From Prevotellaceae bacterium (GTDB lineage Bacteria > Bacteroidota > Bacteroidia > Bacteroidales > UBA932), in contig JAISLK010000014.1 in the NCBI GenBank assembly GCA_031290935.1, positions 1 to 40,531 of the forward strand: a stretch of 40,531 bases of DNA, read 5' to 3'. A program made the position numbers and the translations under genes. A model generated the notes under the pieces. That model made no database searches, had not been told where the DNA came from, and saw nothing but the letters and a program-made list of their open reading frames with translations. Positions 1 to 40,531 of this stretch are shown here, piece after piece (within the stretch, counting starts at the first letter, position 1; each line of letters begins with the position of its first letter).

Positions 1-372
1 GTGCTCCCGCTCACGCCGGAAGAACGGCGCGATTTGCCGAAAATGGGCAACAAGACGCTGAGCTTTGTCGAAAAGGCCATCGAGTATGCACGCTACTACC
101 CGCAGCTGCGCCCGTCGTATCTCGACATGCCGGCGTTTGAGGCCGACGTGTCCGACGCTACCGGGCTGCGCACGGTGCATATCGCCGCCAAACAGCTGTC
201 GGACGACATCGACGACACCGTGATGGTTGCCGGCAGCGAAGCCTACCAGGCCTCGCTCGTATTCTACAACGCCATAAAAGCCGCCGCCGCGCAGGACGTC
301 CCCGGCGCCAAGGAAGTGTACGAAGACTTGAAGGCCCGCTTCCCCGGAGTGAAGCGTAAAAACGCAAAGTAG
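1..372 (+). CDS. hypothetical protein, 3' part
   Basis: The frame is open from the first base of the window, so the true start probably lies upstream, although a GTG stands at position 1. The visible 123 residues are soluble-looking, helix-rich and charged, with no signal peptide or membrane segment, and end in a basic tail (GVKRKNAK). I do not recognise a named domain. It ends at a TAG just before a repeat-rich spacer. The 21-bp repeats downstream (480-760) lie in the same frame as this stop codon with no other stop between, so read-through would add heptad repeats; I regard this as coincidence until shown otherwise. Confidence that it is a real gene is good; function is unknown. Confidence 0.6.
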   Translation: MLPLTPEERRDLPKMGNKTLSFVEKAIEYARYYPQLRPSYLDMPAFEADVSDATGLRTVHIAAKQLSDDIDDTVMVAGSEAYQASLVFYNAIKAAAAQDVPGAKEVYEDLKARFPGVKRKNAK

Positions 373-479
373 CCGCCGCAGAACGCCGCGACAGCGGCTC
401 AAACCGGCAAACTCCCCGCTCCGACCCCCCATAAGGAACCCGCGAGCGGGGATTTTTATGTCCATCACGCCCTGTTTGA

Positions 480-764
480 TGCCCGGAGCCGGGATTTCCT
501 GGCTCAAAGCGAGGATATCCTGGCTCAAAGCCGGGAAATCCTGCCTCAAAGCGAGGATATCCTGGCTCAAAGCCGGGAAATCCTGCCCCGGAGCTTAAAA
601 TTCCTGGCCCGGAGCCGGGAAATCCTGGCTCAAAGCGAGGAAATCCTGGCTCGGAGCTTAAAAATCCTGGCTTGGAGCCAGGAAATCCTGCCCCGGAGCT
701 TAAAATTCCTGGCTTGGAGCGAGGAAATCCTGCCTCGGAGCCAGGAAATCCTCGCTTTTTGCGA
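480..764. repeat. 21-bp tandem array (heptad-coding period)
   Basis: About 13 head-to-tail copies of a 21-bp unit of the form CTGGCTCAAAGCGAGGATATC, with variants ending in CGGGAAATC or TTAAAATTC. Because 21 is a multiple of 3, several frames stay open. On the plus strand the unit reads L-A-Q-S-(E/R)-(D/E)-I. On the minus strand one frame reads R-I-S-x-L-x, giving an I-x-x-L-x-x-x spacing like a coiled-coil heptad. No convincing start codon or ribosome site precedes either frame, so I call it a repeat rather than a gene. It fills the spacer between the first gene and the antiporter. Confidence 0.9.
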
Positions 765-769
765 CAAAA

Positions 770-950
770 TGGCAGCCGGGAGCCGGCAGCAGCAGGCAGC
801 GGGCAGCGGCAGCCGGCAGTAAACAGTCGCAGCCGGCAGTCGCGGTACGGGATACGGTACTGTGGACGGCAGGTTGTGCATTGTTTACTGCAGCAGCCGG
901 CAGCCGGGAGCCGGCGGCCGGCTGCTGCCGCCCGCTGCCGCTGCCCGCCC
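770..950. repeat. GC-rich AGCCGGCAGC-type repeat cluster with inverted copies
   Basis: This stretch is built from short variants of CAGCCGGCAG, CAGCGGGCAG and their complements. A left block at 772-840 contains AGCCGGCAGTAAACA and a right block at 883-950 contains TGTTTACTG followed by complementary GC-rich copies, so the RNA could fold into a large imperfect hairpin. The 17-bp sequence CAGTCGCAGCCGGCAGT at 824-840 recurs exactly at 7187-7203 inside the ilvB reading frame. Nothing suggests coding. Confidence 0.7.
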
Positions 951-958
951 TTTCCCGT

Positions 959-989
959 TTTGCCAATTGCGAAAAATGTAGTATATTTA
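959..989 (+). promoter_or_regulatory. Bacteroidota-type promoter for the antiporter gene
   Basis: TTTG at 959-962, a 19-base spacer, and TATATTTA at 982-989, one base off the -7 consensus TAnnTTTG. The start ATG is 17 bases beyond the -7 box, which gives a short leader. Confidence 0.6.
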
Positions 990-1005
990 CCCCGCAAATT
1001 AGGTT

Positions 1006-2550
1006 ATGAACTTGGAGTATTTTTTATTGGTAGTTGCCGTATTACTCTTTCTGAGTATTATAGCCGGGAAAACCGGCTACCGGTTCGGCGTGCCGGTGCT
1101 GCTGCTGTTTCTGCTGATAGGCATGCTGGCCGGGTCGGACGGCTTCGGCGTAATCCGGCTGGATAATTTCCATGTGGCGCAAAATATCGGCGTCCTTGCG
1201 CTTATCTGTATCCTCTTTTCGGGCGGTATTGATACCAAATATACCGAAATCCGCCCGGTAGCCCGGCAGGGGATTGTGCTGGCCACGCTGGGGGTACTGC
1301 TGACGGCGCTAATTACCGGCGCGTTTATCTATTACCTGACAAACTGGTTTTTCCCTTCCGTTACCCTGACGTTCCTGGAATCGCTGCTGCTGGCATCCGT
1401 GATGTCTTCGACCGATTCGGCATCGGTATTTGCTGTCCTGCGGTCGCGCGGGCTGTTGCTGCGGCACCGCCTGCGCCCGCTGCTGGAGCTGGAAAGCGGG
1501 AGCAACGACCCGATGGCCTACATGCTCACGATTACCTTAATTTCGATTATCCGGCAACTGCAGGGCGCATCGGAAATGGCGGTGGCATGGGGCGGCGTGG
1601 CCGGGATGTTTATTGCGCAAGTGATTATCGGCGCAGGGCTGGGCTTTGCACTGGGGAAACTGGCCGTGCGGGTCATCAATAAAATCAATATCGACAATGA
1701 TTCCCTCTACCCGATACTGTTGCTGGCCTGTATGCTCTTTGTGTTCTCCGCGACCTATTTCCTGAAAGGCAACGGCTACCTGGCCGTATATATCGCAGGG
1801 CTGGTGATGGGCAACAGCAAGTTTGTACACAAACGCACTACCCTGAAATTCTTCGACGGGCTGGCATGGCTGTTCCAGATTCTGATGTTCCTTACGCTGG
1901 GGCTGCTGGTTAATCCGACGGAACTGCTGCCCATCGCGGGCATCGGGATACTGGTCGGCATATTTATGATTATCTTTTCCCGCCCGGCCGCCGTGCTCAT
2001 CAGCTTGCTGCCGTTCCGGAAAATGACTTTCAACGACCGGATATATGTATCGTGGATAGGCTTGCGGGGCGCGGTGCCCATTATCTTTGCCACCTATCCG
2101 ATGATTGCGGCGATACCCCATGCCCGGACGATGTTCAACATTGTATTCTTTATCACTATCCTTTCACTGATGGTGCAAGGCACCAGCGTGTCATGGTTTG
2201 CCCGCCTGCTGGGGCTGGCGCGACCGCACCGCCCGGACAGGAAAGTGCAGGACTTTGCCGTTGATTTTGCGGATGACATCAAATCATCAATGATGCAGAT
2301 TACCGTTACCGAAGCCATGCTCGCGGAAGGACACAAGCTGCTGAACCTGCCCCTGCACGACAAGGCGCTCGTCGTAATGGTGAAGCGCGACGAAAATTAC
2401 TTCATCCCCAAGGGGAATACGGAGCTCAAAGTAAACGACAAGCTGCTGCTGATTTGCGAAGACGATAAAGTATTGCGGGAAACCTCCGCCATGCTGGGGC
2501 TGGAAACGGCTACCCGGGTGGAGATAGAAGAAGACGACGGATATGTTTAA
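1006..2550 (+). CDS. cvrA: potassium/proton antiporter, CPA1 NhaP2/CvrA type
   Basis: Integral inner-membrane cation/H+ exchanger with about a dozen hydrophobic segments over residues 1-400 and a cytosolic C-terminal RCK_C/TrkA_C-type domain (about 430-505). That layout is typical of the NhaP2/CvrA subgroup of CPA1 antiporters. Conserved landmarks are STDSASVF (about 134-141) and the ESGSNDP motif (about 163-169) that carries the ion-binding acidic residue of the family. Length 514 is close to that of family members I know. The RCK_C domain suggests gating by a small ligand; the family exports K+ in exchange for H+. The ATG at 1006 follows a good promoter. A lipid kinase gene starts 18 bases after the stop, probably in the same transcript. 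K+ specificity is inferred from the subgroup. Confidence 0.88.
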   Translation: MNLEYFLLVVAVLLFLSIIAGKTGYRFGVPVLLLFLLIGMLAGSDGFGVIRLDNFHVAQNIGVLALICILFSGGIDTKYTEIRPVARQGIVLATLGVLLTALITGAFIYYLTNWFFPSVTLTFLESLLLASVMSSTDSASVFAVLRSRGLLLRHRLRPLLELESGSNDPMAYMLTITLISIIRQLQGASEMAVAWGGVAGMFIAQVIIGAGLGFALGKLAVRVINKINIDNDSLYPILLLACMLFVFSATYFLKGNGYLAVYIAGLVMGNSKFVHKRTTLKFFDGLAWLFQILMFLTLGLLVNPTELLPIAGIGILVGIFMIIFSRPAAVLISLLPFRKMTFNDRIYVSWIGLRGAVPIIFATYPMIAAIPHARTMFNIVFFITILSLMVQGTSVSWFARLLGLARPHRPDRKVQDFAVDFADDIKSSMMQITVTEAMLAEGHKLLNLPLHDKALVVMVKRDENYFIPKGNTELKVNDKLLLICEDDKVLRETSAMLGLETATRVEIEEDDGYV

Positions 2551-2568
2551 ACTATTCTTGTAACAATA

Positions 2569-3528
2569 ATGACAGGCGGAGAAAAAATAAAAGAAGCATG
2601 GATGGTCATCGTAAACCCGAAAGCCGGCAGCGGCAGGGGGCTTTCGGACTGGCCGGTTATTTCCAACCAGATGAACCGGCACGGGATTGAGTTCACCTGT
2701 GTTTTCACCGAACATAAATACCACGCGGTAGAACTGGCGGTGAAAGCCGTCAATGACGGCTACCGCAAGCTGGTGGCTATCGGCGGCGACGGAACTATCA
2801 ATGAAATCGTGAACGGTTTGTTCATCCAGCAGAAGGTAAAGCCGGCGGAGGTGTCGCTGGCCGTGATTCCCGCCGGCACGGGCAACGACTGGCTGCGCAT
2901 GTTCGGCATTCCCGGGACGTATTCCAAAGCGGTGCAGTCAATCGTCAACCACCGGACGATACTGCAGGATGTGGGGCTCGTTACTTTCCATGAAACGCGC
3001 ATCAGGCAGCAGCGCTATATGGCCAATGTGGCGGGGATGGGCTTTGACGCAATGGTCAACCGGCTCTTCAACCACCTGAAAGACGAAGGACGCTACAGCA
3101 AGAACATGTACCTCCGGGGAACATTCCGGACGTTGCTGTCTTACCATTCCAGGCAGTTCACCGTAACGGTAGACGGGCAGCTGCTGTTCAAAGGCCGCGT
3201 ATTTTCGGCCGCGGTAGGTATCGGGAAATACAATGGCGGCGGGCTGAACCAGATGCCCAACGCCGTAGTGGACGACGGGCTGTTTGATATTACGATTGTG
3301 AAACAGATGCACCCGCTGAAAGTGCTTTACCATTTCCGGAAACTGTATAACGGGAAAATCTACCGCATCCCAAAAGTCATTGCCTCCCAGGGGAAGCAGG
3401 TCGTTATTGACACCCTCCCGGCAAGCCCTGTCGAAATTGACGGTGAAGCCATGGGCTACGCGCCCTTTACTTTTGAACTGATTCCAAAAAGCATCCAGGT
3501 GGTCGTAGGGGAAGACTATTTGATGTGA
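2569..3528 (+). CDS. YegS/BmrU-type diacylglycerol/lipid kinase
   Basis: Soluble lipid kinase of the DAGK_cat family. NPKAGSGRG near residues 15-23 is the entry loop, GGDGT at 72-76 is the nucleotide-binding signature, PAGTGNDWLR at about 101-110 follows, and EIDGEAM near 290 matches the family's C-terminal conserved segment. At 319 residues it is a normal length. It would phosphorylate diacylglycerol or a related lipid at the inner membrane face; the exact substrate is not readable. The GGC-rich body is normal, but the last codons (TTG ATG TGA) are already part of a TGATGTGATGATG repeat, so the stop codon is supplied by repeat sequence. Co-transcribed with the upstream antiporter. Confidence 0.88.
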   Translation: MTGGEKIKEAWMVIVNPKAGSGRGLSDWPVISNQMNRHGIEFTCVFTEHKYHAVELAVKAVNDGYRKLVAIGGDGTINEIVNGLFIQQKVKPAEVSLAVIPAGTGNDWLRMFGIPGTYSKAVQSIVNHRTILQDVGLVTFHETRIRQQRYMANVAGMGFDAMVNRLFNHLKDEGRYSKNMYLRGTFRTLLSYHSRQFTVTVDGQLLFKGRVFSAAVGIGKYNGGGLNQMPNAVVDDGLFDITIVKQMHPLKVLYHFRKLYNGKIYRIPKVIASQGKQVVIDTLPASPVEIDGEAMGYAPFTFELIPKSIQVVVGEDYLM

Positions 3529-3650
3529 TGATGTGATGATGTGATGATGTGGTGATGTGGTGATGTGGTTGGCTAAATCTGTAAACCCGTAAACCCTTCC
3601 GGCGCCAGCCTCACATCATCACATCATCACATCACCACATCATCACATCA
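3521..3650. repeat. 9-bp tandem repeat forming a long inverted repeat between convergent genes
   Basis: The left arm (3521-3568) is a run of GATGATGTG-type 9-mers. The right arm (3609-3650) is its near-complement, CATCACATCAT-type. About 38 of 42 positions pair, with a 40-base loop that holds GTAAACCCGTAAACCC and CGGCGCCAGCC. It lies between the convergent lipid kinase and ilvC genes and could act as a bidirectional terminator, though there is no T-run. Confidence 0.85.
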
Positions 3651-3651
3651 A

Positions 3652-4698
3652 CTAATTGTTTTCCGGGCGCAGTTTGCGGACGGTGGCGCCGGTGCGCCAC
3701 ATTTCGCTGTTGCGGAGCTGCGCCAGTTCGGCTTCCAGTTTTTCGCGGTAGTCGGGCTGGGAATTGCTGTCGATGGAGCGCTGGGCTTCGTGGCCGCTGG
3801 CTACTTCCCGGTAGAGCTGCTGGAATACCGGCCTGGTAGCGTCGTGGAAAGCGCCCATCCAGTCGAGGGCGCCGCGCTGGGCGGTGGTGGAGCAGTTGGC
3901 GTACATCCAGTCCATGCCTTTTTCGGCAAAGAGGGGCATGAGGGACTGGGTGAGTTCTTCGACTGTTTCGTTGAACGCTTCGGAGGGGGAGTGCCCGTTT
4001 TCGCGGAGGACTTCGTACTGTGCGAGCAGGAGGCCCTGGATGGCGCCCATGAGGGTGCCGCGTTCGCCGGTGAGGTCGGAGAAGACTTCGCGCTGAAAGT
4101 CGGTTTCAAACAGGTATCCGGAGCCGACGCCGATGCCGAGGGAGATAGCGCGGTCGCGGGCTTTGCCGGTAGCGTTCTGGAATACGGCATAGCTGGCGTT
4201 CAGGCCGCGTCCTTCGAGAAACATCCGGCGGAGGGAGGTGCCGGAGCCTTTGGGGGCGACGAGTATCACGTCAATATCGGGAGGGGGGATGATGCCCGTC
4301 CGTTCCCTGTAGGTGATGCCGAAGCCGTGGGAGAAGTAGAGGGCTTTCCCGGCGGTGAGGAAGGGCTGGATACGCGGCCATACTTCAATCTGCGCAGCGT
4401 CGGAGAGGAGGTACTGGATGATGGTGCCTTTGTCCGCCGCTTCTTCTATGTCGAAGAGGGTTTTCCCCGGCGTCCAGCCGTCGGCTACCGCCTTGTCCCA
4501 GGTTTTGCCGCCTTTGCGTTGCCCGACGAGGACGTTAAAGCCGTTGTCCCGGAGGTTGAGCGATTGCCCGGGGCCCTGTACGCCATAGCCGAGGACGGCG
4601 ATGGTTTCGTTCTTCAAAAATTCCCTTGCCTGTTCGAGGGGATACTCGTCGCGGGTTACAACTTTTTCGTTTACCCCGCCAAAATTCATCAGTGCCAT
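3652..4698 (-). CDS. ilvC: ketol-acid reductoisomerase
   Basis: Cytosolic enzyme that isomerises and reduces 2-acetolactate or 2-aceto-2-hydroxybutyrate with NAD(P)H, the second common step of valine, leucine and isoleucine synthesis. The N-terminal Rossmann motif GYGVQG is at 37-42, and VGQRKGGKTW lies in the cofactor-specificity loop. The middle has VLVAPKGSGTSLR. The all-helical domain carries the metal-ligand segments ETDFQREVFSDLTGERG and FNETVEELT. Length 348 fits Bacteroidales versions. It is the last gene of the ilvD-ilvB-ilvN-ilvC run; 60 bases separate it from ilvN. A 310-codon open frame on the opposite strand is a shadow. Confidence 0.95.
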   Translation of the reverse strand: MALMNFGGVNEKVVTRDEYPLEQAREFLKNETIAVLGYGVQGPGQSLNLRDNGFNVLVGQRKGGKTWDKAVADGWTPGKTLFDIEEAADKGTIIQYLLSDAAQIEVWPRIQPFLTAGKALYFSHGFGITYRERTGIIPPPDIDVILVAPKGSGTSLRRMFLEGRGLNASYAVFQNATGKARDRAISLGIGVGSGYLFETDFQREVFSDLTGERGTLMGAIQGLLLAQYEVLRENGHSPSEAFNETVEELTQSLMPLFAEKGMDWMYANCSTTAQRGALDWMGAFHDATRPVFQQLYREVASGHEAQRSIDSNSQPDYREKLEAELAQLRNSEMWRTGATVRKLRPENN

Positions 4699-4758
4699 AG
4701 TTTCTTTAATGTGTTAATATGATTAATTATTTAATGTGATTAATTATGCAATTACAAA

Positions 4759-5304
4759 TTATGAGTTAGCTGCCGCCAGCTTGTGCTGTACTTCCGCCAG
4801 CATGTCCGTCAGCTGTTCGACATTGGATTTGGTGATGGCGATGCGGCCGGAGCGGACGAACTGCAGGACGCCCGTTGTCCTGCTCAGCTCTTCAAAGAGG
4901 GCTTGTGTTTCTTCGTAGCGCCCGGTTTTTTCGATGACCGTCCAGACGCCGGTGATGTCTAATATCCGGATGTTATACCGGCGGACAAGGTCTTCGACAG
5001 ACCCCTGGGCGAGCAGCTTGCCGGTAGGCAGCTTGTAGAGGGCGATTTCCTGGTACACGAGGTTTTCGTCGGTATTATAATAGGCCTTGATAATGTCCAC
5101 CCGTTTGTCGATTTGTTTCACCACCTTTTCTATCATCTCCCGGTCGGTGAAAGTCGTAACGGTAAATTTGTGGATCCCCTCAATGGCCGACGGCGATACC
5201 GAGAGCGTCTCGATATTCAGCCCCCTCCGGGTAAGGATGATGGTAATCTGGTTCAGCAGGCCTACCGTGTTCTCCGAAAAGATGGTGATGGTGTATAAAG
5301 TCAT
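4759..5304 (-). CDS. ilvN: acetolactate synthase small (regulatory) subunit
   Basis: Regulatory partner of IlvB. An ACT domain fills residues 1-75 (YTITIFSENTVGLLNQIT and RGLNIETLSVSPS), the site where valine inhibits in this family. The C-terminal half (ALYKLPTG, VWTVIEKTGRYEETQALFEEL) matches the ALS_ss_C domain. Length 181 is usual for a one-ACT-domain small subunit. It is separated from ilvB by 186 bases that contain a -7-like box, so ilvN-ilvC may also be transcribed on their own. ATG at 5304 gives the expected MTLYTITIF start. Confidence 0.93.
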   Translation of the reverse strand: MTLYTITIFSENTVGLLNQITIILTRRGLNIETLSVSPSAIEGIHKFTVTTFTDREMIEKVVKQIDKRVDIIKAYYNTDENLVYQEIALYKLPTGKLLAQGSVEDLVRRYNIRILDITGVWTVIEKTGRYEETQALFEELSRTTGVLQFVRSGRIAITKSNVEQLTDMLAEVQHKLAAANS

Positions 5305-5440
5305 TGTTTCATTATTTAAAGATTTCAGGATTCCCGCCGCGCCCTGTAAAAAGCGAAACCGGTAGGCAGTTTTGTATTTCCGCTACGGCACAGGTCAAAT
5401 TTTAAGGAGTTGTTCAATGTTCTCTGTTAATTATTGGGTG

Positions 5441-5448
5441 CAAAGATA
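5441..5448 (-). promoter_or_regulatory. candidate -7 box ahead of ilvN
   Basis: TATCTTTG on the minus strand, a perfect TAnnTTTG, 137 bases upstream of the ilvN start and downstream of the ilvB stop. No clear TTTG is seen at the -33 position. It suggests an internal promoter with a leader of about 130 bases. Confidence 0.4.
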
Positions 5449-5490
5449 GTGTTTTTTTAATTATGAATGTTGATTTAAATCATGAATTCA

Positions 5491-7254
5491 TCACATCATA
5501 ATTAAGTCCGTGATGCTTGCGCCGGCGGGCACCATCGGGTAAACCATGCCTTTCTGCACCACCTGGGCTTCCAGGAGGTAGGGGCCTTTGGCGTCGAGCA
5601 TTTCGCGGATGGCCCGGTCGAGGTCTTCCCTCCGGGAAATTTTCCTTCCGGGGATGCCGTAGGCAGCGGCTATCCCGATAAAGTCGGGGTTTTTCATCTC
5701 GGTGGCGGAGTAGCGTTTTTCAAAGAAGAGTTCCTGCCACTGGCGCACCATCCCGAGGTAGTCGTTGTTGAGCAAAATGATTTTGACGGCAACGCCGGAT
5801 TGCATGACAGTGCCCAGTTCCTGGATAGTCATTTGCAGCCCGCCGTCGCCGACGAAGAGGCATACCGTGCGTTCGGGGGCGCCGAGTTTGGCGCCGATAG
5901 CGGCGGGGAGGCCGAAGCCCATCGTGCCCAGGCCGCCGGAGGTAACGACGCTGCGGGTTTGTTTGAACTTGAAATACCGGAGGCCCATCATCTGGTTCTG
6001 GCCGACGTCGGTTACGAGGACGGCGTCGTGCCCGGTCGCTTCGGCGACCCTGTGCACGACTTCGCCCATTTTCAGGGGGCCGTCGCCGGGGGCGGTTTCG
6101 GGGCGGATGACGGCCTGCGTTTCTTTTTCCAGCGGCGCGGCAAAGGACGCCAGCCATTCGTCGTGCGCTGCCGGGCGCAGCAGTTCCGTAACCGCCGGGA
6201 GGGTTTCCTTTACGTCACCGAGTACGGCGACGTGCGCCTTCACGTTCTTGTCCACCTCCGCCGGGTCAATGTCAAAGTGGATGATTTTTGCCTGCCGGGC
6301 ATAGCTTTGCAGGTCGCCGGTTACGCGGTCGTCGAACCGCATGCCGATAGCGATGAGTACATCGCATTCGTTGGTCTTCAGGTTGGGGGCTACATTGCCG
6401 TGCATCCCCAGCATCCCCATGTTCAGCGGTTCGTCGGACGGCAGCGCCGAAAGCCCCATAATCGTGGACGCGGCGGGGATGCCGGCTTTGCGGAGGAAGG
6501 CGAGCAGCTCCGTTTCCGCCCGCCCCAGTATGACGCCCTGCCCTGCCAGCGCCAGCGGGCGTTCGGCGTTGTTGATAAGCTGCGCCGCCTGTGCAATGCA
6601 TTCCGGCGCAGCGTCCGGCACGGGGGTGTACCCGGCAATGTGCGTAACGGTGGCCGGCCGGTAGGCGATTGTTTCTACCTGCGCGTTTTTGGTAATGTCC
6701 AGCACTACGGGGCCGGGGCGGCCGGACGAGGCGATATAAAATGCGCGCGCCACCGCCCAGGGGAGGTCTTCGGCGCGGCGCACCTGGTACGCCCATTTGG
6801 TGACGGGCTGCGTCACGCCGATAACGTCTATTTCCTGGAACGCGTCGGTGCCCAGGAGGGAGGCGGATACCTGGCCGGCGATAACGACTACCGGCGTACT
6901 GTCAATCATCGCGTCGGCAATGCCGGTAATGGTGTTGGCAATGCCCGGGCCGGAGGTAACGATTACCACGCCGGTTTTTCCCGATACGCGGGCATAGCCC
7001 TGGGCGGCATGTACGGCGCCCTGCTCGTGCCGGACGAGGATATGTTCCAGCCGGCCGCTATATTCGTAGAGCGCATTGTAGATAGACAGCGCCTGCCCGC
7101 CGGGATAGCCGAACAGGAGGGATACTTTTTCATGCAGCAGGGCTTCCATTAAGGCCTGCGAGCCATTGATGGAACGCGGCGGCTGGCAGTCGCAGCCGGC
7201 AGTGGCGGTCGCGCTGGACAGCGGGCGGTGCTTATTTTGCGGTTTCTTATTCAT
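5491..7254 (-). CDS. ilvB: acetolactate synthase large (catalytic) subunit, with repeat-derived N-terminus
   Basis: ThDP-dependent enzyme that condenses pyruvate with pyruvate or 2-oxobutyrate in branched-chain amino acid synthesis. Family landmarks are LLFGYPGGQAL (about 47-56), the catalytic Glu in RHEQGA (E77), a central domain from about 195, and the ThDP/Mg motif starting at GDGGLQ and ending in LLNND. The body is complete. At 587 residues it is about 20 longer than usual; the extra lies before the normal start region (INGSQALMEAL). Residues about 14-24 (SATATAGCDCQ) come from DNA that matches the intergenic repeat at 824-840. The last codons and stop (ATG ATG TGA) lie in the TGATGTGATGA element. 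No closer ATG exists between the extension and GSQALM, where M36 would be too late. Confidence 0.92.
   Translation of the reverse strand: MNKKPQNKHRPLSSATATAGCDCQPPRSINGSQALMEALLHEKVSLLFGYPGGQALSIYNALYEYSGRLEHILVRHEQGAVHAAQGYARVSGKTGVVIVTSGPGIANTITGIADAMIDSTPVVVIAGQVSASLLGTDAFQEIDVIGVTQPVTKWAYQVRRAEDLPWAVARAFYIASSGRPGPVVLDITKNAQVETIAYRPATVTHIAGYTPVPDAAPECIAQAAQLINNAERPLALAGQGVILGRAETELLAFLRKAGIPAASTIMGLSALPSDEPLNMGMLGMHGNVAPNLKTNECDVLIAIGMRFDDRVTGDLQSYARQAKIIHFDIDPAEVDKNVKAHVAVLGDVKETLPAVTELLRPAAHDEWLASFAAPLEKETQAVIRPETAPGDGPLKMGEVVHRVAEATGHDAVLVTDVGQNQMMGLRYFKFKQTRSVVTSGGLGTMGFGLPAAIGAKLGAPERTVCLFVGDGGLQMTIQELGTVMQSGVAVKIILLNNDYLGMVRQWQELFFEKRYSATEMKNPDFIGIAAAYGIPGRKISRREDLDRAIREMLDAKGPYLLEAQVVQKGMVYPMVPAGASITDLIMM
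7187..7203. repeat. intergenic-type repeat inside the ilvB coding start
   Basis: CAGTCGCAGCCGGCAGT is identical to 824-840. Here it is read through as part of the IlvB N-terminal extension. Confidence 0.75.
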
Positions 7255-7308
7255 GGTTTATTTATTTATTCTGTTTCTAATTTCTTTTTAAGCCGGCGCC
7301 AGCCACTG

Positions 7309-9150
7309 TCAATCGCCAGCTGCCAGCTGCCTCACTGCTCCCTTATCCGCCGAACTGACCATGGATGCGTAGGCCTGTAATGATTTCGGGATATTCCGCC
7401 GGCGGTGCGGGGGCGTAAAGGCTTTATCGCCCCTTGCCAGTTCCTGCGCCTTCCTTGCCGCCCATTCTTCGGCGGAGAGCAGGGCGTTAATCGTCCTTTC
7501 CGGGATGTTTATTTCTATCCGGTCGCCGTCACGCAGCAGCCCGATAGCGCCGCCCGCAGCCGCTTCGGGTGATACATGCCCAATCGACAACCCCGAGGTG
7601 CCGCCCGAAAACCGGCCGTCGGTAATCAACGCGCAAGCCTTGCCCAGCCCGCGTGATTTAAGGTAAGACGTCGGGTAGAGCATCTCCTGCATGCCGGGGC
7701 CGCCTTTCGGCCCTTCGTAAATAATTACCACGACGTCTCCCGCCGTTACCTTCCCGTTCAAAATGCCTTCGCTCGCGGCTTCCTGCGAATCGAATACTTT
7801 CGCCGTGCCGGTAAAGACAAGGATATGCTCGTCCACCCCGGCGGTCTTCACTACGCAGCCATCGGGGGCGATGTTGCCTTTCAGCACCGCCAGCCCGCCG
7901 TCCCGGCTATAGGCGTGGGCGATGTCGCGGATACAGCCGTTGGCGCGGTCGGTATCCAGCGTATCGTAATAAGTTTCCTGGGTGCCCATGCGGGTATTAA
8001 ACGCCTGCCCCGGCGCAGACCTGTACCGCCCGTCCGCCCCGCCGCCCGCCGGGGGGGCCAATATATCGTACCGCTGCAGCGCTTCCGGCAGGGTCAACCC
8101 GTCGACGCGCTTCGGCGCAGGATAAAGCAATCCGCCGGCATGCAGCGCCGACAGGATGCCCAGCACGCCCCCCGCGCGGTTGACGTCTTCTACATAATAG
8201 CTCCCCGTATTGGGGGCGACCTTGCAAAGGCAGGGCGTTTTGCGCGACAGGGCGTCAATATCCTCCATCCCGAACGGCACGCCGGCTTCGTGCGCAACTG
8301 CCAGCAGGTGCAGCACCGTGTTCGTGGAGCCGCCCATCGCAATATCCAGCATCATGGCATTGAGGAACGCTTCGCGCGTAGCGATGCTGCGCGGCAACAC
8401 CGACGTATCGCCGGATTCGTAGTACTTCCGGGCATTTTTGACTATCAGCTGCGCCGCACCGGCAAACAGCCGTTTCCGCCAGGCATGCGTCGCAAGGACC
8501 GTGCCGTTGCCCGGCAGCGCCAAACCGATAGCTTCGCAAAGGCAGTTCATCGAATTGGCGGTAAACATGCCGGAACAGGAGCCGCAGGTCGGGCAGGCAT
8601 GCGCTTCCACCTGCGCTATTTCTTCATCCGGCACGGAAGCGTCGGCGGCTTGCACCATCGCGTCAATCAGGTCCAGCCTGCGCCCGCCCAGCCGCCCGGC
8701 TTCCATCGGCCCGCCCGAAACGAACACCGCCGGGATATTCAGCCGCATGGCCGCCATCAGCATGCCCGGCGTAATTTTATCGCAGTTGCTGATGCAAATC
8801 ATTGCATCAGCGCGGTGGGCGTTCACCATATATTCGACGCTGTCGGCAATCAAATCGCGTGAAGGGAGGGAATAGAGCATCCCGTCATGCCCCATCGCAA
8901 TGCCGTCGTCAATAGCAATCGTATTAAATTCGGCGGCGAAGCACCCGAGGGCTTCTATTTCCGCCTTCACCCACTGCCCCGCTTCATGCAGGTGCACATG
9001 CCCCGGCACAAACTGCGTAAACGAATTGGCTATGGCGATAACCGGTTTCCCGGCGTGTTCCGGCTTCATGCCGTTGGCTTTCCACAGCGCCCGTGCGCCC
9101 GCCATTTTACGGCCATTCATCCCGGCATAACTGCGTAATTGAATCTTCAT
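7309..9150 (-). CDS. ilvD: dihydroxy-acid dehydratase
   Basis: Iron-sulfur dehydratase that converts 2,3-dihydroxy acids to 2-oxo acids, the third step of valine and isoleucine synthesis. Cluster-binding cysteine segments are [12 protein letters not shown] and [38 protein letters not shown] in the C-terminal barrel is diagnostic. Length 613 is near the usual 616. It is first in the ilvD-ilvB-ilvN-ilvC set, with ilvB 54 bases downstream. The last residues (RQLAAGD) are encoded by CAGCTGGCAGCTGGC-like repeat sequence, so the tail and stop seem to come from the spacer repeat. Start [10 protein letters not shown] is the normal family start. Confidence 0.95.
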
Positions 9151-9169
9151 TGGTTTTCTATTGAGGCGA

Positions 9170-9177
9170 CAAAGGTA
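9170..9177 (-). promoter_or_regulatory. candidate -7 box for the ilv genes
   Basis: TACCTTTG on the minus strand, 20 bases upstream of the ilvD start; no matching TTTG is seen at -33. Confidence 0.45.
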
Positions 9178-9183
9178 AGAAAA

Positions 9184-9259
9184 AATATTGATGTGATGAT
9201 GAGTTAATGTGGCGATGTGATAATATTGATGTGATGATGAGTTAATGTGGCGATGTGAT
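9184..9259. repeat. two 38-bp direct repeats
   Basis: Two adjacent copies (9184-9221 and 9222-9259) of a unit starting AATATTGATGTGATGATGAG. The unit contains the TGATGTGATGATG element seen at several gene ends. Confidence 0.9.
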
Positions 9260-9271
9260 AATGGGCAGATT

Positions 9272-9458
9272 CAACTGCCAACTGCCACTTTCCTAAAGAC
9301 GTTTCGTGCGGGCGGCGGTTACCATGTCCTGCAAAGACAACACTTGATTAACCGCAGGCTTCAGCTTGCGGCCGGGCAACTGCGCCGGACAGCGTCCCGC
9401 ACGGGACGATACGTAACAGTTGCTCACGGGCTGGCGCCGGCGGGGGTGCGGGAAAGAA
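9272..9458. repeat. conserved leader of the first 41-bp array (copy 1)
   Basis: About 180 bases that recur at 16201-16387; positions 9343-9419 are identical to 16274-16350 (77 bases). The core can form an 8-bp hairpin CCGCAGGC/GCTTGCGG with loop TTCA (9352-9371, one G-T pair) and a hairpin CGTCCC/GGGACG (9393-9408). It ends in GCTGGCGCCGGCGGGGG. It may be a structured RNA or a repeat family head; open frames on both strands look like shadows. Confidence 0.85.
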
Positions 9459-9780
9459 TCCGACGCTTCGGATTTCGTCCGGAAGCGTCCGGGAAAGAAT
9501 CCGACGCTTCGGATTTTGTCCGGAAACCTCCGGGAAAGAATCCGACGCTTCGGATTTCGTCTGGAAACCTCCGGGAAAGAATCCGGCGCTTCGGATTTCG
9601 TCCGGAAACCTCCGGGAAAGAATCCGACGCTTCGGATTTCGTCCGGAAACCTCCGGGAAGGAATCCGGCGCTTCGGATTTCGTCCGGAAACCTCCGGGAA
9701 AGAATCCGGCGCTTCGGATTTCGTCCGGAAACCTCCGGGAAGGAATCCGGCGCTTCGGATTTTGTCCGGAAGCGTCGGGA
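9459..9780. repeat. 41-bp tandem array 1 (8 units)
   Basis: Units start at 9459, 9500, 9541, 9582, 9623, 9664, 9705 and 9746, exactly 41 bp apart, with very few substitutions. Each contains AATCCGACGCTTCGGATT, a 7-bp stem with tetraloop CGCT, and a second weak palindrome CCGGAAACCTCCGG. The period is not a multiple of 3, so frames rotate and coding is unlikely. There are no unique spacers, so it is not a CRISPR. It lies between the pheT 3' end and the ilvD promoter. Confidence 0.93.
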
Positions 9781-9926
9781 CGCCTTCCGGCAAGTTTGTC
9801 AGAAGTGTGAAACTATGTATATATGTATAAGCAACCGCTATTTTACAGGCGGACGGCTGCGCCGCGCCTGCCATCACACATCCCTTGCGCCGCAAAGGCG
9901 CCAGCAATTCATAATTCATCATCACA

Positions 9927-12389
9927 TCATAAAGCCCGCAGCGTCGCGGAAAAATGTTGCTCAAATGCTTTCAGCAGGCTGTCCATGATACGTTCGATAT
10001 GTTGGTCGGCAAGGGTTTTTTCCTTATCCTGCAATACAAAACTCAGGGCATACTGTTTCTTGCCTTGCGGCAGTTTGTCGCCGCGATAGACGTCAAATAA
10101 ATTGACGCGCGTCAACAAATTCCTCCCTGTTTTGAAAGCGAGGCCGCGCAATTGGGCGTAGGTGATTTTCTCATCTACCACCAGCGCCAGGTCGCGCCGC
10201 ACTTCGGGGAATTTCGGCCATTCCGCATACTGCACCTTGTGGTTCCTGGCCGCCCTGAACAGCCAGCTGCCGGCGATTTCTGCCGCAAAAACTTCCTGCT
10301 TGATGTCGAACGGCTGGCGTATTTTTTTTGATACGGCGCCCAGTACGGCCACTACCTTACCGTTCCGGAGGTATTGCAGCCCGCCGGAAAATATATCCGC
10401 CGGCGCTTCATCCGTATCCAAATCGCCAACCGCCACGCCGAAACGTTCCAGCAGGCTTTCCACATAGCCTTTCAAATAGAAGAAATCCGAACGTTCCTGC
10501 GGCTGCCGCCAGTTTTGCATGGCGGTATAACCGGTAATAAAGACGCCCAGTTGCAGCGCTTCGTCATAGGCTTTCAGCGAGCCGTCGTCGCGGGCGGCGT
10601 CGAACGCATAACAGTTGCCCCATTCGAATAATTTTAAATCGGCATGCTGCCGGTTGATGTTACGCGCAATGGATTCCAGCCCGCCGAAGAGCAGCGTCTG
10701 CCGCAGTACATTCAAGTCGCTGCTCAGCGGATTGAGGATACGCGCCGCTTTCTCCGCAGGAAACGTTTGCAGCGACCGGTAATATTCCGCTTTGGTCAGC
10801 GAATTGTTCATCATCTCGTAAAATCCGTTTGCCACCAAGTAATCCGACACCGTGTCCTGGATTTTTTCCTTATCCGGCCGGACGGCGTGGGACAGCGTAA
10901 CCGCAGTACGCGCCGGGATTTCCACGTTATTGTATCCATAAATCCGCAAAATTTCTTCCACCACATCGCACTCGCGCGTAACATCCACGCGGTATGCAGG
11001 CACAGTTACCTGTAACCCCGCGGCGTCTTCGCTGCCAATCGTAAAATCCAGCCGTTGCAGGATACGGATAACAGTTTCCCTGTCTATTTTTTTCCCGATG
11101 AGCCGTTCCATCCGGGCGTAGTCCAGCTGCACCACAGCAGGGGCAACGGGCGACGGGTACAGGTCTATCATTTCACCGGCGACGTCGCCGCCGGCAAGTT
11201 CCCGAATCAACTGCACCGCGCGTTTCAGCGCATACGGCGGGATTTGCGGGTCGGCGCCGCGTTCGTAGCGGAAGGAAGCATCGGTGTTCAATCCGTGCCG
11301 CCGGGCGGTCTTGCGAATCCACACCGGATGGAAACAGGCGCTTTCGAGGAAGACGTTTTTCGTTTTTTCGGTTACGCCGTTTTCCAGCCCGCCGAATACG
11401 CCGGCGATACACATCGGGCGGCGGGCGCTGCAAATCATCAGGTCTTGCGCATGCAATGTGCGTTCCACGCCGTCGAGCGTTACGAACGTGGCGCCTTCGG
11501 GGCAGGTCTTTACTATCACTTCGCCGCCGTCAATCGTGTCGGCGTCGAAAGCATGGAGCGGCTGCCCGATTTCGTGCAGCACATAATTGGTTATATCCAC
11601 CACATTGTTGATGGGGCGCACGCCGATGGCCGTAAGGCGCCGCTGCATCCACTCCGGCGACGGCTGCACGGTAACGCCGCAAACAGTTATGCCGGTATAG
11701 CGGGGGCAGGCTACAGGGTTTTCCACCGTAACACGCACCGGGTTCACTGCCGCAGGCGCGGCCGGCGTTACCGGCGCGGCATCCGCCCGGCTATTATTCT
11801 TTTTCCAGTCTATGTTTAACGCCGCCGCCAAGTCACGCGCTACGCCTGTGTGCGAAGCGGCGTCAATCCGGTTGGGCGTTAACCCGATTTCAAATATGGC
11901 GTCGCTTTCCAGTGCAAGCCATTCGCTCAATGGCGTGCCGGGCGCGGCTTCCGGCGACAACACCATAATGCCGTCGTGATTATTTCCCAAGCCCAATTCA
12001 TCTTCGGCGCAAATCATACCCATAGATTCTACGCCGCGCAATTTCGATTTTTTGATTTTCACTTCTTCGCCGTTGGCGAAATACAGCGTTGTACCGACAG
12101 TAGCGACAGGCGCTTTTTTCCCGGCTGCCACATTGGGCGCGCCGCAAACAATCTGCAACGGTTCGCCGGCGCCGATATTTACTTTCGTTACGCGCAGTTT
12201 GTCGGCGTCGGGATGCGGCGCACATTCCAGCACTTCGCCTACCACTACGCCCTGCAAGCCGCCTTTTACCGCCTCCTGCCGCGTGATGGCTTCTACTTCT
12301 AGTCCTATGCTCGTTAACACTTCCGCCACCCGTTCGGGCGTTTCGGCAACAGGCAGGTAATCTTTCAACCAATTGTACGATATCTTCAT
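9927..12389 (-). CDS. pheT: phenylalanyl-tRNA synthetase beta subunit
   Basis: Beta chain of the heterotetrameric enzyme that charges tRNA-Phe. An N-terminal tRNA-binding (EMAP/OB) domain covers about 40-150 (VVVGEVLECAPHPDADKLRV). B3/B4 editing-region segments follow (ICSARRPMCIAGVFGG), then B5, a catalytic-like core, and the C-terminal FDX-ACB anticodon-binding domain ending in LLKAFEQHFSATLRAL. The start MKISYNWLKDYLP at 12389 is the family start. A longer frame begins at 12416 but would overlap a -7 box at 12414-12421. About 820 residues is the normal length. The stop TGA is part of TTATGATGTGATGATG. pheS is not in the window. Confidence 0.95.
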   Translation of the reverse strand: MKISYNWLKDYLPVAETPERVAEVLTSIGLEVEAITRQEAVKGGLQGVVVGEVLECAPHPDADKLRVTKVNIGAGEPLQIVCGAPNVAAGKKAPVATVGTTLYFANGEEVKIKKSKLRGVESMGMICAEDELGLGNNHDGIMVLSPEAAPGTPLSEWLALESDAIFEIGLTPNRIDAASHTGVARDLAAALNIDWKKNNSRADAAPVTPAAPAAVNPVRVTVENPVACPRYTGITVCGVTVQPSPEWMQRRLTAIGVRPINNVVDITNYVLHEIGQPLHAFDADTIDGGEVIVKTCPEGATFVTLDGVERTLHAQDLMICSARRPMCIAGVFGGLENGVTEKTKNVFLESACFHPVWIRKTARRHGLNTDASFRYERGADPQIPPYALKRAVQLIRELAGGDVAGEMIDLYPSPVAPAVVQLDYARMERLIGKKIDRETVIRILQRLDFTIGSEDAAGLQVTVPAYRVDVTRECDVVEEILRIYGYNNVEIPARTAVTLSHAVRPDKEKIQDTVSDYLVANGFYEMMNNSLTKAEYYRSLQTFPAEKAARILNPLSSDLNVLRQTLLFGGLESIARNINRQHADLKLFEWGNCYAFDAARDDGSLKAYDEALQLGVFITGYTAMQNWRQPQERSDFFYLKGYVESLLERFGVAVGDLDTDEAPADIFSGGLQYLRNGKVVAVLGAVSKKIRQPFDIKQEVFAAEIAGSWLFRAARNHKVQYAEWPKFPEVRRDLALVVDEKITYAQLRGLAFKTGRNLLTRVNLFDVYRGDKLPQGKKQYALSFVLQDKEKTLADQHIERIMDSLLKAFEQHFSATLRAL

Positions 12390-12413
12390 AATTACGAACT
12401 GTAAAAAAGTTGT

Positions 12414-12421
12414 CAAAGGTA
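12414..12421 (-). promoter_or_regulatory. candidate -7 box for pheT
   Basis: TACCTTTG on the minus strand, 24 bases before the chosen pheT start. Its position argues against the longer start at 12416. Confidence 0.45.
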
Positions 12422-12496
12422 ACGATTTTTTTGCAAAGGTCAGTTAGGAATTAGGAATTGGGGGACGCCGGCCTGTATCATCACATCACCTTCCTG

Positions 12497-12528
12497 TTTG
12501 CAAAAACCCGCTTTTTTACCTATTTTTG
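12497..12528 (+). promoter_or_regulatory. Bacteroidota-type promoter for the DUF3109-rocD-ctlX genes
   Basis: TTTG at 12497-12500, a 20-base spacer and TATTTTTG at 12521-12528, a full consensus match. It places transcription start near 12534, so the earlier in-frame ATG at 12498 cannot be used. Confidence 0.75.
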
Positions 12529-12554
12529 TTCAGCCGGTTTACAAAACAACAAAA

Positions 12555-13142
12555 ATGATGATGGCTCCCATTATACAGATAGACGACAAACTGATTAGCG
12601 CTGACGTGTGGCAGGAACATTTTGCGTGCGATATTTCACAATGCGCCGGCATTTGCTGCGTATATGGCGACAGCGGTGCGCCGCTTGAGCCTGCCGAAGC
12701 GGACATTTTGCAAAAGGAATACCCGAACTTCAGGGCTTACATGAAGCCCGAAGGCGTTAAAGCCGTGGAAGCGCAAGGCGTGGCGGCGCTTGATGATGAA
12801 AACGAGCTGGGCACGCCGCTCATCGCAAACAAAGAATGCGCCTACTCCTGTTTCGACAAAGACAATATTTGTTACTGCGCTATCGAACGCGCCTGCCGCG
12901 AAGGGAAAACCGCTTTCCGCAAACCCATATCATGCTGGCTCTACCCCATTCGCATGAAGCGGTTCAAGGCAACTATCGGGTTAAATTACGACCGGCAACA
13001 TTTGTGTGATGCGGCGCGGGCAAAAGGGAAGGAAGAAAATATACCGGTATTCCGTTTCCTCCGCGAACCGCTTATTTACCGCTTCGGCAAAGAATTTTAT
13101 GAAGAAATGGAAAAAATTTATTTAATAAATAAGGAACACTGA
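12555..13142 (+). CDS. DUF3109 family cysteine-rich protein
   Basis: About 195 residues, recognised by likeness to the Bacteroidota DUF3109 family: [13 protein letters not shown], then [20 protein letters not shown], later [20 protein letters not shown] and [11 protein letters not shown]. The many spaced cysteines suggest a metal or iron-sulfur site, as in CxxCx-type zinc/iron-chelating families; the biochemical role is unknown. Start chosen at the first of three consecutive ATG codons (12555/12558/12561), 27 bases after the -7 box; the last ATG may be the real one. It ends one base before rocD and is clearly in the same transcript. Confidence 0.8.
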
Positions 13143-13143
13143 T

Positions 13144-14367
13144 ATGGAAAATAAACAAACGGCGTACATGGAACTGGAAAACCGTTTCGGCGCACATAAC
13201 TACCACCCGCTGCCGGTAGTGCTCGAACGCGGCGAAGGCGTTCACGTATGGGATGTCGATGGGAAAAAATACTTTGATTTCCTTTCGGCCTATTCGGCGG
13301 TGAACCAGGGGCACTGCCATCCGAAAATCGTGCAGGCGCTCACGAAGCAGGCGCAAAAACTGTGTTTGACTTCCCGCGCTTTTTTCAATGACTGTTTGGG
13401 AACGTATGAAAAATATGTTACGGAATATTTCGGCTACCAGCGGGTATTGCCCATGAACACCGGCGCTGAAGCCGTGGAAACGGCGCTGAAGCTGGCCCGC
13501 CGCTGGGGATATGTCAAAAAGGGCATCCCCGAAGACGCAGCGTTGGTAGTGGTGTGCGAAGGCAATTTTCACGGACGTACCATCAGCATCGTATCCATGT
13601 CGAGCGACCCCGATGCGTATGCGCGTTTCGGCCCTTTCACGCCCGGGTTTATTAAGATTCCGTACAACGACGCTACGGCGCTGGAACGCGTATTCAACGA
13701 ACAGGGCAGCCGCATTGCCGCCTTTCTTGTGGAACCGATACAGGGCGAAGCGGGCGTCTTCGTCCCCGACGACGGGTATTTAAAAACCTGCGCGGATTTA
13801 TGTAAAAAACACCGCATACTTTTTATTGCCGACGAAGTGCAGACCGGCATTGCACGCACCGGCCGTCTCCTGTGCTGCGACCATGAAAACGTGCGCCCCG
13901 ACCTGTTGATACTCGGAAAAGCCTTGTCCGGCGGGGTATTGCCGGTGTCGGCCGTGCTCTCCGACGATGAGGTGATGCTGACCATTCATCCGGGCGAACA
14001 CGGTTCCACTTTCGGCGGTTTCCCATTGGCATGCAAAGTAGCCATCGCCGCGCTGGAAGTAGTGCGCGAAGAGAAACTGGCGGAACGCGCCGACCGGCTG
14101 GGCGCCATTTTACGCGAAAAACTGGCGGAAATACATTCGCCCATGATTCGCCACATACGCGGGAAAGGGCTGCTCAATGCGGTGGTTATCGAGCCGGCAA
14201 ACGGGAAAGAAGCATGGGACGTATGCCTGAAAATGGCGGAAAACGGGCTGCTCGCAAAACCGACCCACCGCCATATCATCCGCCTGGCTCCCCCGCTGGT
14301 CATCACCGAAGCGCAAATCATCGAGGCGGTGGGTATCATCAAAGAATCTGTTGCATTCGCACGATAG
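13144..14367 (+). CDS. rocD: ornithine aminotransferase (ornithine--oxo-acid transaminase)
   Basis: PLP class III aminotransferase. It moves the delta-amino group of ornithine to 2-oxoglutarate, giving glutamate semialdehyde and linking arginine breakdown to proline and glutamate. [20 protein letters not shown] at the N-terminus, [19 protein letters not shown], the phosphate site [16 protein letters not shown], and GNFHGRTIS are typical of ornithine rather than acetylornithine enzymes. The PLP lysine lies in [17 protein letters not shown] (K259) and the cofactor-binding Asp in [14 protein letters not shown]. Length 407 is normal. It follows the DUF3109 gene by one base and precedes a CtlX-type hydrolase. 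Confidence 0.93.
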
Positions 14368-14442
14368 AATGAATACACTACTAAGGAGGCCTAATTGAAA
14401 AGGAGGGGCTATAGTAACTGTGCAAAAAATAATGACCGATTT

Positions 14443-15330
14443 ATGACTGCCTCGCACGTACTGATGATTCGCCCGGCGCGTTTCGGCTACAATGCCGAAA
14501 CGGCGGTAAACAATGCGTTCCAGCAAGCCGGCGGGCGCAATGCACAGGAAGAAGCGCTGAAAGAATTTGACGCATTTGTCGCCTTGCTGCGGGTGCACGG
14601 CATCACCGTAACCGTCTTTGACGACACGCCGGAGCCGCATACGCCCGATTCGATTTTCCCCAATAACTGGATTTCGTTCCATACCGGCGGCACGGTGTGC
14701 CTCTACCCGATGTTTGCCGAAAACCGGCGGCTGGAGCGCAAAGCCATAGACGCTGTAAAAAACGCTTTCCACATCCGGCGGCTCCTTGACTTTACGCATT
14801 ACGAAACGCAGGGGCTTTTTCTGGAAGGCACCGGCAGCATGGTCTTCGACCGCCGCCGGCAGATAGCTTACGCCTGCCGCTCGCCCCGCACCAGTGAAAA
14901 AGCGCTGCAGGACTTTTGCCGGCAGATGCACTTTTCGCCCATTCTGTTCCATGCGACGGACAGCCGCGGGCAAGCCATTTACCACACCAACGTGATGCTG
15001 TGCGTAGCGGAAGATTTTGCCGTTGCATGCCTCGAAAGTATCACGGATACACAGGAACAGTCCCTCCTGGTAAATAAATTAAAGGAAACGGGAAAAGAAA
15101 TCATACCGGTTACGGGTTCACAAATGGCGCATTTTGCCGGTAACATGCTGTCGCTGCAAAACCGCGAAGGGAAACGCTTTTTAATACTTTCCGACACCGC
15201 CCGGCGCGCCCTGACGCCTGCACAGGCAGCCGTACTGGGAAAATACAGCGAACTGCTTTCGCCGGCTATCCCCACCATCGAACGTAACGGCGGCGGAAGC
15301 GCCCGCTGCATGATGGCGGAAGTATTTTAA
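14443..15330 (+). CDS. ctlX: CtlX-type citrulline/arginine hydrolase (amidinotransferase superfamily)
   Basis: About 295 residues of the amidinotransferase/deiminase (pentein) fold. MIRPARFGYNAETAVNN, then DSIFPNNWISFH with its Asp/Asn cluster, LEGTGSMVFDR (acidic catalytic pair region), YHTNVMLCVAEDFAV (catalytic His) and the C-terminal GGGSARCMMAE (nucleophile Cys) are the family's active-site segments in order. In Bacteroidota such proteins are annotated as citrulline-utilisation hydrolase CtlX. Placement right after rocD supports a role in arginine/citrulline/ornithine breakdown, with ornithine passed to RocD. Start set at 14443 because MTASHVLMIRPA matches the family; the open frame extends 16 codons further upstream. 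The 75-base gap may hold a weak separate start. Confidence 0.82.
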   Translation: MTASHVLMIRPARFGYNAETAVNNAFQQAGGRNAQEEALKEFDAFVALLRVHGITVTVFDDTPEPHTPDSIFPNNWISFHTGGTVCLYPMFAENRRLERKAIDAVKNAFHIRRLLDFTHYETQGLFLEGTGSMVFDRRRQIAYACRSPRTSEKALQDFCRQMHFSPILFHATDSRGQAIYHTNVMLCVAEDFAVACLESITDTQEQSLLVNKLKETGKEIIPVTGSQMAHFAGNMLSLQNREGKRFLILSDTARRALTPAQAAVLGKYSELLSPAIPTIERNGGGSARCMMAEVF

Positions 15331-15344
15331 CAACGGGCGTACAT

Positions 15345-16136
15345 TCACCCCAGCGAGACATCCAGAATCATCATCAGCACAAAGCCGGCCATTACCGACA
15401 GCGTCCCGGTATTGGAATGCTCGCCCAGGTGCGCTTCGGGGATGAGTTCCTCAATCACGACGTACAGCATCGCCCCCGCGGCGAAAGACAGCAGCCACGG
15501 CATATACGGCGCAATATAACCGGCCAGGAACGCCATGCCGAAACCAAATACCGGCTCCACAACGCCGGAAGCGCAACCCAGCAGAAACGCCTTTCCCGCC
15601 TTGATTCCCTCCTGCCGGAGCGGCAGCGAAATGGCAGCGCCTTCGGGGAAATTCTGAATCCCGATTCCCAACGCCAGCGCTACGGCCGACGCATACAGCG
15701 CCGGCGTGCCGCCATGCTGCGCCGCCAAAGCAAACGAAAGCCCCACCGCCATCCCTTCGGGAATATTGTGCAGCGTAACCGCCGACACAAGCAGCGTCGT
15801 ACGTTTCATAGACGACGACAAACCCTCCCGCACGTTGGCGCCCGGATGAAGGTGGGGTATCAGTTTATCGAGGCCAAACAGGAAGAGCGCCCCAAGCACG
15901 CAGCCGCCGGCAGCAGGCAGCCAGCCGATATTTCCCATTGCTTCCGCCTCGTCAATCGCCGGGGAGAGTAACCCGAATACGGCGGCGGCAATCATCACGC
16001 CCGCGGCAAAACCGAGGAAAAGCGTCTGCATCATCCGCCCGGTACGCCGCCGGAAGAAAAAGACCATTGCCGCGCCCAAACAGGTCATCAGGAAAATAAA
16101 ACCCGTACCGCCGGCAATCCATGTAAACTCGCGCAT
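15345..16136 (-). CDS. ZIP family metal (zinc) transporter
   Basis: Inner-membrane divalent metal importer of about 263 residues with eight hydrophobic segments. The two metal-path motifs are present: TLHNIPEGMAVGLSFA (HNxPEG) and GIQNFPEGAAISLPL. A short His-containing loop (LDKLIPHLHPGANV) lies between helices 3 and 4, as in ZupT/GufA members. The organisation fits zinc or broad-range uptake; the actual metal cannot be read. It is convergent with ctlX (14 bases apart). A -7 box lies upstream at 16167-16174. Confidence 0.9.
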   Translation of the reverse strand: MREFTWIAGGTGFIFLMTCLGAAMVFFFRRRTGRMMQTLFLGFAAGVMIAAAVFGLLSPAIDEAEAMGNIGWLPAAGGCVLGALFLFGLDKLIPHLHPGANVREGLSSSMKRTTLLVSAVTLHNIPEGMAVGLSFALAAQHGGTPALYASAVALALGIGIQNFPEGAAISLPLRQEGIKAGKAFLLGCASGVVEPVFGFGMAFLAGYIAPYMPWLLSFAAGAMLYVVIEELIPEAHLGEHSNTGTLSVMAGFVLMMILDVSLG

Positions 16137-16166
16137 AAGTATTATTGTTTAGATTTTTTACTCCCC

Positions 16167-16174
16167 CAAAGATA
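16167..16174 (-). promoter_or_regulatory. candidate -7 box for the ZIP transporter
   Basis: TATCTTTG on the minus strand, 31 bases before the start codon. The -33 region falls at the edge of the array leader and has no clear TTTG. Confidence 0.45.
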
Positions 16175-16200
16175 GATGAAAAATTTCATACCGCGGCAGC

Positions 16201-16387
16201 TGCAACTGCCATCAGCAACTTTGCTAAAGATGTTTCGCGCAGGCGGCGGCTGTCATGCCCCGCAGGGACAACGCTTGATTAACCGCAGGCTTCAGCTTGC
16301 GGCCGGGCAACTGCGCCGGACAGCGTCCCGCACGGGACGATACGTAACAGCTGCGCACGGGCTGGCGCCGGCGGGGGTTCGGGACGC
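16201..16387. repeat. conserved leader of the second 41-bp array (copy 2)
   Basis: Second copy of the sequence at 9272-9458, in the same orientation, with the 77-base core 16274-16350 identical and the flanks about 80% alike. It carries the same hairpins and ends in GCTGGCGCCGGCGGGGG before the array. Confidence 0.85.
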
Positions 16388-16390
16388 CGT

Positions 16391-16759
16391 CGCAGCGTTG
16401 CGCAAGCGTCCCGAAGCAATTTTGTCGCCGTCGCAGCGTTGCGACATGACGCCGAACAGCCCGGCGACATTTCGCAGCGTTGCGAAAGCGGCCCGGAGCC
16501 ACTCTTTCGCCGACGGAGGGTAGCGCGATGTCGCGCGGGTGACTGGCGACATCTCGCAGCGTTGCGAAAGCGTCCCGAAGCAATTTTTTCGCCGTCGCAG
16601 CGTTGCGAAAGCGTCCCGAAGCAATTTTTTCGCCGTCGCAGCGTTGCGACATGACGCCGAACAGCCCGGCGACATATCGCAGCGTTGCGAAAGCTTCCCG
16701 GAGCAGTTTTTTCGCCGTCGCAGCGTTGCGACAGCGTCCCGGATACTCCGGGTGGCAGT
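16391..16759. repeat. 41-bp tandem array 2 (9 units, two subtypes)
   Basis: Units start every 41 bp at 16391, 16432, 16473, 16514 (diverged), 16555, 16596, 16637, 16678 and 16719. All but one begin CGCAGCGTTGCG. The remaining 28 bases are of two kinds: type A (units 1, 3, 5, 6, 8: AAGCGTCCCGAAGCA...TTTCGCC) and type B (units 2 and 7, partly 4: ACATGACGCCGAACAGCCCG...). The sequence differs from array 1 although period and leader are shared. Hairpins TTTCGCA/TGCGAAA and GTCGCA/TGCGAC around loop GCGT occur in several units. Confidence 0.93.
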
Positions 16760-16861
16760 AAACAGCCGGCAGCGGGCAGCGGGCTGGCGCCGGTGTAAAG
16801 CAAGCCGGCAGTTGCTGTCGCAGCGTTGAATCTTTGTATCATGAAATCTTGAAATTTTCTT

Positions 16862-16869
16862 TACCTTTG
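16862..16869 (+). promoter_or_regulatory. -7 box immediately before nadB
   Basis: TACCTTTG ends only six bases before the nadB ATG. The expected start of transcription is at or next to the ATG, so the mRNA could be leaderless. A TTTG lies at 16833-16836, with a spacer of 25, longer than usual. Confidence 0.5.
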
Positions 16870-16875
16870 TAGCCT

Positions 16876-18462
16876 ATGAACAGGGAAACTGATTTTTTAA
16901 TAATAGGCGCCGGGCTGGCAGGGCTGAGTTTCGCCCTGAAAACGGCGGACAGGGCGAAAGTCCTTCTGGTATGCAAATCCACCCTTGAGGAAGCGAATAC
17001 TGCGTTTGCGCAGGGCGGCATTGCTTCGGTGATGTATGACTATGATAATATCGAAAAGCATGTCCGCGATACGCTGGTATGCGGCGCAGGCCTTTGCGAT
17101 GAAGCGGTCGTGCGGATGGTCGTGGGCGCCGCCGCCGGTCAAATCCGGCAGTTGATACAGTGGGGCGTGAAGTTCGACCGTACGCCCGACGGCGCGTATG
17201 ACCTGCACAGGGAAGGCGGCCATTCGGAGCGCCGGATCCTGCATCATAAGGACAATACCGGCGCGGAAATACAGCGCGCGCTGGTGGACAGGGTGCGCGC
17301 TCACCGGAATATTACGGTGCTGGAACAGCATTTTGCGGTGGATTTGCTTACGCAGCACCATCTCGGGCAAACGGTGCGCCGCCGCGACGGGAATATTGAA
17401 TGTTACGGCGCGTATGTGCTGGACTTGAAGACGCAGCAGGTAGGCACGTTCCTTGCCAAAGCTACGGTGGTAGCCACCGGCGGGCTGGGCAACCTGTACC
17501 ATACAACTACCAATCCCTCGATTGCTACCGGCGACGGCGTGGCCATGGTTTACCGCGCCAAAGGGGTCGTCGAAAATATGGAGTTTATCCAGTTTCATCC
17601 TTCCTCGCTGTATCACCCCGGCGAGCGGCCGGCGTTCCTTATCACCGAGGCGATGCGCGGTTTCGGCGCGCTGCTGCGTACGCAGGACGGCCGGCGGTTC
17701 ATGCAAAAGTACGACCCGCGCGCCGAGCTCGCGCCCCGCGATATAGTGTCGCGCGCTATCGACAATGAAATGAAACTGCGGGGCGACGATTTCGTGTACC
17801 TTGACTGCACCCACCGGCCGCCGGAAGAAATAATCGCCCATTTCCCGACTATTTATAAGAAGTGCCTGGGCATCGGGGTGGATATTACTAAAGAATATAT
17901 CCCTGTGGCGCCGGCGGCGCATTACTCCTGCGGCGGCGTGAAGGTGGACAGGAACGGCTGCACTTCCATTCACCGGCTGTATGCACTGGGCGAAACGTCG
18001 AGCACCGGCCTGCACGGCGCCAACCGGCTGGCGTCAAACTCGCTTATCGAAGCGGTTGTGTATGCCGACTGCGCGGCGCGGCATGCGCTGGAACGTTTTC
18101 CGGACTATGCCGTTTGCCATGCCATCCCCGACTGGGACGCCGGCGGCGCTACCCACCCCGAAGAGATGGTGCTGATAACGCAAAATTATAAAGAAATGCA
18201 GCAAATCATGAGCAATTACGTCGGCATCGTCCGCTCCAACCTCCGCCTGAAACGTGCGCTGGACCGCCTCGAAATTATCTTCAAGGAAACGGAAGACCTC
18301 TACCGGAAATCTATCCTCTCGCAAAGCCTCTGCGAACTGCGCAACATGATAAAAGTGTCGTACCTGATTATCCGCAATGCACAGGAGCTGCACGAAAGCC
18401 GCGGCCTGCACTATACTATCGATTATCCCGAGCCTGCAAAAAATTCCCTGTACGATGAATAA
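16876..18462 (+). CDS. nadB: L-aspartate oxidase
   Basis: FAD enzyme that oxidises aspartate to iminoaspartate, the first step of de novo NAD synthesis. It has an N-terminal dinucleotide fold (DFLIIGAGLAGLSFALK), ANTAFAQGGIA, and GGHSERRILHHKDNTG near the substrate loop. FIQFHPSSLY and the HYSCGGVKVD motif are typical of the fumarate reductase/succinate dehydrogenase flavoprotein family. The C-terminal FAD segment GETSSTGLHGANRLASNSLIEA and a helical tail complete it. Length 528 is normal. nadA and nadC are not in the window. The next gene overlaps its 3' end by 8 bases. Confidence 0.94.
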   Translation: MNRETDFLIIGAGLAGLSFALKTADRAKVLLVCKSTLEEANTAFAQGGIASVMYDYDNIEKHVRDTLVCGAGLCDEAVVRMVVGAAAGQIRQLIQWGVKFDRTPDGAYDLHREGGHSERRILHHKDNTGAEIQRALVDRVRAHRNITVLEQHFAVDLLTQHHLGQTVRRRDGNIECYGAYVLDLKTQQVGTFLAKATVVATGGLGNLYHTTTNPSIATGDGVAMVYRAKGVVENMEFIQFHPSSLYHPGERPAFLITEAMRGFGALLRTQDGRRFMQKYDPRAELAPRDIVSRAIDNEMKLRGDDFVYLDCTHRPPEEIIAHFPTIYKKCLGIGVDITKEYIPVAPAAHYSCGGVKVDRNGCTSIHRLYALGETSSTGLHGANRLASNSLIEAVVYADCAARHALERFPDYAVCHAIPDWDAGGATHPEEMVLITQNYKEMQQIMSNYVGIVRSNLRLKRALDRLEIIFKETEDLYRKSILSQSLCELRNMIKVSYLIIRNAQELHESRGLHYTIDYPEPAKNSLYDE

Positions 18463-19477
18463 AACGGCAGTGGTCATACTGAACTGGAACGGCAGGCATT
18501 TTTTACAACAGTTCCTCCCGGCGCTGGTCAAACATACCTCCCTGCCCGGCGTCGCCCTGGCAGTGGCCGACAATGGCTCCACCGACGGCTCGCAGGCGTT
18601 CCTGCAACAGGCATACCCGCAAATCCGGCAAATTGTTTTCGATAAAAACTATGGATTCACCGGCGGCTACAACCGCGCCCTGCAACAAATAGCTGCCGAT
18701 TACTGCGTACTGCTCAACTCCGATGTGGAAGTAACCGCCAACTGGCTGCAACCGCTGGAAACAATGCTCGACAGCCATCCCGAAGTAGCGGTATGTATGC
18801 CGAAAATCCGTTCCTTTCACCGCCGTACGTCCTTTGAATACGCCGGCGCCGCGGGCGGTTTCATTGACAGATACGGATTCCCGTTTTGCCGCGGGCGTAT
18901 CCTCAGCCACATCGAAGAAGACGGCGGGCAGTATGACGCGCCGTGCCGCATCTTCTGGGCCAGCGGCGCCTGCATGATGATACGCACCGAAGTATTCCAC
19001 CGGCTCGGCGGCTTTGACGAAGATTTTTTTGCGCACATGGAAGAGATAGACCTCTGCTGGCGCATCCAGCAACTCGGCTATTCCGTGATGTGCCTGCCGC
19101 AAGCGGTGGTGTACCACGTGGGCGGCGGCACGCTGCCAAACGAAACGCCTTTTAAACTATACCTCAACTACCGCAATAACCTGTACATGCTTTACAAAAA
19201 CCTGCCCGACAGGAAACGCTGCGCCCTGCTGGCAGTGCGCTTTGCGCTGGACGGCCTTTCCGCCGGCGTCTATTGCCTGCAGGGAAAATTTGCGTCCTTT
19301 GCCGCCGTATGGAAAGCGTACATACATTTTTGGAAGCGCCGGAAAACCCTGCGCGCAAAACGCCTCCCGCAACACAACCGCCCTGTGCAGGGCATCTACC
19401 CCGCCAGCGTGGCGCTGAGTTTTTACCTGCCGAAAAAGAAACGCACCTTTGGGGAATTAAGAAGTAAACCATTTTGA
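18455..19477 (+). CDS. family 2 glycosyltransferase (rhamnosyltransferase-like)
   Basis: About 340 residues with a GT-A fold start TAVVILNWNGRHFLQQFLPAL, nucleotide-sugar motifs VADNGSTDGSQ and VLLNSDVEV, and WASGACMMIRTEVFHRLGG followed by EEIDLCWRIQQLGY, the acceptor/catalytic region of WbbL-type GT2 enzymes. No membrane-spanning domain is clear except a weakly hydrophobic C-terminal stretch. It would add a sugar to a surface polysaccharide or glycan; donor and acceptor are unknown. The start codon ATG overlaps the end of nadB (8 bases), so translation is probably coupled. An upstream in-frame extension inside nadB is rejected. Convergent with radC, 11 bases apart. Confidence 0.88.
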   Translation: MNKTAVVILNWNGRHFLQQFLPALVKHTSLPGVALAVADNGSTDGSQAFLQQAYPQIRQIVFDKNYGFTGGYNRALQQIAADYCVLLNSDVEVTANWLQPLETMLDSHPEVAVCMPKIRSFHRRTSFEYAGAAGGFIDRYGFPFCRGRILSHIEEDGGQYDAPCRIFWASGACMMIRTEVFHRLGGFDEDFFAHMEEIDLCWRIQQLGYSVMCLPQAVVYHVGGGTLPNETPFKLYLNYRNNLYMLYKNLPDRKRCALLAVRFALDGLSAGVYCLQGKFASFAAVWKAYIHFWKRRKTLRAKRLPQHNRPVQGIYPASVALSFYLPKKKRTFGELRSKPF

Positions 19478-19488
19478 TATTTTAACTT

Positions 19489-20169
19489 TTAACGCTTATT
19501 GGTAAAGCTATAAAAGTTCTTGCCGGCAATAATAATATGGTCGTGGAATTGAATATCCAGCAGGGCGGCGGCCTGCTGTACCTGCTTGGTGAGTCGCAGG
19601 TCTTCGGCGCTTGGTTGCGCCGCTCCCGAGGGATGGTTATGCACCAGGATAATACCCGAGGCTAATTTTTCGAGCGCATGTTTCAGGATAATACGCGTGT
19701 CCGCAGGGGTGGAGTGGATACCGCCCTGGCTGATTTTGATGCGCTCCATTACGCGGTTGGCGCGATTCAGCAGCAGCAGCCACATTTCTTCATGCGGCAG
19801 GTCTGCCAGTAGCGGCGACATCAAGCGTACCGCATCTTCCGCCGTCCGTATTTCCGCGCGCGGCGCGGCGTCGGCGGCGGCGCGGCGGCGCCCCAGCTCC
19901 AGCGCGGCAAGCAGGGTAACGGCTTTGGTGGCGCCAATGCCTTTTATTTTTTGCAACCGCGTGCGGTCGATTTTCCCCAGCTCCTGCAGGTTGTTGCCCG
20001 ACAAGGCGAGCACCTGTTGCGCTACTTCCACCACCGTTTCGGAGCGCGTGCCGGAACGCAGTAAAATTGCAATCAATTCCGCATCGGTAAGTGCCGCCGC
20101 GCCTTTGGCCATCATCTTTTCGCGCGGCCGGTCATCCGGGCTCAGGTCTTTTATCTTCAGCAGGCTCAT
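19489..20169 (-). CDS. radC: RadC family JAB-domain protein
   Basis: 226-residue RadC/MPN protein. The N-terminal helix-hairpin-helix-like region (RTRLQKIKGIGATKAVTLLAALELG) precedes a JAB/MPN metalloprotease-like domain with HNHPSGAAQPSAEDLRLT (zinc-binding HxHPSG...D) and HDHIIIAG. Full length, so this is the chromosomal form rather than the short version common on mobile elements. The cellular role of the family is unresolved despite the name. Confidence 0.92.
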   Translation of the reverse strand: MSLLKIKDLSPDDRPREKMMAKGAAALTDAELIAILLRSGTRSETVVEVAQQVLALSGNNLQELGKIDRTRLQKIKGIGATKAVTLLAALELGRRRAAADAAPRAEIRTAEDAVRLMSPLLADLPHEEMWLLLLNRANRVMERIKISQGGIHSTPADTRIILKHALEKLASGIILVHNHPSGAAQPSAEDLRLTKQVQQAAALLDIQFHDHIIIAGKNFYSFTNKR

Positions 20170-20184
20170 GAGAATTTTTTTTCA

Positions 20185-20192
20185 CAAAAGTA
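20185..20192 (-). promoter_or_regulatory. candidate -7 box for radC
   Basis: TACTTTTG on the minus strand, 16 bases before the radC start; no TTTG found at -33. Confidence 0.4.
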
Positions 20193-20261
20193 CGAAAAAG
20201 TCGTCAGTCGCTGGAAGCGCATCGGCGCCAGCCTGAATCTGTAAATTTACAAATCCGTAAA

Positions 20262-22691
20262 TTAATTACCGTTTAGCCTTTCCGCTTCTTCCTGCTGCCC
20301 GACATTGCGTTGCTTCGCCGGTTTTCCGGCATTGCCGAACCGGTATAAAAAGGATGCGCGTACAGACCGGCTGTCATGGCGTTGCCGGATATCCCTGGTA
20401 ACGCCGCCCCTGGTAGCGGTAATATCTTCTTTGTTGGTGGCAAGAATATCGGTAACGTAGAGCGAGAGGGTTCCTTTCCTGTCCCAAAAGGTTTTTTGCA
20501 CGCCGGCGCTCAGGTTGCTTTGGGTTTTTATGTTAAAATACCCCATCGACAGCGGCGTTTGCAGGTTGTATTCTATTTCGACTTTCCAGGTTTTACCCAG
20601 CAGGAATGCCGTACTTCCATATCCCTGTATATTGAAAGAGCGGTTGCTATAATCAACGTCTTCGTTGTGCAGGCAGATGCCGGTAGCGTTTACCGTAAAG
20701 CTCCACCAGGGCGTGAGCGGCAGTTCCGAAATCCCTACCCATGCGCCGAAAGCCGACCATTGCCCAAAATTTCCCTGCCGGTAGCCGTTGGCATGCGTTT
20801 CCGCATCAAATGCCGGCAGCTGGATAATCTGCCCTTTTGTGAAAAAGTACAAAATGCCGGTGTTGAGCGCTTGAAATCCCGTATAGGAAAGGTTAAACCG
20901 GTGCGAATACTCCGGCTGTAAATCGGGATTGCCTTCGATATACGAATAGGAACTGATGTACCTCCTGAACGGGTTCAACTGCCAGTAGTTCGGGCGGCGG
21001 ATACGTTGGGTGTACGAAAAGCTGAAATTATGCCTGCTCGACGGATTATAGCCCACAAACACTGTCGGGAAAAAATCATCATACGCGCGGGTGGTCACGC
21101 TGTCCGCCGAGCGCCATAGCCCTTCGGTAGCCGTGTGTTCCCAACGGACGCCGCCCTTCACATTCCACCGGTCGTTAATTTTCCATCCATACGTGGCATA
21201 CAATGCGCCGATAATTTCCCTGTACGAAAAATCATTGCTTAAATTCCCGTTCTTTACCCATCCGGCGGCGGTAGAGTCGTTGCGCACGATTTCATTGTCG
21301 GTAGCGCTGAACGCGATTTTCCCGCCGGCTTCCAGTTTCATCTTTTCCCCGACCGGCAAGGCATAATCGGCTTTTGTCGACAGCACGGTAACAGCCTGTT
21401 CCGAAAGATTGACATACGCATCCGCAGAATCGGCTTTGAACGGTATAAGGGGAAACGTAAAGACGGTAGTTGTCCGCTGTTCCGGCGTACTTGTATAGCG
21501 CAGGTAATCGGCGTTTACGGTCAGTTCATGCCCTTTTTCGTCAAAGTAATGGGAGTAGTTCAGGTTGGCGGAGCTGTTACGATTGCGGTTTTTGCTGTCT
21601 CCTGCGAGGGTAGAAGCCGTAATGGTGCTGTTGTTATTTTCCAGCGTGTTTCCCTGTTCATCGTCGTTCCGGTTGTTCATCGAAAAACTCCCGATGACGC
21701 CGATAATATTTTTCTTGTCAATGAAAAAATCAATGCCCGCTTTCACATACTGGTTAAAGCGGCGGTCTTCGGATTGCGTATCCGATTGCCGGTAATAATT
21801 TCCCGGCGCCGTCGTTGTTTCCGACAGCCGGTCGAAGCCTTTGTCCCCGCGCGAACTCAGGTTTACGTAAGCATTGATTAAATCGGTGCGGTGGTTAAGG
21901 TTCAGCGAGCCGTTGGCGCCATAGTAAAAATCCTTTTCCAGGTACTGCGCATAGCCTGTGCGCAGCGAGCCGTTGGAACCTTTCAGGAAATTTTTTTTGG
22001 TAATAATATTCACAATACCGCCGCTGCCTTCCGCGTCATACTTGCTGGACGGCTGGTCGATGATTTCAATGCGGTCAATCAACGAGCCTTCCGTGCCTTC
22101 GAGCAGGGCGGCTAATTCCTGCCCGCTCAGGTGCGTTGGGCGGTTGTCCACCCACACTGCCACGCTTTGCCCGTTCAGCGTGATGTTGCCGTCCTGGCCA
22201 ACCGCCAGGCCGGGCGCTTTGCGCAGCACTTCCAACGCCGTGCTGTTTTGCGCCATGACGCTGTTGGCAACCGTTACCACTAATTTATCAATTTGCCGTT
22301 CCACCAGCGGGCGGCGGGAAGTAACCACCGTTTCTTCGAGCATTTGCGCATCGGCTTCCAGCGCTATTTGTCCGGCTTCCACGGTAGCTTTTTCGTCCGG
22401 TACGGCGATGGTCTGTTCCGCATCGGCGTACCCGAGGAACGACACTTTTAACGTGTACTGCCCGCCCGTTACATTGACTAATGTAAACACGCCATCCGGG
22501 CGGGTTACACTGCCCGCCACGACTTTTTTGGCGGTGTCCAGCAAACTCACGGTCGCAAATTCCAATGCGGCGCCCGAGCGTTTATCAATAATTTTCCCAT
22601 TGATTGTTCCCTTGCCTGTCGGTGCGGGCGTAGCGAATGTGACGCCGGCCACTGCCGCTAGTAAACTTACAATAATAAAAACCGTTTTCAT
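20262..22691 (-). CDS. TonB-dependent receptor-like outer-membrane barrel protein
   Basis: 809 residues. Signal peptide MKTVFIIVSLLAAVAGVTFA; a carboxypeptidase-regulatory-like domain at about 28-115 (GTINGKIIDKRSGAALEFATVSLLD); a plug-like domain at about 120-240 (LRKAPGLAVGQDGNITLNGQSV and IEIIDQPSSKYDAEGSGGIVNIITKKN); then a long beta-barrel of the OMP_b-brl_3 type ending near RASFLYRFG. This architecture is common in Bacteroidota and often of unknown ligand. No SusD partner is adjacent, so polysaccharide uptake is not indicated. After the last barrel strand there is a ~25-residue polar tail, unusual for a C-terminal beta-signal. The upstream region (22692-22891) is AT-rich with a -7 box. 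Confidence 0.88.
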   Translation of the reverse strand: MKTVFIIVSLLAAVAGVTFATPAPTGKGTINGKIIDKRSGAALEFATVSLLDTAKKVVAGSVTRPDGVFTLVNVTGGQYTLKVSFLGYADAEQTIAVPDEKATVEAGQIALEADAQMLEETVVTSRRPLVERQIDKLVVTVANSVMAQNSTALEVLRKAPGLAVGQDGNITLNGQSVAVWVDNRPTHLSGQELAALLEGTEGSLIDRIEIIDQPSSKYDAEGSGGIVNIITKKNFLKGSNGSLRTGYAQYLEKDFYYGANGSLNLNHRTDLINAYVNLSSRGDKGFDRLSETTTAPGNYYRQSDTQSEDRRFNQYVKAGIDFFIDKKNIIGVIGSFSMNNRNDDEQGNTLENNNSTITASTLAGDSKNRNRNSSANLNYSHYFDEKGHELTVNADYLRYTSTPEQRTTTVFTFPLIPFKADSADAYVNLSEQAVTVLSTKADYALPVGEKMKLEAGGKIAFSATDNEIVRNDSTAAGWVKNGNLSNDFSYREIIGALYATYGWKINDRWNVKGGVRWEHTATEGLWRSADSVTTRAYDDFFPTVFVGYNPSSRHNFSFSYTQRIRRPNYWQLNPFRRYISSYSYIEGNPDLQPEYSHRFNLSYTGFQALNTGILYFFTKGQIIQLPAFDAETHANGYRQGNFGQWSAFGAWVGISELPLTPWWSFTVNATGICLHNEDVDYSNRSFNIQGYGSTAFLLGKTWKVEIEYNLQTPLSMGYFNIKTQSNLSAGVQKTFWDRKGTLSLYVTDILATNKEDITATRGGVTRDIRQRHDSRSVRASFLYRFGNAGKPAKQRNVGQQEEAERLNGN

Positions 22692-22728
22692 TTTGATAGA
22701 TTTTAATTAATAATAATTATTAGCGATG

Positions 22729-22736
22729 CAAAGATA
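22729..22736 (-). promoter_or_regulatory. candidate -7 box for the outer-membrane receptor
   Basis: TATCTTTG on the minus strand, 37 bases before the start codon, in an AT-rich spacer; no TTTG at -33. Confidence 0.45.
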
Positions 22737-22891
22737 TGTAAAAAAATAAATATTATGTATAGCATAATATAATGTAAAATCATAAATAATTGATTTTATT
22801 AGAAATAATTTTTATATACATATCGTTATGAGTACTGAATGAGGATAAGAGGTATTTTCCTCCCTTGTCCTGTATTTTATGAACATATACA

Positions 22892-23559
22892 TTGAAAGGA
22901 AGCCCGCCATTTATTTTAAAAGCAGCTAACGGAACTACTCAAAAAGTAGAGGGCAATACATTACCTGCATCCTCTTTAACTGTTGATGCGGTAGCTTTTA
23001 CAGATAAGACGGAATGCCCAAGTTTCTTTTGTGCTTATACGGGCAGTGATTTATATCGGGATGCAACGCATCTTTGCGGACACAGAACAACCGACGCAAG
23101 AAATTGGGAAGCGTATACGAGAGATAGTAGGGATAATCAAATTTATCGTATAACACCATTTTTAGATGGTAAATGGTGGTTTGTAGACGATTTATTGATA
23201 GCAGAAAAAAGTGTTGCTACTTGTAGTAGTATGACGCAATATGCAAGTAGTAATCCACCAAACTGCCCAACCAATTGGCGAATTCCTATGTTCGCTGAAT
23301 AACAATCCAGGTGGACGAACTTGGATGTCTTATTAAATGATTCGTATGGGGGCACGACATTTGGCGACTAATTCTATATTACTACACATTGTGGAAGAAG
23401 TGCCCCCCTCTCGTGTCAGAAGTCTATTACCAGACTTACACAACTGTTGATTTGATTAGTGAAGTGGCATGTACGCCTGGCAGATGGGGATGCCATTGTA
23501 ACGATTGCAGTAAAGATAATGGAATTATGGGGCAAGTCCGTTGCGCGTACAAGCTGTAA
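22892..23559 (+). pseudogene. decayed FISUMP-like domain gene
   Basis: The first 136 codons read as part of a FISUMP-like (Fibrobacter major paralogous) surface protein: DSRDNQIYRITPFLDGKWWFVDDLL and NCPTNWRIPMFAE. After an in-frame TAA at 23300 the same frame continues with plausible family sequence (LDVLLNDSYGGTTFGD) to a second TAA at 23369. Then it shifts frame and ends with GIMGQVRCAYKL and a stop at 23557-23559, like the RCV-type family end. A TGA lies just upstream of the first codon and there is no signal peptide, so the 5' end is lost too. The AT-rich composition differs from the neighbours and suggests acquisition followed by decay. Confidence 0.65.
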
Positions 23560-23613
23560 TTTTTGACAAAACAATATAGTAAACAGGAATAGTTAATACT
23601 GTCTCTAAACGAT

Positions 23614-23648
23614 GTTGCACCTTGCCTACATTAGGTTCAAGGCGCAAC
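23614..23648. repeat. inverted repeat after the FISUMP remnant
   Basis: GTTGC-A-CCTTG pairs with CAAGG-C-GCAAC around a 13-base loop, with one internal mismatch, followed by an A-rich run on the plus strand. It could be a terminator stem for minus-strand reading or a remnant of the acquired segment. Confidence 0.4.
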
Positions 23649-23766
23649 CATAAAAAAATAAAAAGTGCATGCCATAGCCAACGAACATTTCACGCTGTGG
23701 CTACATTTGTTGTGGGTGGCGGTGTTTGGGGGTTAAGGGCGCCGGCGGAAGCGGTACAAAAGCAAA

Positions 23767-23788
23767 GTGGGCAACTTTCGCTGCCCAC
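23767..23788 (-). terminator. hairpin downstream of gcvH
   Basis: GTGGGCA/TGCCCAC, a 7-bp stem with an 8-base loop, about 85 bases past the gcvH stop. On the minus strand it is followed by TTTGCTTTTG. A plausible but imperfect terminator of the ruvA-sprA-gcvH unit. Between it and gcvH nothing else is recognised. Confidence 0.4.
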
Positions 23789-23873
23789 CCTGCCTAATCT
23801 AAACCTATGAAAACCTATTTCACTTACTAAGACTGCCCGGTTTGAAAAAGGTTTAACAGGCCAACAAAAAAAA

Positions 23874-24248
23874 TTATATCAAGGATTCGTATGTGTCGGC
23901 GTTCAGCAAATTAGCAAGCTCTTCGGGACGGGCAATTTTTATCCGTATCAGCCATCCTTTTCCATAGGGGTCTTGATTGACTGATTGGGGTTCGCTTTCG
24001 AGTGCGCCGTTTACTTCGGTTACTTCGCCGGAGAGCGGCATAAAGGCGTCCGCCACGGTTTTTACCGCCTCAATGGCGCCGAAGACCTCCCCTTGCGACA
24101 GCGTTTCGCTAACGGTTTGCACATCCACAAATACAATGTCGCCTAACTGGCTTTGTGCATAATCGGTAATGCCGACGGTAGCGGTTTCGCCTTCTACCCG
24201 TACCCATTCATGGTCGCGGGTGTACTTTAAATTGGTTGGAATGTTCAT
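23874..24248 (-). CDS. gcvH: glycine cleavage system H protein
   Basis: Lipoyl carrier that shuttles the aminomethyl group between the P, T and L proteins of the glycine cleavage system. 124 residues with the hallmark YTRDHEWVRVEG, GITDYAQSQLGDIVFVD and the lipoylated lysine in IEAVKTVADAF (K63), followed by LSGEVTEVN and DPYGKGWLIRIK. Complete and of normal length. It starts 24 bases after sprA and is last in a ruvA-sprA-gcvH run. As I recall, gcvH near sprA is a recurrent neighbourhood in Bacteroidota, but I could not check that here. Confidence 0.95.
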   Translation of the reverse strand: MNIPTNLKYTRDHEWVRVEGETATVGITDYAQSQLGDIVFVDVQTVSETLSQGEVFGAIEAVKTVADAFMPLSGEVTEVNGALESEPQSVNQDPYGKGWLIRIKIARPEELANLLNADTYESLI

Positions 24249-24272
24249 AAATCTGAAATTTTAAAATAAATA

Positions 24273-27200
24273 TTATAAGGATATGTTAATACTCAGCCCG
24301 ACGTGTGTGTTGGCTGAAGGAATTTCCGATACATGCGGCCGGGTAACGGTGCGGTCGAAGAACAGGCGGGCAGTGATATTGCTGCTGACCATGTATTCTG
24401 CCGACGAATGTATGGACAATACGTAGTTACCGCCGGATACCTGCGGTATGGCGTCCTCGTCCATCACAATCTTGCGCAGAATCGTTATATCTTCCCGGAT
24501 AGATAAATCGGCGCGGAGACGCAGGTTGGTTTTTACATTCCGGGAATTATTCTGCGCAAACCGGAAAATTAACGGGATTTCGCGGAACGTATAGCCTGCG
24601 CCGATTCTGTATTCATTCGTGCGGATTTCCGTTACCTGGTTATTGGAGAGGCTCAGCGACAATGTACGGTTTTTTATCCACTCGGCGCGGGTGGATAGGT
24701 TGTTGTACCATCCGACGTCGATATACAGGAGGGGCGACATTTCTTCGCGGATACTGACCAGGGCAATGTCGCGTTCGGCAATGAAATCGTTGAGCGTGTT
24801 GCGCACATAGCTGAAACCGTCTTCTTCCAGCGTATAAGCCTGGTTGCGCACATACGAACCGACGGAATATATCGAAGAATATTTGTGCATAATGGTAAAC
24901 GAGGTAACAATATCCTTCAATATTTTCAATTTCGACAGCCCGGTATAATTTATTTGCCAGTTGGGCAGGGGTATTTTCGGGAAACCCGACAACCCGACCC
25001 CTCCGGCCGATTGCCCGCTGTAAGCGGCAAGGAAGGCTGGAATCAATACTTCCTGCGACAACTGCCCGTAGTGGAGCGGATAGCCGTCCTTGTCCACATC
25101 AGACGGGTTATAGTTGAACGTTCCCGCAGAGAACGGTTTTCGTCCGGCAGCCAGCCGCGTAGCAATGGTTTTACGTGCGGCAAGGAAGTTGTCAAAGCTT
25201 CTGGATACATAATTATTTTTTTCATTCAACGGTTCAAAGGCAGTGGAAATACTCACAATAGAAATGCGGAGATTGCCGGTGGACTGGCGCTGGTTACGGC
25301 CAGTGGTTACGTTGTACCATGTATTATCTTCCGCCGTACTGCGGCTTCCGTCAATTTCGATACGCAAATCCGTCCATGGTTCCAGGGTTGCGTGGATAGC
25401 CCATGTTTGCGCACGGTTCATCCAGTAGGGATTTATCAGCGTAGTGTCGGACGACAGCCACAAGCGTTTGCGGGCATATTCCATAAAGTTTTCGTCCTGC
25501 CAGCCGAGCACAAATGCCCAGCCGGGCGCCCAGGAATTATTCGCTTTCCCCCATCCCAGTACTTGCGCTTCCGGTTTAAAACCGGGCAGGCGGCTGGCGC
25601 CATTATCGTTGTAGGTAACGGAAATATTCCGTAGCATCATGGCTATGCGCAGCGCCGATTTTCCAACTACGCTCAGCGGATTTTCCTTTTTGGGCACACG
25701 GCCGGTAACCCGCACGGTAACCGCAACGGCGTTGCTGTCCAAGGTTACACCCAGCGTGTTTTTGTCCAGGATATCGACTTTCCCTTGCAGTTCGTTTCCG
25801 TTGGCGTCAAGGATTTGCGTGCGCACGTCGTTGGTGTTCAAATTATGCTTGACCGTTCGTCGTCGGTTGGCGACGTACCTGGTTCTGGCGCTTTCATAAA
25901 TTTTATCCACCAGCTCCGGGCGTTTAGCCGAGCGGCCGACGAACTGGTCGTTGATTTGGCGCAGGAAAGGCACTTTGTTGTACAGGCTTTCAAACGACAC
26001 GCTTCCGGTAATGCCGAAACTGCGGGAATTGGAAACGGTGTTTCCCGGGTCGTACGTTTCGTCGTTCAGCAGCGGCGCGGCCTCCCACTGGTAGCCGGCA
26101 TTGTAGTTCATGTTAATATTCAGCCACGACAGTATCGGTATTTTATTCAGCGGCACATTCCACCGGGCATTTACCCGTTGGTTGTAGTATATATTGCGCC
26201 CGAGGTTCCAGAAATTCGTCCACGTCGAATCGTGCCAGTGGCGGTAGCCTTCGGGGTCCGACCGTTTATTGATAATGCCGTCCGGTTCGTCAATGCGGGC
26301 GCGATTGGTAGCGTCGAACTCCAATAACAGCGCACGCGTCAAATCCCAGGAGAAATAATAATTGGCGTCCCATAAAAAGTCTTTCGACACGGTGGCCGGA
26401 ATAATCACCGTCGGATCTACGATGCTTCTGAACTGCATTTCGCGATAAGTGCGGTGGACGTCGGTGTTATATCTTAGTTTATTCGGGTACGGATTAAAGT
26501 GGAAATCGCGGAGCAGCTGCAACCATGGGGAACGCAGCCACGAAATATTCTTGAACGGCTCTATATAAAACGGCTCTACATTGTATTCATAGCCCAAGTT
26601 GAAATGGTAATTTTCTTCCAGTCTGTGGTCGGTGCGCGGGTTGCGGGACAGCAGCTGGTTGTACGAAAAACTTGTGTGTATATTAGATAAACTGAATACT
26701 TTTGCGTTGATGTCATTGGCAAATATGCGCACGTTGGTAGCGTTGAACGACAGGCGCCGCGTGTAGTCCTGCGCCAGCCGCCGCATAGAATCGCGCTCGT
26801 AGGACGACGCGTTGCCCAGCGCATCGTTGTATAATATGTCCTGGTCAAACGGGTAATATTGCGGGTTGGTAAAATTCTCCGAAAAGCCGAAGAACAGCGG
26901 CAACCGGACGCCCAGGCTTTTCGGGAAGAATAAGCCAAATTCAAAGTTGGTTATTAAATCATACTGGTATACGTAGTCTTTGGAGCGTTCATTTATCTTC
27001 GATTCCAAGCTGCCGAAATTCGGCGTCTGCATATTTCCCGACAAACTGATGTTCCCGAAATCCGCCAATTTAGCGGCCATCCGCGCATTCGCCGCCAGCC
27101 CGCTTGACTCATTGAAATTGGACAGGCGCAATTCATTTACCCAAATGATGGCCGACTTTTCAAGGCCGTCGTCGTTGCTGTCTTTTTGCTTGGACGGGTT

Positions 27201-30200
27201 GCGGACGCCAATCATAATCGTACGTACTGCGCTCAAATTCGGATTGCCCACCACCCGGATAGTATTGCGCCCGTCCGGCTGTTCATACACTGCCGCGATG
27301 GAGCCGCCGTACTGGCGGATATAATCATTGCGGTCCAGTTTGGCATTCGTGAGTAATTCCAAATCTATGTCCAGTTTATTATCGGCCGGCCACACCAGTG
27401 TGCGCTGGTTATCGGCATAAAATCCGGGAGGGGTAAGTTTTAACGGAATTTCGTACTCGTAGTAGTTGTAGCGGTAGTCGCTGCCGATGCGGATGAATAC
27501 TTGGAGTTCATCGTCGCGCAACGGCGCCGTGAGCATGGCTTCGGCATGTACGTCCATAATCAGCCGGCGGTAGCGGCGGAAGTCGAAAGTTACATTTTTA
27601 TATGCCGCGCGTGCATCGCCGTCGGCAAGGTTGTTTACCCGCAATTCCATCGCCTGTTCGTTGAGCTGGCGCACCTGGTATTGCCCGGGGTCTATCTGGC
27701 GGCTGGCGTCGGGAGGCAAGATGTAATTTACCGGCGACCGGCGTGAATTTTCTTCTATATTAACGGCGGAAATATCAAATCCGGCATTGGGCATTTCGGG
27801 CTGTGCCACGCTTTCCTGCCCGTCTATCAGCGACTGGTTGTAACGCCGCCATTCGCCGCGCACCAGTTCCAGCGAAGCAAAGCGCAAGACGGTTGTATCC
27901 TTAAAGCCGCGCAGGAACATCCGCACAAAACGGATAGATTTGAAGTCGGAGATGGAACCGATAGCCTGCCCTTCGCTGATAGGGATTTTGAACTGGTAGA
28001 AAGTAACGGTTTGCGTACCTTCAAAGTCTGTTCTGGCGGGAAGTTTCCGCATGTCGGTAATATAGTTGCTTCCCACGCGCAGGCTGTGTGGATTCAAATC
28101 TATTTCGTACTGGTAATAGCTTTCCGTTTCGTTCATGGTGTAGTCGCGGTTCATGTCCTCCATGTCGGGATTGGGCGTGTTCATTGTGTTTTCCCCGCCT
28201 GTTTGTTCGGGGGGCCGCGAGTTGCCTTCGGTGCCGTTGTAATATTTATAGCGGTCTAAAATCGTTGCTTTCACATCGTCGTAGTAGGGGTCTAAATAAT
28301 ACCGGTAATTGTCGCCCGAAGGGTCTCTGTCGAAAGCCTGGTAAGCGGCGGCGGAGAGTTTCGGTCGCAGGTTATCCAGGTAAGTAGAGAAAAAGTTTCG
28401 TTCGTAATTATCATCCAGCCCGTCGTACCCGATGTCCTGTTGCATACGGTTGGCGTAGTTGTTATCAAAGGTCAGTGTAATTTGCGGGTCTTTCGGCACG
28501 CGCCCCCATACGGATTTAATAAAGCGGGCGGTGTCGTCGGGTTGTGCGAAGCCGTTTTCAAAAGATTTCAAACCGTCTTTCAAAATATCTTCCGAAATAT
28601 TTCCCAGGTTAAAATACAGTTTGCCGCCTTCCGAGCGGGGTTGGTAAACAAACGGGTCCATCAGCCAGAACTCAATGTAATCGTAGTTGGCCGTTTCAAA
28701 ATCCGTTACCGGCAAGGAGCGTTGCATGCCGCCCCAGCGCTGTTCGGGATTCTGCAAACGGCCGTCGGGGCGGATATTGGCGTCGTCGTAATTGTAGGGG
28801 CCGCGTTCGTCGGGGTAATAGGTCATGTTCAAGAGGGACATGTTGGTGGGCGTGCCGACAATTTCTTCGCGGTCGGGGAATAAATCGTTAATTTGTATTT
28901 CCGCCACGTACCAGTTTTTTTGGTATTTTGATGATTCTTCCCGGAGGTAGGCCGGCGTGTAGGAGGTGTTGCGCACAAGGTCGGAGTAAATGCTGAACCA
29001 CGACAGCAGTGCGCGGTTATATCCCGACGCCAGTTGCGGCGCGGTGAATTCGGGGAACAGCCGCGGCTGCCCCTGCGGCACGCTTGCCAGCGTCCATGCG
29101 GTATAGTTGTGTAAATCCAGCGATGTTTGGCTGCCTTCAAAATCATCAATAAACGCGGCGCCGCCGGCGCCGATAACCGATGAATGCCCGGGCAGGAAAT
29201 GTGCAAATTCCGCATCAATAGAGAAACTCGACGTTGCTTTGGTTTCCAGGAACGGCAGGGCGTCTACTGCTTTGGTCAGCCACGGTACTTCGGTTTTGAA
29301 GGAGGTGTTCAATCCCCAAATGGTATTGGAAATAGGCTCTTCGCCGAAATTGACTTTTTGTGTCAGCGGCCGTTCGCTCAGGTGCAGCATCGTGCCGCCT
29401 ACATAAAAGTTGTCGTTGAACGTATATTTCAGGCGGGTTCCAAGCAGTGTTTTTGTTTGCAGGTTGAAGAGTTCCTGGCTTTCCAGCGATACTTTCAGCG
29501 GTACGCCTGATTCCAGGTATGCGCGGTTGAGGATAGTTACCGAGCCCAATACGTAATTGACTTCGTAGTCCACGCCTTCTACCAGTTTCATGCCGCCCGC
29601 CGTAACTACTACCGAGCCTTGCGGGATATTCATGGCGTTCAAGCGTATTTCGCTGCCGCTTTCCGAGCGGAAGCTGCCGACCAGCCGGAATTTATTTTTC
29701 TCGGCGTAACTTTGCGCCTTGGTGAGGGTGGAGTCGTACAGTTCTTTGTACACGTAGCGTTCGGCAATGGCGGGGTCGTTGATTTTTTGTTCCAGGTATC
29801 TGCCGAACGGTTCGAGAACGGGAAAGATAATGCGTCCCCTGCCGGCAAGTACGGTAATGCCTTCCACAAAGTCGAAAAGCCCGTCGGGGATGGCGTCGTT
29901 TTGCGCATTGAGGTTATCCAGGTTCAGTACGCGAAGCAGCGGTTTTTCGGCAATGGCGCTTTCCGAAATGTAGGGCAGCGCCGTTCCGGCTTCCGCATTT
30001 TCGTACATGATGTCCATCAAGAAGTCGTCTTTGTTGATGCGGTAGGCATTGTCTATGGCATATACATTTTTCATCATCAACTTCCATGTGGGGAATTGCG
30101 GCGAAAAATTCGTGCCTTTCAGCAGTTTTAATGCCAGCGCCTGCGGCGCTACCACGCCTTCCGTGGACAGTTCGCCTACAATAAAAGTTTGCCCGTAGGC

Positions 30201-31478
30201 TTCGTATTCGTAAGCTACTGCCAGCACTTCGTCGTTATTCAATGCGGTGTTCAGCGAGATGTAGCCCAGTTGGGTATTGACCGTGTAGTCGGTGGCGGGC
30301 AGTTTGCGGGCATTTTCGACTTTTTCAAAGTCTTCGCCGCTTTTCAGTCCTGCGCCCGTGAGGTAGGATGTTACGTTTTCCAGTTCCCGGATTTGGCTGC
30401 GGTCAATAATTGTGAATAAATTATTGGCGTTGTTGTCCGGGAACCTGCCGGCGGCGGCGCTGAACAGCGGGTTGTAGAGGTTAGCGTTTTCACCGGCGTC
30501 GATAAATGCGACCAGGTTGCGGGTTTCTTCAAACCGGCCGTTTTTGTTGGTAACCCATACTTCCACACGTTTGATGTTAATTCCGGAAAGTATCAGCGGC
30601 AGCCGCCCGAGCCATTTATCGTAGTTATCCCGGAAATATTGCGCCAGGAAGAAGTGCCGGTTGGCGTCGTACCGGTCGGCGTTTATTTCAAATAGGCTGG
30701 TCTGCCCGCCGCCTACCAGTTCTACCGTTTGCGCCTGCGCCCGCTGGTGCGATACTACTGTGGAAATGTCCAGCTTTCCAAGGCGCAAATCGGTTTTTAT
30801 GCCGAACAGGCTTTGGCTGCCGGTGATGAGCGAGCCGTCGAGGGGGAATGAGACGTTCCCGACTTCGATTTTTTGCAGGATGTCGTCTTCATGCCCGGCG
30901 TATTCCAGTTTCAGGTTTGTTTCAAAGGCGAAGGTGGCCTCGGTGTTGTAATTAAAATTCATTTTCACGCGGTCGCCGATATTGCCGGTGATATTGAATT
31001 GCATTTTCGCCATGAAATCAAAGTTGAATGCGGTTCGGTAACGTTCGGCAATGACCGGATTGTCGGAGTAATTCCATTTGCCGCCGAAGCTTAAATCTAC
31101 CGACATCTGGGGGTTGATGACCACTTCGCTGGAGCCGAAAATTTTGGAGAATGCGTCATTGTTCACGCCAAAGCGGATGCTTGATGGCAGGAGGTTGTCG
31201 CCGGTATTGCCGAAAAGGCCGCCGGCGCCGTCGCTGCGTTGCCGCGCCCAGCCGCTGCGGAGGGTGTTGGCGAACTGTTCCCGCTGGTGTTCTTCCGAAG
31301 TCAAGACTTTGAAGGGCGCGGTGCGCCGTGTGTCATAGGAATGGTAGTATAAATAATTTTTGGTTACCGGATCGTATTCTACTACCGGCGTATCCGGCGG
31401 GAAAAACGCCTGTGCTCCTGCTGGCAGGGCTGCAGAGCAAAGGCACAATAAAATAATCGACCGGTAAATGTTTTTCAT
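24273..31478 (-). CDS. sprA: SprA/Sov, type IX secretion translocon protein
   Basis: 2401 residues, the expected size of SprA (Flavobacterium) or Sov (Porphyromonas), the very large outer-membrane barrel that forms the type IX secretion channel and is needed for gliding and secretion of CTD-bearing proteins. Signal peptide MKNIYRSIILLCLCSAALPAGAQ; an N-terminal part with YDPVTKNYLYY and GGKWNYSDNP; a long repeat-rich middle with PDGRLQNPEQRWGGMQR and GSDYRYNYYEYEIPL; barrel strands up to GLSINISL at the C-terminus. The gene is intact across 7.2 kb. It begins one base after the ruvA stop, indicating tight coupling. Other T9SS components are not in this window. Confidence 0.94.
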   Translation of the reverse strand: MKNIYRSIILLCLCSAALPAGAQAFFPPDTPVVEYDPVTKNYLYYHSYDTRRTAPFKVLTSEEHQREQFANTLRSGWARQRSDGAGGLFGNTGDNLLPSSIRFGVNNDAFSKIFGSSEVVINPQMSVDLSFGGKWNYSDNPVIAERYRTAFNFDFMAKMQFNITGNIGDRVKMNFNYNTEATFAFETNLKLEYAGHEDDILQKIEVGNVSFPLDGSLITGSQSLFGIKTDLRLGKLDISTVVSHQRAQAQTVELVGGGQTSLFEINADRYDANRHFFLAQYFRDNYDKWLGRLPLILSGINIKRVEVWVTNKNGRFEETRNLVAFIDAGENANLYNPLFSAAAGRFPDNNANNLFTIIDRSQIRELENVTSYLTGAGLKSGEDFEKVENARKLPATDYTVNTQLGYISLNTALNNDEVLAVAYEYEAYGQTFIVGELSTEGVVAPQALALKLLKGTNFSPQFPTWKLMMKNVYAIDNAYRINKDDFLMDIMYENAEAGTALPYISESAIAEKPLLRVLNLDNLNAQNDAIPDGLFDFVEGITVLAGRGRIIFPVLEPFGRYLEQKINDPAIAERYVYKELYDSTLTKAQSYAEKNKFRLVGSFRSESGSEIRLNAMNIPQGSVVVTAGGMKLVEGVDYEVNYVLGSVTILNRAYLESGVPLKVSLESQELFNLQTKTLLGTRLKYTFNDNFYVGGTMLHLSERPLTQKVNFGEEPISNTIWGLNTSFKTEVPWLTKAVDALPFLETKATSSFSIDAEFAHFLPGHSSVIGAGGAAFIDDFEGSQTSLDLHNYTAWTLASVPQGQPRLFPEFTAPQLASGYNRALLSWFSIYSDLVRNTSYTPAYLREESSKYQKNWYVAEIQINDLFPDREEIVGTPTNMSLLNMTYYPDERGPYNYDDANIRPDGRLQNPEQRWGGMQRSLPVTDFETANYDYIEFWLMDPFVYQPRSEGGKLYFNLGNISEDILKDGLKSFENGFAQPDDTARFIKSVWGRVPKDPQITLTFDNNYANRMQQDIGYDGLDDNYERNFFSTYLDNLRPKLSAAAYQAFDRDPSGDNYRYYLDPYYDDVKATILDRYKYYNGTEGNSRPPEQTGGENTMNTPNPDMEDMNRDYTMNETESYYQYEIDLNPHSLRVGSNYITDMRKLPARTDFEGTQTVTFYQFKIPISEGQAIGSISDFKSIRFVRMFLRGFKDTTVLRFASLELVRGEWRRYNQSLIDGQESVAQPEMPNAGFDISAVNIEENSRRSPVNYILPPDASRQIDPGQYQVRQLNEQAMELRVNNLADGDARAAYKNVTFDFRRYRRLIMDVHAEAMLTAPLRDDELQVFIRIGSDYRYNYYEYEIPLKLTPPGFYADNQRTLVWPADNKLDIDLELLTNAKLDRNDYIRQYGGSIAAVYEQPDGRNTIRVVGNPNLSAVRTIMIGVRNPSKQKDSNDDGLEKSAIIWVNELRLSNFNESSGLAANARMAAKLADFGNISLSGNMQTPNFGSLESKINERSKDYVYQYDLITNFEFGLFFPKSLGVRLPLFFGFSENFTNPQYYPFDQDILYNDALGNASSYERDSMRRLAQDYTRRLSFNATNVRIFANDINAKVFSLSNIHTSFSYNQLLSRNPRTDHRLEENYHFNLGYEYNVEPFYIEPFKNISWLRSPWLQLLRDFHFNPYPNKLRYNTDVHRTYREMQFRSIVDPTVIIPATVSKDFLWDANYYFSWDLTRALLLEFDATNRARIDEPDGIINKRSDPEGYRHWHDSTWTNFWNLGRNIYYNQRVNARWNVPLNKIPILSWLNINMNYNAGYQWEAAPLLNDETYDPGNTVSNSRSFGITGSVSFESLYNKVPFLRQINDQFVGRSAKRPELVDKIYESARTRYVANRRRTVKHNLNTNDVRTQILDANGNELQGKVDILDKNTLGVTLDSNAVAVTVRVTGRVPKKENPLSVVGKSALRIAMMLRNISVTYNDNGASRLPGFKPEAQVLGWGKANNSWAPGWAFVLGWQDENFMEYARKRLWLSSDTTLINPYWMNRAQTWAIHATLEPWTDLRIEIDGSRSTAEDNTWYNVTTGRNQRQSTGNLRISIVSISTAFEPLNEKNNYVSRSFDNFLAARKTIATRLAAGRKPFSAGTFNYNPSDVDKDGYPLHYGQLSQEVLIPAFLAAYSGQSAGGVGLSGFPKIPLPNWQINYTGLSKLKILKDIVTSFTIMHKYSSIYSVGSYVRNQAYTLEEDGFSYVRNTLNDFIAERDIALVSIREEMSPLLYIDVGWYNNLSTRAEWIKNRTLSLSLSNNQVTEIRTNEYRIGAGYTFREIPLIFRFAQNNSRNVKTNLRLRADLSIREDITILRKIVMDEDAIPQVSGGNYVLSIHSSAEYMVSSNITARLFFDRTVTRPHVSEIPSANTHVGLSINISL

Positions 31479-31479
31479 A

Positions 31480-32064
31480 TTACAATCGTTTCAGCGCTGC
31501 TTTAATCAGGTTTTCGGTTGTACAGGCTGCATTTTCGCGTAACAGCAGTTGCAGGGTTTTTTCGGCAGGGGCCTTACTGAAGCCCAGCATGACCAGCGCC
31601 GATAATGCTTCGTCGAGTTGCACAGGCAATGCCGGGGCGCCTTGCGGGGTGGCGGATGGAAGGGTTTTCCCGATTTTATCTTTTAAGTCTACTACGACGC
31701 GCTGGGCGGTTTTCGCCCCGATGCCTTTAATGCTTTGCAGTTTTCGGATGTCGTCGTGCTGAATGGCGTTGCGCACTTCGTCCGAAGCCAGCGATGAGAG
31801 TACCATGCGGGCGGTGTTCGGCCCTACGCCGGAAACGCTCAGGAGTAAACGGAATACTTCACGTTCTTCGCGTTCGAAGAAGCCAAACCATTGTTCGGCG
31901 TCTTCGCGGACGATGTGGTGTATCCATAGCTGCACTTCTTTCAACGCGCCGAGCTGGCCGTAGGTTTGCAGGGAGATGTGGATAAAGTAACCCACGCCGT
32001 TATTTTCCACTACTGCATAAGTCGGCGTCCGTTCCGTTACTGTGCCTTTGATATATTCGTACAT
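31480..32064 (-). CDS. ruvA: Holliday junction DNA helicase subunit RuvA
   Basis: 194 residues. N-terminal OB domain (MYEYIKGTVTERTPTYAVVENNGVGYFIHIS), two helix-hairpin-helix motifs (LLSVSGVGPNTARMVLSSL and LQSIKGIGAKTAQRVVVDLKDK) and a C-terminal RuvB-binding domain (EALSALVMLGFSKAPAEKTL). RuvA tetramers hold Holliday junctions for RuvB-driven branch migration. Preceded by a full-consensus promoter and followed after one base by sprA. Confidence 0.96.
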   Translation of the reverse strand: MYEYIKGTVTERTPTYAVVENNGVGYFIHISLQTYGQLGALKEVQLWIHHIVREDAEQWFGFFEREEREVFRLLLSVSGVGPNTARMVLSSLASDEVRNAIQHDDIRKLQSIKGIGAKTAQRVVVDLKDKIGKTLPSATPQGAPALPVQLDEALSALVMLGFSKAPAEKTLQLLLRENAACTTENLIKAALKRL

Positions 32065-32091
32065 CTTTGTTTATTGCTACTGTCCGGTTCG

Positions 32092-32123
32092 CAAAAGTAC
32101 GATTTTTTCCTGAGAGGGTCAAA
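32092..32123 (-). promoter_or_regulatory. Bacteroidota-type promoter for ruvA-sprA-gcvH
   Basis: On the minus strand: TTTG (32120-32123), a 20-base spacer and TACTTTTG (32092-32099), about 28 bases from the ruvA start. Full consensus match. Confidence 0.75.
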
Positions 32124-32132
32124 CTTTTTTAA

Positions 32133-32200
32133 TTATGAATGATGAATTATGGGTGATGAATTATGGGTGATGGGTGATGTATTGCTGGCGCCGGCGGTTT
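32133..32200. repeat. AATTATGGGTGATG repeats plus GCTGGCGCCGGC palindrome
   Basis: Short direct repeats of AATTATG(G)GTGATGA followed by GCTGGCGCCGGCGG at 32184-32197. This is the same pairing of a GATGATG-type element with the GGCGCC palindrome seen near 3521-3650 and 9184-9446. Confidence 0.7.
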
Positions 32201-32228
32201 GTTTTTAGTTAATTTATTGTCTATTTTT

Positions 32229-32489
32229 CCTGCTCGCCGTTTAACCCTTCCTGCTCGCCGTTTAACCCTTCCTGCTCGCCGTTTAACCCTTCCTGCTCGC
32301 CGTTTAACCCTTCCCGCTCGCCGTTTAACCCTTCCCGCTCGCCGTTTAGCCCTTCCTGCTCGCCGTTTAGCCCTTCCTGCTCGCCGTTTAACCCTTCCTG
32401 CTCGCCGTTTAACCCTTCCTGCTCGCCGTTTAACCCTTTTTGCTGCCCGTTTAGCCTTTTTTGCTGCCCGTTTAGCCCTTTTTGCGTCA
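32229..32489. repeat. 21-bp tandem array (12 full units)
   Basis: Twelve 21-bp units of the form CCTGCTCGCCGTTTAACCCTT from 32229 to 32480, plus a partial one. The two at the right end use TTTGCTGCCCG. Frames stay open on both strands: one minus-strand frame (32221-32490) reads MTQKGLNGQQKRLNG then GLNGEQE heptads; another reads KRRAGRV heptads; the plus strand reads LPARRLT. The minus frame starting at 32490 has an ATG after a GGAAGGACAAAA tract and a stop just after the array. It is the best coding candidate, but three open frames argue that openness follows from the period. Confidence 0.93.
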
Positions 32490-32580
32490 TTTTTGTCCTT
32501 CCCGCCGTTAATTATGGGTGGTGATTTAAAGATTTCAGGCTGGCGCCAGCGCAATTAATCATATTAAATAATTAATTACG

Positions 32581-34440
32581 TTAGGGCATCATACGTCTTT
32601 TCAGCTTCCGGAGGAGCCATACGGCGGCGGCGAGTAGAGCGGCCGCTGTGGCGTACAGGAGCAGTGCAAAGCCGTTGGGGCGTTTCAGGAGGGCGGCGGG
32701 GGCGGCGCTGGGGGAAATGGTTTTCCGTTTTTCCGGGGCGGCGTATATGGCGGGGATTTTGTTGCCGTCCAGCGCATGCAGGTAGTTGCTCAAGGCGAGC
32801 CATTCTTTCAGTTCAAAACCTTCGGGGGTGTAGCGTATGTGCTGCAAGTAGTCCTGTACCGGTTGCCCCTGCGCGTTTTTCGGGGTTATTGAGAGGATGC
32901 CGTAAGTGAGTTTTTTCACGGCGTTGAGCATTTGCGCGGCGTAGAGGCTGCTTACTACGGGGTATAATGCAGCGGCGGCGGGCGGGCGGTAGCGGCCGTC
33001 GGGCTCCTGTACTAATACTTCCGTTACTTTGTTGCAGAAAAGCCGGCGGGGGTTGCAGGCGTAGTGCAGTCCCGAAAAGTACAGTTGCGCGTCCGGGAAG
33101 AGCGGGGCACAGGAAGCGTCGAGTTCGCACAAGTCCCAGAGTTCTTTTCCGGTGAGATATACGCAGACCAGGGGGTAGCCGGCTTTCCGGTCATCGCCCA
33201 CGCCAATGGAGAGGGTGTTGAAGAGTTGTTCTTCGGTAATCCATCCGGGATATAAGTTGTCGCGGATATTGCCCCGCGGGACAACGGCAATGGGAGCGGT
33301 TACTGTATTCTTGTTTCCCGCCGGAGGCTTGCTGCAGGCGCCGGCGAAGGCGTCGGCAATTAAGTTGCCCAGCGGCGATTCGTCCCGAAGCGCTTCCGCG
33401 GGGAGGAAATAGTCGCTGCGCGCTACGGTATCGTTCATGCGCCGCCCGAGGGAGTCGAGATAGATGGCCTGCAGTTTTTCGTTGAACAGATTTATTTTAT
33501 CCGCGATGAATGTATCTGCCGGCGCAGCGCTGTCAACAGGGGCCAGGTAATAGCGCAGCAATTTTTTTGTATCCGCGTTGATGGTTAATACGCCCAGATA
33601 TTCGGCGTGGCAGCCTGCCGAGGCAATAACCGTTTGATTGGCCGTCAGCGGCTCCGGCAGCAGGGTATGCGAGTGGCCGCTGATGATAATGTCAATTCCG
33701 GGGATTTTTTCCGCCAGCTGTTCGTCTTCCGAATATTTTTTAACAGCGGCGGTTCCGCTGTGCGACAGGCAAACGATGAGGTCAACCTTTTCGTCGTTGC
33801 GCAATTTTTTTACGGTGCGCGCCGCCGCGTCAAACTGGTTTTCGAAGGTTACGGCAGCGGCAGCCGGCGCTTTCCGCATGGCTTCGTCGCCCATCAATCC
33901 AAAAATGCCGATGCGCTTTCCGTTGCGTTCGACAATGATATATTCCTTGACGCCGTAGTAGTCAAAAGCTGTTGCCAGCCGTGCCAGCGAAGGATTTACG
34001 GGTTTAATATTCGCCGCTACGACAGGGGGGCAGTTGCCTGTTTGTTTTGCGGCAGTGAGCGCTTCCGCCAGGCCATCCGTACCGGAATCAAAGTCGTGGT
34101 TGCCTAATGTAACCGCATCGTAATGCATGAAGGCCATCAGTTGCAGCTCTGCGCAATCGGTTGTGAAAAGGGTGTAAAACAGTGAGCCGCTCGAGAAATC
34201 ACCGGCGTCCACTAAAACAGTTTGTCCGGGATATTGTTCCCGCGCCTGCCGTATCGCGGTGTAGAGGGGGGCATAGCCGCCCTGCCATGCAAATTTCCCC
34301 GGCGCGTTTTGCACGCGGTGCGGCAGGAACATCGAATGTAAGTCATGCGTGAAAAGGATGGTTATTTCCTGCGCCGGCAACGGAACGCCCAGGCAGAGGC
34401 TGCACCAAAGGAATATTATTTGCAGTTTTTTTCCATACAT
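32581..34440 (-). CDS. secreted 5'-nucleotidase/UDP-sugar hydrolase-like metallophosphatase, C-terminally anchored
   Basis: 619 residues. Signal peptide MYGKKLQIIFLWCSLCLGVPLPAQ, then a calcineurin-type phosphoesterase domain (about 25-300) with TILFTHDLHSMF, VDAGDFSSGS, TLGNHDFDSG, CLSHSG and IISGHSHT, which carry the dimetal ligands. The 5'-nucleotidase C-terminal domain follows (about 350-540), with ESPLGNLIADAF and VPRGNIRDNLYPG. A hydrophobic helix near 592-608 followed by RKLKRR is a membrane anchor, which UshA itself lacks. It probably dephosphorylates nucleotides or similar compounds outside the inner membrane; the exact substrate is unknown. Confidence 0.88.
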   Translation of the reverse strand: MYGKKLQIIFLWCSLCLGVPLPAQEITILFTHDLHSMFLPHRVQNAPGKFAWQGGYAPLYTAIRQAREQYPGQTVLVDAGDFSSGSLFYTLFTTDCAELQLMAFMHYDAVTLGNHDFDSGTDGLAEALTAAKQTGNCPPVVAANIKPVNPSLARLATAFDYYGVKEYIIVERNGKRIGIFGLMGDEAMRKAPAAAAVTFENQFDAAARTVKKLRNDEKVDLIVCLSHSGTAAVKKYSEDEQLAEKIPGIDIIISGHSHTLLPEPLTANQTVIASAGCHAEYLGVLTINADTKKLLRYYLAPVDSAAPADTFIADKINLFNEKLQAIYLDSLGRRMNDTVARSDYFLPAEALRDESPLGNLIADAFAGACSKPPAGNKNTVTAPIAVVPRGNIRDNLYPGWITEEQLFNTLSIGVGDDRKAGYPLVCVYLTGKELWDLCELDASCAPLFPDAQLYFSGLHYACNPRRLFCNKVTEVLVQEPDGRYRPPAAAALYPVVSSLYAAQMLNAVKKLTYGILSITPKNAQGQPVQDYLQHIRYTPEGFELKEWLALSNYLHALDGNKIPAIYAAPEKRKTISPSAAPAALLKRPNGFALLLYATAAALLAAAVWLLRKLKRRMMP

Positions 34441-34482
34441 GGTGTGTGCAGTATGGGGGGGTTTTATTTAGTTTAATTTTTA

Positions 34483-34490
34483 CAAAGATA
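34483..34490 (-). promoter_or_regulatory. candidate -7 box for the 5'-nucleotidase-like gene
   Basis: TATCTTTG on the minus strand, 42 bases before the start codon; no TTTG at -33. Confidence 0.45.
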
Positions 34491-34501
34491 GGATTTTTTA
34501 T

Positions 34502-34684
34502 TTACTGCTTGTGCTTGGATTTTCCTCTTTTTTCATTTTTCTTGGGTGGTTTTTTGGGTGATTCGTGCAAATCGAATTTGTACAGAGACGCCAGAATCAT
34601 GACGCTTGGAAACACTAAAATAGCAATGACTGCCAACTGTAAACTGCTACTGCTACTCACGGCCTCCGCCGGCTGCACCCGCAA
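34502..34684 (-). CDS. possible small membrane protein, doubtful
   Basis: A 60-codon frame with one hydrophobic stretch (LQLAVIAILVFPSVMILASL) and a lysine-rich tail (ESPKKPPKKNEKRGKSKHKQ). This is a plausible single-span membrane protein. It ends just before the -7 box of the phosphatase gene. It overlaps, on the opposite strand, the lipoprotein-like start at 34626, and both cannot easily be real. I do not recognise a family. Confidence 0.25.
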   Translation of the reverse strand: MRVQPAEAVSSSSSLQLAVIAILVFPSVMILASLYKFDLHESPKKPPKKNEKRGKSKHKQ

Positions 34685-34851
34685 CGCTTACGGACAGGGA
34701 AACCGAAACCGGCCGGCGGCACACCGAGGCCGAAGTAACCATCCGCGAAACACCGCGCCGCGCCCGGTGGTGGGAAAAACTGTTTTTCTGGATTGGCGTA
34801 GCTGCTACCGCCGCCGCCGCACTATGGACTGTATATAAATTGAAAAAATAA
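34626..34851 (+). pseudogene. broken membrane/lipoprotein gene of the first cassette copy
   Basis: The 5' part reads MTANCKLLLLLTASAGCTRNAYGQ, which looks like a short lipoprotein signal with a lipobox-like cysteine. From about 34697 the meaningful frame is shifted by one: ETETGRRHTEAEVTIRE, then RRARWWEKLFFWIGVAATA and a final LKK before TAA at 34849-34851. That second part is nearly identical to the C-terminus of the intact protein at 35400-35867. The likeliest reading is a gene broken by deletion and frameshift at the edge of the duplication. Lipoprotein plus terminal membrane helix resembles small lysis-module proteins of Bacteroides phages, which is inference. The nuclease-like gene starts 3 bases after its stop. 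Confidence 0.55.
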
Positions 34852-34854
34852 CAC

Positions 34855-35229
34855 ATGAAACAACTTCCAAACAACTACACCAAAGTGGGACGGCTTTCCC
34901 AGCCGGTGGCAAAAGCCATTCGGCGCAAAGCCGCCAACATTTATATTGATGATAATCATTTGCGGCATATCTTTATCCAGCATCAGGAAGAATTGGCGGC
35001 AATTGGCTTTGATGCGCTGACCTTTGTGCAATTGGTTGTAAGCAATTACAACCGCATTTACAAAGGCGCCGGCGCTTCTTTATTACTGGTTATTTACAAC
35101 GGAAAGCCGAAAGTTACGGCCATTGAACTGAATTTGGTGTTAAAATACGGTTTTTATGAGGTGAAAACCGCGGCTATTGTACGGAAAACATTTTTGAAAG
35201 AAGAAAAACTGTTGTGGCCGGTTAAATAA
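34855..35229 (+). CDS. small phage-type nuclease-like protein (PBECR/BECR-fold candidate), intact copy
   Basis: 124 residues with no signal or membrane segment. The pattern IYIDDNHLRHIFIQHQEEL, then FVQLVVSNYNRIYKGAGASLLLV, VTAIELNLVLKYGFYEVKTA and a final EKLLW resembles the phage Barnase-EndoU-ColicinE5-RelE-like nuclease (PBECR) families: an early His-rich helix followed by a four-strand sheet. These families are usually RNases or toxin tips in prophages; I judge by likeness only. It starts 3 bases after the broken membrane gene, as in the second cassette. It is followed by a ~130-nt element with complementary ends. If it is a toxin, the immunity factor is not obvious. Confidence 0.6.
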   Translation: MKQLPNNYTKVGRLSQPVAKAIRRKAANIYIDDNHLRHIFIQHQEELAAIGFDALTFVQLVVSNYNRIYKGAGASLLLVIYNGKPKVTAIELNLVLKYGFYEVKTAAIVRKTFLKEEKLLWPVK

Positions 35230-35230
35230 A

Positions 35231-35362
35231 AAAAGGATTCACTTTTTGAGGTGCCCGCCGTTTCCCCGTACAGTATCCCACGCCCTGTACTTAATTACCT
35301 CCCAGCATCGGCGTTTACGTGGAGCCGTGAGGGCAGCGGTCTAATCAAAGTAAAACCCTTTT
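35231..35362. ncRNA. structured element, copy 1 (candidate noncoding RNA or leader)
   Basis: The ends are complementary: AAAAGGATTCACTTT (35231-35245) pairs with AAAGTAAAACCCTTTT (35347-35362). Inside is a hairpin GTACAG/CTGTAC (35268-35290) and further conserved islands (CGTGGA, AGCGGT). It is conserved with copy 2 at 36195-36324 in islands separated by variable loops. It lies between the nuclease-like gene and the gene at 35400. It could be a terminator-like tail, a leader of the next gene or an RNA in its own right; the type assigned here is tentative. Confidence 0.45.
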
Positions 35363-35399
35363 ATGAAACAAAGATACAAAAAATCAAAAATAAAATATT

Positions 35400-35867
35400 A
35401 TGGAAACTGAAACAATCCTAAAAATATGCTCTAACTGTTTTTACGCGAGACGTACTCCATGTTATTCACTTCCCGAATTTGAGTTATACGATTGTGAAAA
35501 ATTAAGAAACTATTTCGCTGTGCATATAAAAAGCAAACTTTGCGGTACATACGGCATCTGGTCAAAAGAATGTAACTTTTTTAAAGCGCTGCCACCCGAC
35601 AGCGACACCGTACGTCGGAACCTCGAATGCGACAGCCCCGAGCAGGTATTGTACCGGAAAATAGAAACCCTGAACAGGCAACTGATAGAAGCCCGCGCCG
35701 CCCTGGCCAATAAGGAAACCGAAACCGACCGCCGGCACACCGAGGCCGAAGTAACCATCCGCGAAGTGCCGCGCCGCGCCCGGTGGTGGGAAAAACTGTT
35801 TTTCTGGATTGGCGTAGCGGCAACCGCCGCCGGCACGCTATGGACTGTATATAACTTAAAAAAATAA
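35400..35867 (+). CDS. cysteine-rich protein with C-terminal membrane helix (intact cassette member)
   Basis: 155 residues in two parts. Residues 1-70 are rich in spaced cysteines (KICSNCFYARRTPC, YDCEKL, SKLCGTYGIWSKECNFF), suggesting a metal-binding or disulfide domain I do not recognise. Residues 75-125 are a charged coiled-coil-like helix (EQVLYRKIETLNRQLIEARA), and RRARWWEKLFFWIGVAATAA with the following TLWTVY forms one membrane helix. The C-terminal 50 residues are duplicated from the cassette upstream, so the gene may be a fusion of a Cys-rich head to a lysis-type tail. It is followed after 3 bases by the damaged nuclease copy. Confidence 0.65.
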   Translation: METETILKICSNCFYARRTPCYSLPEFELYDCEKLRNYFAVHIKSKLCGTYGIWSKECNFFKALPPDSDTVRRNLECDSPEQVLYRKIETLNRQLIEARAALANKETETDRRHTEAEVTIREVPRRARWWEKLFFWIGVAATAAGTLWTVYNLKK

Positions 35868-35870
35868 CAC

Positions 35871-36193
35871 ATGAAACAACTTCCAAACAACTACACCAAA
35901 GTGGGACGGCTTTCCCAGCCGGTGGCAAAAGCCATTCGGCGCAAAGCCGCCAACATTTATATTGATGATAACCATTTGCGACATATCTTTTTGCGGCACC
36001 AGGAAGAACTTGCGGCAATATTTACAAAGGCGCCGGCGCGTCTTTATTACTGGTTATCTACAACGGGAAGCCGAAAGTTACGGCCATTGAACTGAATTTG
36101 GTGTTAAAATACGGTTTTTATGAGGTAAAAACCGCGGCCATTGTACGGAAAACATTTTTGAAAGAAGAAAAATTGTTGTGGACGGGAAAATAA
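35871..36193 (+). pseudogene. nuclease-like gene, second copy, frameshifted by a 52-bp deletion
   Basis: The first 50 codons match the intact copy at 34855. Then 52 bases present in copy 1 (between GGCAAT and ATTTACAAAGG) are missing, which shifts the frame; translation ends at 36095. The rest of the gene survives in another frame (LLLVIYNGKPKVTAIELN onward) to the original stop at 36193. Very high nucleotide identity to copy 1 indicates a recent tandem duplication. Confidence 0.85.
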
Positions 36194-36194
36194 A

Positions 36195-36324
36195 AAAAGG
36201 GTTTACTTTTTAGAGGTGCCCTCAGTTCCTCGTACAGTAACCCACGCCCTGTACTTAATTACGTCCCTTTCAAATTTCACGTGGATTCGTCAGGGAAGCG
36301 GTATAATCAAAGTAAAACCCTTTT
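36195..36324. ncRNA. structured element, copy 2 (candidate noncoding RNA or leader)
   Basis: Second copy of the element at 35231-35362. Terminal arms AAAAGGGTTTACTTT (36195-36209) and AAAGTAAAACCCTTTT (36309-36324) pair over 15 bp with one bulge, better than in copy 1. The GTACAG/CTGTAC hairpin is at 36232-36254. It ends 66 bases before the replication protein gene. Confidence 0.45.
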
Positions 36325-36390
36325 ATGAGACAAAGATACAAATAAAAATAACAACCATATATAGATACTGACACTTCATACAATTAATCA

Positions 36391-39300
36391 ATGTATTTCG
36401 ACCTCAAAGAACTTTACGCAGCCGCCCGCGACGGACTGGCCATTTTTGAATATTATTTCCCGGAAGCTGCCGGAAAGCTGAGCGACCCGCGGTATAAATT
36501 CAAAATCCGGCCGGACGAAAAAACCGCGTCCGCAAAATTGAGCTACTACCAGAACCTCTGGCGCATTACCGACTTTGGCGACCAGTCGGCCGTTAACGGC
36601 CTGTCGCCGGTAGATTGGGTGATGCACCGCGAGGGGCTGCAGTATTACGACGCCCTTAAATTCATTTCCGAAGTCATTCTGCACCGCGCCCCGCGCGAGG
36701 GCTTCCGCGCCGCCGTCCGCAAAGCCGGATACCGTTTCCGCGAAATGACCGCCGAAGATAAACCCGGCGAATACCGTTTTACTTTTCGCAAAACCCCGCT
36801 CCCCGAAGAATTAAAAATTATCGGACGGTATGTAACGCCCGAGCTGCTGGCCGAATTTAACTGTCGCGTTGTGGAGCAATACGAATACTGCGGGCACAGC
36901 GACAAGATGAACCGGAACGTGGTGCATGTTTTTTCCGCCACGCCCGATTACCCGATTTACCTTTTTGATTATAAAACCTTCAAAAAGCTATACCGGCCTA
37001 TGGAAGTGGAAAAACGGTACCGGTTTATGTACATCGGCGAAAAACCGAAAAACTATGTCTTCGGGCTGGAGCAGTTGCTCAACACCGAATGCGAATTTAA
37101 CCGCGAAGACGATGACGAACTGGATTTGGTCATTGCCGGCGACGAAACAACGGCATCGAACGAGGACGACACCGGCGCCGACGAACCGAAGAAGGAAAAA
37201 CGGATTGTCAAAGACCTGTTCCGCTGCTCCGGCGAAACCGACGCCCTTAACCTCGCGTCATTGGGTTTCCACGTTTATTGGCTCAACAGCGAAAGCGCCA
37301 CGATGGACGCCGCCCAGTTCGCCGACATCGACCAGTATTGCGAAAACCATTACCAGATAATGGACTTGGACGCTACCGGGCAGCGCGAAGCCGAGCGGAA
37401 CGCCCTCCGCCACATCAACCTGTTCAATATCGCCCTGCCCGAATGGATTGCCGCCAGGAAAGACTGGCGCGGCAATGCCTGCAAAGATTTGAAGGATTTT
37501 ATCAACCTGTCGGGGAAAAATAAGGAAGAAACAACCTACGATTTCCGGGTGCTTAAAACCAACGCCCGGCGCGCCCGGTTCTGGTCGAAAACGAAGGACA
37601 AACAGGGCAAGCGGTCTTACAACTTTTCGATGGAAAATTTCTACTTTTTTTTGCGATTGAACGGGTTCTATAAAATCGCCAAATCTTACGTCCGCAAATC
37701 CGATTACATGTACATCAAGTTAAACGGGAAAGTGTTTCGCCTCATTGCGCCCGATAGAATCAAAAGCGAGGTCAAAGAGTTTACCAAACGCTGGATTGAA
37801 CGGAAAAAGATGATGAACATTTTGCCGCTGCTGGATAAAATCAACACATCCAACCAAATCACAGAGGCCAATATGGAAGGCCTGCCGGAAATAGACATCA
37901 ACTTCAGGAATGCCACCCGCAATGAAGAATACCTGCATTTTGCCAACGGCATGTCCATGAAGATAACGCCCGACGCTATCCGGATGGTACGGCAGGACGA
38001 TGTGCCGAACTACATCCTGGGCGAATTGCAGATGGGCAATAAAATCATTTCGCACATCCTCCCGCATTCCAATATTCGCGTACTGGATAAACCGCCCATT
38101 GAGGTCGCGCCCACGCCCGAATACCGGGCATTACTCGAACGCCGCGACAACGCCCCGACGATCGACGCCCGCGAGACCATCAACACCGAACTGGCCGGAT
38201 TTCCCGAAATTGACCGCTATACGGTTACGATTCACGATAATGATTTCTTTTTTGTACGGTTCCTGCGGGATATGTCGCGCCTGCACTGGCGCAAGGAACT
38301 CGAGCGCGGCGAATCCCTCACCGAAGATGAACGCAAAGAAGAGCAGCTCGTCCTGGCAAACCTGTTATTCGTGTACGGATACCTCTGTTCCGAATATAAA
38401 GATCCGGCCCGGGCCTGGGCAGTATTTACAATGGATTATAAAATATCGGAAGTCGGCATCAGCTCCGGGCGTTCCGGGAAGTCCGTAAAAACATGGGCTA
38501 CCCGCTATGTGCGCCCCACCTTCTGCGTGGGCGGCCGTACACTTAACGATGCCGACAAATTCAAATTCATCTATGACGGATACACAGAGTTCCATAATAA
38601 CATTGAAATAGATGATTTTTCCGAGTTCGGGCTTTTTGATTACTTCTATACCGAAATTACGGGTTTCCGGAAAATAAACCCTAAGAATTACAGCGCTTTT
38701 GACCTCGAATATAAGCACAGCGGCAAGATGAGTATATCCACCAACTTTGAGTTGAAGAACACCGATCCCTCGACCATTGCCCGTATCCTCTATGAAGTCG
38801 CCTCCGACTATTACCATGAGAAGACCGATAAAAACGACTACCTTGAAACCCGCAAACCCGACGATAAGTTTGGGAAAAAGCTGTACGATGATTTCACGCC
38901 CGACGAATGGCTGAAATTCTATAACCTGATAGCCCACTGTATCCAGCTGCCCATGCGGTTTTATAAAATCAACCCCCCGATGGGCAATATTGTGCGCCGG
39001 GAACTGCGCCGCGAAATGCAGGCGGGCATCGGCAAGACCGATGACTTTTTCAAGTGGGCCAACACCTATTTCCAGCCCCGCCCCGCGAACGCTACAGACA
39101 TTGCCCCCGCCATGGAGGGATGGTTTAACAGTTACATTGTCAAGGAATATGCCTACAAAAACTTTGTAGAGAACCTGTCAAGCAAGCAGCGGAACGACTT
39201 CCGCATTAACAGGTTCAAGGAACATATGGCGGCATGGTGCCGCTACTACGGGTACACCTTTAACCCGCCGGAAAAATTCACAGACCATCAGAATGAGCGT

Positions 39301-39417
39301 ATAATGAAGTATATAAATGCAGAATCAAAGTCTATGGAATGCCTGTACATTGCGACTCCCGGCGCCGATGGGACGCCCGCACCCCTGACCGTAGCGCCTG
39401 GCGACTTACCCTATTGA
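36391..39417 (+). CDS. mobile-element primase/helicase-like replication protein
   Basis: 1008 residues. The N-terminal ~110 residues resemble a CHC2-like primase head (FKIRPDEKTASAKLSYYQ, WRITDFGDQSAVNGLSPVDWV) but lack the zinc cysteines. A Toprim-like segment lies at about 270-365 (LFRCSGETDALNLASLGFHVYW, then YQIMDLDATGQREAE). The C-terminal part has a P-loop-like ISSGRSGKSVKTWATRY near 690, followed by DDFSEFGLFDYFYTEITGF and SISTNFELKNTD, resembling superfamily 3 helicases of phage/plasmid primases. I infer it starts replication of an integrative element, priming and unwinding at a nearby origin. AT-rich octamers lie just downstream. Confidence 0.7.
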   Translation: MYFDLKELYAAARDGLAIFEYYFPEAAGKLSDPRYKFKIRPDEKTASAKLSYYQNLWRITDFGDQSAVNGLSPVDWVMHREGLQYYDALKFISEVILHRAPREGFRAAVRKAGYRFREMTAEDKPGEYRFTFRKTPLPEELKIIGRYVTPELLAEFNCRVVEQYEYCGHSDKMNRNVVHVFSATPDYPIYLFDYKTFKKLYRPMEVEKRYRFMYIGEKPKNYVFGLEQLLNTECEFNREDDDELDLVIAGDETTASNEDDTGADEPKKEKRIVKDLFRCSGETDALNLASLGFHVYWLNSESATMDAAQFADIDQYCENHYQIMDLDATGQREAERNALRHINLFNIALPEWIAARKDWRGNACKDLKDFINLSGKNKEETTYDFRVLKTNARRARFWSKTKDKQGKRSYNFSMENFYFFLRLNGFYKIAKSYVRKSDYMYIKLNGKVFRLIAPDRIKSEVKEFTKRWIERKKMMNILPLLDKINTSNQITEANMEGLPEIDINFRNATRNEEYLHFANGMSMKITPDAIRMVRQDDVPNYILGELQMGNKIISHILPHSNIRVLDKPPIEVAPTPEYRALLERRDNAPTIDARETINTELAGFPEIDRYTVTIHDNDFFFVRFLRDMSRLHWRKELERGESLTEDERKEEQLVLANLLFVYGYLCSEYKDPARAWAVFTMDYKISEVGISSGRSGKSVKTWATRYVRPTFCVGGRTLNDADKFKFIYDGYTEFHNNIEIDDFSEFGLFDYFYTEITGFRKINPKNYSAFDLEYKHSGKMSISTNFELKNTDPSTIARILYEVASDYYHEKTDKNDYLETRKPDDKFGKKLYDDFTPDEWLKFYNLIAHCIQLPMRFYKINPPMGNIVRRELRREMQAGIGKTDDFFKWANTYFQPRPANATDIAPAMEGWFNSYIVKEYAYKNFVENLSSKQRNDFRINRFKEHMAAWCRYYGYTFNPPEKFTDHQNERIMKYINAESKSMECLYIATPGADGTPAPLTVAPGDLPY

Positions 39418-39779
39418 CAAACGGAAACTTTTCCTGCTATTTTCCACCCCCAACCCCAAAAAAAATAACAATATGAAAAATGTAATTGTAACGGCGAAAA
39501 TGAAAAAAACACGGCAGGTTTTTAATGTCTATTTTTTTTGTAATTTGTAATAAAATGATATAAATAAAAGAAATATAATGAATTACAGCATTACAAAAAT
39601 CTGACAAAAAAAAATTTAAACAAAAAATTTTGTAATTTGTAATACCGATTTTCATTACAAATTACAAACACGAAAAAAACTGTCAGAATTTTGTAATGCC
39701 GAAACAGAATGTATATAAATGCGTTTCCGGGAAATATTACAAATTTTCATTTTTTCAGGAAAAACTTTAATACCGCGGG
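39418..39779. other. AT-rich region with nine TTTGTAAT octamers (origin or operator candidate)
   Basis: TTTGTAAT occurs on the plus strand at 39537, 39544, 39629, 39636 and 39690, and on the minus strand (ATTACAAA) at 39590, 39654, 39661 and 39736. Two pairs make a perfect 15-bp inverted repeat, 39629-39643 with 39654-39668, around a 10-base loop. The region lies between the replication protein and a small DNA-binding protein, so it may be an iteron origin or an operator. No gene is seen in it. Confidence 0.75.
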
Positions 39780-39791
39780 ATGCGGAAAAAA

Positions 39792-40046
39792 ATGGTAAAT
39801 TTAAAAAACATCGATATGGACTTTATCACCGTAAAAGACGTACAAAAACTGATGCGCCTGCGCCCATCGGCTGCCTACAACCGCCTTGCGCTGGTACGGC
39901 ATGCGCTCGGGAAAAAGAAACTCCCCAATGGCCGCTATCAGCCTGTTACATTCAGGGAATTTTGCGAATATTACGGAATAGACTATGAGATATACAAAAA
40001 CAAAGAACTGAAATTCGCAGAGGCGTCCAAGGCGTTCCTCAAATAA
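39792..40046 (+). CDS. small DNA-binding/excisionase-like protein
   Basis: About 84 residues, basic. MDFITVKDVQKLMRLRPSAAYNRLALVRHALGKKKLPNGRYQPVTFREFCEYYGID fits a winged-helix pattern of helix, turn, helix and strand, as in small excisionase or repressor-like proteins of Bacteroidota mobile elements. The start is placed at the second ATG (39792); another in-frame ATG lies at 39780. The octamer cluster directly upstream is a natural binding site, either for self-regulation or for replication control. The family was not recognised by name. Confidence 0.6.
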   Translation: MVNLKNIDMDFITVKDVQKLMRLRPSAAYNRLALVRHALGKKKLPNGRYQPVTFREFCEYYGIDYEIYKNKELKFAEASKAFLK

Positions 40047-40195
40047 TAGAATTTCAGCTCTACGTTTCGTTAGGTTTACTGTCGCAGTTTATAAGCTACT
40101 CTCTAACGATATTATAAAGATACAACATTTTTTAGAATACAAAAAATAGTCGTTATTAAAATAATAATTTAATTATCAATTATTTATAAAATAAT

Positions 40196-40226
40196 TTTGT
40201 CGTTATGAAAAAAAGTAGTACATTTG
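40196..40226 (+). promoter_or_regulatory. full-consensus Bacteroidota promoter
   Basis: TTTG at 40196-40199, a 19-base spacer and TACATTTG at 40219-40226. It predicts a start near 40232, leaving about 175 bases of leader before the ATG at 40407. Confidence 0.7.
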
Positions 40227-40231
40227 TAATG

Positions 40232-40283
40232 ATCAATGTACCAAAAGGCGGATAAACCCGCTTATATGTAACGGGCTTTTTTT
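40232..40283 (+). ncRNA. short leader RNA or small RNA ending at a T-run
   Basis: From the predicted start the RNA reaches a hairpin CCCG-c-TTA/TAA-CGGG (40257-40275) followed by C and seven T, an intrinsic terminator. An alternative stem AGGCGG/CCGCTT (40246-40263) shares the CCCGC bases and would block the terminator. This gives either a ~50-base small RNA or an attenuator for the gene at 40407. Confidence 0.45.
40257..40283 (+). terminator. intrinsic terminator or attenuator hairpin
   Basis: Seven paired bases with one bulged C, loop TATG, then CTTTTTTT. Confidence 0.55.
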
Positions 40284-40297
40284 ATGCCCTATAATAT

Positions 40298-40378
40298 AAC
40301 GGTTCTGTACCCCCGCGTGTAGTATGTAATATGCACACAGCCTTTTGGGCGTTGATCAGCGGGAAAGGCGGAACCGTT
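40298..40378. repeat. nested inverted repeats in the leader of the last gene
   Basis: AACGGTTC (40298-40305) pairs with GAACCGTT (40371-40378), which is followed by TTT. Inside, CCCGC (40312-40316) pairs with GCGGG (40359-40363) and GTGT with ACAC. GCCTTTTGG (40340-40348) is complementary to CCAAAAGGC upstream (40241-40249). Confidence 0.5.
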
Positions 40379-40406
40379 TTTATTCTGCCACAAAAAAATA
40401 TCTGTA

Positions 40407-40531
40407 ATGGTCAACACAGAAAACAATGCGAACAGCGCGAAGCACAGTAACGCAGTGAACACGGGAGCCCCCGACAGCGGCAAACTCACTATTATTAAAG
40501 ATTGGGAATCCATTGGATGGTTAGCCAATGG
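40407..40531 (+). CDS. hypothetical protein, 5' part, cut by window end
   Basis: ATG at 40407 opens a frame that runs to the last base (41 codons): a polar, Asn/Ser-rich N-terminus (MVNTENNANSAKHSNAVN) then GKLTIIKDWESIGWLAN. It lies downstream of a strong promoter and structured leader, in mobile-element context. No family recognised. Confidence 0.5.
   Translation, partial: MVNTENNANSAKHSNAVNTGAPDSGKLTIIKDWESIGWLAN

Follow-up and report, generated by a model that had tools for sequence, protein, structure and literature searches.

A putative structured RNA gene convergent with PBECR3-like nuclease genes in one bacterial order, a candidate RNA antitoxin

The RNA of type III toxin-antitoxin systems (ToxIN, CptIN, and TenpIN) is an upstream array of short repeats that is co-transcribed with the toxin, with a terminator between the two (PMC5086642). 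The pair described here, a PBECR3-like nuclease gene and an adjoining structured RNA, resembles these systems in combining a small candidate endoRNase with a predicted pseudoknotted RNA, in being carried both by phage-like elements and by chromosomes, and in the occasional tandem arrangement of its RNA units (as in genome G113). It differs in that the RNA lies downstream on the opposite strand, has a promoter box of its own, and is usually a single unit of 110-190 nt, and in that the protein is PBECR-like and gave no match to the ToxN/AbiQ/CptN family. In the AbiF-ncRNA system (RCd22/AbiF) of C. difficile, a phage-borne toxin is bound and neutralized by an adjacent structured ncRNA (PMC12373285). 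By analogy, this would be the likeliest functional parallel, although AbiF is a protein of the Abi_2/AbiD/F family and its RNA precedes the gene, so that protein family, RNA, and gene order all differ here; no Abi_2 match for the nuclease was found in Pfam or PADLOC. In type I systems, the toxin is a small hydrophobic peptide and the RNA is antisense to the toxin mRNA, whereas here the 124-aa protein is modeled as an alpha/beta fold, the RNA is not complementary to the start region of the gene, and overlap at the 3' end occurs in some subfamilies only.

PBECR domains (phage Barnase-EndoU-ColicinE5/D-RelE nucleases) have a predicted His...Thr active site, the layout of which is described in PMC5512222, and the proteins considered here, encoded by chromosomal as well as phage-borne genes, resemble a solo PBECR3 domain. 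Passages of that publication on these domains mention no RNA partner, and no description of such a partner for PBECR was found in searches of an open-access library. The module is best read as working most like a type III toxin-antitoxin or AbiF-ncRNA system, yet it would belong to neither, given the differences in toxin family, gene order, and transcription.

The window, the whole stretch of DNA that was analyzed, comprises 40,531 nucleotides from a Prevotellaceae bacterium (GenBank assembly GCA_031290935.1, contig JAISLK010000014.1). Two elements of ~130 nt are present at about 35230-35365 and 36192-36327 and share 84% identity across 151 bases. The complementary arms, GTACAG/CTGTAC hairpin, and variable loops that a sequence-only reading of this DNA had claimed for both copies were all confirmed (Table 1). 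Its statement that an element follows each nuclease-like gene held as regards position, but the second gene is a frameshifted remnant of 323 nt, as against 375 nt to the equivalent stop codon, with a 52-nt deletion near 36018 and a residual open reading frame of 74 aa. On the plus strand, the predicted fold of copy 2 was better than that of 200/200 shuffled sequences (z -3.05); that of copy 1 was modest (z -1.54). Gene and element were duplicated together in tandem (repeat families D1-D3), and no copies beyond these two were detected in the same genome. Given that both copies lie inside one tandem duplication, their similarity does not constitute independent evidence. The two copies prove little alone, and relatives were therefore gathered from the order.

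Table 1. Positions of the predicted RNA genes, nuclease genes, and associated features in the window
Feature	Coordinates	Strand	Basis
PBECR3-like RNase gene, intact, 124 aa; conserved His38/His43 and Thr105	34855..35229	+	Sequence, alignment; AlphaFold2 mean pLDDT 89.6
Predicted structured RNA gene, copy 1: P1-P2-P3-P4, kissing P2/P3 loops, 3' T-run; exact ends inferred	35228..35364	-	
TATCTTTG, Bacteroidota -7 type promoter box of RNA copy 1	35369..35376	-	Consensus from PMC7366714
P3 hairpin, copy 1 (GTACAG...CTGTAC); loop kisses P2 loop	35268..35290	-	
P2 loop, copy 1, CCACG (minus strand); pairs with P3-loop CGTGG at 35278-35282	35318..35322	-	
PBECR3-like gene, copy 2, pseudogene; frameshift via 52-nt deletion	35871..36193	+	
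Predicted structured RNA gene, copy 2, intact despite broken nuclease gene; exact ends inferred	36192..36327	-	
TATCTTTG, -7 type promoter box of RNA copy 2	36331..36338	-	
P3 hairpin, copy 2; loop kisses P2 loop	36232..36254	-	
P2 loop, copy 2, CCACG; pairs with P3-loop CGTGG at 36242-36246	36280..36284	-	
Tandem duplication, unit 1 and unit 2	34675..35398; 35691-36360		
Phage-type primase/TOPRIM gene of the host mobile element; context, outside the module	36391..39417	+	

The host element is phage-like, the next gene encoding a primase with relatives in IMG/VR contigs, Bacteroides phage BT-TP2, and Polaribacter phage Leef_1. Elsewhere in the window, another structured leader-like stretch was observed at 40240-40405 (CCCGCTTATATGTAACGGGCTTTTTTT and ACGGTTC...GGCGGAACCGTTTTT) ahead of an open reading frame starting near 40408; similar stretches with differing loops are present in loci L039 and L041. 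Short tandem repeats at 32147-32558 give rise to open reading frames on both strands (ARRLTLP and KRRAGRV repeats) and are probably non-coding repeat DNA.

Pfam family PF18812 (PBECR3) was matched by 10 of 12 members of the nuclease family (best 1.3e-6) and was the only recurrent Pfam family, the window protein itself scoring 15 bits, below the Pfam cut-off of 30 bits. No NCBIfam or PADLOC match and no relevant PDB sequence match was obtained. The AlphaFold2 model, although confident, returned nothing significant in a Foldseek search of the PDB, the most plausible matches being BrnT (probability 0.69, E 0.58) and HigB toxins. The invariant residues in the family alignment (A6) include two His residues in a helical region and a Thr near the C terminus, an arrangement consistent with the PBECR RNase active site as it is set out in PMC5512222. 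Family members are 120-150 aa in length, without an added RNA-binding domain.

Read on the minus strand, each P1 arm starts 6 nt past TATCTTTG, and a T-run stands at the end of the element. The sequence TAnnTTTG is the -7 consensus of the primary sigma factor of Bacteroidota (PMC7366714); no clear -33 promoter motif was seen. The two P1 differences between the window copies produce G-U wobbles on the minus strand and A-C mismatches on the plus strand. Counted on the minus strand, pairs in the ten sequences of subfamilies A and B comprised 360 Watson-Crick, 21 G-U, 4 A-C, and 2 other; the corresponding tallies were 205, 8, 0, and 4 for subfamily E and 241, 21, 6, and 13 for subfamily D, giving 50 G-U against 10 A-C overall. 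A covariance model of subfamily E (R3) likewise scored the sense strand at 149-170 bits versus 18-23 bits for the antisense strand. Given the -7 box, the T-run, and the G-U wobbles, the RNA is read head-on against the nuclease gene, in the direction of that gene's 3' end. Thus, on the evidence of sequence, each element is a small, free-standing minus-strand RNA gene convergent with a PBECR3-like nuclease gene, and the same three features argue against a plus-strand RNA. The sequence-only reading had offered three roles for the element. A tail RNA and a leader for the next gene are both disfavored by the opposite-strand reading, with its own promoter box, T-run, and wobble pairs, and the leader also by the related phage primase genes, near which neither the nuclease nor the element was found; an RNA partner of the nuclease is the option left standing.

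Protein searches of the family and order yielded relatives of the nuclease, two further Bacteroidales records (L048 and L049) coming from one genome scan; IMG/VR, phage, and plasmid collections yielded nothing useful among the close nuclease relatives sought. A third copy of the window unit, with the same neighbors and 94% identity, was found in genome G074, where the hairpin GTACA/TGTAC has become GTGCA/TGCAC. Downstream of related genes the layout repeats: an opposite-strand TAnnTTTG box, P1 within a few nucleotides, and a T-run or terminator hairpin. A simple score summing box, P1, and T-run (cut-off 20) was at least 20 at 13 of 17 PBECR loci of this type, which are partly paralogues and hence not all independent; of 211 other gene ends from this DNA, 1 scored as high. 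The loci reaching 20 were the two in the window, two in G074, three in G113, and G014, L048, L049, G581, G234, G415, and G279, with G415 and G279 just at the threshold and G415 left out of the 13 because its stem is doubtful; G021, G498, and G239 scored below 20. PBECR-like genes of another build (L032-L038, L062, and L067) were excluded from these counts. The same layout recurs in further relatives beyond the 17 scored loci, and every intact nuclease of this type among the loci examined had a convergent RNA unit, the one in G415, G498, and G021 being seen only as a promoter box and terminator-like hairpin of unproven structure. When 399 genomes of the family were searched with a model built from subfamily B (R1), RNA matches occurred only where the nuclease or a remnant also sits.

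Five RNA subfamilies (A-E) share the plan of a nuclease gene, a head-on RNA, the promoter box, and the terminal stem P1. On the minus strand, the common topology runs from the P1 5' arm through hairpins P2 and P3 to the P1 3' arm and T-run, with the P3 loop pairing to the P2 loop as a kissing pseudoknot; hairpin P4 is present in A and B, and some D members have a separate terminator hairpin after the element. The kissing hairpins, examined in four of the five subfamilies, pair as CCACG/CGTGG in A; CTGCG/CGCAG, CTACG/CGTAG, and TTACG/CGTAA in B; CTTGC/GCAAG and CTCGC/GCGAG in D; and CCGCCG/CGGCGG and TCGCCG/CGGCGA in E. In subfamily C (L048 and L049; n = 2), P1 is long and a hairpin loop is complementary to a downstream CGTCG.

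Paired cells amounted to 98.1% in B (7 sequences), 98.2% in E (7 sequences), and 93.2% in D (13 sequences) and dropped to 6-54% in slid controls, although percent paired is favored by construction because the structures were drawn on the sequences that were scored. Double changes were found in 7 pairs/13 cells, 7 pairs/8 cells, and 10 pairs/20 cells for B, E, and D, respectively (0/500 shuffles in each case), and together with the covariation score they lay far above both the shuffled and the slid controls. The proposal that a functional, structured RNA is linked with the nuclease thus gains strong support, in that covariation and copies beside related genes were both found. Model R3, built from E without G234, located the G234 RNA at the predicted place and strand (E 1.2e-6). 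Model R1 matched G239 weakly, downstream of the gene and on the opposite strand, where a distinct kissing pair (CAACG/CGTTG) is present; its matches in phage contigs L023 and L024 were mispaired and attributed to chance. Given that the model of D (R2) did not reach the window copies, the subfamilies are joined by topology and gene context rather than by demonstrated homology of RNA sequence. Across these RNAs the sequence is almost wholly turned over, and topology, position, and promoter box are kept. No match at the Rfam gathering score was obtained in the window, and the best sub-threshold matches for window and relatives were unrelated, RAGATH-17 and sRNA41 being rejected as chance.

Several loci show departures from the simple pair. 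In G113 (contig C15; L040 1833-2398), three tandem RNA units, each with a promoter box and T-run and the third divergent, follow one nuclease gene. In L014, two more tandem PBECR-like open reading frames (YGLKHIYEKHGHEIKELGF...) follow the nuclease-RNA pair at 2022-3085, and L074 has a further PBECR-like gene of another sort (92-517) close to a D-type pair, adjoining genes that resemble those for single-strand-binding proteins.

In about 16 cases, among them window copy 2, the RNA persists although its nuclease is broken or missing. It stands beside a frameshifted nuclease in G074:C37, G239, and G997, a C-terminal remnant in G014, and a broken nuclease in G299:C14 and G1034; extra RNA units occur in G113, and orphan RNAs with a promoter box in G1023 (two), G1031, G299:C10, and G1011:C10. 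At L110 (G1022:C6:104600-107600), one RNA of the D type and one of the E type adjoin each other close to an intact nuclease-RNA pair; with a nuclease remnant and the intact D-type nuclease alongside, the locus resembles a small array of different RNA specificities. Loss of a toxin with retention of its antidote is the pattern that a toxin-antitoxin pair would be expected to leave; orphan RNAs would also be expected if the RNA had its own job or the gene merely decayed faster.

Given that the P1 3' arm overlaps the codons for a C-terminal KLLW in several subfamilies, antisense control is the main rival to an RNA antitoxin. A type I-like RNA of this kind would pair with the nuclease mRNA at the 3' end, thereby blocking or destabilizing that mRNA, and the fold of the RNA would serve for stability. 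In B, E, G581, and G234, the arm lies inside the KLLW codons, so that the transcripts overlap, but it lies past the stop codon in subfamilies C and D and in the window. Extra complementarity to the nuclease start region was not detected (mean z -0.17, 20 loci), a perfect antisense RNA has no need of conserved kissing pseudoknots, and orphan RNAs persist without any target gene; we consider antisense control unlikely. It is rather doubtful that the nuclease acts as a ribonucleoprotein in which the RNA directs or switches cleavage. The tight linkage of RNA and nuclease, the tracking of protein subfamilies by RNA subfamilies, and the presence of several RNA units beside one nuclease would suit such a partner, but the protein, at 120-150 aa, is small and lacks an additional RNA-binding domain, a variable guide segment was not recognized, and intact RNAs without a nuclease would have no use.

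Retention of promoter box and fold in orphan RNAs would also fit an RNA with its own function in trans (e.g. a regulator or anti-phage decoy) for which the nuclease is the processing enzyme. This is quite improbable, given that no processing site is visible and that the family genomes searched contain the RNA solely at sites of the nuclease or its remnant. As for a DNA element, an integron attC-like recombination site, transposon end, or MITE might be suspected from an imperfect ~130-bp palindrome after a single gene, from the tandem copies, and from the pairs at unrelated chromosomal sites. Such an origin has a negligible probability: the genome itself has just two copies, family genomes have none apart from those beside this nuclease family, the arms carry no attC core sites (RYYYAAC/GTTRRRY), their ends reading AAGGGTTTACTTT / AAAGTAAAACCC by eye, and the promoter box, T-run, and strand-specific wobble pairs are conserved. 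MITE and attC identities were rejected on copy number, core sites, and restriction to this nuclease family.

The preservation of the fold by matching mutations across one bacterial order suggests an RNA antidote or other RNA partner of the enzyme. The nuclease and its convergent RNA probably constitute an RNase toxin and RNA antitoxin, a reading that draws on the gene pair, its head-on orientation, the promoter box, the P1 3' arm followed by a T-run, the kissing hairpins, and the order-wide conservation of this layout. Here, the RNA would be transcribed steadily, fold into a compact kissing-loop structure, bind the RNase, and keep it inactive. Were RNA synthesis to stop, for example when a phage takes over or the mobile element is lost, the nuclease, as the more stable partner, would be released to cut RNA, and spare RNA copies without a nuclease could act as anti-addiction antidotes.

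The pairing suggests a further protein-RNA toxin-antitoxin class in which the toxin family and gene order are unlike those of ToxIN and AbiF. More tentatively, it may represent a further type of RNA antitoxin, in which a kissing-loop RNA, convergent and equipped with a promoter of its own, restrains BECR-type RNases, and orphan RNAs and small arrays serve as antidotes against incoming nuclease-bearing elements. The RNAs form a previously undescribed set outside Rfam, and some of the D or E RNAs could figure among the unnamed candidates of PMC8040213. For the control and targets of PBECR domains, which are common in the conflict proteins of phages and plasmids, a covarying RNA gene paired with solo PBECR genes would provide a direct handle.
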